This document shows, one piece after another, positions 1-64,000 of a DNA stretch of 64,000 nucleotides. Under the pieces are notes generated by a model. It was not told the DNA's origin, searched no databases, and was given only the letters and a program-made list of their open reading frames with translations. Position numbers and translations under genes: made by a program. How positions within the stretch are numbered: position 1 is the stretch's first letter; every line of letters begins with the position of its first letter. The stretch spans positions 124,001 to 188,000 of the forward strand of contig NZ_JADFAJ010000003.1 of NCBI RefSeq assembly GCF_015665295.1, given 5' to 3'. This DNA comes from Maricaulis sp. Its GTDB lineage: Bacteria; Pseudomonadota; Alphaproteobacteria; Caulobacterales; Maricaulaceae.

Positions 1-1351
1 CCCATTGCAGGAGAATGCCATAGGGGTCGAGAAAGTCCGGCACCCAGGACGTGGTCCCGGCCTGGTAATCGCCGACGCGCATGGCAGCATAATGGATCTG
101 GCTGTCGCGTGAGGACACCTCGGCCTCGACCCAGGGCGCGATCAGGCGCCAGTCCTGCTGCACCACCGGGGCGACGCGCGGCCAGCCGGCGGCGGGCTGG
201 TAGAAGAGGGTGAAGCGCAGCGGATTGTCCGGTCCGAAACCGGCGGCTTGCAGCAGGTCCCGCGCCTCGGCACGGCGGGTCTCGATATCGGTGTCGGCAT
301 AATCCAGGCCAACGCCCTCGGCCCGGCCGGGAATGCCCTCGGGCACTTGGCGCCAGATCGGCATGTCGTCACCGCCGAGGATTTCGTTGGCAATGAAACG
401 GCGGTCGATCGCCAGGGAGAGGGCCCGGCGCACACGCAGATCGTCAAACGGGGCGGCCCGGGTATTGAAGTCGATGCCGCGCATATAGAGGCCCGGCACG
501 GTCTGCACGATCTCGGGATTGCGCTCACGCAGGAAGTCGGTACTGGCGGCCGAGAATTCGACGTTCAGGTCAAGCTCGCCGCTGCGGACCCGGCGTTCGG
601 CGGCAGCCGTGTCGATGGTCGGATAGAAATATACATTGTCGAGGCAGACCTGGTCGGCGGCGTAATAGACCGGGTTGGCGGCAAGGTGGATGAAATTCCC
701 GGTCCGCCAGTCGGCCAGGGTGAAGGGACCGCTGGTCACGATATTCCCGGGACGGACCCAGGCCGGGCCGTGTTCGGCGACCGCATGGCGCGGCATGGGC
801 TGGCCCCAATACATCAGGATACTCGGCAAGTACGGCGTCGGGTATTCCAGCGTGAGCTCGACGGTCGCATCGTCCAGCGCGACAGCGCCCAGCGCGTCCG
901 GTGTCATCCGGCCGGCATAGACCGCCTCGGCATTGGCGATCGGGAAAAGCGGCGCGGCATACTGGTTGGTCGTGGCCGGATCGAGCGTCCGGCGCAGGCC
1001 GAAGACGACATCCGCCGCAGTGATCGGCAACCCGTCTGACCACACCGCCTCGCGCAGGGTGAAGGTCCAGACCAGCCCGTCCGGCGAGACAAGGACCTGT
1101 TCGGCCAGGCCTGTGGTCGGCAGGCCGTCGGGACCGGCTTCATACAGGCCGACAAACATGTCGGCGACGATGGTGCGCTCATCCATGATGACGGCGATCG
1201 CCGGATCCAGACTGCCCGGCTCGAGACGATTGCCGCGATGCAGGGTCAGGCCATCCTCGGCCGCCGGAGCCCCGCAACCGGCCAGTCCGGCAAAAATGCC
1301 GCCAGCCAGAAGCAGCCCGGCCAGAGGCCTCGGCCGTGTCAGTCCAGTCAT
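1..1351 (-). CDS. Extracellular solute-binding protein family 5 (peptide-type ABC importer), 3' end missing
   Basis: Substrate-binding lipoprotein of an oligopeptide/dipeptide-type ABC importer, working on the outer face of the inner membrane. Translation from the ATG at 1351 gives a hydrophobic signal ending in a lipobox with the acylated Cys at residue 26 (LAGC). The body reads as an SBP_bac_5 protein: LEPGSLDPAIA near the N-terminus, then VWTFTLREAVWSDGLPITAADVVFGLRRTLDP, broken here as the family's 'W.F.LR....W.DG.P.TA.DV' signature, followed by a region matching 'D.R.RRALSLAIDR'. A G-rich ribosome site (GGGGGA) lies about 8 bases before the start. The reading frame is open to the window edge, so roughly the last 60-100 residues lie outside. 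The permease and ATPase genes would be expected further left. The transported compound cannot be read from the sequence. Confidence 0.9.
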   Translation of the reverse strand, partial: MTGLTRPRPLAGLLLAGGIFAGLAGCGAPAAEDGLTLHRGNRLEPGSLDPAIAVIMDERTIVADMFVGLYEAGPDGLPTTGLAEQVLVSPDGLVWTFTLREAVWSDGLPITAADVVFGLRRTLDPATTNQYAAPLFPIANAEAVYAGRMTPDALGAVALDDATVELTLEYPTPYLPSILMYWGQPMPRHAVAEHGPAWVRPGNIVTSGPFTLADWRTGNFIHLAANPVYYAADQVCLDNVYFYPTIDTAAAERRVRSGELDLNVEFSAASTDFLRERNPEIVQTVPGLYMRGIDFNTRAAPFDDLRVRRALSLAIDRRFIANEILGGDDMPIWRQVPEGIPGRAEGVGLDYADTDIETRRAEARDLLQAAGFGPDNPLRFTLFYQPAAGWPRVAPVVQQDWRLIAPWVEAEVSSRDSQIHYAAMRVGDYQAGTTSWVPDFLDPYGILLQW

Positions 1352-1529
1352 GAAGAATTCCCCCGTTTGTTCAAGCGTGGACTGCCCCCCCCTGTCGCGA
1401 CAAGACAATTCGGCGCTTTCCGGTCGTTTTGCTTTATTGCATGGCAAGCCTGCGCCGCCCTGCACCAGATTTTCCGTGACCTCGCCCGTCGGCCCGGTTA
1501 TGCGGGCGGCTCAGACAGGACTGATTGCC

Positions 1530-2177
1530 ATGCTCGAGATTTTCACCTCCGCCCTGGTCACCTTCTTCGTGGCCATCGACCCGCCCGGTGTCGCGCCGAT
1601 TTTCGCCGCGCTGACCGAAGGCGCGCCCAAGGCCCACCGCCGGGCCATGGCCATCAAGTCGGTGATCATCGCTGCCGGCGTCCTGCTGGGCTTCGCCCTG
1701 GCCGGCGGCTGGCTTCTGGACGCCATGCATATCAGCCTCGACGCCTTCCGCATTGCCGGCGGCGTCCTGCTTTTCCTGATGGCACTGGAAATGATTTTCG
1801 AGAAACGCACCGAACGCCGCGAGGAACGGGCCGAGGGGATCATCGGCGAGCACGATGCCCATCCGGAAACCTGGGAAGATATCTCGGTTTTCCCGATGGC
1901 GATCCCCATGCTGGCCGGTCCCGGCGCGATCGCGACCGTCATGCTCTACATGTCGGATGCCGGCGGCTGGATGGAAAAATGGGTGGTACTGGGTTCAGCC
2001 GGTGTGATCCTGGTCTTCTGCCTGGTCACCTTCCTGCTGATCGGCCCGGTGATGCGGGTGATCGGCGACTCGATGGCCGCCATGATCACGCGCATCCTCG
2101 GTGTCATCCTGGCCGCCCTCGCCGCACAATTCATCATTGACGGCATTCTGGGCGCCCTGGTGACCGGCCACGGCTAG
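1530..2177 (+). CDS. MarC family integral membrane protein (UPF0056)
   Basis: A 215-residue inner-membrane protein with about six hydrophobic segments. The N-terminus MLEIFTSALVTFFVAIDPPG carries the 'F..IDPPG..P.F' pattern of MarC proteins, and the 'ISVFPMAIPMLAGPGAIATVM' stretch (the family's 'P.A.P...GPGAI' signature, residues about 117-137) confirms it. The frame is open far upstream, but only the ATG at 1530 gives a family-length product, and an AGGA lies about 9 bases before it. MarC proteins were once linked to multiple antibiotic resistance; their true substrate is not established, so no transport role is claimed. The gene runs tail-to-tail into the next gene and shares the CTAG at its stop. 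Confidence 0.88.
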   Translation: MLEIFTSALVTFFVAIDPPGVAPIFAALTEGAPKAHRRAMAIKSVIIAAGVLLGFALAGGWLLDAMHISLDAFRIAGGVLLFLMALEMIFEKRTERREERAEGIIGEHDAHPETWEDISVFPMAIPMLAGPGAIATVMLYMSDAGGWMEKWVVLGSAGVILVFCLVTFLLIGPVMRVIGDSMAAMITRILGVILAALAAQFIIDGILGALVTGHG

Positions 2178-2818
2178 TCGAGGCGACGGGTCAGCGTCAT
2201 TTCCAGGGTCGGGTAACACATGCCCTGCGGGTCGCAATACTGACCCGTCTCGACCCAGCTCTGACCGTCGATCACCGCGTCAAAGACAACCCGGCCCTGT
2301 GGTCCCAGCGGGATTTCCCAGTGATAGCCGGTCTCGGTGATCGTCATGGCATGGCTTTCCGGCCCGCCCCGGGCAGTGGCCGCGAACATGCGGTAGCCAT
2401 CGCTCCCAAGGCTGACAAAACCGGCGGCATCGTGAACCGGGCGACCGTCGCGGCCGGACCCGGCCGGGGCAAATCCCTCGCCTCGGATCATCACGACATG
2501 GCCGCCGGCGGCCCGCTCGACACGCTCGAAAATGTCGAAATTCTCGCGACTGCCATCCGGCATCGCCGACCAGCCCGTGCCCTGCCATTCCCCGATCAGG
2601 CTGGCCAGAGCGTCGGCCGGCAAGGCAGGCGAAGCGGCCCCTTGCGCTGCGGCGCCGGCGCCCATACCTGTCACGACAAGACAGGCCAGACTGACGGCAA
2701 CGGCCATCCGGTTTCGACCTGTCTTGTGCAAGCGCCAAAAGGTCGGCGTCGCTTTGCCATTCGCATTGATCCCGATCTGCCTGTCGGTCTGCCTGTCTGT
2801 CTGCATGTCGGTCTGCAT
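2174..2818 (-). CDS. Exported protein of unknown function with a repeat-encoded N-terminus
   Basis: A 214-residue protein I cannot assign to a named family. The chosen ATG at 2818 has a strong AGGAGA ribosome site 6 bases upstream. It sits in the first of four 12-bp repeats, so the protein begins with QTD-M/R units before a hydrophobic export segment at about residues 38-60 (MAVAVSLACLVVTGMG...). The mature part contains LIGEWQGTGWSAMPDGS, a start resembling the DUF1579-type lipocalin-like fold ('G.W.G.G.....'), and ends MCYPTLEMTLTRRLD. Two Cys near the C-terminus (QYCDPQGMC) could form a disulfide. A second possible start is the internal Met just before the hydrophobic stretch. Its stop codon overlaps the stop of the MarC-type gene. 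Confidence 0.7.
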   Translation of the reverse strand: MQTDMQTDRQTDRQIGINANGKATPTFWRLHKTGRNRMAVAVSLACLVVTGMGAGAAAQGAASPALPADALASLIGEWQGTGWSAMPDGSRENFDIFERVERAAGGHVVMIRGEGFAPAGSGRDGRPVHDAAGFVSLGSDGYRMFAATARGGPESHAMTITETGYHWEIPLGPQGRVVFDAVIDGQSWVETGQYCDPQGMCYPTLEMTLTRRLD

Positions 2819-2824
2819 GTCGTT
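2777..2824. repeat. Four tandem 12-bp units spanning a start codon
   Basis: Four consecutive 12-bp units (ctgcctgtcggt, ctgcctgtctgt, ctgcatgtcggt, ctgcatgtcgtt on the + strand) occupy 2777-2824. On the minus strand they encode repeated T-D-M/R-Q and hold the start ATG (2818) plus a second in-frame ATG (2806). Because the unit is a multiple of three, a copy-number change would alter the N-terminal length without shifting the frame. Confidence 0.85.
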
Positions 2825-3023
2825 CTCCTCTGACTGATGCAGCTCGACTTTACATATCAAAGTTCTTTTCAGAACGGGGATTCACAAGCCGCCTGTCCAC
2901 CCTCACGCCCGCCCCTGTCCAACAGCGCCGCGCATCCGGAAACCAAGTGTTAGGCGATTTCTGCCATGGTAGTGCCACAGAGGGGTCGATCGTAACGACC
3001 ACACGGGGGTGTTGGAGGAATGC

Positions 3024-3248
3024 ATGGGCTACAGCCTTGCCATGCTGCTCACGGCAGCAACCGTAACCGCCGGCGGATTGACCGCCTCAGCTCTCAGCCT
3101 GACCCAGGGGCAGACTGACCAGGCCATCGCCTTTGGCTGGCCGGCCATTGCTGTCGCCTTCGTGGTGGTGATGCTTCTGCCGACCGGCCGCCGCCGGGCG
3201 AGTGCCCGGCGCGAGCCTGCCGATCAGGACGAGCGCGGCGTGAAATAG
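3024..3248 (+). CDS. Small two-helix membrane protein, unknown function
   Basis: A 74-residue protein with two hydrophobic helices (residues about 3-26 and 41-57) joined by the polar SLTQGQTDQ segment, and a basic then acidic tail (GRRRASARREPADQDERGVK). The ATG at 3024 is chosen over the upstream GTG at 3009 because a clean GGAGG lies 5 bases before it. No family recognised. Its last 25 bases overlap, in opposite orientation, the end of the N-carbamoylputrescine amidase gene. High third-position GC and a good ribosome site argue that it is real. Confidence 0.6.
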   Translation: MGYSLAMLLTAATVTAGGLTASALSLTQGQTDQAIAFGWPAIAVAFVVVMLLPTGRRRASARREPADQDERGVK

Positions 3249-4081
3249 GGCTCGTAGAGATCGGGACGCCGGTCGCGGAAAAACCCCCAGGCCGCGCGAT
3301 GGCGCTGCAGGTAATCCAGATCAAACGTTGCCGAGACGATTCCGGTCTCGCTGCGACCCAGCTCGGAAATCTTTTCGCCGGCATGACTGGCGGCGAAGGA
3401 CGATCCATAGAACAGCTGACCCTCCTCGTCACCGATCCGGTTGGCGGCAATCACCGGGATCACATTCGACACCGCATGCCCCTGCATGGCCCGCTGCCAG
3501 CGTGCGGCGGTATCGAGACTGTCATCATGCGGCTCGGACCCGATCGCGGTCGGATAAAGCAGGACTTCCGCCCCCAGCATGGTCATGGCGCGGGCCGCTT
3601 CCGGGAACCACTGGTCCCAGCAGATACCGACCCCGACCTTGCCGAACCGGGTATCCCAGACCTTGAAACCGGTATTGCCCGGCCGGAAATAGAATTTCTC
3701 CATATAACCCGGCCCGTCCGGGATATGGCTCTTGCGGTAGACACCCAGCGCAGACCCATCCGCGTCCAGCATGACCAGTGAGTTATAGTAGTGCGGCCCG
3801 TCGCGCTCATAGATCGAGACCGGGATGACCACACCCAGCTCGGCCGCCAGCGGTTGCAGCGCGGTGACGCAAGGATGCTCCATTGCCGGCCAGGCGCTGG
3901 CGAAATGAGCCTCGTCCTGGACCTTGCAGAAATAGGGGCCCTGGAAGAGTTCCGGCGGCAGGATGACCTGGGCACCCTTGCTGGCGGCCTCCCTGATCAG
4001 CGCGCTGACCGTGGCGATATTGGCGTCCATATCGGTGCCGAAGGCGGCCTGGAGGCCGGCAACATTAATGGTTCTCGCCAT
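3224..4081 (-). CDS. aguB: N-carbamoylputrescine amidase
   Basis: Cytoplasmic nitrilase-superfamily hydrolase converting N-carbamoylputrescine to putrescine, CO2 and ammonia, the second step of the agmatine route to putrescine. The 285-residue product has the full Glu-Lys-Cys triad in family context: Glu44 (LPPELFQGPYF), Lys117 (YRKSHIPDGPGY) and Cys154 (GICWDQWFPEAAR). The YRKSHIPDGPGYMEKFYF stretch is typical of AguB. The ATG at 4081 is chosen over the longer open frame because the nitrilase fold starts at MARTINVAGLQ and a GAGGAGGA lies about 10 bases upstream. It is the third gene of an operon, 5 bases after the serine hydrolase stop. Agmatine deiminase two genes upstream supplies its substrate. 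Confidence 0.95.
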   Translation of the reverse strand: MARTINVAGLQAAFGTDMDANIATVSALIREAASKGAQVILPPELFQGPYFCKVQDEAHFASAWPAMEHPCVTALQPLAAELGVVIPVSIYERDGPHYYNSLVMLDADGSALGVYRKSHIPDGPGYMEKFYFRPGNTGFKVWDTRFGKVGVGICWDQWFPEAARAMTMLGAEVLLYPTAIGSEPHDDSLDTAARWQRAMQGHAVSNVIPVIAANRIGDEEGQLFYGSSFAASHAGEKISELGRSETGIVSATFDLDYLQRHRAAWGFFRDRRPDLYEPYFTPRSS

Positions 4082-4086
4082 GGCGG

Positions 4087-5274
4087 TCAGTCCTCCTCGA
4101 AACGGTCGAGCCAGGTGCCCGGGCCGTTCCCCGTTCGCAGATCCATCACCGTCGGCCAAAGCCACCAGGCCGGCCGATTATCGGAATTCCAGAGCGCCAC
4201 AAAGGCGAAACCGGTCTCCGGTTCAAGCACAATTTGCGCTCCATAGCCCGACAGATAGCCGGAATGCAGCACCAAGGTGCGGCCCTCCCAGTCATAGATG
4301 CGCCAGCCCAGCCCATACCAGGTCTGCTCGACCCGGGACCGCAATTCGCCGAGGCGACGCGTCTCCCGCAGGGTATCGGTCAGCGGCGCATGGATGCGGG
4401 AGCGCACCGCATCCGGCAGGCCGGGCCGCGAACCCAGCTGCAGCTGGGCCCAGACCACCATGTCATCCAGCGACAGATTCAGGCCGGATGCCGACGGGAT
4501 GCTGTCATAGGGCGAGGTCGGGTCGCCGGGCCTGTTGGTCAGGCGGCGCCAGCCGGAGTGCGGCCGCGCCCACGACGGTGAAGCGGTCAGCGCCGCGGTG
4601 CCGACCGAAGCGGCGGGCAGGCCCAGCGGCTCGATCAGCCGCTCACGAAGCGCCGAGGCGAAATCCCCGCCCGTTGCTTGCGCCACCACGCTCTCAAGCG
4701 CCGAAAAGGCGACATTCTGATAGGTGTAGCAATCACCGACCGGGCACATCAGATCGACCCGTGCCAGCCGTTCGCGGATGCGCGTCGGCGCCTGGCCGGC
4801 CTCCAGGTCGAGATCATAGGCATTGGGCGGCAGGCCGGTGCGATGGCTGGCGATCTCCTCCAGCGTCGGCTGCCGTGCGCCCTGCAGGCGCAGCACATCG
4901 CCCGGGACCGGTTGCGAAAGGTCAACCAGGCCATCGGCCTCCAGCAGGCCCAGCAAGGTGCCGGTGAAGGTCTTGGACACCGAGGCGGCGCGGAACAGGG
5001 TCTGCGGCGTCACCGTCTCGCCATTGCCGGCCGCGGTTTCACCGTGGGTGTAGTAGAAGACCGGCTCGCCGCCTTCGATCACGGCCGCAACCAGGCCGAC
5101 AACGCGCCGGTCGGCCAAGGCCCGGTCGAGTCGGGCTTCAAGCATTTCCAGATAGGGGAAAGTTATCTGCGCGGCGGCAGGGTCAGTCGGGCTTGTCGTC
5201 TGGGCAATCGACACACCCGTCATGACGGGCAGGCTTGCGAGACAGACCAGCGCTGTCAGGGCGGATCGGATCAA
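4087..5274 (-). CDS. Class C beta-lactamase-like serine hydrolase, exported
   Basis: A 395-residue serine hydrolase of the beta-lactamase/penicillin-binding fold (Pfam Beta-lactamase family). The nucleophile motif is SVSK (Ser98, Lys101), the second motif Tyr185-Gln-Asn187 (YQN), and the third HSG (337-339), as in many class C-like esterases and peptidases. A signal peptide (MIRSALTALVCLASLP...VSIAQ) sends it to the periplasm. The start is read as TTG at 5274, preceded by GAGAATAGGGA and only 4 bases after the aguA stop; the next ATG would cut the signal peptide. It lies between aguA and aguB in one operon, which is unusual because the flanking enzymes are cytoplasmic. Substrate unknown; a D-amino-acid amidase or esterase role is possible. 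Confidence 0.88.
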   Translation of the reverse strand: MIRSALTALVCLASLPVMTGVSIAQTTSPTDPAAAQITFPYLEMLEARLDRALADRRVVGLVAAVIEGGEPVFYYTHGETAAGNGETVTPQTLFRAASVSKTFTGTLLGLLEADGLVDLSQPVPGDVLRLQGARQPTLEEIASHRTGLPPNAYDLDLEAGQAPTRIRERLARVDLMCPVGDCYTYQNVAFSALESVVAQATGGDFASALRERLIEPLGLPAASVGTAALTASPSWARPHSGWRRLTNRPGDPTSPYDSIPSASGLNLSLDDMVVWAQLQLGSRPGLPDAVRSRIHAPLTDTLRETRRLGELRSRVEQTWYGLGWRIYDWEGRTLVLHSGYLSGYGAQIVLEPETGFAFVALWNSDNRPAWWLWPTVMDLRTGNGPGTWLDRFEED

Positions 5275-5277
5275 TCC

Positions 5278-6291
5278 CTATTCTCCGGCTTGGTGACAGG
5301 TCACACAGTGAAATGCCCCCCCGCCTGTGAGTATGGCACGCGCCGAGGCCGCGACCACCTCATGATCAGGAAAAATTCCGCGCAAGGCCTGAACGGCCGC
5401 GTCGCCGCCATCGGTGCCGTAGGTCGGGACGACGACATGGCGCGGCCCGATCACCCAGTTCATGTGACTGGCCGGAACCACCTCGTCATCGCCGAGATCA
5501 ACGCGGCCCGGTGACGGAATACGACGCACATCGAGGCGCCGCCCCCGGGCATCGGTCATGGTTTCCAGCTGGGCCGCGATGGCGTCCAGCACCACGGCCT
5601 GGGGATCATCCTCGCCCCACGCACTCTGGCACACCACGACACCGGGGCGGGCAAATCGCACGATATTGTCGATATGCCCGTCCGTGTGGTCGGCGATCAG
5701 GCCTTCATCGATCCAGAGGATTTTTTCGATCCCCAGCGCCGCCTTCAGACGGGCCTCGACCCCGGCTTCGTCGAGATCGGGATTGCGATTGGGGTTGAGC
5801 AGGCATTGCCGGGTGGTGATCAGCGTGCCCTCGCCATCAAATTCGAGCGCACCGCCTTCGGCCACGAGGTCGACAGGCCGCTCGGTTGCCCCCGCGAGAC
5901 GGGCGATCACGCCGCCGATCGTGTCATCGCCGGGCAGGTCATACTTGCCGCCCCAGCCATTGAAGCGGAAACGCACGGCGATTGCCTCGCCGTTTTCCCG
6001 AATGAAGACCGGACCGGTATCACGGGCCCAGACATCGCCGAAAGGCGCCCGCACCACTGTCGCGCGATGACCGAGCGCCCGCTTGGCCGAGGCTTCGGCC
6101 CGGGCGGTTGCGGCGAGGATGGTGAGGTCCAGCGTCCGGCCCGTTGCCGACGGGGTGATCACCGCTTTCAGGAAGGCGGCAAACTCGGCCTGGGCCGGTT
6201 CGAGATTCTCCTCCCACAGCTCGGCATCCGAGGGCCAGCAGGTGAAGAGGCGGGACTGGGGAGCGGTTTCGTGGGGCAGGTCAATCGTCAT
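5278..6291 (-). CDS. aguA: Agmatine deiminase
   Basis: Hydrolyses agmatine to N-carbamoylputrescine and ammonia in the cytoplasm, the first step of polyamine formation from decarboxylated arginine. The 337-residue protein has the pentein-fold signatures of the family: VWARDTGPVFI, EGGALEFDGEGTLITT, the catalytic-His motif DGHIDN, and the C-terminal nucleophile in GGGAFHCVTCHQ (Cys329). Family members usually have GGGNIHCITQQ, so this copy differs at a few positions but keeps the Cys and Gly residues. The ATG at 6291 gives a normal family length. First gene of the operon aguA-serine hydrolase-aguB. The upstream neighbour ends in a strong terminator, so its promoter should lie within 6292-6373. 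Confidence 0.94.
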   Translation of the reverse strand: MTIDLPHETAPQSRLFTCWPSDAELWEENLEPAQAEFAAFLKAVITPSATGRTLDLTILAATARAEASAKRALGHRATVVRAPFGDVWARDTGPVFIRENGEAIAVRFRFNGWGGKYDLPGDDTIGGVIARLAGATERPVDLVAEGGALEFDGEGTLITTRQCLLNPNRNPDLDEAGVEARLKAALGIEKILWIDEGLIADHTDGHIDNIVRFARPGVVVCQSAWGEDDPQAVVLDAIAAQLETMTDARGRRLDVRRIPSPGRVDLGDDEVVPASHMNWVIGPRHVVVPTYGTDGGDAAVQALRGIFPDHEVVAASARAILTGGGAFHCVTCHQAGE

Positions 6292-6373
6292 GGCCGCGCA
6301 ATTATCACGCAGCCGGATTCTTGGCGAGAAGCAATTGAGCCGAAACGGCGCGCAAGAAAGCCCGTGCGACGCG

Positions 6374-6407
6374 CAAAAAAAGAAGGGCGGCCCGAGGGCC
6401 GCCCTTC
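6374..6407 (-). terminator. Rho-independent terminator of the TonB-dependent receptor gene
   Basis: On the minus strand an 11-bp GC-rich stem (AAGGGCGGCCC against its complement, 6383-6406) with a tiny loop is followed by a run of seven T (A-run 6375-6381). It begins about 26 bases after the receptor's stop codon and separates that gene from aguA. Confidence 0.93.
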
Positions 6408-6431
6408 CTGATCGTACAGTCGTTCGAGTGA

Positions 6432-9400
6432 CTAGAACTCGTAACGCAGACCCACGCGGACCTGGTAGACCGAAGCGCCATTGCTCTGGAATGCCGTGTC
6501 GCTGTCGCGATAGGAGTTGTAGCGATACACGCAGTCACCAGCCGAGAGGCAGGTGGTACGCGGCGCGTCGCCGGTGAGAGCGGTCGCACCATCAACACCG
6601 TTTGCTGCAACGTCGGCCGCGCTGACGAGGTCAGCACGCACAACGCCCAGCTGACCATTGCCCGGACCATTGGTCTGGGAGCCCCAGTCGCTGTTCAGCA
6701 GGTTCGGGAAATTGATCACGTCGAGGACGAAGGAGAAGTTGTTGTCTCCAACCCAACGATCAACACCCGGGATGCCCGGCAGCTCTTGCGAGACGCGGAA
6801 GTCCCACTGCTGGTTCCAGGCAGACTGAGCCGAGTTGACCTCGTGAATGCTGCCACGCGAGGCATCAATCGCATCGACGAAGGTCGAGAACGAGGTCTGA
6901 TCAAAGCCGCTCGCATAAACCACAAGCGGATCATTGCCGGACAGCGGGATGTAGAGCGGGTTGTTGTCGAACGGACCTTCGCCGTCACCGGCACGGCCGA
7001 AGAGCGCGTTGCCGTTGTTGACGTCATAGGTCAGCGTGTAGGGCGAGCCCGACGTGATCTGGCCGAAGATGTCAAAACGCGTGGTCAGGTCGCTGACGAA
7101 ATCACGCTCGTAGGACAGTGCGACGTTGAAGGCGTCCGAGATCTGGTAGGCAGACGTCCGAACTTCCGGATTGTTCCGGTCGATCGCCGTGATGCCGCGC
7201 CAGTTCGAGATGCCGCGCGAAGAGCTGCCCTCGGAGACGTACTGGACGTCCTGGTAGGCGTAGGACACGTAGAAGCCGAAGCCGTTGTCGTAATCCTTGG
7301 CGAGGCTGACAGAGAAGACGTGGCTATCGCTGCCGTCTGCATTGCCAAGCTCGGTCAGGTTACGAATGCCGAGATCGTCGAGGTCGGCATAGATGGTACG
7401 ACCATCCGGTGCCACGCCCGTCGGCAGGGCTGCCGCCAGATCGGTCTGGGCCAGGTTGGTCCAGATGAAGGCATCGCGCGGCGCGGTGTAGAGGTACTGC
7501 GCCGAGAAGTTGTAGCCGTCACCCAGGTTCATGCCGAAGCGGTTCAGGTTCAGCTCATGATCAACACGGATCGAAGCCTTCCAATCGGACGGGATTTCGA
7601 AGTCCGGAGAGATCACGTCGATGGCATTGCCGGTCGACGCAGCTACAGAGTCGAGGAGAGCCTGCGGGATGTTGAAGCTGGTGATTGCCGTGCCGGCATT
7701 CTGGCGCGCAAAGCCGGTCGGGCTCTGGAACGCGTTCGAAATCCAGACATTCGGCTCACCGCCCGCGAACAGACCGAAGCCACCGGTAACCGTGGTGCGC
7801 TCGCTCGGGGTCCAGCGGAAGCTGGCACGCGGCAGGATCAGGTCCTTGCCGTCGAGATTCTCGGTCGAGGACTGGCCGTAGGTCGTCAGGATGGACGGGT
7901 CATTGGCCGGACGGTCATCTTGCGTGAAGCGCTCGTAGCGGATGCCGAAGCCGAGTTCGAGGTCAGCGTTGAACTGCCAGGTGTCCTGAAGGAACAGGGA
8001 CATCTGGTCGTAGCCCCAAGCGGCGGCGCCGTCGGAGGCCACATTGCTCGGCACGTTGACATAATCGATCTGCGGCGTGTTCGTCAGGATCTGGTCGACA
8101 TCATTGTAGATGAAACGACCATTCGAACCGGCGACGAAGAGGTTGAACAGGTTGAACTGCTCATACTCGGCGCCGAAGGTGATCAGGTGGTCACCGAAGG
8201 TGTAGTCACCCTGGGCCAGGATCTGAAGACGATCATCATTGTATTCGTTGGCGTGACGGAAGCGGTCACAACCACCGACAAATGTCTCTTCACCCGGAGC
8301 CGTCAGGAGACCGTCGAGTGCGGTACCTGCAATGTCGGCCTGCGACAGACGGAATTCCAGGTGCGGAGCGCCGGCACCACCGCCACAAATCTGGCCGCGT
8401 GTGAATTCCTTGTAGTTCACGCGCAGGGTCGTCGAAAACTCCGGCGTCCAATCAGAGAAGAGCTGACCGGTGTAGGCCGTGAGTTCAACCGGGACGTCAT
8501 ACCAAGCGGTGGTGAAGTTCTGACGGCTGACCGAGCTGCCGCCCTCTTCGGTCGACTGGTAGGTGAACGACGCACGGTGATCGGCGTTGATGTTCCAGTC
8601 GATCTTGCCGAGCAGACGCTCGGAGGTGACCGGGAGGGAGACCGTATCCGGGCGACCACCCATGTCGAAGCCGAGCTCGTTCTGAACCAGCGAGTTCAGC
8701 GCCGAGTAGAAGCCGAGGTCGATGTCATCATTGGCATCGGCGACCGTGAAATCAGATCCGGAGCCAGATTCGAACTCGTCGTAGGAGACGAAGAAGAACA
8801 GCGTATCTTCGACGATCGGGCCGCCGAGCGTGACGCCCCATTCCTTTTCATCGAACGGTGCGATCGTGACCGGCGTACCGTCGATTTCGTCACCGAAATA
8901 CTCTTCGTTCTGGCGGTAGTAGTAGAGCGAGCCGTCAAACTCGTTCGTACCCGAACGGGTCGTGATGTTCACGAGGCCGCCGGTGAAGCCCGACGCCGTG
9001 ACCGAGTAATCGGACACTGCCAGCGAGGCCGACTCGACAGCGTCGAGGGAGATCGGCGAGCGTGCGGTCGCGTAGGTGTTCGAGCCGAGGCCGAAATCGT
9101 CCTGCTGCAGCGAGCCGTCGATGGACAGGCCGTTGAAGCGCGGGTTCACACCGGCGACGGTCAGCTGACCTTCAGCGCCGGAGAAAGCGAGCGGGTCGCG
9201 GGCGATCGTGGCAAGCACGTCACGGTTCGCGGCCGGCTGGTTCGCAATGTCGCGAGCCGAGTAGTTCGAGCCAACGCCATTGTTCAGATCAAACATGTTG
9301 ATCGCGGCGCCGGTGATGACGATCGTCTCGACGCTGCTGTCGAGGGTCAGCGTCAGGGCCGCCTGCGGGCCAGGCTGCAGGTACATGCCGTCAAGGGCCT

Positions 9401-9680
9401 GACCATTGAAGCCGGGCGCGGAAACCGTGATGGTGTAAGGACCACCGACGCGAAGGCCGGACTGCACGAAGCTGCCGCTGGCATTCGACGACGCGACAGA
9501 CGCGGTGCCGGACGGCGTATGGATGATCGTGATCGAAGCGTCCGAGATTGGCGAACCGCTTGCGTCGAGAACGACGCCGCGCAGCTGAGACGATGTCTGC
9601 TGTGCGTAGACCGCAGCCGGAGCCGCGGCGAGCAGGGCGATGGCCGCCGTGCCAAGAGAGAGTTTCTTAGTAAAAGACAT
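6432..9680 (-). CDS. Oar-like TonB-dependent outer-membrane receptor
   Basis: A 1082-residue outer-membrane transporter. It starts with a signal peptide (MSFTKKLSLGTAAIALLAA...AVYAQQ), then a carboxypeptidase-like regulatory domain (about residues 30-110, LRGVVLDASGSPISDASITI), then the plug (DVLATIARDPLAFSG, RFNGLSIDGS), then a long barrel ending in the aromatic signal VGLRYEF. The extra N-terminal domain and the length are typical of Oar/CirA-type receptors common in Caulobacterales, which take up large or complex nutrients through TonB-ExbBD. The ATG at 9680 is used: the frame continues upstream to 9719, but the signal peptide begins here with GGGGGA about 9 bases before. Two Cys near the C-terminus (TTCLSAGDCVY) could form a disulfide. 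The ligand is not apparent. Confidence 0.92.
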   Translation of the reverse strand: MSFTKKLSLGTAAIALLAAAPAAVYAQQTSSQLRGVVLDASGSPISDASITIIHTPSGTASVASSNASGSFVQSGLRVGGPYTITVSAPGFNGQALDGMYLQPGPQAALTLTLDSSVETIVITGAAINMFDLNNGVGSNYSARDIANQPAANRDVLATIARDPLAFSGAEGQLTVAGVNPRFNGLSIDGSLQQDDFGLGSNTYATARSPISLDAVESASLAVSDYSVTASGFTGGLVNITTRSGTNEFDGSLYYYRQNEEYFGDEIDGTPVTIAPFDEKEWGVTLGGPIVEDTLFFFVSYDEFESGSGSDFTVADANDDIDLGFYSALNSLVQNELGFDMGGRPDTVSLPVTSERLLGKIDWNINADHRASFTYQSTEEGGSSVSRQNFTTAWYDVPVELTAYTGQLFSDWTPEFSTTLRVNYKEFTRGQICGGGAGAPHLEFRLSQADIAGTALDGLLTAPGEETFVGGCDRFRHANEYNDDRLQILAQGDYTFGDHLITFGAEYEQFNLFNLFVAGSNGRFIYNDVDQILTNTPQIDYVNVPSNVASDGAAAWGYDQMSLFLQDTWQFNADLELGFGIRYERFTQDDRPANDPSILTTYGQSSTENLDGKDLILPRASFRWTPSERTTVTGGFGLFAGGEPNVWISNAFQSPTGFARQNAGTAITSFNIPQALLDSVAASTGNAIDVISPDFEIPSDWKASIRVDHELNLNRFGMNLGDGYNFSAQYLYTAPRDAFIWTNLAQTDLAAALPTGVAPDGRTIYADLDDLGIRNLTELGNADGSDSHVFSVSLAKDYDNGFGFYVSYAYQDVQYVSEGSSSRGISNWRGITAIDRNNPEVRTSAYQISDAFNVALSYERDFVSDLTTRFDIFGQITSGSPYTLTYDVNNGNALFGRAGDGEGPFDNNPLYIPLSGNDPLVVYASGFDQTSFSTFVDAIDASRGSIHEVNSAQSAWNQQWDFRVSQELPGIPGVDRWVGDNNFSFVLDVINFPNLLNSDWGSQTNGPGNGQLGVVRADLVSAADVAANGVDGATALTGDAPRTTCLSAGDCVYRYNSYRDSDTAFQSNGASVYQVRVGLRYEF

Positions 9681-10004
9681 TGAACATGTCCCCCGATAAA
9701 CCGAAAAGCAGGGACACATGTCCCCGTACGAAGCAGGGGCCGTCTACGCCGGGCGGTCGAACTTTCCAAGACACCTTGGCGAAGCTTTTGTGACAGTCGA
9801 CGGCCCGCGCAGCGCACTGTCGGGCGTTCGCGACCGCAGCAAACCGCAACATATGTGTGTGCAGCCGCACAAAACCTCAAAATCCGCCCCTTCGAGACCT
9901 GTCGCCCGCGGCTTTTTTATCCACGCGGCCCTTTACGGCCGGAGTCGAAAAGCGCATAGGCTGCGGCGAAAATGTAACACTTTTGGACAGCCCGACGGAC
10001 CGTC
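9681..10004. other. Divergent intergenic region between the receptor and the glycosyltransferase
   Basis: 324 bases with no convincing gene. It must hold the promoters of both divergent genes. Apart from the paired GGGGACATGT motif near the receptor start I see a T-run at 9912-9917 without a good stem and no clear -35/-10 pair. Short open frames here lack ribosome sites. Confidence 0.6.
9684..9725 (-). repeat. Paired GGGGACATGT sequences in the receptor leader
   Basis: On the minus strand the 10-mer GGGGACATGT occurs twice, at 9716-9725 and 9684-9693. The first is part of the palindrome GGGACA-N2-TGTCCC (9711-9724). The second includes the ribosome-binding G-run of the receptor gene. This could be an operator, a transcript-level element, or chance. 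Confidence 0.5.
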
Positions 10005-11585
10005 ATGACCGAGTCGCCCACCCTGCCTTCGCCGAGTCGATTCTCCTGGATGCCAGCCGCCCTGCTCCTGATCGCCGGCTTTGCGGTCCTGCGAATCCTC
10101 GCCCTCGCCTTCAGCCCGGTCTCGCTTTACCAGGACGAGTCGCAATACTGGGTCTGGTCGCGCGTCTTCGACTGGGGCTATTACTCCAAACCGCCGATGA
10201 TCGCCTGGCTGATCAGCCTCTCGACCTCGCTGTTCGGCGACAGTGATTTCGCGATCCGCCTGCCCGCCCCGCTCCTGCATACCGCAACCGCGACTTTCCT
10301 GATGCTCAGCGCCCGCCAGCTGTGGGATGAGCGGGCCGGTTTCTGGGCGGCTGCGCTGTACCTGACCATGCCGGGTGTCTGGCTGTCCGGGGTCGTGATC
10401 TCAACGGATGCCGTGCTGTTCTGCGCCTGGTCGGGTGGCCTGTTCGCCCTGCTCAAACTGCGCGCGGGCGGCGGCTGGGGCGCGGCGGTCGGACTGGGCG
10501 CTGCGCTCGGTTTCGGCTTCCTGTCAAAATACGCAATGATCTATTTTCTTGCTTCAACCGGTCTCGCCCTGGTTTTCGACCCGGCAATCCGGACGGCCCT
10601 GCTGAGCCTGCGCGGGGGTGCCGCCCTGGCGATTTTCATCGCCATCCTCGCACCCAACCTGGCCTGGAATGCCGCCAATGACTTTGCCACGGTCAGCCAT
10701 ACGGCCGCCAATGCGAACTGGGGTGGCGATCTCTTCCATCCCGTCGAGCTGATCGAATTCCTGCTCGCCCAGCCCGGCGTGTTCGGCCCCGTTACCTTCG
10801 CGGTCCTGCTGACCGTGTTCGGCCTCAGCCTTGGCCGCTTCCTGAGACTTGATCCCGACCAGCGCCTGCTGGTCCTCTACGCCCTGCCGCCGCTCGCTGT
10901 GGTCGCGGTCCAGGCCTTCATCTCACGCGCCCATGCCAATTGGGCTGCCGCGACCTATGTCGCGGGAACCCTGCTGGTCATCGGCTTTCTCTTGCGCGGT
11001 GCAGCATGGCGCCGCTGGGCCCTGTTCGGCTCGATCGGCCTGCACAGCGTGATCGGCCTGTTCGTCGTTGCCCTGGCCGCCAGCCCGGCCCTCGTCGAGG
11101 CGATCGGCGCCGGCGACGCCACCAAGCGGATCCGCGCCTGGGATGTCACCGCCGAAGCGATCACCGAAGCCGCCCAGGGCGATGACTACGCAATGATCGT
11201 GTTCGACGACCGCAACGCCTTTCACCAGATGCAGCGTTACGCGCCGGAACTTGAGGGTCGCATGGCGATGTGGCTGCGCCATGCCGGCCCGACCAATCAT
11301 GCCGAGGACGTCTGGCCGCTGGCCGAAGAGCAGGCGGGCCGGCTGCTGATCGTCTCGAACCGGCCGCGCGAAGTGGCCCGGATCCGCGAGGACTTCAACA
11401 GCTTCGAGCCGGTCGGCACACTCGCCATCCCGCTCGACGGCGGCTATACGCGCGACTTCACGCTGTGGCGGGCCGAAGGCCATCAGCGGGTGGAGCGTGA
11501 CGAGGCCTACGAGACCCGCTGGCATGCCCATGACGAGGCCGACACCACGACCCCGCCGCGCGGCTATAGCGGCGAGGACGAATAG
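10005..11585 (+). CDS. Family 39 (ArnT/PMT-like) membrane glycosyltransferase
   Basis: A 526-residue polytopic inner-membrane protein with a GT-C fold. Family 39 enzymes move a sugar from a polyprenyl-phosphate donor to lipid A, protein or another acceptor on the periplasmic side. The first periplasmic loop carries the acidic motif [11 protein letters not shown] with the catalytic-type Asp-Glu pair, followed by [11 protein letters not shown], the two best-conserved stretches. About ten to twelve hydrophobic helices follow, with a soluble C-terminal part from about residue 380. The ATG at 10005 fits the first transmembrane helix. Its last 22 bases overlap the 3' end of argC in convergent orientation. 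Donor and acceptor are unknown. Confidence 0.87.
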
Positions 11586-12511
11586 GTCCCTTCCGGCAGC
11601 CCCAATGCGAGGGCCAGATTCTGCATCGCCTGCACCGCGGCTCCCTTGAGCAGATTGTCGAGCGCCGAGACCACGACCAGTTTGCGGCCGCTGTCATCCA
11701 GCGCAAAGCCGCCGATCACGGCGCCCGGCTGAAGGGCCCCGTCACGCACTTCCGGGATGCGATCGATCACGCTGACCAGGGCTTCGCCGGCATAGAAACG
11801 GGTATAGAGCGCCTCGATGTCGGCCCGCGTCCGCGGCATGTCCAGCGTCAGATGCGTGGTCGCGACAATGCCCCGGAAGAAGGCGGCTACATGCGGCGTA
11901 AAGCGGACACCCTCGCCCATGTGGCGGGCCATTTCCCGCTCGTGCAGGTGACCGGACAGCGCATAGGGCATGAGATTATCGGCCAGCGCCTCGGTGTCAT
12001 TCTTGCGCGACGGCGTGGTGCCGGCCCCGGAATAGCCCGACACACCAAAGACATGGGCGTCGCCGGCCAGATGGCCGCGCAAGGGCGCGATGGCCAGCTG
12101 TCCGGCGGTCGCATAGCATCCCGGGTTGGCGATGCGCAGGGCTCCGGCGAGGCGGTCGCGGCCGAGGATTTCCGGCAGGCCATAAGTCCAGGCATCGTCG
12201 AAGCGATAGTCGGCCGACAGATCGACGATCACCGTCTGCGGTTTGATCGCCGCCACGAAGGGCGCCGCAGCGCCATTGGGCAGAGCGAGGATGACCGCCT
12301 CGACATCGCCGGCGCCGACGGCCTCCGGGTCGAGCGCTTCAAAGCGCAGATCGGTCACGAGTTCCGGCGCCATGTCCGAGACGCGTTGCCCCGCCAGTTC
12401 GCGTGAGCTGGCAAAGGCAAGCTCGAGATCATCGCGCGCGCCAATCAGGCGCAGGAGTTCCCGCCCGGTATGGCCGCGCGCGCCGACCAGGCCGACCCGC
12501 CGGGCGCTCAT
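11564..12511 (-). CDS. argC: N-acetyl-gamma-glutamyl-phosphate reductase
   Basis: NADPH-dependent reduction of N-acetyl-glutamyl phosphate to the semialdehyde, third step of arginine synthesis, in the cytoplasm. The 315-residue protein starts with a Rossmann motif ([18 protein letters not shown]) and carries the active-site Cys in IANPGCYAT and the VSGYSGAG motif. The ATG at 12511 overlaps the argB stop by 4 bases (ATGA), indicating translational coupling; the open frame upstream of it is only the end of argB read in another frame. It is the last gene of argF'-argB-argC and overlaps the glycosyltransferase gene at its 3' end. Confidence 0.95.
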
Positions 12512-13833
12512 TGCGGCGCCTTGAGGGTTGGCGGCAGGGCAAAGGCCTTCTCGACCACACCGGTTATCGAGGCCGGATCCATGTCGCCGCGCCAGAACAC
12601 GGTCCACTCATCGCGCCGGATCGCGCCGTCGCATTCCTCGAAATAGAAGCCATTGACCGGATTGCTGGTGCGCGAACGCCAGATCAGCTCCGGCGCATAA
12701 TCCACCAGCCGGTGCCAGACCGTGCGTCCCAGACCTTCACCGCGCGCCTCGTCGAGCACGGCGAACTTGTCGAGATAGGCATAGCCATCGAGCCGCGTGG
12801 TGATGGCTGCCGCCCGATAGCTTTCGGTGACGAAGGCACGATCAATCTCGAGCCCGTCCCAATAGCCGGCGACGGTCGGGCGGCCGAACGCGGCCCGCAC
12901 CAGCGAGTCGAGCCGGTCGAGATCGAGCTCGGCCTTGCTGTCAGCTGACATGATGCGTTCGCCACGCCGGATCAGGGTCCCGGCGCCGGCATGGGTGAAA
13001 AGCTCTCGGGCCAGCTCGGCCGGGCGCGTGATCGAGACCGAGGAGGACAGCGGCAGGTCGTCGAGCAGGCGCTTGATCTCTTCCAGCTTGAGCCGCATCC
13101 CGCCATTCACCCAGTCGGCCTTCATCAGGTCGGCGAAATCGGTGGCCAGGTTGATCGAGGACAGGATGTCGCCATCCGCGTCCAGCAAGCCGCCGGTCCC
13201 GGTCAGGAAGACAACCTTGTAGGGCTGCAGCGCATGCACCAGCGCGCGCACGGCGACATCGGCATTGATATTGACCAGCTTGCCGTCCGCCGTCTCGCCC
13301 AGGCAGGCGAGGATCGCTGCCTGACCGGCGCGGGCGGCCGACCCGACCAGATCGAGATGGATGCGACTGGGTTCACCGACCCGGCCCAGGCGGGCCTCGT
13401 CGACAATATCCGCCTCGAACACACCGCGCGGCACGGCGGCGGCACGGCCGCCGGCATCGCGGATCGCATCGACCAGGGTCAGGTTGGCCTGGGTCAGCGT
13501 ATCGCGGATGATCGGAATGGCCTCATCGCGGGTCACACGCAAGCCGTCGACGCGCTCGGTCGGGATATTGGCCGCCGCGAGCGCCGCATCGAGCTGCGGG
13601 CCGCCACCATGCACCACGACAGGCGTCAGCCCGACCGTCTGCAGGAAGGCGAGCGCCGCCGCGAGGCCTTCCAGATCGTCCTGGATGACGGCGCCACCAA
13701 CCTTGATGACGGCAAAGCGTTCCTGGTCGATGCCGGAGAAGCGATGGAGATATTCGCGGATCTCCTTGCCGTCGCGCATGTGCGACAACAATTGGACGAT
13801 CGTCTGCCGGACGCCCGGCCCGTTCGTGCTCAT
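12508..13833 (-). CDS. argB: Bifunctional N-acetylglutamate synthase/kinase (NAGS/K)
   Basis: One 441-residue polypeptide for the first two steps of arginine synthesis. Residues about 1-285 are an amino-acid kinase domain ([35 protein letters not shown]). Residues about 295-441 are a GNAT-type acetyltransferase domain ([37 protein letters not shown]), as in vertebrate NAGS and the bifunctional enzymes of Xanthomonas and Maricaulis. The N-terminal extension ([29 protein letters not shown]) is also typical of that group, so no separate argA or argJ is required by this gene set. Both ends show ATGA overlaps, with argF' upstream and argC downstream. In this family arginine is an allosteric inhibitor; whether that holds here is inferred. 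Confidence 0.95.
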
Positions 13834-14843
13834 TCCACCCCTCCGGCCTGCTTGGCGAGGGCTTCCATCACCGCCATCTGCACCGGCAGGCGATTGGCCG
13901 CCTCCTCGATACCCATGAAGGCCGGGCTGTCGACCACTTCATCGGCGATCTTCACATTGCGCCGCATCGGCAGGCAGTGGCTGACGGCGGCATTGTTGGT
14001 CAGTGCCATCTTCTCCGGCGTGATCATGAAGTCGGCGCCCTTGGCGCGGAAGGGCGCTTCGGCGCCCCAATTGCCATAGAAGGGCAGCGCCCCCCAGCTC
14101 TTGGCATAGACAATGTCGGCGCCGTCATAGGCAGCCTCGACATCAGTGGTGAGGCTCACCGAGCCGCCGCCCTCGGCGGTGAATTGCTCGGCCGCCGACA
14201 TGTAGCGCTCGTCCAGGCGATAGACCTCGTCCGGCACCAGGATGCGGACATTGGCGCCGAATTTGGAGGCAATCAGGAGCGAGGAATTGGCCACCGCCGT
14301 ATTGAGCGGCTTGGGATGCGGCACCCAGGTCAAAAGATAAGTCTTGCCGGCGATCGGGCCCATGCGCTCCTGCAGGGCCAGCATGTGGGCCAGTTCCTGA
14401 CAGGGATGGACAATCGTCTCCATATTGATGACCGGCACCGTCGCATGCCTGGCGAAGGCCTCGATCATCGGATCCTCGCGCTCGGACTGCCAATCCTTGA
14501 ATTGCGGGAAGCAGCGGATGGCGATCAGGTCGACATAGGTGGACAGGACGCGCGCGGCCTCGCGCACATGCTCTTCCTCATCGCCATCCATGACGGCGCC
14601 GTCGCCGAATTCCAGCGGCCAGGTCGCGCCCTTGGCGTCGAGCACGATGGCATGCCCACCGAGACGATGGGTGCCGATATCGAAGGAGGAGCGGGTGCGC
14701 AGCGACGGATTGAAGAAAACAAGGGCGACCGACTTGCCTTCGAGCGATCGGCTGACCACACCGGACTTGAAGGCACTGGCTCGGTCGAGCAGACCCTGAA
14801 GTTCGTCACGGGTCCAATCGGCGGTCGAAAGAAAATGGCGCAT
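13830..14843 (-). CDS. argF': N-acetylornithine carbamoyltransferase
   Basis: Transfers carbamoyl from carbamoyl phosphate to N-acetyl-L-ornithine, replacing the usual ornithine carbamoyltransferase. The 337-residue protein has the carbamoyl-phosphate motif FFNPSLRTRSSF and the HCLPMRRNVK motif; ordinary ornithine enzymes usually read HCLPAxRG here. The stretch VMDGDEEEHVREAARVL carries acidic residues where acetylornithine enzymes have the Glu distinguishing acetyl from succinyl substrates (a family fact from the Xanthomonas/Bacteroides comparison). The ATG at 14843 begins the family N-terminus (MRHFLSTADW) and has AAGAGA upstream; the ATG at 14873 has no ribosome site. First gene of the arginine operon. 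The pathway would then need an acetylcitrulline deacetylase, not seen in the window. Confidence 0.92.
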   Translation of the reverse strand: MRHFLSTADWTRDELQGLLDRASAFKSGVVSRSLEGKSVALVFFNPSLRTRSSFDIGTHRLGGHAIVLDAKGATWPLEFGDGAVMDGDEEEHVREAARVLSTYVDLIAIRCFPQFKDWQSEREDPMIEAFARHATVPVINMETIVHPCQELAHMLALQERMGPIAGKTYLLTWVPHPKPLNTAVANSSLLIASKFGANVRILVPDEVYRLDERYMSAAEQFTAEGGGSVSLTTDVEAAYDGADIVYAKSWGALPFYGNWGAEAPFRAKGADFMITPEKMALTNNAAVSHCLPMRRNVKIADEVVDSPAFMGIEEAANRLPVQMAVMEALAKQAGGVE

Positions 14844-14883
14844 CTCAAGGTCTCTTCGGAGGCTGACGGGCATGAAATTGCAA

Positions 14884-14907
14884 ACACCCGGCCCATGGGC
14901 CGGGTGT
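14884..14907 (-). terminator. Perfect 24-bp palindrome, likely terminator of the small lipoprotein gene
   Basis: A perfectly self-complementary 24-base sequence lies between the lipoprotein stop and argF'. On the minus strand it is followed by TTTGCAATTT, a weak T tract. It most likely ends the lipoprotein transcript, but it also sits 41 bases before the argF' start and could act in that gene's leader. Confidence 0.6.
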
Positions 14908-14963
14908 CATTGCGTCTCATATGCCCGAACTTGCAACGATGCAAAAGAGCCTTCGCATCAGGC

Positions 14964-15188
14964 TCAGTTCGTCTCGTCGGCCTCATCGACCGGAACATTC
15001 TCGCAAACCCGCTCGCGACGATTCGTGCCCAGCACCGGCTCGGTCGTGCACACGCGGCGCATGCCATCCGGCGCCTGCGTTTCACGGAAACGCTCTCGCG
15101 GAGACTGGCCTTCCCCGTCAGTCCCTTCGTAGGACGCGCATCCCGTTGCCATCACAGCTAGCAGGCAAATCAAACCGAGACGCTTCAT
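14964..15188 (-). CDS. Small lipoprotein of unknown function
   Basis: A 74-residue predicted lipoprotein: signal MKRLGLICLLAVMATGC with the acylation Cys in VMATGC, then a short polar body. The body contains RRVCTTEPVLGTNRRERVC, two Cys about 18 residues apart, resembling small sphingomonad/caulobacter proteins with a C..(17-18)..C signature that I cannot name. The ATG at 15188 is used rather than further-upstream starts because it starts the signal peptide. It is a single-gene unit ending in the palindrome at 14884-14907. Confidence 0.7.
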   Translation of the reverse strand: MKRLGLICLLAVMATGCASYEGTDGEGQSPRERFRETQAPDGMRRVCTTEPVLGTNRRERVCENVPVDEADETN

Positions 15189-15403
15189 GTGGAATACCCC
15201 TGACTGACCACCCATGCGGCCGCCTTCGGCGACCCATGGCAAAACAGCGCGGAACCGTTAAGCTTTGCTCACCCCTGCCAAGCCAGCCCGCTGATTATTA
15301 CGGTTTTGTAATTAATCGGAGGCGGCAATCCCCGCTGGCCGGATATGGCCTTTGACGCAATCATGTGGAACAAGCCGCTCATCGTGAAAACCGGGGATCA
15401 TCC

Positions 15404-16183
15404 ATGTCCGTTCTCGCCGTCATTCCCGCCCGTTACGGCTCCACCCGTTTTCCCGGCAAGCCCCTGGCCAGGATTGCCGGGCAGCTGATGATCCAGCGGG
15501 TCTGGCGCATCGCCGCCGCCGCCGAGGGTGTCGACCGGGTCGTGGTGGCCACCGATGACGCGCGGATCATGGACGCCGTGACCGCCGCCGGCGGCGAAGC
15601 GGTGATGACGGATCCGGCCTGCCGCAATGGAACCGAGCGCGCGCTCGACGCGGTGCGCCGGCTCGAGAGCGATGCCGGGATCATCATCAACGTCCAGGGC
15701 GATGCGCCGCTCATCCCGCCCTGGGTGATCGGAGGCGTGGCCGAAACCTTGCGTGCCGACCCGTCCCTGCAAATGGCAACGCCCGCCATTGCCCTGCCGG
15801 CGGAGACAGAGGCCCGCATGCGCACCGACAAGGCGAATGGCTCGGCCTCGGGCACGACCGTTGTCTTCAACAAGGCCATGGATGCGATGTATTTCTCGAA
15901 GAATGTCATTCCCTTCCGCCGCAAGCCGGGCGAAGGCGCGCCGACCTACCAGCATATCGGCCTGTACGGCTATCGCCGTGACACGCTGGAGCAACTGGTG
16001 GCCCTGGAGCCGACACCCTTCGAACTGACCGAAAGCCTGGAGCAATTGCGGGCGCTGGAGAACGGCATCCCGATCCGCGTGGTGCTGACCGATTATCGCG
16101 GCCGCTCGGCCTGGTCGGTGGACTCGCCGGAGGACGCCGTGCGCGTCGAGAACATCATCGCACGTGAAGGCGAGCTGGTCTGA
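15404..16183 (+). CDS. kdsB: 3-deoxy-manno-octulosonate cytidylyltransferase (CMP-KDO synthetase)
   Basis: Activates KDO with CTP to CMP-KDO for the inner core of lipopolysaccharide; cytoplasmic. The 259-residue product opens with VIPARYGSTRFPGKPL, the diagnostic nucleotide-binding motif, and contains VVVATDDARI, NVQGDAPLI and the KNVIPFRR and YQHIGLYGYRR stretches of KdsB. The ATG at 15404 has GGGGA 7-8 bases upstream; the upstream part of the open frame is non-family. Its TGA overlaps the ATG of the following phosphatase gene by one base (TGATG), so the two are co-translated. An imperfect AT-rich inverted repeat (15293-15317) lies in the upstream region. Confidence 0.95.
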   Translation: MSVLAVIPARYGSTRFPGKPLARIAGQLMIQRVWRIAAAAEGVDRVVVATDDARIMDAVTAAGGEAVMTDPACRNGTERALDAVRRLESDAGIIINVQGDAPLIPPWVIGGVAETLRADPSLQMATPAIALPAETEARMRTDKANGSASGTTVVFNKAMDAMYFSKNVIPFRRKPGEGAPTYQHIGLYGYRRDTLEQLVALEPTPFELTESLEQLRALENGIPIRVVLTDYRGRSAWSVDSPEDAVRVENIIAREGELV

Positions 16184-16815
16184 TGGGCCGCGTCCTGCTG
16201 GCCCGCCACGGCAATACATTCGGCCCGGGCGACACCCCGGTCTGGGTGGGCGCAAAGGAAGACCTGCCCCTCGTCGAAAGCGGCGAAGCGCAGGCCCGCG
16301 CGCTGGGCGAGGCGCTCGCCGAAAAGGGTTTGACGCCGGCGCGCCTCATCTGCGGCCCGCTCAAGCGTACCCGCCGCGCCGCGGAGATTGTTGCCGAACT
16401 GACCGGTTTTGCCGGACCGGTCGAGATCGATACGCGCCTGACCGAGATCGACTACGGATCCTGGGGCGGCAAGACCAATGACGAGATCGTCGCCGAATTC
16501 GGCCAGGACACACTGGACTGCTGGGACAAGCGCCATACCCGCCCGGACGGTGTCGACTGGTCGCCCCCGGACGACGAGCTCAAGGCCAATGCGCTCGCCG
16601 CCCTCGCTGACGCCGCGAAGACGGACGGCCTCGCCGTGGTCATCACCTCGAACGGCATTCTGCGCTACATGCACGCCGCGCTCGCCGGTGAGGACGCGAA
16701 TGCCAAGGTCAGGACCGGGCATGTCTGCGGTGCCCGCTTTGATGACGGGACCGGCACGCGCATCTGCTGGAATGAAGCGCCGAACGCGTCGGTGATAGGC
16801 CGCTATTTCAGCTGA
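16183..16815 (+). CDS. Histidine phosphatase superfamily protein (phosphoglycerate mutase-like)
   Basis: A 210-residue cytoplasmic phosphatase/mutase-fold enzyme. The catalytic RHG is at residues 8-10 (LLARHGNTFG), the second-half motif is CGPLKRTRRAAEIV, the acidic motif is TEIDYGSWGG, and the second-His region is altered: the usual 'VSHG' reads VVITSNGILRYMHAAL, with Ser-Asn in place of Ser-His. That departure may lower or change activity. Translationally coupled to kdsB through TGATG. A role in nucleotide-sugar or LPS metabolism is suggested only by that context. Its stop directly abuts the convergent hydrolase gene. Confidence 0.85.
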   Translation: MGRVLLARHGNTFGPGDTPVWVGAKEDLPLVESGEAQARALGEALAEKGLTPARLICGPLKRTRRAAEIVAELTGFAGPVEIDTRLTEIDYGSWGGKTNDEIVAEFGQDTLDCWDKRHTRPDGVDWSPPDDELKANALAALADAAKTDGLAVVITSNGILRYMHAALAGEDANAKVRTGHVCGARFDDGTGTRICWNEAPNASVIGRYFS

Positions 16816-17688
16816 TCAGTCGCAATCAGCGAGGAGCGCCTTGATCGCGGCCCAGGCTTCCGGCTCGGTCATGAAGGGCGCGTGCCCGACATCGGGCACT
16901 TCCACCATGCGCAGGTCCGGTTTCTGACGCTTCATCTCGGCGACGGTCTGCGGGGTCAGCAGGTCGGAAATCCCGCCGCGCACCACCAGGGTGGGGATGT
17001 CGGCAAAGGGTGTCCAGAACGCCCACAGGTCAGGCAGCGGTGCATCGCCATCCATCTGCTCGACCAGGGCGCCGTCATAGGCCAGCGCGATCATGCCGTC
17101 CTCGCGCTCGACCCAGGTCTTGCGCGCGAAATCCTCCCAGAAGGCCGCATCATCGGCCCGTTTCGGGAAGGCGGCGAGATTGGACTGGCGGGTGCGGGCA
17201 GCTGCCTCTTCCCAGCTCTCCACCGGGTCCCGGCTGGCGACATTCGACTTGATGCGGTCGAGCCCGGCCTGGGCGATCTCCGGGCCGATATCATTGATCA
17301 CCGCGGCGGCAATCCGCTCGGGCTGGAGGCCGGCGATGATGAAGGTCATCAGCCCGCCCATCGAGGTGCCGACAAAGACCGCGCGCGGCAGGTCGATCGA
17401 GGCCATCAGGGCCAGTACATCACCGGCATAGGTCGGCGGCTGGTATCGCTCGGCCACCGGGTCAGGATCGGACTGGCCGCGACCCCGCGCCGAAATGACG
17501 ATCACCCGCCGCCCGGTTGCCGCGATCATCGGGGCGAGGTCCTCGAAATCGCGGACATTGCGGGTCAGCCCGTGCAGGCAGATCACCGGCAGGCCGGTTG
17601 TCTCGCCGACGGCTGGATAGTCGCGCCAGTGAATGCGCGGACCATCCGCCGTGGTGAAGTGGTGATCGGTAAAGGTCGGTTCAGCCAT
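16816..17688 (-). CDS. Alpha/beta-fold hydrolase
   Basis: A 290-residue cytoplasmic hydrolase. The oxyanion motif is CLHGLTRNVRDFE, the nucleophile elbow GTSMGG, the acid residue lies in VVRGGISDLLTP and the catalytic His in VPDVGHAPFM. The overall form resembles esterase/haloperoxidase-like hydrolases; no specific substrate can be assigned. Its ATG overlaps the TGA of the MFS transporter (ATGA), so the two form an operon and the enzyme may process the transported compound. No signal peptide is visible. Confidence 0.85.
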   Translation of the reverse strand: MAEPTFTDHHFTTADGPRIHWRDYPAVGETTGLPVICLHGLTRNVRDFEDLAPMIAATGRRVIVISARGRGQSDPDPVAERYQPPTYAGDVLALMASIDLPRAVFVGTSMGGLMTFIIAGLQPERIAAAVINDIGPEIAQAGLDRIKSNVASRDPVESWEEAAARTRQSNLAAFPKRADDAAFWEDFARKTWVEREDGMIALAYDGALVEQMDGDAPLPDLWAFWTPFADIPTLVVRGGISDLLTPQTVAEMKRQKPDLRMVEVPDVGHAPFMTEPEAWAAIKALLADCD

Positions 17689-19424
17689 CAGACAGGTTCG
17701 GCCTCCGTCGGCGGTTCGGCCTTCTGGACAGGCACGGCCTCGCCATCGCCCTCCCAGTCCCTGGCCAGATAGCGTGAGGCCCAGAACATGAAGAAGGCAG
17801 CGACAAGATAGAGGCAGGCCCCGATCACGATCGAGATACGCAGCGACCCGTCGCCGAAGGTCGGCTGCAGGACGGTCGAGACCCGGCCCAGCACATAGAC
17901 CCCGCCGCCAATGCCCAGAAGATTGTTGATCAGCAGGAAGACCGAGGACGCGCTGGTTCGCATGTGCGGCGGCATCAGGTGCTGGAAGGCTGACAGGACC
18001 GGCCCGAGCCAGGCCAGACCCAGCGCCGTCGGGATGAAGAGGATGATCACCGCCAGCAGCGGCGAGGGTGCCATGATGCCGGCCCAGTAGAGCGGCGCGC
18101 TCAGCAGGAAGGCGATGGCAGGCACCATGGCGAAGGCCGAGCGCTTGGCCTTGCCCATGACATCCCCCATCACGCCACCGAGGAAAATCCCGAGACTACC
18201 GGCGACAAAGAGCACGCCCCCGAACAGCCAGCCGGTCTCGACGAGGCCGAGCTGAAAGCTGCGCGAGAAGAAAGAGGGCAGCCAGAAGAAGACGCCATAG
18301 CCCATCATCGAGGATGCCGAGGCGCCCAGGATCATCAGCCAGAAGCTCGGCTTCTCGAGCGCCAGCGACATGAAGTCCCGGAAGGCGGCGAAGAAGGCGC
18401 CCAGCAGGCCGCCGACCACAATATGACCGATCAGCCAGCCAATCGCCGCGCCACCGAAGCCGGCCCCGCCGAGGGCCGGAACCATCCATGCGACCAAAGC
18501 GGACAACGGCATGAGCACGGCAAGGCCGATCATCAGCATGGCCGGGCTGGTCGTGCGGGCGACCCAGCGGCCAGCCATCCAGCCGGACAGGGCACCGACC
18601 ACCGCCGCAACCGCCAGCAGCGGAACCGACTGGATCGAGGTCGCGCCGAAAACCAGCACGTTGAAGATCGACAACAGGCTCGGCAGCGCAAAGATGACCG
18701 CGCCGGCAATCGACAGGATGCGCGCCTTGCGGTCGGTATAGACGCCGACCATCTGCTTGTTCTCGGCCTTTTGGGTCGGGACGCTGTCAAACTGGCCGCG
18801 CTTGGGTTCCTTGACGATCAGCTTGAAAATCGGCGCGAGCACGACACCGGCGATACCGACGATGAAGAAGGCTGAGCGCCAGTCGAGCGCATCCGAGATG
18901 CCCCCGCCGGCGATCTGCGATCCGGCGATCACACCAAAGGCCGAACCGACGGGAATGCCCAGCGAGTAGATCGCCAGGGCGCGCGAGCGTTCGGCCGGCG
19001 GATGATAGTCGGCGATGATGGTATAGGCCGGGGCGACGCCGCCCGCCTCCCCGATCCCGACGCCGACACGCGCCAGGAAGAGCTGGGTGAAATTCTGGGC
19101 GAAACCGCTGAGGGCGGTGAAACCGCTCCAGACGGTCAGCGCCACGGTCATGATCCAGGTCCGGCTCATGCGATCGGCAAACCAGGCGATCGGCACGCCG
19201 AGCGTCGAATAGAGGACGGCAAAGGCGATGCCGCCGAGCAGGCCAAGCTGCTCGTCGGTCAGGCCGAGATCTTCCTTGATCGGAATGGCGAGGATGGAAA
19301 TGATCTGGCGATCAAGAAAGTTGAACGCATAGACCAGGAACAGGAGCAGCATGACGAGGCTGCGATATCCCGGGCTGACTTTCTGGTCAGCGCCAGGCGC
19401 GCCGCCGCTGGTTTCATTCGCCAT
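17688..19424 (-). CDS. MFS transporter, spinster-like
   Basis: A 578-residue polytopic inner-membrane transporter of the major facilitator superfamily. After a soluble N-terminus comes FLVYAFNFLDRQIISIL, the spinster-type helix 1, then the loop 2-3 motif GVPIAWFADRMSR, then LARVGVGIGEAGGVAPAYTIIADYHPPAERSRA split across helices 4-5. Twelve or more helices can be traced, with a longer central loop (VPTQKAENKQMVGVYTDRKAR). Bacterial relatives include transporters of hydrophobic acids and steroids, but the substrate here is unknown. It heads an operon with the alpha/beta hydrolase. Two adjacent palindromes at 19496-19523 lie 72-99 bases upstream, which suggests repressor control. Confidence 0.88.
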   Translation of the reverse strand: MANETSGGAPGADQKVSPGYRSLVMLLLFLVYAFNFLDRQIISILAIPIKEDLGLTDEQLGLLGGIAFAVLYSTLGVPIAWFADRMSRTWIMTVALTVWSGFTALSGFAQNFTQLFLARVGVGIGEAGGVAPAYTIIADYHPPAERSRALAIYSLGIPVGSAFGVIAGSQIAGGGISDALDWRSAFFIVGIAGVVLAPIFKLIVKEPKRGQFDSVPTQKAENKQMVGVYTDRKARILSIAGAVIFALPSLLSIFNVLVFGATSIQSVPLLAVAAVVGALSGWMAGRWVARTTSPAMLMIGLAVLMPLSALVAWMVPALGGAGFGGAAIGWLIGHIVVGGLLGAFFAAFRDFMSLALEKPSFWLMILGASASSMMGYGVFFWLPSFFSRSFQLGLVETGWLFGGVLFVAGSLGIFLGGVMGDVMGKAKRSAFAMVPAIAFLLSAPLYWAGIMAPSPLLAVIILFIPTALGLAWLGPVLSAFQHLMPPHMRTSASSVFLLINNLLGIGGGVYVLGRVSTVLQPTFGDGSLRISIVIGACLYLVAAFFMFWASRYLARDWEGDGEAVPVQKAEPPTEAEPV

Positions 19425-19495
19425 GATCTTTTCCCCTCAAGGCCTGCCGGTCGTTGTCCGACCGTGCAATGCGTCTCTCTCCGTCGACGCAAACA

Positions 19496-19523
19496 TGAAT
19501 GGTCATTCAGGTTTGGTCAAACC
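19496..19523 (-). promoter_or_regulatory. Two adjacent 14-bp palindromes over a putative promoter
   Basis: TGAATG-GT-CATTCA (19496-19509) is immediately followed by GGTTTG-GT-CAAACC (19510-19523). Both are perfect six-base inverted repeats around the same GT centre. On the minus strand TTGACC lies inside the second and is followed after 17 bases by CATGTT, a possible -35/-10 pair for the MFS gene. The TGAATGNNCATTCA form resembles TetR-family operators; no TetR gene is in the window. Confidence 0.6.
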
Positions 19524-19628
19524 CGATTTCCATGCCGTGCCTGTCTGCGATAGAATGCAGACAGCCACGATGCGTGCACGATGTTGCACAGAAACCGGGC
19601 CATGCCCAATAATTGATAGGGGGTTGAG

Positions 19629-21332
<1,704 letters not shown>

Positions 21333-21354
21333 GTCGCCGGGGATCCGGATGAAG

Positions 21355-21390
21355 GAAGGGCGGCCCGCCATGCGGTGCCGCCCTTCTTGT
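21355..21390 (+). terminator. Hairpin terminator after the M28 peptidase gene
   Basis: A perfect 10-bp stem (GAAGGGCGGC, 21355-21364, with GCCGCCCTTC, 21377-21386) with an inner CCGC/GCGG stem in the loop, followed by TTGT. The T tract is short but position and stem strength fit a terminator. Confidence 0.75.
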
Positions 21391-21490
21391 CTGGCCTGAC
21401 AAGCCGGAGGACCGTCCCGACCATTGCACACAATCTCAAGCACCGGGCGTCAGGATCACACCGAAAAACCGCCAGGGGAAACAGGGCAGA

Positions 21491-21910
21491 ATGGACGGAT
21501 CGACACCGGCATTGAGCCTGGCCGGGCTGGTACTCGCGCTTGCGGGCACGGCCCAGGCCCAGGATTTCGGCATGCCGCAAGATGATGATTACTTCACCGC
21601 CCTATCGCCCGATGGCGCGACCGTGCAATTCCTGTTTGGTGGCCCGAGCGGGAGCATGAGTCCCACTCCGGGGCCCCGCTCCGGCAGTGTTCAATTCGGA
21701 ACGACAGACGACTTTCCGGGCTTCTGGGCGGTGGACAATGAGAGCGGCGAAATCACGGTGCCAATCATCGACCCCTACTCGCTTGCCGGCACGTGTGATC
21801 GCTGGCCGGACTACATAGTCGGCGAAACACTTCCGACGGCATCCGAGCGGGCCTGCTGGCTGCCGGAGCAATTCAGTCAATACACATTGACCTATCACGG
21901 CCGGCAATAA
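21491..21910 (+). CDS. Exported protein of unknown function
   Basis: A 139-residue protein with a signal peptide (residues 1-24, ALSLAGLVLALAGTAQAQ) and a mature part rich in Gly, Ser and acidic residues. Two Cys (GTCDRWPDY and RACWLPEQF) could form a disulfide. No family recognised. The ATG at 21491 has AGGGCAG 6-8 bases before it. A GGCCGG-N6-CCGGCC inverted repeat (21899-21916) covers its stop codon and may help end transcription between this gene and the convergent regulator gene. Confidence 0.65.
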   Translation: MDGSTPALSLAGLVLALAGTAQAQDFGMPQDDDYFTALSPDGATVQFLFGGPSGSMSPTPGPRSGSVQFGTTDDFPGFWAVDNESGEITVPIIDPYSLAGTCDRWPDYIVGETLPTASERACWLPEQFSQYTLTYHGRQ

Positions 21911-21979
21911 CCGGCCCGGCGACTGGCCGGCGATAAGACCCGATCGAAATGTCAGAGAAGGGCGCCTGTCGCCACGACC

Positions 21980-22621
21980 TCAGAAGGTCCGGCGCACCAC
22001 GACCTTGTCACCGCGTTCTTCCAGCCGTTTGGCATAGCGCTTCTCGTCCAGCGTGGCCCCGGAATGGATGCAATAGACGGTGCGGGCCTCGGAGATGCGC
22101 GGCCAGTGGATGAAGTCGCACAACAGCGACTGCATGCCCGAGGACACATTCACTTCCAGCGTGCCAAGGCTCTGGGCGAAGGCGAGATTGTTCTGGAACA
22201 TGCCTTCGGCGCGCAATTGTTCGAGCGCGGCCGTGAAGTCGCCACCGAGGAAGTTGCGGATATTGCGGCCTTCGATCTCGTTGCGACGAAGGCCGAACAG
22301 ATCGAGTGCGCCGAGCGAGATCGCCTTGATCATGCCCATGGAGTCGGTGACGAATTCGACGGACGGATTGAGGGAGACCAGATCGACCCAGGTAGGCGCC
22401 GGCGCGATGACGAAGGCATCCTGGACCAGTTCCGCCATGCGGCGCTTGATACGTTCGGGCGGTTCGCTGTCGCCGTTTTCCCAGCGCGAGATCATGGCCT
22501 GGGTCACACCGAGATCGGCCGCCAGTGCCGCCTGTTTCAGCCGCTTCGACATTCGGAAATTGCGAATGACCGAGGGCCAGTTGACCTTGCTCGATGTCAT
22601 CGACAGCTTGATGTCTTCCAC
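21980..22621 (-). CDS. XRE-type HTH regulator with PAS-like C-terminal domain (copy 1)
   Basis: A DNA-binding regulator of about 213 residues. Residues about 15-60 form an XRE helix-turn-helix (RLKQAALAADLGVTQAMISR, then WENG). The rest resembles a PAS fold (VEFVTDSMGMIKAISLGALD, GLRRNEIEGRNI) ending with the IHWPR and IHSGA stretches shared with the next two genes. No ATG fits: GTG at 22621 lies 8 bases after a strong AAGGGGGGGAG, with TTG at 22624 equally possible; the ATG at 22600 has no ribosome site. Alignment with copy 3, which also starts about 14 residues before WPSVIR, supports the early start. Last gene of a three-gene tandem array. Ligand and targets unknown. Confidence 0.82.
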   Translation of the reverse strand: MEDIKLSMTSSKVNWPSVIRNFRMSKRLKQAALAADLGVTQAMISRWENGDSEPPERIKRRMAELVQDAFVIAPAPTWVDLVSLNPSVEFVTDSMGMIKAISLGALDLFGLRRNEIEGRNIRNFLGGDFTAALEQLRAEGMFQNNLAFAQSLGTLEVNVSSGMQSLLCDFIHWPRISEARTVYCIHSGATLDEKRYAKRLEERGDKVVVRRTF

Positions 22622-22653
22622 CAACTCCGCTCCCCCCCTTGCGGGCCTTGCGC

Positions 22654-23307
22654 TTACCGGTGCGCGTGTCCGGTGACCGCAACCTGTCCGCCCAATTCTC
22701 CGCGCAGCACCTCAAACTCCTGCAGGCTTACGCGTGCGCCGGTCAGCATCCACCGAAGCGATCCATCTTCTGCCTCATGCGGCCAGTGCAGTCCATGCAC
22801 CGGCCCAATATCGGGTTTACCATGTGAAAAGGCAAAACAATACCGGTCTGCACTTTCAGCGCTTTCAATCGCGCCCTCAAAGAAGCCTCTTTCCGCCAGC
22901 GTGTTGAACAGATCAACCAGATCTCCCGCAAACATCGCTTCAAGCCGGACGCCTTCCATTTGCGGGCGCGCCAGGCTGGCATCCCGGGCGAGGCCGAGGC
23001 TCGCGGTTTCGATCACGCCGTCGCGATTGAGCACCGCGGCGATGCCCGGCTGGAAGGCGACATGATTGCGCCAGCCGACCAGCGGCGACGCCATGTCCCC
23101 GGTCATTCCGGCGAGCGCCCGAATGCGCGCCTGCATATCAGCGGCCGGTTGCACGGCGCCGGATTCCCAACGCGACACCATCGCCTGGGTGACGCCCAGA
23201 TCATGCGCCAGCGCCGCCTGCTTCACATTGTTCGTGAAGCGGTAGCGACGCAGCAGATTGCGCCAGAACTGGGGATCGGTCGGGGCAGGTCGCCCGGCTA
23301 TTGCCAT
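22654..23307 (-). CDS. XRE-type HTH regulator with PAS-like C-terminal domain (copy 2)
   Basis: A 217-residue paralogue of its neighbours. The helix-turn-helix at about residues 18-60 is nearly identical to copy 3 (KQAALAHDLGVTQAMVSRWE). The C-terminal half keeps the PAS-like pattern (AAVLNRDGVIETASLGLARD), the GFFEG and SAES motifs, the HGLHWP motif and a final LTGA stretch. The ATG at 23307 starts 3 bases after the stop of copy 3; the next gene begins 29-32 bases downstream, so all three are one operon. Divergence is greater in the sensor than in the DNA-binding half, suggesting similar operators but different signals (inference). Confidence 0.85.
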   Translation of the reverse strand: MAIAGRPAPTDPQFWRNLLRRYRFTNNVKQAALAHDLGVTQAMVSRWESGAVQPAADMQARIRALAGMTGDMASPLVGWRNHVAFQPGIAAVLNRDGVIETASLGLARDASLARPQMEGVRLEAMFAGDLVDLFNTLAERGFFEGAIESAESADRYCFAFSHGKPDIGPVHGLHWPHEAEDGSLRWMLTGARVSLQEFEVLRGELGGQVAVTGHAHR

Positions 23308-23310
23308 CAG

Positions 23311-23955
23311 CTAGATCGCCTTCCGGATGACTTTCGCCCCGCCGAGGCGCGCCACCACGTCGGCATGGACCCGCTCGGACACGTCCGCGCCGGACAACAA
23401 CCAGACGATCTCCGGACCCGGCAGGAAAGTCGGCCTGTGCAGCCCGTGCACAAAGCGCCGGCGACGCTCTCCGCCCGGGGCCAGGAAGGTGATCGCATCA
23501 ATGCTTTCCGCCGAAGCCACGCGCCCCTCGAAAAACCCGGACGACACCAGGGCGCCATGCAGGTCTGGCCAATCGCCGTCAAAGGCTTCGTGTATGTAGC
23601 GACCCTCCAGCGCGTGCCGGCTGCAATCCAGGCTGCGCTGAAAGCCGCGACTGGCCCGCAGGATACGGCCATCGGCGTTGATCACGCCCACCACCGCCGG
23701 GTGGCGGCCGATCCGGTCCATCCAGGCGTCGCGCGAGACCGAAGCCTGCGAGGTCCAGTAAAGATCGACGATGTGTTCCTGGATCCGGTCGGAGGGTATG
23801 GCAGCGGCGGACTCCCAACGCGACACCATGGTCTGGGTCACGCCAAGATCGTGCGCGAGGGCGGCCTGCTTGAGCCCCTTGGACAGGCGGTAATGTCGGA
23901 TAACGGAAGGCCAGTGAATGGCCTGGACGTCGAGTTTCAAACTCGTATCGGTCAT
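23311..23955 (-). CDS. XRE-type HTH regulator with PAS-like C-terminal domain (copy 3, operon head)
   Basis: A 214-residue regulator. The helix-turn-helix (KQAALAHDLGVTQTMVSRWE) is at about residues 26-62. The PAS-like part includes VVGVINADGRILRASRGF, the GFFEG and SAES motifs and HGLHRP, and ends with LSGADVS. The ATG at 23955 is chosen over the longer frame because GGAGAAG lies 7 bases upstream. It heads the three-gene array and diverges from the PiT-like permease gene across a 234-base region holding palindromes at 24045-24055 and 24066-24087. These proteins may regulate themselves and the permease, but that is inferred from position only. Confidence 0.86.
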   Translation of the reverse strand: MTDTSLKLDVQAIHWPSVIRHYRLSKGLKQAALAHDLGVTQTMVSRWESAAAIPSDRIQEHIVDLYWTSQASVSRDAWMDRIGRHPAVVGVINADGRILRASRGFQRSLDCSRHALEGRYIHEAFDGDWPDLHGALVSSGFFEGRVASAESIDAITFLAPGGERRRRFVHGLHRPTFLPGPEIVWLLSGADVSERVHADVVARLGGAKVIRKAI

Positions 23956-24044
23956 GAGCGCTTCTCCGGATCGAGAGGGCGCGCCGGTGCCGGCCATCGG
24001 CGACTATATTAAATAACCTGCTTTGGTGGCCCTGTGAAGCCTGA

Positions 24045-24087
24045 TGCTTAAAGCAACCAGTTGGACGCAAATGCATGCCCATTTGCG
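24045..24087. promoter_or_regulatory. Palindromes in the divergent regulator/permease region
   Basis: A perfect eight-base inverted repeat, CGCAAATG (24066-24073), spacer catgcc, CATTTGCG (24080-24087), lies 103 bases before the permease start. An 11-base palindrome TGCTTaAAGCA (24045-24055) is just beside it. Both are plausible operators for the HTH proteins encoded on either side. An AT-rich stretch at 24003-24016 could be the -10 region of the regulator operon. Confidence 0.5.
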
Positions 24088-24189
24088 ACACTTGTGTGAA
24101 AATGCGGCGTGGAGGTGAGACGCTGATTGATCGATGGGTCAAGGGTTTGCTACCTGCCCCGGCGTTTCAATTCCAAAGGGGTGCCGGCC

Positions 24190-25317
24190 ATGGCCGATCT
24201 GAACACTGCGGTCTGGGTCTTCTCGATTATCGGCTTCCTCATTGCCGCCTATTCCATCGTCGCCAATGACGCGATCCAGACCCTGGGTACCTTTCTCAGC
24301 TCCAATGCCAAACGCCCCTGGTATGTGCTGTGGGCCTATGCCTGCTCGATCATTGTCGTGGTCATGTTGTGGGGGTATTTCGGCGGCGATGGCGATATCG
24401 CTTTCGACCGGCTCAACTCCCTGCCCTATCCGGAAGGCGGGGTTCAGTGGTGGCATGCCATCCCGCCGCTCTTCCTCCTGATCCTGACCCGCTATGGCAT
24501 CCCGGTTTCGACCACCTTCCTCGTCCTGACCATTTTCGCCCTGACCGGCGGCGCCAATACCGAAGGCGTGCTGCCGAAGATGCTGATGAAGTCGGCACTG
24601 GGATATCTGGTGGCGATCAGCGCCGCCTTCTTCGTCTACATGATCATTTCGCGCATCTTCGAACGCTGGATCGATCGCACGAGGGACAAGCCGCATCACC
24701 CCTTCTGGTTCGTCGCGCAATGGTGCGCGACCGCTTTCCTGTGGGCGCAGTGGCTGATGCAGGACCTGGCCAACATCTTCATCTTCCTGCCCCGCACGAC
24801 GGAACTCATCCCGGTCCTCGACGGCGAGGGTTTGCCGCTGATGCAGGAAGGCGTCGCGGTGATGCAGACGCAGGTGACCTTCTCGCCCGTCCTGCTGGTC
24901 TTCGCGACCGTGGTGATGCTGGCGCTTCACGCGATCATTTTCCGCAATCGCGGTGGCGAGATCCAGAAAATCGTCCTGTCAAAGACCAACTCGACCGACA
25001 TCCGGGCGGCAACCGCCATCGATCTGATCTATGGCGTGATCCTGTTTATCTTCAAGGAACTCAATGACGTGCCGATGAGCACGACCTGGGTCTTCCTCGG
25101 CATGTTGGCCGGCCGCGAAATCGCGATCGCCTATGTCGCCGGACTGCGCTCGAAAATGGCCGCCCTGTGGGATGTCACCTCCGACGTGCTGCGCGCCTTC
25201 CTCGGCCTGATCATCAGCGTCGTGCTCGCCATCTTCCTGCCAGCCTGGGCGCGCGGCGAGCTTGGCGCACTGATGTCGGACCTGCCCGGCTATGTCGCGC
25301 GGGCACTGGGTCTCTAG
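24190..25317 (+). CDS. PiT-like integral membrane protein (divergent inorganic phosphate transporter homologue)
   Basis: A 375-residue polytopic inner-membrane protein with about eight to ten helices. Two internal repeats each resemble the PiT/SLC20 signature: the N-terminal one has ANDAIQTLGTFLSSN then YGIPVSTTFLVL; the second has KELNDVPMSTTWVFLGMLAG. Classical PiT proteins read 'GANDVANAFGT' and 'P.STTH', so the Asn-Asp and P-STT positions are kept while the rest has drifted. Phosphate or another oxyanion coupled to an ion is the best guess. The ATG at 24190 follows AAAGGGG by 9 bases; the frame upstream is non-coding in character. It is flanked on both sides by XRE/PAS-like regulators. 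It is not certain that it transports anything. Confidence 0.72.
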   Translation: MADLNTAVWVFSIIGFLIAAYSIVANDAIQTLGTFLSSNAKRPWYVLWAYACSIIVVVMLWGYFGGDGDIAFDRLNSLPYPEGGVQWWHAIPPLFLLILTRYGIPVSTTFLVLTIFALTGGANTEGVLPKMLMKSALGYLVAISAAFFVYMIISRIFERWIDRTRDKPHHPFWFVAQWCATAFLWAQWLMQDLANIFIFLPRTTELIPVLDGEGLPLMQEGVAVMQTQVTFSPVLLVFATVVMLALHAIIFRNRGGEIQKIVLSKTNSTDIRAATAIDLIYGVILFIFKELNDVPMSTTWVFLGMLAGREIAIAYVAGLRSKMAALWDVTSDVLRAFLGLIISVVLAIFLPAWARGELGALMSDLPGYVARALGL

Positions 25318-25347
25318 CCCCGCCCATCAGCCGTTCGTGTGTGGGTT

Positions 25348-25364
25348 ATTCATATTATATGAGT
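25348..25364 (+). promoter_or_regulatory. AT-rich 17-bp near-perfect palindrome upstream of regulator copy 4
   Basis: ATTCATAT-T-ATATGAGT is an inverted repeat with one mismatch per arm pair, in an otherwise GC-rich region, 63 bases before the downstream TTG start. The GGTTATT just before it also occurs upstream of the three-gene regulator operon (minus strand, about 24012-24018). It could be an operator or overlap a -10 region. Confidence 0.45.
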
Positions 25365-25392
25365 GCTGATTCATGCCGGATGGGCGCCAAGA

Positions 25393-25416
25393 TAACCTCT
25401 AAATTCAAAGGGGTTA
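25393..25416 (+). promoter_or_regulatory. Hairpin that would hide the ribosome site of regulator copy 4
   Basis: TAACCTCT (25393-25400) can pair with AGGGGTTA (25409-25416) with one G-U pair and an eight-base loop. The right arm contains the AAGGGG ribosome site of the gene starting at TTG 25427, so translation could be controlled by opening this stem. It may equally act as a DNA palindrome. Confidence 0.4.
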
Positions 25417-25426
25417 GATTTCCGTC

Positions 25427-26023
25427 TTGGAAATTGACTGGGCAAAGACTGTACGTTCGCTGCGTCTGCGGCTGAGGCTCAAACAGGGCGCGATGGCAGA
25501 GCTCATCGGCGTCAGCCAGACCTATGTCTCACGCCTGGAAACCGGTCTCGTCCTGCCGCCGCCCGCAGTCGCCGAGGCCGTGCTCAGACTGGCCGAAGAC
25601 CCGCGCACCCGGTCCCTGTTCGACGATCTGCGCGCGACGGTCCATCACAGCCCCTTTCCCTGCCTGCTGCTGCAGACCGGCCCCGGCGGCCGCAGCGTCG
25701 AAGCGGCGAGCGCCGACATGGCGCGCGACTTTCTGGCTGGCCGCAGACAGATTGATGACGCCCCGGCGCTTGACCGCCTGATCAGTGATCTCGACGCCAT
25801 GGCGGGTCAGGGCCTGCATGACGGCAACATTCTGGGGGCCTCGGCCGTATGGATCGACATCAACCGGTCCGACCGGTTCTGGCAGGTGCGCTACACGCCG
25901 ATCCGCGACGAGACCGGAGCCAGCTTCATGCACGTCACCCTGGCCGGCCTTGCCGACAGTCCCGCCGCCCGGGCTGCCGCCAATGACGCAACACCCCGGG
26001 TCGAGCGCTTCACCGGAAACTAG
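25427..26023 (+). CDS. XRE-type HTH regulator with divergent C-terminal domain (copy 4)
   Basis: A 198-residue regulator. The N-terminal helix-turn-helix (LRLKQGAMAELIGVSQTYVS, then RLETG) aligns with copies 1-3 including the preceding IDWAKTVRSLR. The C-terminal region (SPFPCLLLQTGPGGRSVEAA, FWQVRYTPIRDETG) is PAS-like in pattern but far from the other three. The start must be TTG at 25427: an in-frame TAG lies just upstream and the next ATG would cut the HTH. The rare start and the hairpin over its ribosome site suggest low or regulated synthesis. Its TAG overlaps the stop codon of the convergent korB gene (CTAG). Confidence 0.78.
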   Translation: MEIDWAKTVRSLRLRLRLKQGAMAELIGVSQTYVSRLETGLVLPPPAVAEAVLRLAEDPRTRSLFDDLRATVHHSPFPCLLLQTGPGGRSVEAASADMARDFLAGRRQIDDAPALDRLISDLDAMAGQGLHDGNILGASAVWIDINRSDRFWQVRYTPIRDETGASFMHVTLAGLADSPAARAAANDATPRVERFTGN

Positions 26024-27072
26024 CGATAGCGCGACTGCAGCTTGGCCAGCGCCGCCTTGCCCGGTGTCAGGCGCTCATAGGGCACCTGGTTGAGCGGGAT
26101 TTTCGGCAGCTTGTTGGCGGCCTGCATGTCCGGCAGATCGCTGTTGAGATACAAAAGGCCCGTGCGGATCTCGCCTTCGGTCTTGTTCATCAACAGGGTC
26201 TCGATCGCCTGCGCCCGGTCGCGCGGATCATAGTCATCCGCCGTCTTGCGCATGAACAGCTCACCGCCATCGGCCATCGCCACCCGCATCGCCCCGTCCT
26301 TGTCATAGGACCCGGTGACCTCGTCGGCATGGGCGACGAAGTCGGTGTGCACGAGCGGGTGATAGTATTTGTAGGTATGGGCATAGCTTTTGGTCGAGCC
26401 GGCATGGTCATTGAAGGTCACGCAGGGCGAGATCACGTCGATCAGGGCAAAACCCTTGTGCATCAGCCCGGCCTTGATCAGCGGGATGAGCTGCGACTTG
26501 TCACCGGAGAAGGCGCGCGCCACGAAACCGGCACCCAGCGTCAAAGCCTGGACGCAGGGATCGATCGGCATCTGGTCGTTGGAAACGCCCTTCTTCGACT
26601 TCGAGCCATAGTCAGCGGCCGCCGAAAACTGGCCCTTGGTGAGCCCGTACACGCCGTTATTCTCCAGGATATACAGCATGTTGAGATTACGCCGGATGGC
26701 GTGGGCAAACTGCCCGAACCCGATCGACAGGGAATCCCCGTCACCGGAAATGCCGATATAGTGCAGATCGCCATTGGCCGCATTGGCGCCGGTCGCCACG
26801 GAAGGCATGCGCCCGTGCACGCAATTGATGCCGTGCGACTGGCCCATGAAATAGGCGGTCGTCTTGGACGAACAGCCGATGCCGGAGACCTTGGCCGCGC
26901 TTTCCGGCGCCAGGTCCAGCTCCCAGAAGGCCTGGACCAGGGCGGCAGTGACCGAGTCGTGGCCGCAACCGGCGCACAGGGTCGACATCACGCCTTCATA
27001 ATTACGCACCGACAGGCCCAGCTTGTTCTTGGGCAGATGCTTGTCGATGAAGGGTTTGCTCATGGAGGTCAT
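26020..27072 (-). CDS. korB: 2-oxoacid:ferredoxin oxidoreductase, beta subunit
   Basis: The thiamine-diphosphate subunit of a 2-oxoacid:ferredoxin oxidoreductase, probably for 2-oxoglutarate, which forms the acyl-CoA and passes electrons to ferredoxin in the cytoplasm. The 350-residue protein shows the Cys pair in STLCAGCGHDSV, GIGCSSKT, and the ThDP/Mg motif GISGDGDSLSIG with ENNGVYGLTKGQ. The ATG at 27072 overlaps the alpha-subunit stop by 4 bases; a second Met (MSKPF) three residues on is also possible. It is the last gene of a three-gene operon. Substrate specificity (2-oxoglutarate rather than pyruvate or branched chain) rests on overall similarity. Confidence 0.92.
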   Translation of the reverse strand: MTSMSKPFIDKHLPKNKLGLSVRNYEGVMSTLCAGCGHDSVTAALVQAFWELDLAPESAAKVSGIGCSSKTTAYFMGQSHGINCVHGRMPSVATGANAANGDLHYIGISGDGDSLSIGFGQFAHAIRRNLNMLYILENNGVYGLTKGQFSAAADYGSKSKKGVSNDQMPIDPCVQALTLGAGFVARAFSGDKSQLIPLIKAGLMHKGFALIDVISPCVTFNDHAGSTKSYAHTYKYYHPLVHTDFVAHADEVTGSYDKDGAMRVAMADGGELFMRKTADDYDPRDRAQAIETLLMNKTEGEIRTGLLYLNSDLPDMQAANKLPKIPLNQVPYERLTPGKAALAKLQSRYR

Positions 27073-28904
27073 GCGACGTCTCCCAGGGCTTCCAGATGGG
27101 CTGAAATGCCCTCGATGATGAATTTCGGATTGGCGGCCATGCCGGCGTAATCGAGGATCGAGACCAGCTTGTGCTTGGGCGCATCGGTCTCGTTGACCAG
27201 AAGCGAGCGCAACTGGCCGTCACGGTTCTGCTCGACCACGAAGACCTCGTCATACTGGTCGATGAAAGCGTCGACCTCGGCATTGAAGGGGAAGCCGCGC
27301 ACCCGCAGATAATCCAGGTTCACGCCATTTTCGGTAAAGCGGTCGAGCGCTTCAAGGACAGCGCCATCGCAGCCGCCCACCGAGATGATCGCCCGCCGGG
27401 CATCCTTGCCACAGCGCGTGATCACCGGCGCTGGGACAGCATTGGCGGCGTTCTTCCACTTGGTCGTCAGCCGATCGAGCACGACCTTGTACTCCTCGGC
27501 ATCCTCGGTATAGCCGCCCTTCCAGTTATGCCCGGAACCGCGGGTGAAATAGGCGCCCTTGGGATGGGTACCCGGCAGGGTCCGCCAGGCGATGGCATCA
27601 CCGTCGCGGTCTTCGTAACGGTAGAATTTCTCGAGCGTCTCGATCTGGGCGGCGGTCAGAACCTTGCCGCGATCGGGCTGGTAGCTGTCATCCCATTCCA
27701 GTTCCGGGATCATCCAGTCATTCATGCCGATATCGAGATCGGTCATGAAGAAGACCGGGGTCTGGAAGCGCTCGGCAATATCGAAGCTCTGCACCGCCAT
27801 CTCGAAGCATTCCTTCGGATTGGCCGGGAAGAGAAGGATATGCTTGGTATCGCCATGGCTGGCATAGGCCGCCAGGGTGAGATCGCATTGCTGGGTTCGC
27901 GTCGGCAGGCCGGTCGAGGGGCCGGCGCGCTGCACGTCGAACAGCACCACCGGCACTTCGCCATAATAGGCAAAGCCGATGAACTCGCTCATCAGCGAGA
28001 TGCCGGGACCCGAGGTCGGCGTGAAGGACCGCGCGCCATTCCAGCCGGCGCCGATCGCCATGCCGATCGAAGCCAGCTCGTCCTCGCCCTGGATGATGCA
28101 GAAATTCTTCTCGCCGGTCTCCGGATCGACCCGGAATTTCTCGCAGAAGCTCTTGAAGCCATCCATCAGGGAGGTCGACGGCGTGATCGGGTACCAGGCG
28201 CCAAAGGTCGCCCCGGCATAGACGCAGCCCAGCGCCGCGGCCGTATTGCCATCGATCATGATGTGGCCGGCGGTCTTGTCCATCGGCTCGATGCGCAGCG
28301 GCAGCGGGTCGGGAAAATGCTCGCGCACATAGTCCAGACCCAGCCCGATCGCCTTCATATTGGCGTCGATGAGGTGTTCCTTGGTGCCGAACATCTCCTT
28401 GACCAGGCCGCGGATGACCTCGACATCGAGCCCGGTCAGACCGGCCACGGCGCCGACATAGGCCATGTTCTTCATCAGCACGCGGGTGCGGGCATTGTCG
28501 AAGGCGGCATTGACCAGGCGGGCCAGGGGCACACCGATCGCGGTGACATCCGCTCGGGCATGCAGGTCCGGCCTCGGCCAGGTCGAGTCATACAGGAGGA
28601 AACCGCCCGGCGAGACTTCGGCGAGGTCTTGGCGGTAGGTCTCGGCATTCATCGCGACGATGAATTCCGCCGTCCCGGAGCGGGCCATGTAACCGTCCCT
28701 GGTGAGGCGGATCTCATACCAGGTCGGCAGCCCCTGGATATTGGAGGGAAAGAGGTTTTTCCCCACCACCGGCACGCCCATGCGGAAGATCGCCTTCATC
28801 AGCAGGCCATTGGCCGAGGCCGAGCCGGTGCCGTTCACATTGCCGATCTTGATGACGAAGTCGTTGACCCGGACTTCGCCTGACACGTCCACGAGATCCT
28901 TCAT
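27069..28904 (-). CDS. korA: 2-oxoacid:ferredoxin oxidoreductase, fused gamma-alpha subunit
   Basis: A 611-residue protein combining the gamma domain (about residues 1-185, IGNVNGTGSASANGLLMKAI) with the alpha domain (from about residue 200, GNTAAALGCVYAGATFGAWY, PITPSTSLMDG, GEDELASIGMAIGAGWNG). This fused layout is the usual form of bacterial two-subunit KorAB enzymes. It partners the beta subunit downstream, with an ATGA overlap at each end, so all three operon products are translationally coupled. The ATG at 28904 starts the gamma domain directly. Confidence 0.93.
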   Translation of the reverse strand: MKDLVDVSGEVRVNDFVIKIGNVNGTGSASANGLLMKAIFRMGVPVVGKNLFPSNIQGLPTWYEIRLTRDGYMARSGTAEFIVAMNAETYRQDLAEVSPGGFLLYDSTWPRPDLHARADVTAIGVPLARLVNAAFDNARTRVLMKNMAYVGAVAGLTGLDVEVIRGLVKEMFGTKEHLIDANMKAIGLGLDYVREHFPDPLPLRIEPMDKTAGHIMIDGNTAAALGCVYAGATFGAWYPITPSTSLMDGFKSFCEKFRVDPETGEKNFCIIQGEDELASIGMAIGAGWNGARSFTPTSGPGISLMSEFIGFAYYGEVPVVLFDVQRAGPSTGLPTRTQQCDLTLAAYASHGDTKHILLFPANPKECFEMAVQSFDIAERFQTPVFFMTDLDIGMNDWMIPELEWDDSYQPDRGKVLTAAQIETLEKFYRYEDRDGDAIAWRTLPGTHPKGAYFTRGSGHNWKGGYTEDAEEYKVVLDRLTTKWKNAANAVPAPVITRCGKDARRAIISVGGCDGAVLEALDRFTENGVNLDYLRVRGFPFNAEVDAFIDQYDEVFVVEQNRDGQLRSLLVNETDAPKHKLVSILDYAGMAANPKFIIEGISAHLEALGDVA

Positions 28905-30697
28905 TCGGCAGCCACTTTCCTCGTTTCATCGTCGACATGCGGGATGAAGATGTCGGCATCCTGCATGTCCCAGGCCGCCGTCGGGCAGCGCTCGGCGCAC
29001 AGGCCGCAATGCAGGCAGAGATTTTCATCCTTGATCATCACCCGGCCGGTATCTTTCAGCGGCTCGGAGACAAACAGCGCCTGGTCCCTGTTGCTGGCGG
29101 GCACCCGCAGCGACTGGCGCAGCTCGGCCTCTTCGGCATTCGGCACGATCGACAGGCAGTCGACCGGGCAGATATCCATGCAGGCATCACATTCCTTGCA
29201 CAGAGGCGCCTCGAACACGGTCTGGACATCACAGTTCAGGCAGCGCTGGACCTCGGTCGCGATCTGCTCGGCGGTGTAGCCTGTCTCGACCTCCATCTTG
29301 CGATTGGACAGGCGCGCCGTGAGTTCGGCCAACGGCATCTGCCGGCGATGCTCGCCGGTATAGCTGTTGGAATACATCCACTCATTCACGCCCATCTTGG
29401 CGGATTGAAGGTTCACGCCGCGCGGCAGGCGCTGGTCGAGTGCCGTGCCCTCGCAATGCTTGTGGATCGAGATCGCCGCCTGGTGGCCATGCTCGACCGC
29501 CCAGATGATGTTCTTGGGGCCAAAGGCGCTGTCGCCACCGAAGAAAATACCCTTCCGCGTCGACTCATGGGTCTTCTCGTCGACGACCGGCACGCCCCAT
29601 TTGTCGAACTCGATACCGATATCGCGCTCGATCCAGGGGAAGGCGTTTTCCTGGCCGATGGCGAGGATGACATCCGTGCAGGGGATGATCTTGGTGCCGG
29701 CAATCCGGGTGTCGGTGATCCGGCCGTCCTCATCGAGCTGATACTCCATCAGCTCGAATTCCATGCCGGTCAGCCGGCCATTCTCGACCACGAAACGCTT
29801 GGGCGAGTGATTGACCAGGATTTCGACATTCTCGTCCTCGGCATCCTCGAGCTCCCAGGGGGAGGCCTTGAAGAATTGCCGCGGCTTGCGGGCCATCACC
29901 TTCACATCATCCGCACCGAGGCGCAGCGAGGTCCGGCAGCAATCCATCGCCGTATTGCCGACCCCGATGATCAGGACCTGCTTGCCGATCCTGTCGGTGT
30001 GCTCGAAGGCGACGCTTTCCAGCCAGTCAATGCCGATATGGATGTTGGCAGCCGCCTCGTCGCGGCCCTCGATCTTCAGATCCTTGCCCTTGGGAGCACC
30101 GGTGCCGATGAAGACAGCGTCATAGCCGCTCTCGCTCAGGGCCTTGAGGCTCTCGATCCGGTGGCCGGTCTTCAGCTCGACACCCTGGTCGAGAATATAG
30201 CCGATCTCCTCGTCCAGCACTTTTTCCGGCAGGCGGAAGGAGGGAATGTTGGCGATCATCAGCCCGCCGGGCCGGTGATGGGCTTCGAAGATCGTGCACT
30301 CATAGCCCAGCGGGGCGAGATCATTGGCCACGGTCAAGGACGCCGGACCGGCGCCGATCAAGGCAATCTTCCGGCCATTCGTCGTTGCCGGCTTTTGCGG
30401 CAGGAGATGCTTCACCTCGTCGCGATGATCGGCCGCAACCCGCTTCAGGCGGCAGATCGCAACTGGCTCTTCCTCGACCCGGCCACGCCGGCAGGCCGGC
30501 TCGCAGGGCCGGTCGCAGACCCGGCCGAGAATGCCCGGGAAGACGTTGGAACGGCGATTGACGAGATAGGCTTCGGTGAATTCACCTTGCGCAATCAGGC
30601 GGATATACTCGGGCACCGGCGTGTGTGCCGGGCATGCCCACTGGCAATCCACGACCTTGTGATAATAGTCGGGATCGCGCGTATCGGTCGGCTTCAT
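28901..30697 (-). CDS. GltD-like FAD/NAD(P) oxidoreductase with N- and C-terminal Fe-S domains
   Basis: A 598-residue flavoprotein. The N-terminal domain resembles that of glutamate synthase small subunit/dihydropyrimidine dehydrogenase (CQWACPAHTPVPEYIR, CDRPCEPACRRG). Then come the FAD motif (IALIGAGPASLTVANDL) and the NAD(P) motif (VLIIGVGNTAMDC). Near the C-terminus are a Cys cluster (CKECDACMDICPVDC) and a second 4Fe-4S motif (CLHCGLCAERCP). It most likely moves electrons between NAD(P)H and the KorAB enzyme or ferredoxin. The ATG at 30697 follows GAGGAG closely; the upstream extension is non-family. It heads the operon and ends in an ATGA overlap with korA. Confidence 0.9.
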   Translation of the reverse strand: MKPTDTRDPDYYHKVVDCQWACPAHTPVPEYIRLIAQGEFTEAYLVNRRSNVFPGILGRVCDRPCEPACRRGRVEEEPVAICRLKRVAADHRDEVKHLLPQKPATTNGRKIALIGAGPASLTVANDLAPLGYECTIFEAHHRPGGLMIANIPSFRLPEKVLDEEIGYILDQGVELKTGHRIESLKALSESGYDAVFIGTGAPKGKDLKIEGRDEAAANIHIGIDWLESVAFEHTDRIGKQVLIIGVGNTAMDCCRTSLRLGADDVKVMARKPRQFFKASPWELEDAEDENVEILVNHSPKRFVVENGRLTGMEFELMEYQLDEDGRITDTRIAGTKIIPCTDVILAIGQENAFPWIERDIGIEFDKWGVPVVDEKTHESTRKGIFFGGDSAFGPKNIIWAVEHGHQAAISIHKHCEGTALDQRLPRGVNLQSAKMGVNEWMYSNSYTGEHRRQMPLAELTARLSNRKMEVETGYTAEQIATEVQRCLNCDVQTVFEAPLCKECDACMDICPVDCLSIVPNAEEAELRQSLRVPASNRDQALFVSEPLKDTGRVMIKDENLCLHCGLCAERCPTAAWDMQDADIFIPHVDDETRKVAAE

Positions 30698-30769
30698 GCT
30701 CCTCACCCCGGGCTTGCACCCGTTCCGTATTATGGGCCGGCGACCGTCGAGGGCCGCAGAATTGCGTCC

Positions 30770-30800
30770 ATTCTCACATGGTGAACGCCGCAAGGGTCAA
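30770..30800 (-). promoter_or_regulatory. Possible promoter of the oxidoreductase operon
   Basis: On the minus strand TTGACC (30795-30800) is followed after 18 bases by TGAGAA (30771-30776), about 75 bases before the ATG at 30697. The -35 is good, the -10 weak. Confidence 0.35.
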
Positions 30801-30907
30801 GCGATTTCCCCTTTAAGCGACCGATTGCGCACGGCTTTGTTTGTTAGTGCGAAGCAAGTGCAAAATGGTGGCGGTAACGGAGGGGGTTGAGCATTTCGAA
30901 CCATCAT

Positions 30908-31040
30908 TTGTCATCCCGGCCGGAAGCCTGCGAAAGCAGGCTGCAGAGCCGGGACCTATACGCTCGGCGTGGCAATCATTGGTGGGTATGGGTCCCGGAT
31001 CTGCGTCCCGCTTCCGCGGGACCTCCGTCCGGGATGACAA
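30908..31040 (+). repeat. Palindromic intergenic repeat, copy 1
   Basis: 133 bases bounded by perfect 12-bp inverted termini, TTGTCATCCCGG (30908-30919) and CCGGGATGACAA (31029-31040). Inside is a hairpin (AGCCTGCGAAAGCAGGCT) followed by GCAGAGCCGGGACC, then a second stem (GCGTCCCGC..GCGGGACC). It resembles the small non-autonomous 'GTCATCCCGG' repeats scattered in alphaproteobacterial genomes. A related copy lies inverted at 31734-31852. Confidence 0.85.
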
Positions 31041-31095
31041 CGCGTTGGACAAGAAGTGGATTGCGCGCTTCGCCCTCCCGCACCAACCTCACCCC

Positions 31096-31725
31096 ATGAC
31101 ACGCCCTTCCCCGCTCCGGAACCGCGTCGCGCCGACCGGCGCGATCTGCGCCCATACCGCCCGCGGCACGCTGATGGGCAATCGTGGAATCCTGCATGAC
31201 GCGCAGCAACAGCTCGGCACGGCCCGCTGGAAGCACCAGGCCTGGGTCACCTGCACGCTCGCCTTCAAGGCGCGCCGCCGCGAACTGATGGCGCCGGGCA
31301 ATTACACCGAGCTCTTCTTCACCGACGAGGTCGTCGCCCTCGCCGCCGGTCACCGCCCCTGCGCCGAGTGCCGGCGCGACGATTTCAACCGCTTCCGGGA
31401 TGCTTTTGCCAGGGCGTATCCGGACTTGCCGCATCGCGCACCGGACATGGACAAGGTGCTGCACAAGGCCCGGGTGGTCTCGCGATCACGGGAGCAGGTG
31501 ACCTATGCGGCCGCACTGGCAGGCCTGCCGGAGGGCGTGTTCTTTCGGGCCGCGCCCGACGGGGAGCCGCTGGTGCGATGGCGGGGCAAGGTCTGGGCCT
31601 GGTCGTTCGAGGGCTATGCGGCCGGGCCGGATGCCTTGCCGGAGCGGGTAGAGGTGCTGACGCCCGAGCCGACGGTGAAGACGATTGCGGCGGGCTATGT
31701 GCCGGTGTGCCACGCCGCCGAATAA
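31096..31725 (+). CDS. Conserved-looking protein with a CxxC motif, function unknown
   Basis: A 209-residue soluble protein I cannot name. It has NRVAPTGAICAHTARGTLMG near the start, then WVTCTLAFKARRRELMAPGN, YTELFFTDEVVALAAGHRPC and AECRRDDFNRFRDAFARAYP. The GHRPCAEC segment looks like a metal- or DNA-related Cys pair, and the LMAPGNYTELFFTDE and CRRDDF segments look strongly conserved. The ATG at 31096 is used: upstream sequence is the repeat element and no ribosome site supports a longer form. The gene stands alone between two inverted copies of the intergenic repeat. Confidence 0.65.
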   Translation: MTRPSPLRNRVAPTGAICAHTARGTLMGNRGILHDAQQQLGTARWKHQAWVTCTLAFKARRRELMAPGNYTELFFTDEVVALAAGHRPCAECRRDDFNRFRDAFARAYPDLPHRAPDMDKVLHKARVVSRSREQVTYAAALAGLPEGVFFRAAPDGEPLVRWRGKVWAWSFEGYAAGPDALPERVEVLTPEPTVKTIAAGYVPVCHAAE

Positions 31726-31733
31726 CCCCCTCC

Positions 31734-31852
31734 CATTTTTCCCGGACGCGCATCGCGCGATCCGGGACCAACGGGAGACTCATCATCACCGGAAAGGCGA
31801 GTTGGTCCCGGCTCTGCGACCTGCCTTCGCAGGTCTCCGGCCGGGAAAAATG
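31734..31852 (-). repeat. Palindromic intergenic repeat, copy 2 (inverted)
   Basis: 119 bases bounded by perfect inverted termini CATTTTTCCCGG (31734-31745) and CCGGGAAAAATG (31841-31852). Read on the minus strand its first half matches copy 1 closely (CCCGGCCGGA, CCTGCGAAxGCAGG, GCAGAGCCGGGACC), but the outer bases differ (ATTTTT in place of TGTCAT). The pair brackets the 31096-31725 gene in opposite orientations. Its stem and A-run could also end the transcripts of the flanking convergent genes. Confidence 0.85.
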
Positions 31853-31871
31853 AGCGTCGGACAAGCGGCGC

Positions 31872-32807
31872 CTACAACTCATCCACCGAATGCTCATGCA
31901 CCCGCGCTTCCGCCTTCAGCCAGGCGATGAAGGCCTGGGCGTCCGGGCTGAGGGGGCGGTTGCGCGCGGTGACGATATGATAGGCCGAGCGGACCGGGGT
32001 GGTGCCGTCGGGGAAGAGGGCGACGAGGCGACCACTGGCCAGATCGTTCTGGACCAGGGCGCGCTTGGCGAGGGCGACCCCGCGCCCGGCGACGGCGGCA
32101 TCGATCACCAGGGCCGACTGGTTGAAGCGCACGCCTCCGGCCACATCGACGCCGCGCGCACCGCGCGCCTTGAGCCAGGAAGCCCAATCGGCACCGTCGA
32201 CCTCGGTTTCCGGTGAGGCATCGTGCAACAGGGTCTGGCCGCGCAAATCCTGGGCGCGGGTCAGCGGCGGGCCGTCACGCAGGAGGTCGGGCGAGCAGAC
32301 CGGCAGGACTTCCTCGGCCAGCAGGGCCTCCTCGTTCAGGGTCATGTCGCCGCCCGGTCCGTAGCGTATGCCCAGATCGGCGGCGCCGGCGGCCAGGTCG
32401 ACGCGCTCGGAGGTCGCGGCAATCCAGACCTCGATGCCGGGATGTTCGTCCTGGAAGCGGAACAGGCGCGGTGCCAGCCATTTGCCGGCAAAGGAAGGCG
32501 CGACCGAGACCGTCAGCGAGCGGCGATGGACGGGCTGGCGCATCAGGGAGACCGCGCGCTCGAGCGTCTCGAAGGCTTCCGATGCAATGCCCGCAGCAGC
32601 CCGGCCTGCCTCGGTCAGGCTCAGCCCCCGTCCCTGGCGGACGAAAAGCGGGGCGCCGACATGCTCTTCCAGCTGGCGGATCTGCTGACTGATCGCACCC
32701 GGCGTGACCGCAAGTTCGTCCGCCGCTCGGGCGAAGCTCTCAAGTCTCGCCGCGGCCTCGAAGGCGCGCAGGGCATTGAGCGGGGGCAGGCGTGAGGTCT
32801 GGGCCAT
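31872..32807 (-). CDS. LysR-type transcriptional regulator, GcvA-like
   Basis: A 311-residue regulator: winged HTH at residues about 8-65 (LNALRAFEAAARLESFARAA, ELAVTPGAISQQIRQLEE) and a periplasmic-binding-like effector domain after residue 90. The sequence style (PPLNALRAFEAAARL, SVAPSFAGKWLAPRL) is that of GcvA-type members. It diverges from cysG across 116 bases, the classical LysR layout, so it may regulate the sulfur assimilation operon, though a CysB-like effector specificity is not evident. No clear ribosome site precedes the ATG at 32807. Confidence 0.88.
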   Translation of the reverse strand: MAQTSRLPPLNALRAFEAAARLESFARAADELAVTPGAISQQIRQLEEHVGAPLFVRQGRGLSLTEAGRAAAGIASEAFETLERAVSLMRQPVHRRSLTVSVAPSFAGKWLAPRLFRFQDEHPGIEVWIAATSERVDLAAGAADLGIRYGPGGDMTLNEEALLAEEVLPVCSPDLLRDGPPLTRAQDLRGQTLLHDASPETEVDGADWASWLKARGARGVDVAGGVRFNQSALVIDAAVAGRGVALAKRALVQNDLASGRLVALFPDGTTPVRSAYHIVTARNRPLSPDAQAFIAWLKAEARVHEHSVDEL

Positions 32808-32923
32808 GGCTTGAGTTTAGTTTTTCTAACGTCAAAAGCCAATAATCGTCGTTTGTAATCGCTGCATCGAATAGAAATATTGAACTCGTCGCGCCACGAA
32901 GGCGCAAGATCGGACGAGTGACC
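32808..32923. promoter_or_regulatory. Divergent LysR/cysG control region
   Basis: 116 bases, locally AT-richer than the surroundings, containing TTTAGTTTTTCTAA (32815-32828) and GAATAGAAATATTG (32869-32882), both partial inverted repeats of the T-N11-A type used by LysR proteins. No confident -35/-10 pair is claimed. Confidence 0.4.
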
Positions 32924-34318
32924 ATGCGTGTTTTTCCTGCCTCCATTCCCCTAGATGGACAGACGGTGATCGTTGTCGGGCATGGCCCGATGGCCGAACC
33001 GAAGGCACGCCTGTTTGCGGCTTCCCCAGCCCGGTTGATCTGGTTCACCGGTGAGTCCAGCGATCCTGTTGCTTCGGATATTGCCCAGTATGCGAAGATT
33101 ATCCGCCGCGTGCCGACACGGCGGGACTTTCGTGGCGCGACATTGATCTTCCTCGCCGGTGGCGAAGAGCGCGAACTCGACAAGCTGGCCCGCTGGGGTC
33201 GCAGCCAGGGCGCGATGGTCAATATCGTCGACAGCCCGGCCGCCTCGGATTTCCAGACCCCGGCCATTGTCGACCGCGACGGCATCGTCGTCTCCATCGC
33301 CTCCGGCGGGGCCGCTCCGGTCCTCTCCGTCGATATCCGTGCCGCGATCGAGCAGGTCCTGCCAGCGCGTATCGGTGTCATCGCCGATCTCGCCCGCGAG
33401 CTGCGCGGCACGGTGAAGTCGGTCCTCACGAAATTCGACGACCGCCGCGCCTTCTGGGAACGCGCCCTGCGCGGCAAGGCCCGCGACCTCGCCCTCGCCG
33501 GTGACAAGGCCGGTGCCCGTCGCGAAATGCTGCGCGAACTGAATGGCGAGACGCCCGACCGCACCGGCATTGTCCATCTGGTCGGCGCCGGTCCCGGTGA
33601 CCCCGACCTGTTGACCCTCAAGGCCGCCCGCCTGCTGCGCGAGGCCGATGTCATCGTCCATGACCGCCTGGTCAGCGAGGGCGTGATGGATCTGGCCCGC
33701 CGCGACGCCCTGCGCATCAATGTCGGCAAGACGAAGGGCCATCACCCCGTCCCGCAGGAGGAGATCGGCGCCATCCTTATACGCGAGGCCCGCAAGGGTC
33801 AGCGCGTGGTCCGCATCAAGGGCGGCGACCCGTTTGTCTTCGGGCGCGGCGGCGAAGAGCTGGACGTGGTCCGCGCCGCCGGCATCGCGGTCGAGGTCAC
33901 GCCGGGCATCACCGCCGCCGTGGCCTGTGCGGCCTCGGCCGGCATCCCGCTGACCCATCGCGACCATGCCCAGTCGGTGACCTTCGCCTCCGGTGTGGTC
34001 AAGCAGGACGGGCCGGACGCCGACTACCGCGCCCTGTCCGCCGCCAACTCCACGACCGTCTTCTACATGGGCGTCGGCGCCGCAACGGACATCCAGGCCA
34101 AGATGATCGCCGCCGGACGGGATCCCGCGACGCCGGTTGCCCTGATCGAGAACGGCACGCTGGACTCGGAGCGCCGCATTTTCGGCACGCTCGGCGATCT
34201 CGCCGGCCTGGTGAAGCGCGAAGCCATTTCCGGGCCCACCATCATGATTGTCGGCGAAGTCGCCGGCACCGCCATCAGCCAGGCCGCCACAACGATCGGC
34301 CAGGAGCAATTCGCATGA
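32924..34318 (+). CDS. cysG: Siroheme synthase (precorrin-2 dehydrogenase/ferrochelatase plus uroporphyrinogen-III methyltransferase)
   Basis: A 464-residue multifunctional enzyme making siroheme for sulfite reductase. Residues about 1-200 are the NAD-dependent dehydrogenase/ferrochelatase part (MRVFPASIPLDGQTVIVVGH); residues about 215-460 are the SAM-dependent methyltransferase (VHLVGAGPGDPDLLTLKAAR, VRIKGGDPFVFGRGGEE, VTPGITAAVACAASAGIPLT). The ATG at 32924 lies 5 bases after GGACGAG; a GTG two codons earlier is possible. First gene of the sulfur operon; its TGA overlaps the next ATG by 4 bases. Confidence 0.95.
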   Translation: MRVFPASIPLDGQTVIVVGHGPMAEPKARLFAASPARLIWFTGESSDPVASDIAQYAKIIRRVPTRRDFRGATLIFLAGGEERELDKLARWGRSQGAMVNIVDSPAASDFQTPAIVDRDGIVVSIASGGAAPVLSVDIRAAIEQVLPARIGVIADLARELRGTVKSVLTKFDDRRAFWERALRGKARDLALAGDKAGARREMLRELNGETPDRTGIVHLVGAGPGDPDLLTLKAARLLREADVIVHDRLVSEGVMDLARRDALRINVGKTKGHHPVPQEEIGAILIREARKGQRVVRIKGGDPFVFGRGGEELDVVRAAGIAVEVTPGITAAVACAASAGIPLTHRDHAQSVTFASGVVKQDGPDADYRALSAANSTTVFYMGVGAATDIQAKMIAAGRDPATPVALIENGTLDSERRIFGTLGDLAGLVKREAISGPTIMIVGEVAGTAISQAATTIGQEQFA

Positions 34319-34590
34319 AAACCGTGACCGCCAACCGCCTCACCGATGGCCGCGTGATCTATCGCACCACGACCGGCCATTGGACGAGCGAACTCGCCGA
34401 GGCCGCCCGCCTCGACAATGACCAGGCCGATGCCGTGCTCGAAATCGCCTCGGACGAGAGCCATATCGCGGTCGGCGCCTATCTCATTGAACTGCAGGAC
34501 GACCTTCCCGGCGGTCAGAAGTGGCGCCGCGAGGGCATCCGGCTTTCCGGTCCGACGACCGGTTCCACCCATGCGCAAGCGACGGCCTGA
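34315..34590 (+). CDS. DUF2849 family protein
   Basis: A 91-residue protein of the DUF2849 family, commonly found between cysG and the sulfite reductase gene in alphaproteobacteria. Recognisable stretches are NRLTDGRVIYRTTTGHW and VGAYLIELQDD. It overlaps cysG by ATGA and ends 3 bases before the reductase start, so it is co-translated. A role in sulfite reduction or siroheme delivery is suggested by conserved context only. Confidence 0.88.
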   Translation: MKTVTANRLTDGRVIYRTTTGHWTSELAEAARLDNDQADAVLEIASDESHIAVGAYLIELQDDLPGGQKWRREGIRLSGPTTGSTHAQATA

Positions 34591-34593
34591 CCC

Positions 34594-36231
34594 ATGTACA
34601 AGTATGACAGCTATGATCACGCCATGGTGGCCGACCGGATCGCAGAGTTTCGCGACCAGGTCGCGCGCCGCCTCGATGGTCGCCTGACCGAGGACCAGTT
34701 CAAGCCGCTGCGCCTGATGAATGGCGTCTATCTGCAGCTGCACGCCTACATGCTGCGGGTGGCCATCCCCTACGGCACGCTGAACAGCGCCCAGATGCGG
34801 ACCCTGGCCGGGATCGCGCGCGATTATGACAAGGGCTATGGCCATTTCACCACGCGCCAGAACCTGCAGTATAACTGGCCGGCCCTGGTGGATATTCCCG
34901 ACATTCTCGACCGGCTTGCCGCCGTCGAAATGCACGCCATCCAGACCTCGGGCAATTGCATCCGCAATGTCACGGCCGACCCGTTTGCGGGCGCTGCGGC
35001 TGACGAGCTGGAAGATGGTCGCCCCTGGGCCGAGATCGTCCGGCAATGGTCGAGCTTCCACCCGGAATTCACCTTCCTGCCGCGCAAGTTCAAGATTGCC
35101 GTCAACGGGGCCAAGGCCGACCGCGCCGGCATCCGCGTGCATGATATCGGCCTGCAGATCGTCCGGAATGACGCCGGCGAGACAGGCTTTGAGGTCTGGG
35201 TCGGGGGCGGCCAGGGCCGTACGCCGCGCCTGGGCCAGCTGATCAAGCCCTTCCTGGCGCCGGAAGACCTCCTCTCCTACCTCACCGCCTGCCTGCGCGT
35301 GTACAATCAGCACGGCCGCCGCGACAATCTCTACAAGGCCCGGATCAAGATCCTGGTCGAGGCGCTGGGCGCCGAGGCGTATGGCCGCCAGGTCGCGGAC
35401 GAATGGGCCGTGATCCGCGAGGGTGAGCTGAAACTCCCCGCCGCCGAGATCGCCCGCATCCGCCGCTTCTTTGACCAGCCGAAACAGGCCGAGGCGACGC
35501 CGGTGCCGGTGACGCAGAACCGCGCCCTCGCCCGCTGGCTCGACCGCAATCGCCGCGACCATGCCGTTGACGGCCTGTCCTCGCTGGTCATCTCGCTGAA
35601 GCCGATCGGCGGCACCCCCGGAGACATCACCGACACGCAGATGGAGGCGGTCGCCGATCTCGCCGAGCGCTTCGGGTTCGACGAGATCCGCGCCACGCCG
35701 GACCAGAACCTGATCCTGCCGCATGTGCGCAATCGCGATCTGGAAGCAGTCTGGACCGGTCTCGTTGACGCCGGCCTCGCGACGGCCAATGCGGGCCTCG
35801 CGACCGATATCGTCGCCTGCCCGGGCCTGGACTACTGCAATCTCGCCAATGCCCGCTCCATCCCGATCGCCCAGGCGATCTCCACCCTGCTGGAAGAGAC
35901 GGGCCTGTCGGACAAGGCCGGCGATGTGACCATCAAGATTGATGGCTGCATCAATGCCTGCGGTCACCACCATGTCGCCCATATCGGCGTGCTGGGCGTC
36001 GACAAGCGTGGCGAGGAATTCTACCAGATCACCCTGGGCGGCGCCTTCGGCTCCGATGCCGCGATCGGCTCGATCATCGGCAAGGGCCTGGCCGGCGAGG
36101 ATGTCCCCGCCGCCATCGCCCGCCTGCTGGAAACCTATCTCGATATTCGCGCCGAAAACGAGCGCTTCATCGACACGCTGCGCCGTGTCGGTCCCGACGC
36201 CTTCAAGGAGGCCATCTATGCTGACGCTTGA
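34594..36231 (+). CDS. cysI: Ferredoxin-type nitrite/sulfite reductase (siroheme, 4Fe-4S)
   Basis: A 545-residue reductase taking sulfite to sulfide with six electrons, carrying coupled siroheme and a 4Fe-4S cluster. The cluster ligands lie in CPGLDYC and CINACGHH; TSGNCIRNVTADPFAG and GHFTTRQNLQYNW are the conserved siroheme-side motifs. In this gene set, with APS reductase and cysteine synthase alongside, sulfite is the expected substrate rather than nitrite. Electrons could come from the ferredoxin-NADP reductase at the operon end. Its last 14 bases overlap the cysH start. Confidence 0.94.
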   Translation: MYKYDSYDHAMVADRIAEFRDQVARRLDGRLTEDQFKPLRLMNGVYLQLHAYMLRVAIPYGTLNSAQMRTLAGIARDYDKGYGHFTTRQNLQYNWPALVDIPDILDRLAAVEMHAIQTSGNCIRNVTADPFAGAAADELEDGRPWAEIVRQWSSFHPEFTFLPRKFKIAVNGAKADRAGIRVHDIGLQIVRNDAGETGFEVWVGGGQGRTPRLGQLIKPFLAPEDLLSYLTACLRVYNQHGRRDNLYKARIKILVEALGAEAYGRQVADEWAVIREGELKLPAAEIARIRRFFDQPKQAEATPVPVTQNRALARWLDRNRRDHAVDGLSSLVISLKPIGGTPGDITDTQMEAVADLAERFGFDEIRATPDQNLILPHVRNRDLEAVWTGLVDAGLATANAGLATDIVACPGLDYCNLANARSIPIAQAISTLLEETGLSDKAGDVTIKIDGCINACGHHHVAHIGVLGVDKRGEEFYQITLGGAFGSDAAIGSIIGKGLAGEDVPAAIARLLETYLDIRAENERFIDTLRRVGPDAFKEAIYADA

Positions 36232-37351
36232 TCGCAGACCTGAAACCCGCAATGTCGCCGACGCCCAGCTGGCCGCCGGTGGCGGACGGATTGTCGAACT
36301 GCCCGGTGATGCCGACTGGCGCGAGGCGAAGGCCGAGATCGCCGGCGCCGTGCGCGTCGATATCCGCTTTGCCAGATTCAATGATGGCCGCGGCTTCACG
36401 CTGGCCGCCCAGCTGCGCGAGCGGGCCGGCTATACCGGCAAGTTGCGCGCGGTCGGTGATCTCATTCCCGACCAGGCCCAGCACCTGATCCGCGTCGGCT
36501 TTGACGATGCCGATCCGGACCGCAAGGGTCTGGAGGCCGACTGGGCCCGCGCCAGAACGCGCTTCACCCACGCCTACCAGCCGGGCCGCAACAATGTCAC
36601 ACCGCTCTTCCGCCATCGCCACAAGCGTCCGGAAGACGACCTCGTTGCGCTCAATGCCCGCTATCGCGAGATGAGCCCGCAAGACATCCTGCGCGATGCG
36701 ATCGAGCGGGAATGGGTCGGCAAGACCGCCATTCTCTCCTCCTTTGGCGCCGAGGCGGCTGTCGGCCTGCACATGATCGCCCAGATCGCGCCGGACACCC
36801 CGGTCATCTTTCTCGATACCGGCCGCCTCTTTGCCCAGACAGAACAATACCAGCGCCAGCTGACCGAACGCCTGGGCCTGACCCATATCCGCGTTCTCAC
36901 ACCGGACAGCGGGGAAGTCGCCGACGAGGACAGTGATGACCGTCTCTGGCGCCGCGATCCCGATGCCTGCTGCGCCCTGCGCAAGGTGCGTCCGCTGGAC
37001 GCGATCATCGGCGAGTACGATGCCCTGATCACCGGCCGCAAACGCTTCCACGGCGGTGGCCGCATGACCCTGCCCGTCGTCGAGCGCATCAATGGCCGCG
37101 TCCGGGTCAATCCGCTGGCCAATTGGGATGCCGCCGCCATCGAGGATTATTTCCGGCGCTTCGATTTGCCGCGACACCCGCTGAGCGATATGGGGTATGC
37201 CTCGATCGGGTGCTGGACCTGCACCGCGCCGGTCCAGGCCGATGGCGATATCCGCTCCGGTCGCTGGCTCGGACAGGCCAAGACCGAGTGCGGCATCCAC
37301 ACCCCGGCCCCAATCGCCGCCGAACAAGTTGCGGCTGAATTGGAAAACTGA
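36218..37351 (+). CDS. cysH: DUF934-CysH fusion: assimilatory adenylylsulfate reductase
   Basis: A 377-residue protein with two parts. Residues about 45-98 are a DUF934 domain (RFARFNDGRGFTLAAQLRER, LRAVGDLIPDQ), normally a separate gene between cysI and cysH. Residues about 140-365 are the reductase that turns adenylyl sulfate into sulfite and AMP. The tandem Cys251-Cys252 and the Cys332-x-x-Cys335 pair are the 4Fe-4S ligands that mark the APS rather than PAPS type; Cys358 in ECGIH is the catalytic thiol. The ATG at 36218 lies 7 bases after AAGGAGG, within the end of cysI. The open frame continues upstream in another frame of cysI but that part is not coding. Confidence 0.93.
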   Translation: MLTLDRRPETRNVADAQLAAGGGRIVELPGDADWREAKAEIAGAVRVDIRFARFNDGRGFTLAAQLRERAGYTGKLRAVGDLIPDQAQHLIRVGFDDADPDRKGLEADWARARTRFTHAYQPGRNNVTPLFRHRHKRPEDDLVALNARYREMSPQDILRDAIEREWVGKTAILSSFGAEAAVGLHMIAQIAPDTPVIFLDTGRLFAQTEQYQRQLTERLGLTHIRVLTPDSGEVADEDSDDRLWRRDPDACCALRKVRPLDAIIGEYDALITGRKRFHGGGRMTLPVVERINGRVRVNPLANWDAAAIEDYFRRFDLPRHPLSDMGYASIGCWTCTAPVQADGDIRSGRWLGQAKTECGIHTPAPIAAEQVAAELEN

Positions 37352-37367
37352 CGAAAGGACACGCCCC

Positions 37368-38390
37368 GTGTCTGCCCAACATGTGCTCGACCTGATCGGC
37401 CAGACGCCGCTGATCCGGCTCGATGGCCCGTCCGATGCGACCGGCTGCGAAATCCTCGGCAAGGCCGAATTCCTCAATCCGGGCGGTTCCGTGAAGGACC
37501 GCGCCGCGCTCAATATCGTGCGCGAGGCCGAAGCCGACGGCACGCTGAAGCCCGGCGGGACGATTGTCGAGGGCACGGCCGGCAATACCGGGATCGGGCT
37601 TGCCCTGGTCGGCGGCGCGCTGGGCTATGACGTCATCATCGTCATGCCGCGCACCCAGTCGGACGAGAAGAAGGCCGCGATCCGCTCCTTTGGCGCGCGC
37701 CTGATCGAGGTCGATGCCGCGCCCTTCTCCAGCCCCAACCATTTTGTCCATTATTCGCGCCGCCTGGCCGAGGAGCTCAATGAGAGCCAGCCGAAGGGGG
37801 CGATCTGGGCCAACCAGTTCGACAATCTCGCCAACAAGCGCGCCCATGCCCTCACCACCGGCCCGGAGATCTGGGAGCAGACCGGCGGGGCGATCGACGG
37901 CTTCATCTGCGCGGTCGGCTCGGGCGGCACGCTCGCCGGGGTCGCGCAGGCCCTGCGCGCGCGCAAGACCGATATCGCCATCGGTGCCGCCGATCCGGCC
38001 GGCGCGGCGCTGTTCAATTATTTCACCAAGGGCGAGCTCAAGGGCGAAGGCTCCTCGATCACCGAGGGCATCGGCGTCAATCGCATCACCGGCAATCTGG
38101 AAGGCCTGGAGGTCTCCCATATCTACCGCATCGAGGACGCCGAAATGCTGCCCATCCTGTTCGACCTGGTGAAGGGCGAAGGCCTCTCCCTGGGGGGATC
38201 GGCCGGGATCAATATCGCCGGCGCCATGCGGCTGGCGCGCGATCTGGGTCCGGGCAGGACCATCGTCACCATCCTGTGCGACAGCGGTGCCCGCTATGCC
38301 GGCAAACTCTTCAATCCGGATTTCCTGGCGTCGCGGGGCTTGCCTGTTCCGCCCTGGGCCGATACCGAAGCGCCGCGCGTGACGGCCTGA
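37368..38390 (+). CDS. cysK: Cysteine synthase A (O-acetylserine sulfhydrylase)
   Basis: A 340-residue PLP enzyme joining sulfide to O-acetylserine to give cysteine. It has IGQTPLIRL, the PLP-Lys motif NPGGSVKDRAA, the phosphate-binding GTAGNTGIGLALVGG and the C-terminal LCDSGARYAGKLFN. The start is GTG at 37368, 9 bases after AAGGA; no in-frame ATG fits the family N-terminus (SAQHVLDLIGQTP). It follows cysH by 16 bases in the operon. It is somewhat longer than the usual 310-320 residues but lacks a CBS domain, so cystathionine beta-synthase is not favoured. Confidence 0.93.
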   Translation: MSAQHVLDLIGQTPLIRLDGPSDATGCEILGKAEFLNPGGSVKDRAALNIVREAEADGTLKPGGTIVEGTAGNTGIGLALVGGALGYDVIIVMPRTQSDEKKAAIRSFGARLIEVDAAPFSSPNHFVHYSRRLAEELNESQPKGAIWANQFDNLANKRAHALTTGPEIWEQTGGAIDGFICAVGSGGTLAGVAQALRARKTDIAIGAADPAGAALFNYFTKGELKGEGSSITEGIGVNRITGNLEGLEVSHIYRIEDAEMLPILFDLVKGEGLSLGGSAGINIAGAMRLARDLGPGRTIVTILCDSGARYAGKLFNPDFLASRGLPVPPWADTEAPRVTA

Positions 38391-38432
38391 TCAGTCCAAC
38401 CAGCCAGACCTCACCGACAAACCGAGCACGAG

Positions 38433-39263
38433 ATGATGACGATGACCGCGACCGCGCCTGCCAAGAAGAATGCCGTGTCTGCCAAGCCGGGCCCCTATAC
38501 GGTCGAGACCGTGCTGTCGGTGACCCATTACACCGACCGGCTCTTCCATTTCCGCATCACGCGGCCGGACACATTCCGCTTCCGCTCGGGCGAGTTCATC
38601 ATGATCGGCCTGCCCAAGGAGGACGGGAAACCGCTCCTGCGCGCCTATTCGGTGGCCAGCCCCTTCTGGGACGAGGCGCTCGATTTCTACTCGATCAAGG
38701 TGCCCGACGGGCCGCTGACCTCGCGCCTCCAGCACATCCGGCAAGGCGATGAAGTCCTCCTGGGCCGCAAGCCGGTCGGCACGCTGGTGCTCGATGCCCT
38801 CAAGCCGGGCAAGCGTCTCTACATGATCTCCACCGGAACCGGCATCGCCCCCTTTGCCAGCCTGATCCGCGATCCGGAGACCTATGAGAAGTTCGACCAG
38901 GTCATCCTCACCCATACCTGCCGCGAAGCGGCCGAGCTGACCTATGGCAATGAGCTGGTCGAGGCGGTGAAGGATGACGAGCTGATCGGCGAGTTTGCGC
39001 GCGAAAAACTCGTCCATTTCACCTCGGTCACCCGCGAGGACGGCCCGGTGAAGGGCCGCGTCACCGACATGATCGAAAGCGGCGAACTCTTCGACCGCCT
39101 CGGCGTGCCGCCCCTGAATCCGGAAACTGATCGCGTGATGATCTGCGGCTCTGAAGGCCTGCTGAAAGACGTCAAGCAGATCTGCCTCGACCGCAATTTC
39201 GTCGAAGGCTCGAATGCGGCCCCGGCGGATTTCGTCGTCGAGAAGGCGTTTGTGGCGACCTAG
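38433..39263 (+). CDS. fpr: Ferredoxin-NADP(+) reductase
   Basis: A 276-residue FAD enzyme of the bacterial Fpr type moving electrons between NADPH and ferredoxin or flavodoxin. FAD contacts are in LRAYSVASPFW and SIKVPDGPLTSRL; the NADP domain has MISTGTGIAPFASLIRDPET and MICGSEGLLKDV. It ends with VEKAFVAT; Fpr enzymes often end with an aromatic residue or a short tail such as this. The ATG at 38433 is followed by a second ATG one codon on, and either can be used. As the last gene of the cys operon it plausibly feeds the sulfite reductase. Confidence 0.93.
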   Translation: MMTMTATAPAKKNAVSAKPGPYTVETVLSVTHYTDRLFHFRITRPDTFRFRSGEFIMIGLPKEDGKPLLRAYSVASPFWDEALDFYSIKVPDGPLTSRLQHIRQGDEVLLGRKPVGTLVLDALKPGKRLYMISTGTGIAPFASLIRDPETYEKFDQVILTHTCREAAELTYGNELVEAVKDDELIGEFAREKLVHFTSVTREDGPVKGRVTDMIESGELFDRLGVPPLNPETDRVMICGSEGLLKDVKQICLDRNFVEGSNAAPADFVVEKAFVAT

Positions 39264-39340
39264 GCAAGCGAAGCGGTCGGTGGCACCCGCCTGCATGAAT
39301 AGACAAACTTGATGGGCAAAATAAAAAGCGCTCGACTTGT

Positions 39341-39380
39341 GGCAGACAGAAACTCTGCCTAACCTCCCCGCAAAGGGGAG
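39341..39380 (+). promoter_or_regulatory. Two tandem hairpins before a start codon, the second covering the ribosome site
   Basis: GGCAGA (39341-39346) can pair with TCTGCC (39354-39359). Just after, CTCCCC (39364-39369) can pair with GGGGAG (39375-39380), which is the ribosome site of the gene starting at 39387. The layout suggests translation could depend on melting or a ligand. Confidence 0.4.
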
Positions 39381-39386
39381 ACATTC

Positions 39387-40085
39387 ATGATTTCACGAAT
39401 TACTGCGTCAGTCTTGGCGCTGGCCTTGTGCGGCACGCCCGCATCGGCGCTCGGAACGGCTTCGTCGGGCTCTGCTGCGACGCAGGCTCGCAGTTCGATT
39501 TTCATCTCCGGGGCTTGGTGGCGGTCATCCAATCAACAAGCGATACTTGACTGGGCGGGTTCGTTTTGGAGTGCTGGTGGGCTCACCATCTGGGATCCTG
39601 CACCCAGCCGCCAGGAAGTGTCCGGAGGCTACGTCCTTTACGAGGACTATTACGAACGCTTTAGCAATCTTAGCGTCTCGCTTTGCCGGTACTCAGACGG
39701 GATGATGGAGTACACTCTCCGGGGCATTTTCCATATCAGGAATCGCTCCGTTTTTTACAACAACGCAGGGCGTCGCGGTGGCGGGAATTTCTATAACCGG
39801 GACAGCCTCGACCCGGTGGAGTTCCAGATACGAATCCCGATCTCCCTGACGCTTGAAGGCGACGCCGTGACGCATCGCCTCAACTCGGATGTTGTCGTTA
39901 TCGGCAACTTCAATCGTCGTCGGAAGGAAATTTTGGAGCAGGACATCGAGCGGTTCGTCCGGCAACAAGGCCCACTGGTCATCCGGCCGGCGACATCCGA
40001 CGGGCAACGCGCAGCCCGCTTGAACCCGACCGATTTCATAGATGGCTGGGCGACGGGGAGACAGGGGGCGGGGAGCGGCTGCTAG
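39387..40085 (+). CDS. Exported protein of unknown function, atypical composition
   Basis: A 232-residue protein with a signal peptide (MISRITASVLALALCGTPASA). The mature part is rich in aromatic residues, Arg and Asn (FISGAWWRSSNQQAILDWAG, YVLYEDYYERFSNL, RNRSVFYNNAGRRGGGNFYN). A single Cys (LCRYSDG) and the final Cys could form a disulfide. No family recognised. Codon use is visibly less GC-biased than that of its neighbours (many T- and A-ending codons), and it borders a repeat-rich desert, so recent acquisition is possible. GGGGAG 6 bases before the ATG is held in a potential hairpin. Confidence 0.65.
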   Translation: MISRITASVLALALCGTPASALGTASSGSAATQARSSIFISGAWWRSSNQQAILDWAGSFWSAGGLTIWDPAPSRQEVSGGYVLYEDYYERFSNLSVSLCRYSDGMMEYTLRGIFHIRNRSVFYNNAGRRGGGNFYNRDSLDPVEFQIRIPISLTLEGDAVTHRLNSDVVVIGNFNRRRKEILEQDIERFVRQQGPLVIRPATSDGQRAARLNPTDFIDGWATGRQGAGSGC

Positions 40086-40425
40086 ATGCGCGGCGCCCAT
40101 GCGAGCTGCGGGGCGAAAGTCCAAGACCTATCTGGTGGCCGAGAGCCAGGTACCCACCTTGGGTTCAGCCTTCGCCGGACGTCCAGCGGGGATGACGAGT
40201 GTGGCAGGAATGCTGGCACTTCCTTTCCTCCCCACATCGTGGGGAGGGGGATCAGCGCGAAGCGATGAGACGGTGGGATGACGCCGCAGGCGGCATTGGA
40301 CCTCCTCGCGTGTGGTCCGCCCTCGCTCCGCTCGGACCCCATCGACCCGAGGCTTCGCCGCGGGCCACTTCCCCACTCTGTGGAGGAGAAAAAACGCGCT
40401 TGTCCCACACTGTACGCGCCTTTCC

Positions 40426-40525
40426 TTCTCCCTTGGGAGAAGGTGGCCGGAGGCCGGATGAGGGGGATTCCTCCTGCTGGCACCGGGATTTACCCCTCAC
40501 CCTGGCCCTCTCCCAAGGGAGAGGG
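40426..40525. repeat. Inverted repeat pair of the 'CTCCCTTGGGAGAAGG' type
   Basis: CTCCCTTGGGAG (40428-40439) followed by AAGGTGGCCGGAGGCCGGA and TGAGGGG, then, 30 bases on, CCCCTCACCCTGGCCCTCTCC and CAAGGGAGAGGG in inverse order (to 40524). Such short mosaic repeats are widespread between genes in alphaproteobacteria. Confidence 0.75.
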
Positions 40526-40781
40526 AATGCGGTTGCGACAGGAAAATCTGCCAAACTTATCCGCCCCCCTCCAACGCCGGGCGATAATGGCTTCGGTTTT
40601 CGGGACGGGAGGCACGAGCTCAGTCACTTGTGCCCGGAAGCGAGCGGAGCCTGTCCGCGTCTCGGGGATGACAGCCCGAAGCTCCGGCAGGGCCTGCGAA
40701 CCGGTCCCGGGGCACTAAACGACCGACCCCATGTACCGGCCGCATTGGAAACGGGGTGGAGACAGCCCGGGAAAACTCCGC

Positions 40782-40851
40782 GAGCGGGATGCCAGGACAC
40801 CTGGACAACACAATCTCATCGGACACATCGGTGTCCCCCGGCATCCCGCTC
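40782..40851. repeat. 70-bp palindromic element with perfect 12-bp arms
   Basis: GAGCGGGATGCC (40782-40793) and GGCATCCCGCTC (40840-40851) are exact inverse complements, and the next bases (AGGACACC against GGTGTCCC) extend the stem with a mismatch. It lies 70 bases before the methionine operon promoter. No T tract follows, so a terminator is not favoured; it looks like an intergenic repeat unit. Confidence 0.7.
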
Positions 40852-40920
40852 CCTCCCTCCGGCGCTTCGGCGTGCGGAGCCAAAGGCGTGGGTCTGTGGC
40901 CGTTCCGGCGAACACGCCGC

Positions 40921-40948
40921 TTGACACATATAAACATATCTTTATACG
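40921..40948 (+). promoter_or_regulatory. Promoter of the methionine operon with an overlapping 22-bp palindrome
   Basis: TTGACA (40921-40926), a 16-base spacer and TATACG (40943-40948) form a good promoter whose transcript would start close to the riboswitch. Positions 40927-40948 are a near-perfect palindrome: TATAAA (40929-40934) and TTTATA (40941-40946) around a central ATAT, with only the flanking C/G positions and one outer base breaking symmetry. This position suits a repressor. The form fits my memory of operators of ArsR-family methionine-cycle regulators such as SahR; that identity is an inference. Confidence 0.65.
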
Positions 40949-40953
40949 TGAAG

Positions 40954-41006
40954 TCGCGCCGATTTGATGTCTAGCTTGCGGGCGCGGAACAAGTGCGGCT
41001 AAAGCG
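40954..41006 (+). promoter_or_regulatory. SAM-II riboswitch
   Basis: The leader of hom-metX matches the SAM-II (metA) aptamer. P1 is CGCGCC (40955-40960) with GGCGCG (40981-40986). The conserved GATTT follows P1 (40961-40965). The loop segment GCTTG (40974-40978) can pair with CAAGT (40990-40994) to form the pseudoknot. The conserved GCTAAAG follows at 40998-41004. Together these are the diagnostic parts of the class. High S-adenosylmethionine would be expected to shut off the operon. The start codon is 100 bases downstream, farther than when the aptamer directly hides the ribosome site; a CGAGGC/GCCTCG stem lies in between. Confidence 0.92.
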
Positions 41007-41105
41007 GATCGGACGAGGCAGCGGCAATCGCCACACATCCCTTTCGCCTCGGCAGTATCCCGCAATCGGCGTGCCGCGCCTTCCGCCCAGACGGAATGTG
41101 TCGCG

Positions 41106-42098
41106 ATGTCCCTGGTTGCAGCGCTTGATTACCCTCTCCACACGCTTCCTGCCGCGGCCCTGGCGCCGCGCCTGCGCGTTGTCCTGCTCGGTTGCGGCAC
41201 GGTGAATGCCGGCGTGCTGGCCGGGCTGGATGCGATGGCAAGCCGGATCGAGATCGCCTCCATCGTTACCCGCAAGCCGCGACGCAAGGGTGATGACCGC
41301 TTTGCCTGGCTGACCGATATCACCGCCGCTTTCGATACCGGTCCGGACCTTGTCATCGACGGCCTGCCCGATTGCGCGGCGGCCGAGAAAGCCCTCGCCC
41401 TGGCGGTTGAACGCGGCATCCATGTCATCTCGGCCAACAAGGCCGTCATCGCCCGTCGTCCGGACCTCGAGGCCCGCGCCCGCCGGGCCGGGACGGGTTT
41501 TGCCTATTCGGCGGCGGTTGGCGGCGGCGTTCCGGTGCTGGAAACCGTGGCCCGGCTGAAAGCCGCGGGCGAGACGATCACCCATGTTCGCGGCGTACTC
41601 AATGGCACCTCCAATTTCGTGCTCGGCCTGCTGGAAAAAGGGATCGGGTTTGACGAGGCGGTCACCGCAGCCCAGGCCGCCGGCTTTGCCGAGGAAGACC
41701 CCGGCGCCGATCTCGACGGGCTGGATGCCGCCGCCAAGCTGGCGCTGATCGCCCGCGCCGCCTTCGACATCGCCCCCGACGCCCATGCCATTCCGGCCGA
41801 CAGCCTGTTCGATATCTCGACCGGCCAGATCCTCGGCGCCCGCGAGAACGGGCTGCGCTATCGCCAGGTCGCCGAGCTGGCCAGCGGCGCGGACGGGGTG
41901 CGCGCCAGCGTCCGCCTCATCGCCCTGCCTGAAGACCATGCCCTCGCACGGGTGGAAAACGAGGAGAACGCCATCGAGATCCGCTGCGCCAGCGGCACCT
42001 CGGTCGTGCTCAACGGCAAGGGCGCCGGCCAGACCCCGACGGCCGGGTCGGTCCTGTCGGACGTTCGCGCCCTGCTCGCCGGGATCAAGGCAGGATGA
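41106..42098 (+). CDS. hom: Homoserine dehydrogenase, short form without ACT domain
   Basis: Reduces aspartate semialdehyde to homoserine for methionine synthesis; cytoplasmic. The 330-residue protein has the NAD(P) motif LLGCGTVNAGVLAGL, HVISANKAVIA, the catalytic region SAAVGGGVPVLETV, GVLNGTSNFVLGLL and the signature EEDPGADLDGLDAAAKLAL split around the key Lys. It stops where the C-terminal regulatory ACT domain (about 100 residues) would start, so threonine feedback is probably absent and control falls to the promoter and riboswitch. A conventional hom gene is probably elsewhere in the genome. The ATG at 41106 has only a weak GGA upstream. Its stop overlaps metX by ATGA. Confidence 0.92.
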   Translation: MSLVAALDYPLHTLPAAALAPRLRVVLLGCGTVNAGVLAGLDAMASRIEIASIVTRKPRRKGDDRFAWLTDITAAFDTGPDLVIDGLPDCAAAEKALALAVERGIHVISANKAVIARRPDLEARARRAGTGFAYSAAVGGGVPVLETVARLKAAGETITHVRGVLNGTSNFVLGLLEKGIGFDEAVTAAQAAGFAEEDPGADLDGLDAAAKLALIARAAFDIAPDAHAIPADSLFDISTGQILGARENGLRYRQVAELASGADGVRASVRLIALPEDHALARVENEENAIEIRCASGTSVVLNGKGAGQTPTAGSVLSDVRALLAGIKAG

Positions 42099-43033
42099 GC
42101 GTGGCCGTGGTAAATCCGCCCGCCCTGCGATGTCGCGACATCTCGACCATCGCGCTGACCGTGACCGGCGCACCGGCGCAGGTCACCGGGCGCATCACCG
42201 GGCCGGAAGGCGCGCCGGTCGTGCTGGTGCTGGGCGGCATCTCGTCCGGACGCCATGTCTCCGACACCGCCCGGGGCGAGGGCTGGTGGCGCCAGCAGGC
42301 CGGCCCCGGCAAGCCGATCGACACCAATCGCTATCGCATCCTGTCCTTTGATTTCATCGGCGCCGAGATCCACCCCTGCCCGACCACGCAGGACCAGGCC
42401 CGCGCCATCCTCGCCCTCGCCGATGCCGCCGATATCCGCGACATGGCGATTGTCGGCTCCTCCTATGGCGGCATGATCGCCCTCGCGCTGGCCGCCATGG
42501 CGCCGGAGCGTGTGCGCGACCTGGTGGTGATCTCGGCCGCCGACCGGTCGAGCGAAATGGCCCGCGCCTGGCGCTCGATCCAGCGCGACACGGTCGAGAT
42601 GGCGTTGCGACTGGGTGACGGCAGGGCCGGCCTTGACCTCGCCCGCCGCCTCGCCATGACCACCTATCGCACGCCGGAGGAATTCGAGGCCCGGTTCGCC
42701 GATCCCGAGCCGGACAGCCGCGATGCCGGCGGCGTCGCCGGCTATCTTGCAGCCCGCGGCGAGGCCTGGGCCGAAACCGTCGACCCGCAACGCTTTCTCG
42801 CCCTGTCCCGCTCGATGGACGAACACCGGGTCGATGTCAGCGTGGTGAAATGTCCGGTCACCTATATCGCCGCGATCGAGGACCGGCTGGTGCCCGCAGA
42901 CCAGATTGCCGCCGCGGCGGAACGAACCCCGCGCGGCCGTCTGATCACGCTCAGCTCTGTCTTTGGCCATGATGCCTTCCTCAAGGAAGACGCTATCATC
43001 GGCTCCACACTGAACGGGATTTTCGGGAGCTGA
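42095..43033 (+). CDS. metX: Homoserine O-acyltransferase, MetX family
   Basis: A 312-residue alpha/beta-fold acyltransferase activating homoserine for sulfur transfer. It has the glycine-rich GGISSGRHV after strand one, the nucleophile elbow GSSYGG (Ser123), the acid in AAIEDRLVP, and His in VFGHDAFL, as in MetX. It is shorter than typical acetyltransferases (about 370). Many proteobacterial MetX-like enzymes use succinyl-CoA instead of acetyl-CoA; the acyl donor here is undecided. It overlaps hom by 4 bases and is followed after 1 base by the PLP enzyme that uses its product. Confidence 0.9.
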   Translation: MSVAVVNPPALRCRDISTIALTVTGAPAQVTGRITGPEGAPVVLVLGGISSGRHVSDTARGEGWWRQQAGPGKPIDTNRYRILSFDFIGAEIHPCPTTQDQARAILALADAADIRDMAIVGSSYGGMIALALAAMAPERVRDLVVISAADRSSEMARAWRSIQRDTVEMALRLGDGRAGLDLARRLAMTTYRTPEEFEARFADPEPDSRDAGGVAGYLAARGEAWAETVDPQRFLALSRSMDEHRVDVSVVKCPVTYIAAIEDRLVPADQIAAAAERTPRGRLITLSSVFGHDAFLKEDAIIGSTLNGIFGS

Positions 43034-43034
43034 C

Positions 43035-44186
43035 ATGTCGAGCGATCAACGCACCAAGGCCATCCGGGCGGGGCTGAACACCGACCGGAGCTGGAACGCC
43101 GTCATACCGCCGCTCTCCCTGTCGACCGCCTATCGGCGCGAGGACCCGTCGATCCAGCCGGCCTTCGACTATGCCCGCACCGCCAATCCGGGCCGCACGC
43201 TGCTCGCCGATGCGATCGCCGAGCTGGAAAACGCGGCCGGGGCCATCGTCACCGGATCAGGCATGTCGGCGATTGATCTCCTGCTGCACGATGTGCCGCA
43301 CGGGGCCCGGGTTATCTGCTCGCATGACGCCTATGGCGGCACGCGGCGCCTGCTCGATGCCCGCGGTCGCGGCGGCCGCCTCAAGCCGGTCTATGTCGAC
43401 ACCTCCGATCTCGACACGGTCGCCGACGCCCTCAATGAGGACGCCGCCCTGATCATCGCCGAGACCCCGTCCAATCCGCGCCTGCGGATTTCCGACCTCA
43501 AGGGACTGGTGCGCCTCGCCCGTGACGCCGGGACCGAGCTGGCGGTCGACAATACGGTGATGTCACCCGTGCTGCAGCGCCCGCTCGACTGGGGGGCGGA
43601 CTATTCGGTCCAGTCGGTCACCAAACTCCTCAACGGGCATTCCGACATGGTCGGTGGCGTGGTGTGTTGCGCCGACCCGGAACGGGTTGCCGAGCTGACC
43701 TGGTGGGCCAATTGTGTCGGCACCGGCGCGGCCGCCTTCGACAGCTATCTCGCCTTGCGCGGGCTTCGCACCCTGCCGCTGCGGGTCAGGGCGCAATGCG
43801 ACAGCGCCCTGGAAGTTGCCCGCTGGCTGGAGGCCGATCCGCGCATCGCCCGGGTCGATTATCCCGGCCTGGAAAGCCATCCCGGCCATGAACTGGCGGC
43901 CCGCCAGCAGGACGGGTTCGGCCAGCTGATCAGCCTGGAACTCGCCAAGGGCGCGCCCGATCCGCGCGACGTGGTCTCGGCGCTGGAGATTTTCACCCTG
44001 GCCCAGTCACTGGGCGGGGTGGAAAGCCTGTGCTGCATCCCGGCCCTGATGACGCATGCCTCGATGTCACCGGAAGCGAGAGCCGAAGCCGGGATCGCCG
44101 ACAGCCTGATCCGGCTCTCCATCGGGCTGGAAGCCGCGGCCGACCAGATCGCCGATCTCGACAAGGCGCTGTCGGCAGGCGGTTAG
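43035..44186 (+). CDS. Cystathionine gamma-synthase / O-acylhomoserine sulfhydrylase family PLP enzyme
   Basis: A 383-residue trans-sulfuration enzyme. The PLP-Lys is in [16 protein letters not shown]; the cofactor and cross-subunit motifs are [16 protein letters not shown] and [11 protein letters not shown] (family: YSR.xNPT). It adds cysteine, or sulfide directly, to the O-acylhomoserine made by MetX to form cystathionine or homocysteine. Which of the two (metB or metZ function) cannot be settled from the sequence. The cys operon upstream provides both sulfide and cysteine. GGGAG precedes the ATG by 6 bases. Its TAG overlaps the stop of the convergent glpK (TTAG). Confidence 0.9.
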
Positions 44187-45679
44187 ACCGTGTCCGAGCG
44201 GACCCGCGCCACGGCCGCATGCCAGCCCTTGCGATCTGCCTCGCGACGGGCCGTATCGGTCGTCGGCGCGAAACGGCGGTCAGCAACCCAGAGCGCGCGG
44301 CCGGCTTCGAGGCTTTTGAACATCCCGCAGCCCAGACCGGCCAGAAAAGCGGCGCCCCAGGCGGTCGCCTCGATGCTGACCGGACGCACGACCTCGATCC
44401 CGGTCAGATCGGCGAGACGCTGCAGGAAGGCGTCGTTGGCGGCCATGCCACCATCAACCCGCAGGCTGAGCGCCTCGACCCCGTCGGCCGCCATGGCATC
44501 CAGCAGGTCGCAGGTCTGGTGGACCGAGCTGTCGAGGGCGGCACGGGCAATCTCGGCCCGGCCGGACCCACGGGTCAGGCCGATCAGGGCTCCGCGCGCC
44601 TCGGCATCCCAATAAGGCGCACCCAGACCGGTGAAGGCCGGCACGAGATACACGCCGCTGTCAGGATCGGCACTGTTGGCCAGCGCCTCGATCTCGGACG
44701 CCTTCGCGATCAGGCCGAGCCCGTCGCGCAGCCATTGCACGGTCGCCCCGGCCGACAGGACCGAACCTTCCAGCGCATAGGTCGTCTTTCCGCCGATGCG
44801 GTAGGCGATGGTGGCGAGCAGTTTCTTGCTCGAGCGGACCGGTTTGTCGCCGGTATTGATCAGCACGAAGGCGCCGGTGCCATAGGTCGATTTCATCTCG
44901 CCGGGCGCCAGGCAGACCTGGCCGATGGCAGCGGCCTGCTGGTCACCGGCAACCCCGGTGATCGGGATCTCGCGGCCCAGCACTGCCTTGTCGGCAACAC
45001 CGAAATCACCGGCACTGTCACGCACCTCGGGCAGGAGCGCGGCGGGGACACCGAACAGGTCGAGCAGGTCCTCATCCCAGCGATTGGCGGTGATGTCATA
45101 AAGCGCGGTCCGGCTGGCATTGGTGGCGTCGGTGGCATGGACGGCGCCACCGGTCAGCTTCCAGATCAACCAGCTGTCGACCGTGCCGAAAGCCAGCTCG
45201 CCGGCCTCGGCCCGGGCCCTCGCCCCCTCCACATGATCCAGGATCCAGGCAATCTTGGTGGCCGAGAAATAGGGATCGAGCACGAGCCCGGTCTTCCCGG
45301 TGACCATTGCCTCATGCCCCTCGGCCCGCAGCGCAGCACAGCGCTCGGCGGTCCGGCGGTCCTGCCAGACGATGGCATTGTGGATCGCCTCGCCGGTGGC
45401 CCGGTCCCAGACCAGGGTCGTCTCGCGCTGATTGGTGATGCCGATCGCCTCGGCCCGCCAGCCGGCCTTGTCGGCGGCGGCCAGCGCTTCGCGCGCAGTG
45501 GCTCGCACTGTCGCCCAGATCACATCGGGATCATGCTCGACCCAGCCCGGCCTTGGATAGATCTGCTGGAATTCGCGCTGGGCGATCGCGACCGGATCAT
45601 CATCAGGCTGGAAGACCACGGCCCGCGAGCTCGTCGTGCCCTGGTCGATCGCCAGCAGCGCCCTGCGTTTGGAAAACAT
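44183..45679 (-). CDS. glpK: Glycerol kinase
   Basis: Phosphorylates glycerol to glycerol 3-phosphate with ATP in the cytoplasm. The 498-residue FGGY-family kinase shows [16 protein letters not shown] at the N-terminus, [48 protein letters not shown] and the [16 protein letters not shown] signature. Its length is the usual one. It is a single gene; no glpD, glpF or regulator is adjacent. The nearby lysophospholipase-like hydrolase (45780, divergent) could release glycerol from lipids, a plausible but unproven link. Confidence 0.96.
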
Positions 45680-45779
45680 CGCATACTCCCCGGTCGCGGG
45701 CTGTCCCGCCCGTCCTGTGACTATAGCGATGACGGCGCATGAGAAAACGCGTTAGGTTCAGGACAAAGCGGGAGGAAGC

Positions 45780-46718
45780 ATGAGCGACGCGGCTTACAAG
45801 CAGGACCGGCTGGCCAGCCCCAGCGGTGCCGACCTGGCGATCTACACGCATGAGGCCGAGGGCACGCCGCGCGGCATCGTCCACATCAATCACGGCCTCG
45901 CCGAGCACGCCGGACGGTATGCCCGCATGGCGGCCCGGCTGGCGGCACGCGGCTATCACGTCATCGCCCACGACCATCGCGGCCATGGCAAGACCGAGGC
46001 CGCCGATGGCGGTCCGCGACGCTTCGCCGACAAGGATGGCTGGAACAAGCTGATGCAGGATGTCGCCGCGGTTCACGCCGAGGCGCGCCGACGCTGGCCC
46101 GGCCTTCCGCTGGTGATTTTCGGCCACTCCATGGGCTCGGTGATCGCCTTCAACCATATCCTTCGCGCCCCGGACAGCGTCACCGCCGCAGCGATCTGGA
46201 ATGGCAATATGGCGCTGGGCGGGCTGAAGGGCGTGATGCGCCTCATACTCGCCATTGAAGCCCTGTTCGGGGGCGGCGCCCTGGCGACCAGCCACATGCT
46301 CGACAATCTCACTTTCAAGGCCTGGAACAAGCGCTTTCCGGAGAGGCGCAGCGATGCCGACTGGCTGTCGCGCGATACCGACGAGGTCGACGCCTATGTC
46401 AACGACCCGCTGAGCGGCTGGCCGTCCACCGTCTCGCTGTGGCGCGACTTCCTCGACGGCGTCGCCTATGCCGAGGATGACAACAACCTCGCCGCCCTGC
46501 CCAAGGCGCTGCCGATGCACCTGATTGCCGGATCCAAGGACCCGGCGACGGAAGGCGGAAAGTCGATGCAGGCGCTGGCCAGACGCCTGAGGAAAGCCGG
46601 CCTCACGGAGGTCCGCCTGGAAGTGCTCAAGGATTTCCGCCACGAGACGATGAACGAGATTGGCCGCGACGCCCAGATCGAGGCGTTCGCCGACTGGCTC
46701 GACCAGGTCACCGGCTGA
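45780..46718 (+). CDS. Alpha/beta hydrolase, monoacylglycerol lipase/lysophospholipase-like
   Basis: A 312-residue hydrolase of the Hydrolase_4 (PldB-like) group. It has HINHGLAEHAGRYARMAARL, the family oxyanion signature, AHDHRGHGKT, the nucleophile elbow GHSMGS, and the acid and His in LIAGSKDPATEGG and FRHETMNE. GGAGGA precedes the ATG at 45780 by 5 bases. It probably cleaves monoacylglycerols or lysophospholipids in the cytoplasm (no signal peptide). It is followed 3 bases later by the flavoprotein gene, so the two are an operon, and it is divergent from glpK. Confidence 0.88.
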   Translation: MSDAAYKQDRLASPSGADLAIYTHEAEGTPRGIVHINHGLAEHAGRYARMAARLAARGYHVIAHDHRGHGKTEAADGGPRRFADKDGWNKLMQDVAAVHAEARRRWPGLPLVIFGHSMGSVIAFNHILRAPDSVTAAAIWNGNMALGGLKGVMRLILAIEALFGGGALATSHMLDNLTFKAWNKRFPERRSDADWLSRDTDEVDAYVNDPLSGWPSTVSLWRDFLDGVAYAEDDNNLAALPKALPMHLIAGSKDPATEGGKSMQALARRLRKAGLTEVRLEVLKDFRHETMNEIGRDAQIEAFADWLDQVTG

Positions 46719-46721
46719 GCC

Positions 46722-47903
46722 ATGCCCGCCCGAGATGTCGTCATCATCGGTGCCGGTGCGGCCGGCCTTATGTGCGCCATCGAGGCGGGCAAGCGCGGAC
46801 GCTCGGTCACATTGATCGAGCATTCCAAGGCGCCGGCCGAGAAGATCCGCATCTCCGGCGGCGGGCGCTGCAATTTCACGAACCTGCACGCGACAGCCGA
46901 GAATTTCCTGTCGCAGAACCGGCATTTCGCCAAGTCAGCGCTCAAGCGCTACACCCAGTGGGATTTCATCGACTGGGTCAATAGCCACAATATTGCCTGG
47001 CACGAGAAGACGCTGGGCCAGCTATTCTGTGACCATTCCGCCAAGGACATCATCGCTGCCCTCTTGAAAGACCTGCGCCAGAGCGGTGGAGACTTGCGGC
47101 TGTCGACCTCAGTGACCACGGTCGAGCGCAAGGGTGAGGGCTTCAGCCTCATCCTGTCCGATGGCTCGAAACTGGACACGTCCTCCCTGGTCATCGCCTC
47201 GGGCGGCAAGTCGATCCCGAAAATGGGCGCAACCGGCTTTGGATACGAGATCGCCCGCCAGTTCGGCCTCGACCGGGTCGAGACCCGGCCCGGCCTGGTG
47301 CCGCTGACCTTCGACCCGGACACGCTGACCCGTTTCAAACCGCTCGCCGGCGTCGCCGTCGACGGGGTGGCCTGCCATGGCAAGGCCCGCTTCGAGGAGG
47401 CAATGCTGTTCACCCATCGCGGCCTGTCCGGTCCCGCCATCCTGCAAATTTCGTCCTACTGGCGCGAGGGCGACGAGATCCGGCTGCACATCCGGCCGGA
47501 CCTCGACTTCTTCGCGCTTCTGCGCGCTGCGCGCCAGGAAAATGGCCGCCAGGCCGTGCAGACAGCGCTGGCCGAACACATGCCCAAACGCCTCGCCCAG
47601 ATGCTGGTCGAGGAGACGGGGATCGCCGGCAATCTCGCCGACCAGTCGGACAAGAAGCTGCGCGCCTTTGCCGACCGGCTCGCCGCCTGGCCGCTGACGC
47701 CGACCGGGTCGGAGGGCTATCGAACGGCGGAAGTCACGCTGGGTGGAGTCGACACATCCGGCCTGGACAGCCGCACCCTGCAGGCCCGCAAAGTCCCCGG
47801 GCTGTTTTTCATCGGCGAAGTTGTTGACGTCACGGGTTGGCTTGGCGGATACAACTTTCAATGGGCATGGTCGTCCGGCTGGTCCGCCGGTCAGGTTGCC
47901 TGA
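46722..47903 (+). CDS. BaiN/HI0933 family FAD-dependent oxidoreductase
   Basis: A 393-residue flavoprotein of the YhiN/HI0933/BaiN family. The FAD motif VVIIGAGAAGLMCAIEAGKR is at the start, followed by the diagnostic GGGRCNFTNLH. The middle has SGGKSIPKMGATGFGYEIAR and the family 'GLSGPAIL' segment, and the C-terminus WLGGYNFQWAWSSG matches the 'GGYN.Q.A.ssG' ending. Members are annotated as aminoacetone oxidase or bile acid reductase-like, but the true reaction of most is unknown. It is co-transcribed with the hydrolase. Confidence 0.93.
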   Translation: MPARDVVIIGAGAAGLMCAIEAGKRGRSVTLIEHSKAPAEKIRISGGGRCNFTNLHATAENFLSQNRHFAKSALKRYTQWDFIDWVNSHNIAWHEKTLGQLFCDHSAKDIIAALLKDLRQSGGDLRLSTSVTTVERKGEGFSLILSDGSKLDTSSLVIASGGKSIPKMGATGFGYEIARQFGLDRVETRPGLVPLTFDPDTLTRFKPLAGVAVDGVACHGKARFEEAMLFTHRGLSGPAILQISSYWREGDEIRLHIRPDLDFFALLRAARQENGRQAVQTALAEHMPKRLAQMLVEETGIAGNLADQSDKKLRAFADRLAAWPLTPTGSEGYRTAEVTLGGVDTSGLDSRTLQARKVPGLFFIGEVVDVTGWLGGYNFQWAWSSGWSAGQVA

Positions 47904-48047
47904 CAAAAGCGAGCAGGGGAACAGCGCGACATTTTGGTCGCGGATTTGTCCTCGCCACAAAACGGTATGGGAGGTATCTCTGAGGGGTAAACGGCGTTCG
48001 CCGGACCGGCACTGCGTCGTCCGATACCCGACGAGATGAATTAGACC

Positions 48048-49121
48048 ATGAAATTGAATACCTCCTACCTGTCCGCGATCGGCATTTTCGTCGCGGTGGT
48101 CCTGCTTTTCACCGTCGGCACGGTATTCCGCAGCGATGCGGGCACCCAGCCTTCCCCGCCCGCCGGCGAGCACCCGCTGTTTGAGGTCGTCACCCGCACG
48201 GTCACCGCCGCGCCGCGGCCGGCCGAGCTGCGCCTGCGCGGCCGCACCGAGGCAATTCGCGCCGTCACCGTCCGCGCCGAAACCGGCGGCCGTGTTGTCG
48301 AGGCACCAATCCTGGAAGGCAGCCCGGTTTCGGCCGGCGATGTCGTCTGCCGTCTCGATGTCGATGCACGCGCCGCAGCCGTGGACCAGGCCGAGGCTGA
48401 TCTGCGTTCGCGCCAGCTGGAGTACGACGCCGCCGCAGAATTGCTGGCGCGCGGCCATCGCTCGGCCAACAGCGTGGCTGCCCTGGAAGCCGCCCGCGAC
48501 GGCGCACGTGCGCAACTCCGCGCCGCCCGCGAGGAATTGGCCAATATCGAATTGCGCGTCCCCTTCGACGGATATTTTGACGGGCGCGATGCCGAAATCG
48601 GCGACTTCCTGCGCACCGGTGACCCTTGCGGCACCGTGCTGCAACTCGACCCGATCCTGATCGTCGCGGAAGTGGCCGAACGCGATGTCTCCGACCTGCA
48701 GCCCGGCATGCCGGGAGCCGCGCGCCTGCTCAGCGGGCAAACCGTCGACGGCACGATCCGCTTTGTCGAGCGCCGCGCCAATCCGGCAACCCGAACCTTC
48801 CGTGTCGAGCTGGAAGTGCCCAATCCCGACGGCGAGATCCGCTCCGGCGTGACCGCCGAGATCCGGCTCGACCTGACCCCCGAGCCCGCCCATCGCGTCC
48901 CGGCCTCCATTCTCGCCCTCGATTCCAGCGGCGAGCTGGGCGTGCGGATTATCGAGGGGGACAACACGGTCCGTTTCCTGCCGATCGAGCTGTTGAGCGA
49001 TGATGGCGAGCAGGTCTGGATCAGCGGCCTGCCGGAAGTCGCGGAAATCATCGTGCTGGGCCAGGACTTCGTCTCGGACGGCACGCATGTCCAGGTCCGT
49101 CGGGAGGGAGCAAGCCGGTGA
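48048..49121 (+). CDS. RND efflux periplasmic adaptor (membrane fusion protein)
   Basis: A 357-residue adaptor with one N-terminal helix (residues about 9-28) anchoring it to the inner membrane. The lipoyl/barrel-sandwich halves are VTVRAETGGRVVEAPILEGS and ELRVPFDGYF, with a coiled hairpin between them (VDQAEADLRSRQLEYDAAAE). A beta-barrel and membrane-proximal domain follow. It links the RND pump to an outer-membrane channel not encoded nearby. Its TGA overlaps the GTG start of the pump gene. The ribosome site before the ATG at 48048 (GACGAG) is weak. Confidence 0.92.
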   Translation: MKLNTSYLSAIGIFVAVVLLFTVGTVFRSDAGTQPSPPAGEHPLFEVVTRTVTAAPRPAELRLRGRTEAIRAVTVRAETGGRVVEAPILEGSPVSAGDVVCRLDVDARAAAVDQAEADLRSRQLEYDAAAELLARGHRSANSVAALEAARDGARAQLRAAREELANIELRVPFDGYFDGRDAEIGDFLRTGDPCGTVLQLDPILIVAEVAERDVSDLQPGMPGAARLLSGQTVDGTIRFVERRANPATRTFRVELEVPNPDGEIRSGVTAEIRLDLTPEPAHRVPASILALDSSGELGVRIIEGDNTVRFLPIELLSDDGEQVWISGLPEVAEIIVLGQDFVSDGTHVQVRREGASR

Positions 49122-52100
49122 CCGGCATTGTCGACTTCGCAATTGGCCGGGCCCGCATGATCCTGGCGATCTTCGTCTGCGCCCTGCTGGCCGGACTGAT
49201 CGCCTTTGTCACCCTGCCCCGCGAGGCCGACCCGGACATCCCCTTTCCCTTCGTGATCGTGGTCGTGCCGCTGGACGGGATTTCCCCGGAGGATGCCGAA
49301 CGCCTGATCGTGCGTCCGACCGAGACCGAGATGCGCGCCATCGAGGGGCTGGAAGAGCTCAATGGCACAGCCAGCCTCGGCGCCGGAACGCTGGTCGCCG
49401 AATTCGACGTGCCCTTCGATGCCGACCAGTCGGTGCTGGACGTCCGCGAAGCGGTCGACATGGCGCGCCGCGAATATCCCGAAGATGTCCGCGAGCCGGT
49501 CATCCAGGAGTTCAACTCCGCCCTCGCGCCGACCATTGCCGTGCAGATCTATGGCGAAGCCCCGGAACGGGCGCTCTATCGCACGGCCCGCGCCCTCGAG
49601 GACGAGCTGGAAGCCCTGCCACAAATCCTCCAGGTCGACATTCAGGGCCTGCGCGAGGAAGTCCTGGAAATCGTGATCGATCCGGCCCGGCTGGAAACCT
49701 ATGGCGTCACCTATGCCCAGCTGTTCAATGCCGTCCAGTCGAACAACCGGCTGATCGCCGCCGGCTCGCTGGACAGCGGCGAAGCGCGTTTTCAGGTCAA
49801 GGTTCCGGGCCTCTTCGAGGAGGCCGACGACGCGCTCAACCTGCCGCTGACCCGCTCCGGCGATACGGTCGTCACCCTGCAGGACGTCGCCATCGTGCGC
49901 CGGACCTTCAAGGATGCCGACAGTTTCGCCCGCTATAACGGCGCCCCGGCCTATACGCTGCAGGTTGTCCGCCGCTCCGGGGAGAACATCATGGAGACGG
50001 CCGCCGCTGTGCGCGCGCTGACCAATGAGATCGCCGAAAGCTGGCCGGAAACCATCCGCCACGATTTCTCGCTCGACCTGTCGACCTATGTCCGCGACAG
50101 CCTGCAGAGCCTGACCTCCTCGATCATGCTCGCCATTATTCTGGTGCTGATCATCGTGGTCGCCGCGCTCGGCCTGCGCTCGGCGCTGCTGGTCGGCATC
50201 GCCATACCGTCAAGCTTCCTGTTCTCCTTCCTCCTGCTCGACCTGTACGGGCTGACCGTCAATTTCATGGTCATGTTCGCCATGGTCCTTGCCGTCGGCC
50301 TGCTGGTCGATGGCGCCATCGTTGTGGTCGAATATGCCGACCGCAAGCTGGCCGAGGGCGAGACCCGCAAACAAGCCTATGCCAGCGCCGGCAAGCGCAT
50401 GTTCTGGCCGATCGTCTCCTCGACCGCGACCACGCTGGCGGCCTTCGTGCCCTTCCTGTTCTGGAACTCAATTCCCGGCCAGTACATGGCCTTCCTGCCC
50501 CTGACCCTGATCTTCGTGCTGAGCTCGGCCCTGGTGATGGCACTGATCTTCCTGCCGACGCTCGGGTCGGTCTTCGGGCGCAAGGGCGGGGTTGTCGACG
50601 CCAGCAGCGCCGTCGCCCATCTCAATGCCGAGGAAGACAGCGACCCGACCGACCTGCCAGGCCTGACCGGTGTCTATGCCCGCACGATCGCGGCGCTGGT
50701 CAAACGACCGCTCGCCGTCGCGCTCGGCGCCCTGGCGGTTGTCATTGGCGTGGTCGTGAGTTTTGGCGCCACCGCGTCGAACATGCGGACCGAGTTCTTC
50801 CTCGATGCCGAACCCGAACAGCTCTATGTCTTCGTCCGCGCGCGCGGCAACCTGTCGCCGGCGGAACAGTATCAGCTGGCCCTTGAAGCCGAGCTGAGGC
50901 TGGCCGGGATCGAGGGGATCAAGGGCTATTACACCGTTGCCGGCACACCGCCCGGGCGGTCGCCCTTCGACGGGGTGGGTGCCGCTCCGGCAGACAGCGT
51001 GGCCCGGATTTTCGTGGAGTTCGAACCCTTCGGCCAGCGTCCCAACGGCCGTCTGATCGAGCGCCAGATCCGCGAAGCGATGACCGGAATTCCCGGTGTC
51101 ATCATCGAGATCCGCCCCTTCCAGCAAGGCCCGCCGGTCGGCAAGGACATCCAGATCGAACTGCGCTCGAATGATGCCGGCGCGCTCGAACTCTCGACCC
51201 GGCTGGTCCGCGGATACCTCGACCAGATGGAAGGCGTGACCGATATCGACGATACGCTGCCGCTGCCGGGCGTGGAATGGCGGCTTGATGTCGACCGCGA
51301 GGAAGCCGGTCGCTATGGCGCCGATGTGACCCAGCTGGGCGCCGCCGTGCAGCTGGTCACCACCGGCACGCTGGTCGGACGCTATCGCCCCGACGATGCC
51401 GACGAGGAGGTTGATATCCGGGTCCGCTTCCCGGCCGCGGATCGTGATATCTCCCGGCTCGATGATCTGCGCGTGAATACCCAGACCGGTGCGGTTCCGA
51501 TCTCGAACTTCGTGACCCGCGAAGCTCGCCAGCGCGTCGACTCGATCTCGCGCCGCGACGGCAAGCGCGTGCTGATCGTGCGTGCCAATGCTGATGAGGG
51601 CTATGCCGGCAACTTGCTGCTGACCGAGCTGCGCGGCTGGATCAATGACCGTATCGCCGACGGGACCATCCCCACTTCGGTGGAGGTCAATTATCTCGGC
51701 GCGGACGAGGAAAATGCCGAGGCCGGCGCCTTCTTCGGCAGCGCCATGCTCGCCTCGCTCTTCATGATGGCGGTGATCCTTCTGTGGCAGTTCAACAATT
51801 TCTGGCACGTTGTGCTGACCCTGCAGGCCGTCATCCTTTCTGTCGTCGGCGTGCTGCTCGGCGTGATGCTGACCTTCCCCTATATCTCCATCCTCTTCCT
51901 GGGGACGGGGGTGGTGACGCTGGCCGGCATTGTCGTGAACAATAACATCGTGCTGATCGACACCTTCCAGCGCCTGCGCGGGCTGGGCATGGCGGTCGAT
52001 GAAGCGATTGTCCGGACGGCGGCCCAGCGCCTGCGCCCGGTCATGCTGACCACGATCACGACGATATTCGGCCTGTTGCCAATGGTGTTCCAGCTCAATG

Positions 52101-52315
52101 CGGACTTCGCCCACGGCACGCTGTCGATCGGCGGACCGGCCAGCGAATGGTGGGTGCAATTATCCTCGGCCGTGGTCTGGGGCCTGGGCTTCTCGACCCT
52201 GCTCACCCTGCTTCTGACGCCGGTCCTGCTGGGCGCACCGTCGCGACTGGCCCGCTTCTTCGGCTTTGCCCGCAAGGATGACATGACACCCGGCGAAACC
52301 GCCGCGGCCGAGTAG
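49118..52315 (+). CDS. RND-type efflux pump permease
   Basis: A 1065-residue proton-driven inner-membrane transporter of the AcrB/HAE family with twelve helices and two large periplasmic loops. The N-terminal helix is followed by EADPDIPFPFVIVVVPLDGI; helix 4 holds LAVGLLVDGAIVVVEYADRK with the Asp used in proton relay, and the second repeat carries VVTLAGIVVNNNIVLIDTF and the LRPVMLTTITTIFGL segment. The start is GTG at 49118, after GGGAGGGA and overlapping the adaptor stop (GTGA). This subtype (TriC/HAE-like with EADPDI) is common in alpha- and gammaproteobacteria; substrates are unknown. Confidence 0.95.
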   Translation: MTGIVDFAIGRARMILAIFVCALLAGLIAFVTLPREADPDIPFPFVIVVVPLDGISPEDAERLIVRPTETEMRAIEGLEELNGTASLGAGTLVAEFDVPFDADQSVLDVREAVDMARREYPEDVREPVIQEFNSALAPTIAVQIYGEAPERALYRTARALEDELEALPQILQVDIQGLREEVLEIVIDPARLETYGVTYAQLFNAVQSNNRLIAAGSLDSGEARFQVKVPGLFEEADDALNLPLTRSGDTVVTLQDVAIVRRTFKDADSFARYNGAPAYTLQVVRRSGENIMETAAAVRALTNEIAESWPETIRHDFSLDLSTYVRDSLQSLTSSIMLAIILVLIIVVAALGLRSALLVGIAIPSSFLFSFLLLDLYGLTVNFMVMFAMVLAVGLLVDGAIVVVEYADRKLAEGETRKQAYASAGKRMFWPIVSSTATTLAAFVPFLFWNSIPGQYMAFLPLTLIFVLSSALVMALIFLPTLGSVFGRKGGVVDASSAVAHLNAEEDSDPTDLPGLTGVYARTIAALVKRPLAVALGALAVVIGVVVSFGATASNMRTEFFLDAEPEQLYVFVRARGNLSPAEQYQLALEAELRLAGIEGIKGYYTVAGTPPGRSPFDGVGAAPADSVARIFVEFEPFGQRPNGRLIERQIREAMTGIPGVIIEIRPFQQGPPVGKDIQIELRSNDAGALELSTRLVRGYLDQMEGVTDIDDTLPLPGVEWRLDVDREEAGRYGADVTQLGAAVQLVTTGTLVGRYRPDDADEEVDIRVRFPAADRDISRLDDLRVNTQTGAVPISNFVTREARQRVDSISRRDGKRVLIVRANADEGYAGNLLLTELRGWINDRIADGTIPTSVEVNYLGADEENAEAGAFFGSAMLASLFMMAVILLWQFNNFWHVVLTLQAVILSVVGVLLGVMLTFPYISILFLGTGVVTLAGIVVNNNIVLIDTFQRLRGLGMAVDEAIVRTAAQRLRPVMLTTITTIFGLLPMVFQLNADFAHGTLSIGGPASEWWVQLSSAVVWGLGFSTLLTLLLTPVLLGAPSRLARFFGFARKDDMTPGETAAAE

Positions 52316-52320
52316 AAACC

Positions 52321-53454
52321 CTATCGCGCGACGCGGACCAGCCGGCCCTCGGCCTCGTCGGTCAGCAGCCAGATCGCCCCGTCCGGCGCGACCCGGACGT
52401 CACGGATGCGCGCCTCGAGTTCGCCGAACAGGATGTCCTCGCCAACCACATCCCCGTCTTCCAGATCAACGCGCCGGACATGGCCGGACGGCGTATCGGC
52501 ATCGCCGGCGATCAGGGCGGCCACAAGGAGGTCGCCTTCCCATTCGGGAAACATGTCACCGCGATAGAGCGCCATGCCTGCCGGTGCGATTGACGGAACC
52601 CAGGCATGGATCGGTTCGCGCATGCCATCATAGGTCTCGAACGGGGTCACCAGGGCGCCGGTATAATCAATGCCCCGGCTGACGATCGGCCACCCGTAAT
52701 TGGCCCCCGCCTCGAGAATATTGATCTCGTCGCCGCCGCGCGGGCCGTGCTCGTTGGAATAGAGCGTACCGGTCCGGGCATCATAGAGCACAGCCTGCGG
52801 ATTGCGGTGTCCGATGGAAAAGACGCCCGGCGCAGCGCCCTCGAAGGGCGAGTCCATCGGCCTGCCGTCCAGCGTCAGCCGGACGAAACTGCCCAGATGG
52901 GTGGCCGGATTCTGGGCCTGTTCGCGAAAGTCGAACCCGTCGCCAATTCCGAGCACGAGCGTGTCCGGGATCGGGGCATGGCTGCCCGGCCGGTGATCGG
53001 TGATATCCCCCGGCAGGAAGGCGATCCGGCCGCCATAATGGACATTGCTGCTGCGCTGCGGTGTGGCTTCGAACAGAATCTCGAACCCGGCCAGACCCTG
53101 TCCTTCAAGACGGCCCCGACCCAGATAGAGCGTGTTGTCGTCAGGCGAGCCGGCCGACCAGGTGAGATAGACCTCGCTGTCATTCTCGAAGTATGGCGAG
53201 AGCGCCACGTCCAGCAGGCCGCCCTGACCGGACCACAAGACGTCGGGCACCCCGCTGACAGGATCGGAGACCATGCCCTCCGGCGTCACGATGCGCAGGC
53301 GCCCCGGCTTTTCGGTGACCAGCATCCGCCCATCAGGCAGGAAGGCCAGGCTCCAGGGGTATTCCAGACCTTCGACCACGGTTTCCCGCGTCTGCGCCGG
53401 TACCGGTGCTGCCAGAAGGCTCATCATTATCAGACTGGCCAGAACTGCCCGCAT
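52321..53454 (-). CDS. PQQ-dependent aldose sugar dehydrogenase-like protein, exported
   Basis: A 377-residue six-bladed propeller protein of the GSDH/YliI family with a signal peptide (MRAVLASLIMMSLLAAPVPA). Landmarks are LEYPWSLAFLPDGRMLVTEK, the WSGQGGLLDVALSP turn, GGRIAFLPG, HRNPQAVLYDARTGTLYSNE and GADEINILEAG-type sequence (HGPRGGDEINILEAGANYGW), broken here into its two halves. Relatives oxidise sugars with PQQ in the periplasm. The ATG at 53454 begins the signal peptide and has GAGG 4 bases upstream; the longer open frame is not used. It ends 5 bases from the convergent RND gene. Confidence 0.92.
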   Translation of the reverse strand: MRAVLASLIMMSLLAAPVPAQTRETVVEGLEYPWSLAFLPDGRMLVTEKPGRLRIVTPEGMVSDPVSGVPDVLWSGQGGLLDVALSPYFENDSEVYLTWSAGSPDDNTLYLGRGRLEGQGLAGFEILFEATPQRSSNVHYGGRIAFLPGDITDHRPGSHAPIPDTLVLGIGDGFDFREQAQNPATHLGSFVRLTLDGRPMDSPFEGAAPGVFSIGHRNPQAVLYDARTGTLYSNEHGPRGGDEINILEAGANYGWPIVSRGIDYTGALVTPFETYDGMREPIHAWVPSIAPAGMALYRGDMFPEWEGDLLVAALIAGDADTPSGHVRRVDLEDGDVVGEDILFGELEARIRDVRVAPDGAIWLLTDEAEGRLVRVAR

Positions 53455-53535
53455 CGCCTCACTCCCGAATTGTCGTGTCGAATGCCAGACTATAGGCTCG
53501 CGGCCGGGCTGTAGAGTGGCGGAGAGGCCGATATC

Positions 53536-53994
53536 ATGAACTGGCTGCGCACGGGGGCAAGCTATCTGGCGGCGGTGGTGGTCGGCACGGTCCTGGTCAG
53601 CCTCGCCAATACGCATGTCGACCTGCAGGCCCTGGTCCGGATCGGCGCAGAGATACCGCTACCCGTCCGCATGGATGCCATCACCCGCGATCTGGTCAGC
53701 TTCGGGCCCACACTCGGCGCATTGAGTGCGATCGGTTTTGCCATCGCATTTCCGGTGGCCGGGCTGATTGCAGCCTGGCTCGGCCCGGCCTGGCGACTGT
53801 TTGGCTTCACCCTCGCCGGCGCCGTCGCCATCATCGTGATGATCTCCACCATCACGCTCTATTACCGCGCCGTTCTGAACTCGCTCATCACGCCGGTTGC
53901 TGCCAGCCGCGAGCTGTCCGGCTTGCTGACCCTGTCCGCGGGAGGGGCGCTGGCCGGCCTGCTGTTCGCCGCGCTCAAGCCGGCGGCGCGTTAA
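53536..53994 (+). CDS. Four-helix membrane protein, unknown function
   Basis: A 152-residue protein with four hydrophobic segments (about residues 8-25, 54-82, 88-110 and 125-148) and little else to identify it. GGAGAGG lies 8-10 bases before the ATG at 53536. It diverges from the sugar dehydrogenase gene. No family recognised. Confidence 0.7.
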   Translation: MNWLRTGASYLAAVVVGTVLVSLANTHVDLQALVRIGAEIPLPVRMDAITRDLVSFGPTLGALSAIGFAIAFPVAGLIAAWLGPAWRLFGFTLAGAVAIIVMISTITLYYRAVLNSLITPVAASRELSGLLTLSAGGALAGLLFAALKPAAR

Positions 53995-54012
53995 CCGCAG
54001 TGCCCGGCATTC

Positions 54013-54026
54013 AATTCAATTGAATT
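54013..54026. promoter_or_regulatory. Perfect 14-bp AT-rich palindrome
   Basis: AATTCAATTGAATT is exactly self-complementary and lies 75 bases before the start of the 402-residue orphan gene, in a GC-rich genome where such a sequence is rare. Probable operator or part of the promoter. Confidence 0.5.
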
Positions 54027-54100
54027 TCGAATACCGGCACAGGCGCAGACCGAACCTTAAAACAGCCTCTCTAGCCTGCGTTTTGGGAAGAGAGGTGCCA

Positions 54101-55309
54101 ATGACACGAATCCGCGAAACGGTCCGGTCTGACCTGCGAAACATCGTCAAGGGCGGCGCGACTTCGCGCATTCTCGACCTGCATTCAATCGCCAATCGCC
54201 ATGGCGAATTCGATGCCCATGCCGACAATCCCTTCTTCCTGCATTCCCGGCTCAACCGCTGTTTTATCGTCAAGCACACGGTGCGCGCCCATGAGCGTCC
54301 CTATGTGATGTCGAACCAGCCGGTCGTGACCAAGGTCCTGGTCCCGCTTGCCCACACCGATCTGGCACTGGGCGGGCACGCCGTCTTCGTCGAGGAGATC
54401 GGCTTTGCCGGCAAGATGCGCACACTCTTCGAGCGCAAGGATGAACCGCATCTTCTGGATCTCGACCTCATCCGCCTGCGCGAACTGGCAGCCCTGCCCT
54501 CCTTCGACCCTTTCCTGCTCGCCGAGCGATTCCGCGACCATGTCCGCCCGATCGATGAATGCTATTTCAATATCACCGACGCCGAGGTCGAACGCATGGA
54601 GCAATCCGTCGCCAAGCAGATTGTCTCGGTCGTCGCCCTCGCGTTCGGCGAGAAGGATGGCGGCCGCGATGATGAGCGCGCCATGCGTTTCACGCGCCAG
54701 CTCCTGTCCGGCGATCTCGACGGCCGCATGCAGGCCTTGCGCAAATCGCTCGACATGACCGAGATCGAGTTCAAGGCCGGCATTTTCGGGTGGAAGGGCA
54801 TTCTCTATTATCGCTGGTGCATGAGCGAGGCGCTGGGCGCGCTGAAATCCTTCATCACCCAGCTCAAGGCGGTGAGCATCGTCGGCGCCTCGGATCATGA
54901 GTATAACGAACTGCAGCATATGCGCCGCTCGATCATCGAGGAAACGCGGCATCGCTGGAAAAACCTGACCTCGGTGATGGACGAGTACGAGCTCGTCTTC
55001 GGCCGTTTCTGTCGTGGCGAGGACGTCCACGGCTTCCGCAACTTCCTGATGAAGGCGCCGAACCTGTTCTATGATGTCGGCAGCGACCTGTCCGTTGTCA
55101 GCCACGTGCCGGGATACTGGAGCTATTGGGCCAGGCAGAACGCCAAGGGCTTCCTCCAGGCCCGCGAGGCCATGATGCTGTTCTCCGATTTCATCGCCAG
55201 CGTCACCCGGGTCCCGCCGGGAACCGAAGGCCTGCACGATGACAGTCGCCGCCGCCGCATGTACTCGCCGATCCCGCACCCGGTCGTGCAGGCGATCAGC
55301 GCGGCCTGA
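54101..55309 (+). CDS. Protein of unknown function, 402 residues
   Basis: A soluble-looking 402-residue protein with no signal peptide, no membrane helix and no motif I recognise. It is rich in charged and aromatic residues with features such as NPFFLHSRLNRCFIVKHTVR, FGWKGILYYRWCMSEALG, and a helical stretch HMRRSIIEETRHRWKNLTSV. The ATG at 54101 has GAGAGG 7 bases upstream. High third-position GC and good start signals make it a real gene. It stands alone between a membrane protein gene and the convergent TolB-like gene, with a perfect palindrome in its upstream region. Confidence 0.7.
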   Translation: MTRIRETVRSDLRNIVKGGATSRILDLHSIANRHGEFDAHADNPFFLHSRLNRCFIVKHTVRAHERPYVMSNQPVVTKVLVPLAHTDLALGGHAVFVEEIGFAGKMRTLFERKDEPHLLDLDLIRLRELAALPSFDPFLLAERFRDHVRPIDECYFNITDAEVERMEQSVAKQIVSVVALAFGEKDGGRDDERAMRFTRQLLSGDLDGRMQALRKSLDMTEIEFKAGIFGWKGILYYRWCMSEALGALKSFITQLKAVSIVGASDHEYNELQHMRRSIIEETRHRWKNLTSVMDEYELVFGRFCRGEDVHGFRNFLMKAPNLFYDVGSDLSVVSHVPGYWSYWARQNAKGFLQAREAMMLFSDFIASVTRVPPGTEGLHDDSRRRRMYSPIPHPVVQAISAA

Positions 55310-55313
55310 CCTG

Positions 55314-56258
55314 TCAATCCCCGGCCGGGACCCGTCGGGTCAACGTCTCGTATGGCCCGTCAGGATCACCGAAGCGGCGCCGACGCAGCTCAAACCCCTG
55401 CGGGGTGGAAGCGTCATGGTAGAGCCAGGCGTTATCGTCTGACACGGATGAGAAAAAGTGAACCTGACCGGCCTCGCCACGGGTTAACAATCGGGCGTCG
55501 GCCACGGGATGCCCGCCTTCGTCGAGCTCGAGGCCGAATATCTGGCGCGCGCCGGAGGCATCAGCCTGGGACCAGGTCAACCATCGGCCGCCGGCGCTCC
55601 ATGCCAGATAGGCTTCTGCCTCCAGCGTATCCGTCAGGGCGAGCACCGCACCCGTCGAGTGATCGACACGAACGATATCCGTCTGCCCGTCCAACTCGCG
55701 GACCGCGATGAGGAAACTGCCGTCGGGCGACAGGAACGGTACCGCGAACTCGCCCTCGGGCATCGCGTCAAGCCATGGCGTTGCACCATCGCCGGGGCGG
55801 TAGATCGAGAAGCGCTGGCGAATGGGAAACCCGTACTCCTGGACATAGAGAACGCTCTGCCCGGGCTCCACCGCGGTCACGCGCCGCATGCCGGCCGGTG
55901 CGCTGTCAAACCGGCGGACCGGACCGGCTGGCCGCCCGCGCTCCAATTCGAGGAAGGCAGGCCGGATGTCCGGCATGCCCGCCCCGGCGCCGAACAGGAT
56001 ATATCGCCCGTCCCAGCTCCAGTGCGGTTCGATCTCCCAGACATCCGCGGTCTCTGTCAGGGCCCGCTCGTCCCCGGTTTCAACATCGATCAGGAACAGG
56101 TCCGGCGATGCGCCGTTCCGATAGGAATAATAGACCAGCCAGCGACCGCCGGGCGACACCTGCGGCGCAAAGTCGCTCTGCTGCGCCATCGCTTCGGAAA
56201 ACAGGACGCTCAAACCCAAACCCGCGGCCAACAGGCCGATCCTGAAAAGATGACGCAT
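55314..56258 (-). CDS. TolB-like beta-propeller protein, exported
   Basis: A 314-residue periplasmic protein: signal peptide MRHLFRIGLLAAGLGLSVLF...AMAQ, then PD40/WD40-like blades (APQVSPGGRWLVYYSY, EPHWSWDGRYILFGAG, VPFLSPDGSFLIAVRE, AYLAWSAGGRWLTWSQA). It resembles the C-terminal propeller of TolB or of dipeptidyl peptidase-type proteins but has no hydrolase domain, so it is probably a binding or scaffold protein. The ATG at 56258 has GGGGAG 5 bases upstream and is used in place of the longer open frame. It ends 4 bases from the convergent orphan gene. Confidence 0.8.
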   Translation of the reverse strand: MRHLFRIGLLAAGLGLSVLFSEAMAQQSDFAPQVSPGGRWLVYYSYRNGASPDLFLIDVETGDERALTETADVWEIEPHWSWDGRYILFGAGAGMPDIRPAFLELERGRPAGPVRRFDSAPAGMRRVTAVEPGQSVLYVQEYGFPIRQRFSIYRPGDGATPWLDAMPEGEFAVPFLSPDGSFLIAVRELDGQTDIVRVDHSTGAVLALTDTLEAEAYLAWSAGGRWLTWSQADASGARQIFGLELDEGGHPVADARLLTRGEAGQVHFFSSVSDDNAWLYHDASTPQGFELRRRRFGDPDGPYETLTRRVPAGD

Positions 56259-56567
56259 CACAACTCCCCATGATGAATGCGAGAGCAGCATGAATGCGCC
56301 ATGCGCCTCAAGCCCGACCACGCGGCGCCCATCCCGCCTTTCAGCCGGTTCATCACAAATCCGTCCGACAGCACCGCGCCGCCGGTGGCGGCGGCGGTCT
56401 TTGCGGTCGCCTTGACAGGTATCGAGCCGTTCCCGCCGTCAGCAGAGCACTTGGCGAACCACCCCCTGCCCGGCTGCCGTTTCACGCCCTAAGCCGGAGA
56501 CCTGACGAGCCGGCACCGACCCGCGGTGGCTGGCCGAACATTCAAGGTCAAACACAGGATGACGACA
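56259..56567. other. Divergent intergenic region with possible short open frames
   Basis: 309 bases between the divergent propeller and outer-membrane barrel genes. Both strands carry short open frames with GC-rich third positions, but neither has a ribosome site or recognisable product. No clear promoter or stem was found beyond this. Confidence 0.5.
56277..56492 (+). CDS. Doubtful short open frame
   Basis: A 71-codon frame (or 63 codons from the ATG at 56301) with strongly GC-biased third positions and a Pro/Ala-rich product (HAAPIPPFSRFITNPSDS, VAAAVFAVALTGIE). It has no ribosome site and an overlapping frame on the other strand (56258-56485) also looks biased. Listed only because the codon pattern is above background. 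Confidence 0.2.
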   Translation: MREQHECAMRLKPDHAAPIPPFSRFITNPSDSTAPPVAAAVFAVALTGIEPFPPSAEHLANHPLPGCRFTP

Positions 56568-57194
56568 ATGAAATACGCTACCCTTATCGCTACCACAGCC
56601 GCGCTCTGCCTCAGCGCAATCAGCCATGCCCAGGACAATTATGTTGCCGGCCAGTTCGGCCTGCGCGCGGTGGAACAGACGGATTCCAGCGCCGGCGCTG
56701 TCGATATCGACAGCGAGCTGGGCAATGCCGCCTATTATTCGGTCGCCTTCGGCCGCCGCCACAACAATATGCGCTTTGAACTCGAGCTGGCGCGCCGCGG
56801 TGGCGAAATCAATAGTTTCGCGATCGGCGGCACCGGGCAGGCCGTGTCCGGCGAGGGGCTGACCGCGACCAGCCTGATGGCCAATGCCTATGTCGATTTC
56901 AATACCGAAGGCCGGGTTTCACCCTATCTCGGTGGCGGGCTGGGCCTGGCCAGGGTGACGGCCGACTATACCGGCGCGGGCGGCTCGGTTTCCGGCGACG
57001 CCTCCGCGGTCTCATTCCAGTTGATCGGCGGCGCAAGCGTCCAGGTTTCCGAGCGCATCGAATTGTTCTCGGACCTGCGATACCTGCGCGTGATGGAGAC
57101 CGATCACGCCCTGACGGCCCCGCTCGGCTCGTCAGACGTATCCTTCAAGTATGACGGATACACGCTCGGGGCCGGCGTCCGCGTCTCTTTCTGA
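56568..57194 (+). CDS. Outer-membrane beta-barrel protein (OmpA-barrel/porin-like)
   Basis: A 208-residue protein with a signal peptide (MKYATLIATTAALCLSAISHAQ) and an eight-strand-type barrel: alternating polar/hydrophobic strands, TSLMANAYVDFNTEGRVSPY, LGGGLGLARVTADY, and a C-terminal strand ending in GAGVRVSF with the terminal Phe used by the barrel assembly machinery. It lacks a peptidoglycan-binding OmpA domain. The ATG at 56568 lies 8 bases after AGGA; the ATG at 56559 is possible. Function unknown, perhaps structural or a surface receptor. Confidence 0.82.
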   Translation: MKYATLIATTAALCLSAISHAQDNYVAGQFGLRAVEQTDSSAGAVDIDSELGNAAYYSVAFGRRHNNMRFELELARRGGEINSFAIGGTGQAVSGEGLTATSLMANAYVDFNTEGRVSPYLGGGLGLARVTADYTGAGGSVSGDASAVSFQLIGGASVQVSERIELFSDLRYLRVMETDHALTAPLGSSDVSFKYDGYTLGAGVRVSF

Positions 57195-57205
57195 CACCCG
57201 CCGAC

Positions 57206-57913
57206 CTACTGGAAGAGCGCGCGCACCTGGCTGATGAGGGATCGGCTCACGGGCGCGCGCTCACCCGTTTTCAAGACCAGCGCATGGCGATTGCCGGGAA
57301 AGGATTCCAGCCCTTCCACGCAATCGAGCCGAACGATCCAGGATTTGTGAACCCGCATGAAACTGTCCGGCATCAGCGGCGCGATCTTGCCGATCGACTT
57401 GTCGTGCAGCTTCACCCGGCCATCGCCCAGCACCACTTCGGCATATTTGTCGGCGCCGCGCACGAGGATGACCTCGTCCAGCGAAACCCGCTCGACGCGG
57501 CGCCCGCTGCGGAAGCTGAGATAGCGCGCCTTTTCCGGTCTTGCCGCCGCCTTGCCACGATAGCGCTCGATAGCCAGGGCGATCCGCTCGGCCTCGAAGG
57601 GCTTGGTGACGAAATCCAGCACGCCGTGATCAAAGGCGCGCGCAGCCTGGTCGGCATAGGCCGAGACGATGATGGTGTGGGCGGAATGACTGGTCATCCG
57701 ATCAAGCACATCAAACCCGTCCTCGCCGTGCAGATTGAGATCCAGCATGACCAGGCCGAAGGCGCCGGTCTGCAACTGCCCGACGGCTGCCTCCACGCCA
57801 TCGACCCGCTCGATGCGCCCGGCGGCCTCGCCCAGCGCCGCGCGACAATGGCGCTCGACCCGGCGCGCGACGACAGGCTCGTCCTCGACGATCAGGACAT
57901 TGATCCGGCTCAT
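57206..57913 (-). CDS. LytTR-type response regulator
   Basis: A 235-residue two-component regulator. The receiver domain (about 1-120) has Asp10-Asp11-region acids (LIVEDEPVV), the phosphorylation Asp58 in LVMLDLNLHGEDG and the Lys in FVTKPFEA. A LytTR DNA-binding domain follows (about 135-235: LSFRSGRRVERVSLDEVILV, MRVHKSWIVRLDCVEGLE). The ATG at 57913 overlaps the stop of the sensor kinase gene by 4 bases. LytTR regulators often control exopolysaccharide, bacteriocin or cell-surface functions; the target is not shown here. Confidence 0.94.
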   Translation of the reverse strand: MSRINVLIVEDEPVVARRVERHCRAALGEAAGRIERVDGVEAAVGQLQTGAFGLVMLDLNLHGEDGFDVLDRMTSHSAHTIIVSAYADQAARAFDHGVLDFVTKPFEAERIALAIERYRGKAAARPEKARYLSFRSGRRVERVSLDEVILVRGADKYAEVVLGDGRVKLHDKSIGKIAPLMPDSFMRVHKSWIVRLDCVEGLESFPGNRHALVLKTGERAPVSRSLISQVRALFQ

Positions 57914-59595
57914 GCGAGCCCTCCGACGATACGGACCCGGCTGACCCAGACATCGCCCTCGGGCGCTGAACTGAATGTCCATCGGCCCGGCGCAAATTCC
58001 TCGAGCCGCGCTTCGATATAGCGTGTCCCCGAACCCGATCCTGGTCGCGCTGTGACGCGGGGACCCAGCAGCGGTGCGCGCAGACTGTAGGTGAGATCGG
58101 TGCGCTCCCTGCTGGCCGACAAGGTCAGGGTCACGCTCTGCCCCTGATAGCGATTATGGCTGATCGCATTCTCGATCAGGGTGTGGAACAGGCCCGGCGG
58201 GCATTCAGCCGCCTCATCCAGACCGCTTGTCTCCAGGGTCAGTTGCGCCTCCAGACGCAAGGCCATCATCGCCAGATGGCTGCGGCACAGGTCGAGTTCC
58301 TCGCGCAGGGTGACGCGAGGCTTGTCGATCATGCTGGCGAGGGCGCGGAACTCCTCGGAGAGCGCCCGGATGAAGTCGCGGGCTGCGGCGGCATCGGTTT
58401 CCTGCAACTCCATCGCGACGGTCAGGCTGTTCATGATGAAGTGTGGCTGGATATTGCGCTTCACCAGCGCCGCCTGGAGGCGCGAAGCGCGCAGCTCGGC
58501 CCGTCGCATATTGATCTCGCCCATCACGACATCGACGATCATGCTCACCGAGATCAGGACGACGAGCAGGGCGAGGAATATCCGCAACTGCCCGGAGAAC
58601 AGCAGAATGGCGACAAGGCAGACCAGCGCCGCTCCGGCATAGACCGCAGCCTGGAGCCGCCGCCGCGGCCAGGCGGACAGGCTCATGCCAACGGCCAGGA
58701 GCGCCAGCAGGATAAAGGCCCGCTGATCCCCCTCCATCCCAACAAAGGGCAAGGGCAGGAGCGCCACCACCAGGCACATCCCGGCCAGCACAGCCCAGAA
58801 CCGCGGTCGGCCCAGCCCAAGGCGGCGATGTATGATGGCGGCGGTGAGCGCGTAGATCGCCGCGCTGGCGAGGGTGAGGAGAATGGCGGCAGCGAAGCGC
58901 GGCAGCAGCGGCGTGGCAAAGGCCCGCCCGTCGGTATCGAGCAGGAATATCAAGATCGCCCCTGCGCACAGGCCAACAACCATGACCAGCTCGACCCGGC
59001 GCGTGCCCCAGATCCAGATACCGGCAGCGGTCAGCAGAAGAAAGCCGGCCAGCAAGGCGGCCGCCCCGTCCATGGCATCGCGCCGGCGATCCGCCCGCGC
59101 CAGCTCGGCAGCGTCATCGAGCCGAAAGCGCAGGAAGGCTGAGTCGCCATCGACCAGGCTGGCGCCATCCATCCGGAAGGCGAGAACATGCCGCCCCGGA
59201 TCAAGCAGGCTGGCGGGCACACCGACCCGGACCAGCTCCGGCAGCGCCCTGTTGCCGGGGACGCCCGGACGACCGCTGCCGCCCAGCCTCTGCCCGTCGA
59301 GAAAGACCTCATAGGCGGCATTCGAGCGGATCGAGAGAACCGGGCGTTCCAGCCCGGGTGCATCGAGGCGGGCGCGGATCCAGAACCGGCCGTCCTGCGC
59401 GCCGGCAAAATGCGCCAGGGCCTGCCAGTCGCCCGTGTCGAGATCAGGCTGGCTCCAGCCAGGATCATCCCCGGCCCGCCAGACAACCGGCGTTTCATCC
59501 GACTGCGCTGCCGCGCCGCCGGGGGCGAGCAGGATGGGCGGGCCCAGCACTAGCAGAAGCACAAGCAGAAGACGAAGCATGACGATGTTTTGCAT
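57910..59595 (-). CDS. LytS-type sensor histidine kinase
   Basis: A 561-residue membrane kinase. After a signal peptide, residues about 35-175 form a periplasmic jelly-roll domain (AYEVFLDGQRLGGSGRPG) like a 7TMR-DISMED2/galactose-binding fold. Then come about seven helices (residues 185-375), then the His-kinase domain: RNIQPHFIMNSLTVAMEL with the phosphorylated His, and the ATPase N-box HTLIENAISHNRY. It is the partner of the LytTR regulator downstream (ATGA overlap). It starts at ATG 59595, only 86 bases after the M1 gene's stop, with a terminator between. Confidence 0.92.
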   Translation of the reverse strand: MQNIVMLRLLLVLLLVLGPPILLAPGGAAAQSDETPVVWRAGDDPGWSQPDLDTGDWQALAHFAGAQDGRFWIRARLDAPGLERPVLSIRSNAAYEVFLDGQRLGGSGRPGVPGNRALPELVRVGVPASLLDPGRHVLAFRMDGASLVDGDSAFLRFRLDDAAELARADRRRDAMDGAAALLAGFLLLTAAGIWIWGTRRVELVMVVGLCAGAILIFLLDTDGRAFATPLLPRFAAAILLTLASAAIYALTAAIIHRRLGLGRPRFWAVLAGMCLVVALLPLPFVGMEGDQRAFILLALLAVGMSLSAWPRRRLQAAVYAGAALVCLVAILLFSGQLRIFLALLVVLISVSMIVDVVMGEINMRRAELRASRLQAALVKRNIQPHFIMNSLTVAMELQETDAAAARDFIRALSEEFRALASMIDKPRVTLREELDLCRSHLAMMALRLEAQLTLETSGLDEAAECPPGLFHTLIENAISHNRYQGQSVTLTLSASRERTDLTYSLRAPLLGPRVTARPGSGSGTRYIEARLEEFAPGRWTFSSAPEGDVWVSRVRIVGGLA

Positions 59596-59628
59596 GGCTC
59601 CGCGTGTCCGCCAAGTCAGGCCCGAACG

Positions 59629-59657
59629 AAAAAGGCCGACCCTGGCGGGCCGGCCTT
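59629..59657 (-). terminator. Hairpin terminator after the ABC/M1 gene
   Basis: On the minus strand AAGGCCGG..CGGCCTT with a 12-base loop (59632-59657) is followed by TTTTTCG. It lies 25 bases after the M1 stop codon, so readthrough into the kinase gene should be low. Confidence 0.85.
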
Positions 59658-59681
59658 CTCCAGTCCGGTTATCGGACCGAA

Positions 59682-62600
59682 TTACTCGATCGTGACCGGC
59701 ATCAGATTGTCATCCGAATTGCGGTCGATGAGCTTGTTGTAGGGATCGATGCCGGCATAGCGCGGCTCTTCGTCGACGATCAGCTCGATGCGCATCGTGG
59801 TCTCATTGATGCGGTGCTTGTCCATGTAGAGCACGTGATCATTGCCCTCATAGGCGTCATCGAGATTTTCCGTGAAGACACCGATATCGATCATGTAGTC
59901 GATGGCTTCCTCGGTCTGCTCACCGGCGCCATCGGCCTCGTATTTGTGAGCCTCGATCTCCAGCACCAGATCCCAGCGACCATCCTCGCGCTCGCTCGCC
60001 GTGGCCGAGGTCACATTGAGATCAAACAGAACGATGCGCTCGAAGAAGTCATGGATCATGGCCTCATGCTCCGGACCGGCCTCCTCGCGAAGGATGCGCA
60101 GGAAATCCAGCGTCGTCGCATAGGGTTCCGACGAATAGGCCCGCTCGGCGATCAGGCGCTGCATGGCCCGGTTGACGGTCTCCTCGCCGAGATAGTCCTG
60201 CAACGCATACATGATCACCGCGCCCTTGCGGTAATGGATGTATTGCTGGTTCTCGACCCGGTAGAGCGGCTGCTCCTCGATCGCCTCGGAACCCCGACCC
60301 GACAGATAGCTGTCGAGCTCGAACTTCAGGAAGCGACGCATGTGATCCTCGCCATATTCCTGGCGCATCACCATCAGGGCCGAATACTGGGCGAAGGTCT
60401 CGATCAGCATCGTGCCGCCCTGGACGTTCGCCGACATGACCTGGTGGGCCCACCACTGGTGCGCCGCTTCGTGGGCGGTCACGTAGTAGACATAGTCAAT
60501 GTCCTGCGGGTCCGAGAGGTCGGCGATGAAGCCGATCCCTTCCGAGAACGGGATCGTGTTCGGGAAGGCCTGGGCGAAAGTCGCATAGGCCGGGAATTCA
60601 AGGATGCGGTACTGGCGATACTGGTAGGGTGAGTGATGTTCGGAGAAATATCCGATCGAGTCCTCACCCGCCTCCAGCATGCGTTCGACATTCCAGGCGT
60701 GATCTGGATGGTAAAAGACCTGGTAGAGGATACCGTCCGTCTCCCGCTCCGCGACAGCATAGTCGGCCGAGAGCCAGGAGTAGAAGTTCAGGATCGGGCG
60801 ATCCATGATGTATTCAAAGCAGGCACGCGCCTCGCCATTCTCACCCGTCTCTTCCCAGCTCCGCTCCAGATAGCCCGGCGCGATCGCGGTCTGACCAGCC
60901 GACGTGCAGACTTCCGAACGGAAGGTCACATAGTCGGAATTGGTGATCCCGTTCTCATACCAGTGGCTCTCATCCTCGAGCGGGAAGGCCCGCTCGATCG
61001 GCTCCATTCCCTCGCGACGGCGTTGCTGCCGGTCGGTCAGGCGCCAGTTTCCGTTGAAGCCGATGATGGGCATCGACTCGCCATTGTTGAAGAAGGTGCC
61101 GTTGTAATTGACGGTGGCCACATTCCCGGAATTGCGGAAACCGGGATTGGCCCGCTCGACCGAGAAATCGAAGCGCCGGGTCTCGCCCGGCTCGAGCGGC
61201 GTGCCGAGATCGAAGGAGTAGAGGTAGAAGCCCTCGTCCGACGAGGCCAGCTCGCCGCCTTCAACCGCCTGCGAGAGGATGGTCGTGCCCTGGCCATAGG
61301 CAATCCACAGCGTATCGATCGCCGTATCTTCCTTGTTTTCCAGAACATAATGACCGGTCGCCGTGTAGCGGCGCTCGGCCGGATAGATGTCGACGTCGTA
61401 GGCCGTCTCGACAATCGTCGGCTGCGGCACGTCCTGCAGGTGCAGATACTGACGCTCATACTCCGCCGCCAGCCCCCGGGCATCCGGCCCCGAGATGTAG
61501 GTGTTGAGGATATTGGTGTTGTAGAAGATCCAGCCGCCCGTGCCGCCGGCGCCGATGAGGGCGATGAGGGCGACGAGAGCTGTGGCGGGTGTGTAACCCG
61601 ACACCAGGCGGCTGATCCGCTGCCGGATCGGGCTGAGCGCGCCGCGGCTCCACAACTGATAGGCAAAGACCATCAGCAGCAGCGACCAGAAACCCCAGTA
61701 CGCCGTGAACCAGAGCGACATGCCGAGGAAATGGCCGTAGCCATTCATGTCGGAATAGGGCGCGCCGGGAGAGGCACCGAACTGATAGAGATTATGGTCG
61801 AATCCGACCTGGCCCATCACCAGCGATGCCACAAAGAAGACCAGCATGGCGGCCATGCCGAGCCAGCGATTGTTGAACACGACCTGGAAGAAGATCGCCA
61901 GGGCTGACAGCAGGACGGACGGGAGAATGAGCTCCATCACACCGCGAATGGCGTATTGGCCGATCTCCAGGACGGTATAGCCCATGGCGAGCTGGGACAG
62001 CATGCCGGCGATGACCGCGACCACGGCCAGCGACGTGATCACAACCGCCATCGAGACGAATTTCGCGGTGATGAAGACCCAGCTTTCCGTCGGCGTGGAG
62101 TCAGTGATCTCGTTGAACCCGAAGCGGCGCTCGCGCCACATCAGCTCGGCTGCATAATAGATCACGATTACGATCGGGATGATCGAATAGGCCCCGTTGA
62201 TCGTGTTCATGATCACACGTGTGACCGGGAAATTGTCGGTCCCGTAAATGCCATTGGCGAAGAAGAAGCCCGGGATCGTATTGAACAGGCCCAGCGCCAG
62301 GATGATCCAGAAGGCAATGTTGAGCACAACGCCCTTCACCTCGAAGCCGACGCGGGCCGCGAATTGCTGACGCGAAGCCGAACCGCCGAGATTGGGCGTG
62401 GCCCGTGGCAGCTTGATGTCCATGATCGCATGGGTCGCGCCACCGGTCGCAACCGCCGACTTGCGCTTCGACGCGCCATTGGCATTGCCGCGGCGGAACC
62501 GGAACGTGATCAGGTTCACAACCAGCAGCGCCAGGCCAATCCCGATCCAGAGCAGGCGATTGGCCATCATGGTCCCGTCAAAGGGAACGACCTGGCTGTT

Positions 62601-63284
62601 CTGCTCGAACGCCGTCCAGTAACGGGTGGCCTCGCCGAAGGTGTTGAAACCGAACGGATCGATCAGGGCGAGGGTTTCGCGCAGGGCCGGTTCCTGGCCG
62701 GCGATGGCAGAGCCCACGAAATACAGCACCAGGAGACCGACAAAGCCGGCCCAGACCAGCATGGTCGAACGGGTAAAGTTTGCGACGGTGAAAAGGATGG
62801 TCCCGACCACCCACATATTCACCAGTCCAAACGCCAGATAGACATAGACATACCAGTCCAGCCGCGTCGGGCCGATCAATTCCTGGTCAAGCCAGGGCAT
62901 GACCGAGCCGAGCAGGAAGGCCAGCGGAACGCTGGCAAAGCACAGGGCGGTGGCCAGGAAACCACCGATGAAGCGGCCGAGGACAAAGTCCATTTCCTTG
63001 ATCGGGCGCGAGAAGAAGAGCTCTTCGGTCTTGAAGCTCCGGTCCCGGATTACCCCGGAGGACAGGAAGGCCACCGGGATCAGTCCGCCAAACAATGAAA
63101 AGATCAGGACGTTGACCGTCAGCGCGTTGGGCGAGTTGATATTGGTCGCACCGCCGCCACCGACCTGGATCTGATCAATGGTGACCCCGCCGAAGACGAG
63201 GAGGAAGAAGATCGCGAAAACCGCGATGAAAACGGGGGAGAAAAGCTGGTAGCGAATCTCGAACCCGGCGATCTTGGAGAGCAT
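59682..63284 (-). CDS. ABC-2 type permease fused to an M1 family metallopeptidase
   Basis: A 1200-residue membrane protein. The N-terminal half (about residues 1-590) holds two sets of six helices in the ABC-2 exporter style (VIRDRSFKTEELFFSRPIKE, then a second set with IYYAAELMWRERRFG and DSTPTESWVF). The C-terminal part (about 620-1190) is an M1 aminopeptidase-like domain with HEAAH at 938-942 (zinc ligands His938, His942, catalytic Glu939) and Glu962 (MLIETFAQY) as the third ligand, spaced 19 residues from His942 where textbook M1 has 18. It is operon-linked to the ATPase gene 28 bases upstream. The pair may export and process a peptide; the substrate is unknown. Confidence 0.92.
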   Translation of the reverse strand: MLSKIAGFEIRYQLFSPVFIAVFAIFFLLVFGGVTIDQIQVGGGGATNINSPNALTVNVLIFSLFGGLIPVAFLSSGVIRDRSFKTEELFFSRPIKEMDFVLGRFIGGFLATALCFASVPLAFLLGSVMPWLDQELIGPTRLDWYVYVYLAFGLVNMWVVGTILFTVANFTRSTMLVWAGFVGLLVLYFVGSAIAGQEPALRETLALIDPFGFNTFGEATRYWTAFEQNSQVVPFDGTMMANRLLWIGIGLALLVVNLITFRFRRGNANGASKRKSAVATGGATHAIMDIKLPRATPNLGGSASRQQFAARVGFEVKGVVLNIAFWIILALGLFNTIPGFFFANGIYGTDNFPVTRVIMNTINGAYSIIPIVIVIYYAAELMWRERRFGFNEITDSTPTESWVFITAKFVSMAVVITSLAVVAVIAGMLSQLAMGYTVLEIGQYAIRGVMELILPSVLLSALAIFFQVVFNNRWLGMAAMLVFFVASLVMGQVGFDHNLYQFGASPGAPYSDMNGYGHFLGMSLWFTAYWGFWSLLLMVFAYQLWSRGALSPIRQRISRLVSGYTPATALVALIALIGAGGTGGWIFYNTNILNTYISGPDARGLAAEYERQYLHLQDVPQPTIVETAYDVDIYPAERRYTATGHYVLENKEDTAIDTLWIAYGQGTTILSQAVEGGELASSDEGFYLYSFDLGTPLEPGETRRFDFSVERANPGFRNSGNVATVNYNGTFFNNGESMPIIGFNGNWRLTDRQQRRREGMEPIERAFPLEDESHWYENGITNSDYVTFRSEVCTSAGQTAIAPGYLERSWEETGENGEARACFEYIMDRPILNFYSWLSADYAVAERETDGILYQVFYHPDHAWNVERMLEAGEDSIGYFSEHHSPYQYRQYRILEFPAYATFAQAFPNTIPFSEGIGFIADLSDPQDIDYVYYVTAHEAAHQWWAHQVMSANVQGGTMLIETFAQYSALMVMRQEYGEDHMRRFLKFELDSYLSGRGSEAIEEQPLYRVENQQYIHYRKGAVIMYALQDYLGEETVNRAMQRLIAERAYSSEPYATTLDFLRILREEAGPEHEAMIHDFFERIVLFDLNVTSATASEREDGRWDLVLEIEAHKYEADGAGEQTEEAIDYMIDIGVFTENLDDAYEGNDHVLYMDKHRINETTMRIELIVDEEPRYAGIDPYNKLIDRNSDDNLMPVTIE

Positions 63285-63312
63285 GATGTGCTCCTTTCAG
63301 CTGGGTTGAGAC

Positions 63313-64000
63313 TTACGCGGCCGCCGCGGCGGACTGGCCGCCACGGATGGTCGAGAAATACACATCTTCCAGATCCGGCGTCGCCGCGGCGAAATCATCG
63401 CCCGGCTGGCTGTCGGCCAGCACGCGGATCATGACCTGGCCCATGGTCAGGCGTTCGGAGATGACATTGTGGCGGGTGCGCAGTTCGGCGAGATCGGACT
63501 TGGCGGCGGTCTTCGACCAGACCTTGCCCTCCAGCGATTTCACCAGATCGGCCGGAACCCCCTGGGCGACAATCCTGCCCTGGTTCATGATCGCCATTTT
63601 CGGGCAGAGATCGGCGACATCCTCGACGATATGGGTCGACAGGATGACGACAACATTCTCGCCGATTTCCGAGAGCAGGTTGTGGAAGCGGTTGCGCTCT
63701 TCCGGGTCGAGACCGGCGGTCGGCTCGTCGACGATGATCAGTTGCGGATCACCCAGCAGCGCCTGGGCGATGCCGAAACGCTGACGCATGCCGCCGGAAT
63801 AGGAGGCGACGGACTTCTTGGCGTGCTGGGAGAGATTGGTCTGTTCCAGCAGGGCCTCGACCACCGCCTTGCGCTCCTTGGCGTTGGTCAGCCCCTTGAG
63901 CACGGCGAGATGGTCCAGCATGGCCCGCGCCGACATCCGCGGATAGACGCCGAAATCCTGCGGCAGATAGCCCAGCGTGGCGCGCAATGCCTTGGGGTTC
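63313..64000 (-). CDS. ABC transporter ATP-binding protein, 5' end missing
   Basis: ATPase subunit for the fused permease/peptidase downstream. About 229 residues are visible and the frame stays open to the window edge, so the Walker A part lies outside. Visible parts: the Q-loop GYLPQDFGVYPRMSARAMLD, the signature YSGGMRQRFGIAQALLGDP, Walker B with LIIVDEPTAGLDPEER, and the switch His in STHIVEDV. A C-terminal extension of about 60 residues ends in TPDLEDVYF...QSAAAAA. The type is that of Nod/CcmA-like exporters paired with ABC-2 permeases. Confidence 0.94.
   Translation of the reverse strand, partial: NPKALRATLGYLPQDFGVYPRMSARAMLDHLAVLKGLTNAKERKAVVEALLEQTNLSQHAKKSVASYSGGMRQRFGIAQALLGDPQLIIVDEPTAGLDPEERNRFHNLLSEIGENVVVILSTHIVEDVADLCPKMAIMNQGRIVAQGVPADLVKSLEGKVWSKTAAKSDLAELRTRHNVISERLTMGQVMIRVLADSQPGDDFAAATPDLEDVYFSTIRGGQSAAAAA

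Follow-up and report, generated by a model that had tools for sequence, protein, structure and literature searches.

In Maricaulis, three tandem genes for paralogous XRE-type regulators, which we call regC, regB and regA, may form an operon that regulates itself through a candidate operator, GTTATA-N3-TATAAC, the divergent permease probably being an independent neighbour. We regard this overall explanation, built on comparison of sequences, as evenly poised. It concerns a 64,000-nucleotide stretch of Maricaulis DNA, hereafter the window, in which regC-regB-regA lie in tandem opposite a gene for a PiT-fold permease, with a remote homologue, regD, beyond the permease (Table 1). An earlier note on this DNA had claimed four regulator ORFs and a permease, and all of them are present where it placed them. 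The tandem paralogues that it described are genuine: homologous and co-directional, they are separated by 3 nt (regC/regB) and 29 nt (regB/regA), a spacing compatible with co-transcription. Genes for an M28 peptidase, the permease and an oxidoreductase are the neighbours of the regulator genes.

Table 1. Features of the regulator array and its surroundings (positions in the window)
Feature	Position	Strand	Description
regA	21980..22624	-	XRE HTH + PAS regulator, gene 3 of the array, TTG start; HTH_3/HTH_31, weak PAS_9
regB	22654..23307	-	XRE HTH + PAS regulator, gene 2 of the array
regC	23311..23955	-	XRE HTH + PAS regulator, gene 1 of the array; listed ORF extends to 23997
Candidate operator	24003..24017	-	Degenerate window copy of GTTATA-N3-TATAAC, 3 mismatches; on the regC -10 region (24010-24015)
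Putative -35, TTCACA	24033..24038	-	17 nt from the -10-like TATTTA
PHO-box-like 7-4-7 direct repeat, TTTTCAC-ACAA-GTGTCGC	24085..24102	-	Ranks second in conservation among the blocks of the regC-permease interval
Permease	24190..25317	+	PiT-fold membrane permease, divergent PHO4 family member; from structure model and PHO4 profile searches
regD dyad, TTCATA-N3-TATGAGTGC	25349..25366	+	
regD	25427..26023	+	Remote XRE HTH + PAS homologue; separate clade in trees

The start of regC is probably the ATG at 23955 rather than 23997, because a GGAGA box and an ATG matching 23955 are kept in most aligned regC upstream regions; we infer the same from the promoter dyad, to which a start at 23997 would leave only about 6 nt. 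A toxin-antitoxin reading was rejected, since no toxin partner gene was found beside the HTH genes and the matches of the window regulators to the MqsA and HipB models cover the HTH part only, under the cut-off. An Rfam search of positions 19000-31000 did not find an RNA element.

The four window regulators (about 198-217 aa, PAS half included) all match HTH_3 and HTH_31 above the curated Pfam cut-offs, and an HTH match at E<=1 was obtained in 28 of 28 family members; the HTH is of the 434/P22 c2 type. Their Pfam PAS matches stay under the cut-off. The AlphaFold2 model of regC (pLDDT 87.9), however, matches PAS domains in the PDB by Foldseek (TMt 0.57-0.71 for the best single-domain matches). 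The common PAS-like half proposed earlier is thus borne out for regC by its model, for regA and regB by alignment and for regD by profile, the regD profile aligning with that of A/B/C over 172 columns with 99.1% probability. Pfam includes an MmyB-type ligand-binding domain model, which none of the four window regulators matches at E<=1.

As for DNA recognition, which the earlier note had described as near-identical among the three paralogues, we observed that the segment V-T-Q-x-M-x-S-R-W-E is invariant across 42 A/B/C sequences, which supports related recognition among these regulators; regD reads VSQTYVSRLE at this position. The motifs said to be shared by the C-terminal halves are retained only in part: (S/T)GA stands near the end of A, B and C, but GFFEG, SAES and HGLH occur in window B and C only, window regA having GMFQN, AQS and DFIHWP in their place.

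Across 12 Maricaulis genomes sampled without bias, regA is present in all 12 and regB with regC in 10, both genes being lost in G158 and G088; regA is the array gene that all the genomes compared have retained. Ten loci retrieved with a regC query bear regC by construction, hence unbiased counts are those of the 12 genus genomes; the two sets overlap in five, giving 17 distinct genomes. The array was not found outside Maricaulis among 299 genomes of the order, and in 385 genomes of the class the matches were the window's own array and one distant single match, and nothing else. Within the genomes searched, the putative regC-regB-regA operon is specific to Maricaulis.

Upstream of regC, we observed GTTATA-N3-TATAAC, with at most one mismatch, on the -10 region in 14 of the 15 regC-bearing genomes, where 300 dinucleotide shuffles per sequence gave an expectation of 0.0. 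This conserved symmetric dyad is a new observation. It is the best-conserved 15-mer in the roughly 300 nt upstream of regC (mean column conservation 0.92), its N3 centre being variable and both arms constant. The two genomes without regB and regC lack it, and the presence of the dyad is in this comparison tied to these two genes. A TATA-type -10 lies within the dyad in 14/15 upstream regions, accompanied by TTCACA at a spacing of 17 in 10/15, the -35 fit being poor in L010, L011, L012, L056 and L057; no consensus promoter emerged when the window was scanned strictly for sigma-70. Because the dyad is AT-rich and sits on a -10, constraint on the promoter itself could account for part of its conservation.

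The motif is not in excess elsewhere (7 sites in 12 genomes vs 22 for the reversed pattern), and a wider regulon in the genome was rejected on this ground. A perfect inverted repeat, CGCAAATG-N6-CATTTGCG (24067-24088), was discarded as an operator, being unconserved in aligned relatives. Nor is the dyad family-wide: a perfect 5-3-5 dyad with AT-rich arms was found in 3 of 33 other members, and TTATA/TCATA arms in 0 of 33. The core of the regD dyad, TCATA-N3-TATGA, has TCATA where the array dyad has TTATA, a difference at a single symmetric position, and the helix of regD differs too (VSQTY-SRLE). We take regD for an older paralogue that stands apart and has a related putative dyad of its own.

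Autoregulation by the array proteins at the regC dyad is the best-supported mechanism. The operon would encode three paralogous cytosolic one-component regulators, and one or more of them, as a dimer, would bind the 15-bp dyad overlapping the regC -10, thereby repressing, or tuning, the operon; PAS signalling would alter this binding. Since the recognition helix is invariant, A, B and C could share the site, and competition between them for one operator is possible. We infer the binding, the repression, the sharing of the site and the PAS control from the conserved elements. The earlier claim that several regulators act on themselves has thus gained a likely self-control site. Because regA persists in the two dyad-free genomes, it must do something besides dyad control, at least there.

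A more elaborate form of this self-control, which we consider rather doubtful, is a combinatorial array in which the three sensors share the operator on their own promoter, hetero-oligomerise and integrate three PAS inputs, the older fourth one reading a sister operator with one symmetric base pair different. A similar logic is found in RtrA, RtrB, CdxA, CdxB and TgrL, XRE regulators of Caulobacter and phage phiCbK: according to excerpts of the paper concerned (PMC10688885), this paralogous Caulobacterales set has highly similar HTHs, as in the array, with overlapping binding sites and hetero-oligomers in two-hybrid assays. In contrast, those genes sit at separate loci with no PAS half described in these excerpts, whereas the array is one putative operon with PAS halves. 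The Rtr/Cdx set is typified by short XRE proteins, of about 130 aa, that carry a small dimerization tail; CdxB has 132 aa and a putative dimerization domain (excerpt of PMC13236601). The window proteins are longer. If the array does work in this way, it would be a small natural system for signal division among duplicated one-component sensors with unchanged DNA recognition: operator and recognition helix stay constant throughout the genus, against diverging PAS halves, and in two species the operator has gone together with two of the three genes.

The physiological setting, weaker still, would be nutrient and energy supply. Our leading guess, a tentative one, is a phosphorus-source or energy-state signal, because the closest relatives of A/B/C outside the array face TonB receptor and phosphodiesterase genes and the divergent neighbour in Maricaulis is usually the PiT-fold permease with a PHO-box-like element. 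Among 28 family loci, hand-picked from search matches and so non-random, a divergent TonB receptor is present in 8, of which 7 are in the clade next to A/B/C and 6 have a glycerophosphodiesterase (GDPD) gene; these nearest relatives mostly show both genes. Genes for a HemAT-type protoglobin-MCP (6), BLUF (7) or cytochrome bd/CydDC (6) are held by 11 of the 28, two such loci being within Maricaulis itself. These two settings, TonB receptor/phosphodiesterase and cytochrome bd/HemAT/BLUF, recur in what is apparently an undescribed HTH-PAS family of Caulobacterales; a search of open-licence PubMed Central papers found none on this array. Neither setting proves a ligand.

The second setting is the basis for reading the array proteins as oxygen, redox or light sensors, an alternative to which we give limited credence. 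In addition to those 11 loci, the island also has an oxoacid:acceptor oxidoreductase and often a formate dehydrogenase. However, most of the relatives linked to HemAT, BLUF or cytochrome bd fall on the side of regD and regE rather than that of A/B/C (many regD relatives adjoin such genes), and no conserved cofactor-binding residue was identified in the regulators. Two HemAT/BLUF-linked Maricaulis members switch sides between our two trees, the second of which is built on a subset of the A-D rows; L179 formed a very long branch, as did L069.

The permease was called PiT-like by the earlier note, which is right at the level of fold. A Pfam search (PHO4 included) gave no match for the window copy, nor did its profile against PDB sequences, and PHO4 matches weakly in 20 of 29 permease family members (E<=10; best E 3.4e-4). 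The model, of moderate confidence (pLDDT 77.7), has one convincing PDB match, the sodium-dependent phosphate transporter TmPiT (6l85; Foldseek probability 1.00, E 3.1e-3, TM 0.54), with which it shares 13% identity. Permease homologues that lack the array are preceded by an element comparable to the PHO-box-like repeat. Scored against the PHO-box consensus, the 7-4-7 repeats outscored 149/150 permuted words in 10 Maricaulis upstream regions (10 of the 14 array-linked ones, leaving out L009, L015, L051 and L057) and 150/150 in 20 other permease upstream regions; single sites match the consensus at just 9-12 of 14 positions, and in L007, L012 and L051 (3/13) another site outscores the aligned element. 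The permease would most likely be a phosphate transporter under Pho control that does not depend on the array.

That the array senses signals and controls this divergent permease along with itself, as first proposed, we find unlikely. The orientation is suggestive, the permease adjoins the array in 14 of the 17 genomes, including 10/10 genus genomes possessing it, and such a role would be in character, as regulator genes of the clade next to A/B/C diverge from uptake genes. However, the permease is missing genome-wide in G188, which has the full array and dyad, and in G088, which has regA alone. Conversely, it occurs in 113 of the 299 order genomes, 103 of them outside the genus, and no family regulator lies near it in the 20 such loci examined. 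Closer to the permease, the conserved block is one that homologues without the array also have, and no second dyad was found there, the only conserved one being on the array's own promoter. Array and permease thus occur apart, and the permease was rejected as a fixed target or core function; the earlier idea that the genes keep company holds for the regulators, and for the permease only within the genus and in part.

Less probable again is that the array primarily controls formate/C1 genes (fdsGBA-fdhD, formate-THF ligase), a divergent gene string in several species. Of the 17 genomes, 6 do have fdsGBA at the locus, divergent from the array, the permease being the first gene in 3 of these; within the 12 genus genomes, G093, G188, G103 and G088 have a formate-THF ligase gene there. 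The identities of these genes were checked. However, 3 of the 12 have fdsA at the locus and 4 have it in another part of the genome, whereas the remaining 5 have no fdsA, all 5 retaining regA and 4 the full array. On this distribution, formate dehydrogenase was rejected as a fixed target; the fds region of G000 (L050) yielded no dyad.

The least probable reading, that the dyad is a mere conserved promoter element and the array a set of decaying tandem duplicates without joint function, could invoke the loss of regB and regC in two genomes, the regB relic in G158 (48-52% identity over about 44-48 aa) and the fastest evolution of regB (dN/dS 0.16-0.21), but both dyad arms are symmetrically conserved beyond the -10, A, B and C each form one clade and are kept together in 10/12 genus genomes, and selection on regA is strongly purifying (dN/dS 0.02-0.06). 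Indeed, with dN/dS of 0.02-0.21 against four relatives, A, B, C and D appear to evolve as proteins, under purifying selection.

The pairing of an HTH with a PAS domain has partial parallels among known systems. MltR (MmyB-like, 3pxp) likewise has an N-terminal Xre-type HTH and a C-terminal PAS-like ligand-binding domain, with a dimer on a two-fold site and a fast-evolving PAS half; according to parts of its description (PMC3406030), it differs by its 291 residues, extra helices, fatty acid ligand and occurrence mostly in actinomycetes, and the regC model aligns poorly with it (TM 0.24). FG214 of Fimbriimonas (10jx) also joins an N-terminal HTH to a C-terminal PAS domain in a one-component dimerization switch, but, in the excerpted preprint (PMC13060918), its HTH is of the LuxR type, its heme is held by two histidines and it is encoded by a single gene.

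The three-regulator array of this Maricaulis genome, regC-regB-regA, is real and conserved. Its ORFs are separated by 3 nt (regC/regB) and 29 nt (regB/regA), and the remote homologue, regD, is convergent with a pair of oxoacid:acceptor oxidoreductase genes and a GltD-like gene.

Coordinates of the regulator genes and the permease gene in the window
Feature	Position	Strand	Description
regC	23311-23955	minus	ORF, first of three; probable start at 23955
regB	22654-23307	minus	ORF, second of three
regA	21980-22624	minus	ORF, third of three
permease	24190-25317		diverges from the array
regD	25427-26023		3' of the permease

We observed that all four regulators carry a Cro/C1-type HTH over the Pfam cut-off and a PAS match below the Pfam threshold. 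The predicted structure of RegC (pLDDT 87.9) consists of an HTH and a PAS; PAS domains were matched by this model with Foldseek, and 434- and P22 c2-type HTHs by a PDB sequence search. In addition, a regD profile aligned both halves of RegA, RegB and RegC.

Among 299 genomes sampled from the order, regA has an orthologue in all 12 Maricaulis genomes, and other members of the family (n = 5) gave a distant match only. The gene order is intact in 10 of the 12, and regA stands without regB and regC in G158 and G088. Since a decayed piece of regB (48-52% identity) persists in G158, the missing genes were lost there and not simply never gained. When the 12 genomes were considered together with five found by a regC search, an M28 peptidase gene adjoined regA in 17/17, the permease was at the locus in 14 and fdsGBA in six. 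Between the peptidase gene and regA, the window encodes a small protein with a signal-peptide-like start (21491-21910), which is 84-87% identical in L051 and L057, 33-36% in L007 and L054, and without a match in L006.

In trees, A, B, C and D form one clade each, and A, B and C cluster with one long-branch Maricaulis protein (support 99/93). Identity of orthologues to the window copies was, for HTH and PAS respectively, 89-100% and 55-97% (regA), 61-96% and 36-77% (regB), 63-93% and 40-93% (regC), and 52-93% and 28-85% (regD). The dN/dS values were 0.02-0.06, 0.16-0.21, 0.05-0.11 and 0.12-0.20 in the same order, and 0.05-0.09 for the permease.

Upstream of regC, the dyad GTTATA-N3-TATAAC is the most conserved 15-mer. 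No more than one position deviates from it in 14 of the 15 genomes that carry regC, versus 0.0 such sites in shuffled sequences; the window copy has three mismatches. It was not found at the G158 and G088 loci, both devoid of regB and regC. Across 12 genomes, the same threshold gave 16 sites, nine of them at regC, and 22 for the reversed pattern. A TATA-type -10 lies inside the dyad, with TTCACA 17 nt upstream in 10/15; a strict scan of the window found no promoter. The regD dyad, TCATA-N3-TATGA, is perfect in 8/13 genomes, with one mismatch in four and two in one, and the recognition helices of A/B/C and RegD differ in parallel with the dyads. This conservation and these parallel differences suggest that the array is probably autoregulatory, through a candidate operator at regC and a recognition that would be common to A, B and C.

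The regC/permease gap of the window also holds, at 24067-24088 and in this copy only, a perfect inverted repeat, CGCAAATG-N6-CATTTGCG. Dyads of the regD type (TTCATANNNTATGAGTGC, at most two mismatches) number 43 in 12 Maricaulis genomes, versus three when the pattern is reversed. Some 31 of these 43 lie away from regD (e.g. L139, L140, L155-L158, L162) and could belong to a broader regulon, under RegD or a different factor. The oxidoreductase (alpha, beta) and GltD-like ferredoxin-type flavoprotein genes (26020-30793) adjoin regD in many Maricaulis genomes.

The earlier note proposed that the sensors compete for related operators to control the permease and themselves. The control of the permease is the part at issue here. 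It is unsupported: the permease occurs in 113 of the 299 genomes, 10 of them within the genus, it was not found in the Maricaulis genomes G088 and G188, and none of 20 permease loci inspected outside the genus carried a regulator of this family. The permease is most plausibly a neighbour independent of the array. Its model has a PiT fold (match TmPiT, 6l85); the window protein itself did not match PHO4, which 20 of 29 relatives matched weakly. Genes of pstSCAB type adjoin it at two of the 20 outside loci (L104, L105). Upstream regions were scored with a PHO-box consensus: a PHO-box-like repeat was enriched 5' of the permease in Maricaulis (1/150 permuted words equally good) and in other genera (0/150), and individual sites scored weakly. 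We read the permease as probably Pho-controlled.

Formate genes are not a fixed partner of the array either, given their scattered positions: among the 12 Maricaulis genomes, three have fdsA at the locus, four have it elsewhere and five lack it; for formate-THF ligase the corresponding counts are four, six and two. Downstream of the permease come fdsGBA in G093, L014 and L015 and formate-THF ligase in G103, and fdsG directly faces regC or regA in L010, G188 and G088.

We found no paper on the array in the open-licence PubMed Central literature. The Rtr/Cdx proteins of Caulobacter are XRE paralogues with overlapping binding and hetero-oligomers (PMC10688885); unlike for the window regulators, no PAS half is described for them there. 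MltR (PMC3406030) and FG214 (PMC13060918) share only parts of the architecture.

Among the genomes searched, the triple array occurs only in Maricaulis; G039, G203 and G292 have tandem pairs. We examined 28 family loci outside the array, picked from order-wide search matches. In eight, a TonB receptor gene diverges from the regulator; GDPD accompanies it in six of these and a metallophosphoesterase in one. Seven of these regulators form the clade next to A/B/C (support 93/85); the eighth (L179) sits on a very long branch. The direct repeat CRCMT-N5-CRCMT precedes the regulator in 8/8 (L062-L064, L175-L179; expected 0.026 per 300 nt), was not found upstream of regC, and is a candidate operator of this sister group. 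The intergenic regions also scored as PHO-box-like with the consensus used for the permease (0/150 permuted words as good). At 11 other loci, HemAT, BLUF or cytochrome bd/CydDC genes are present; these relatives fall mostly on the regD and regE side of the trees, and L067 and L068, from Maricaulis, switch sides between two trees. At L170, L171, L174, L181, L067 and L068, the HTH-PAS regulator lies beside a HemAT-type oxygen sensor, often with a BLUF photoreceptor and cytochrome bd genes.
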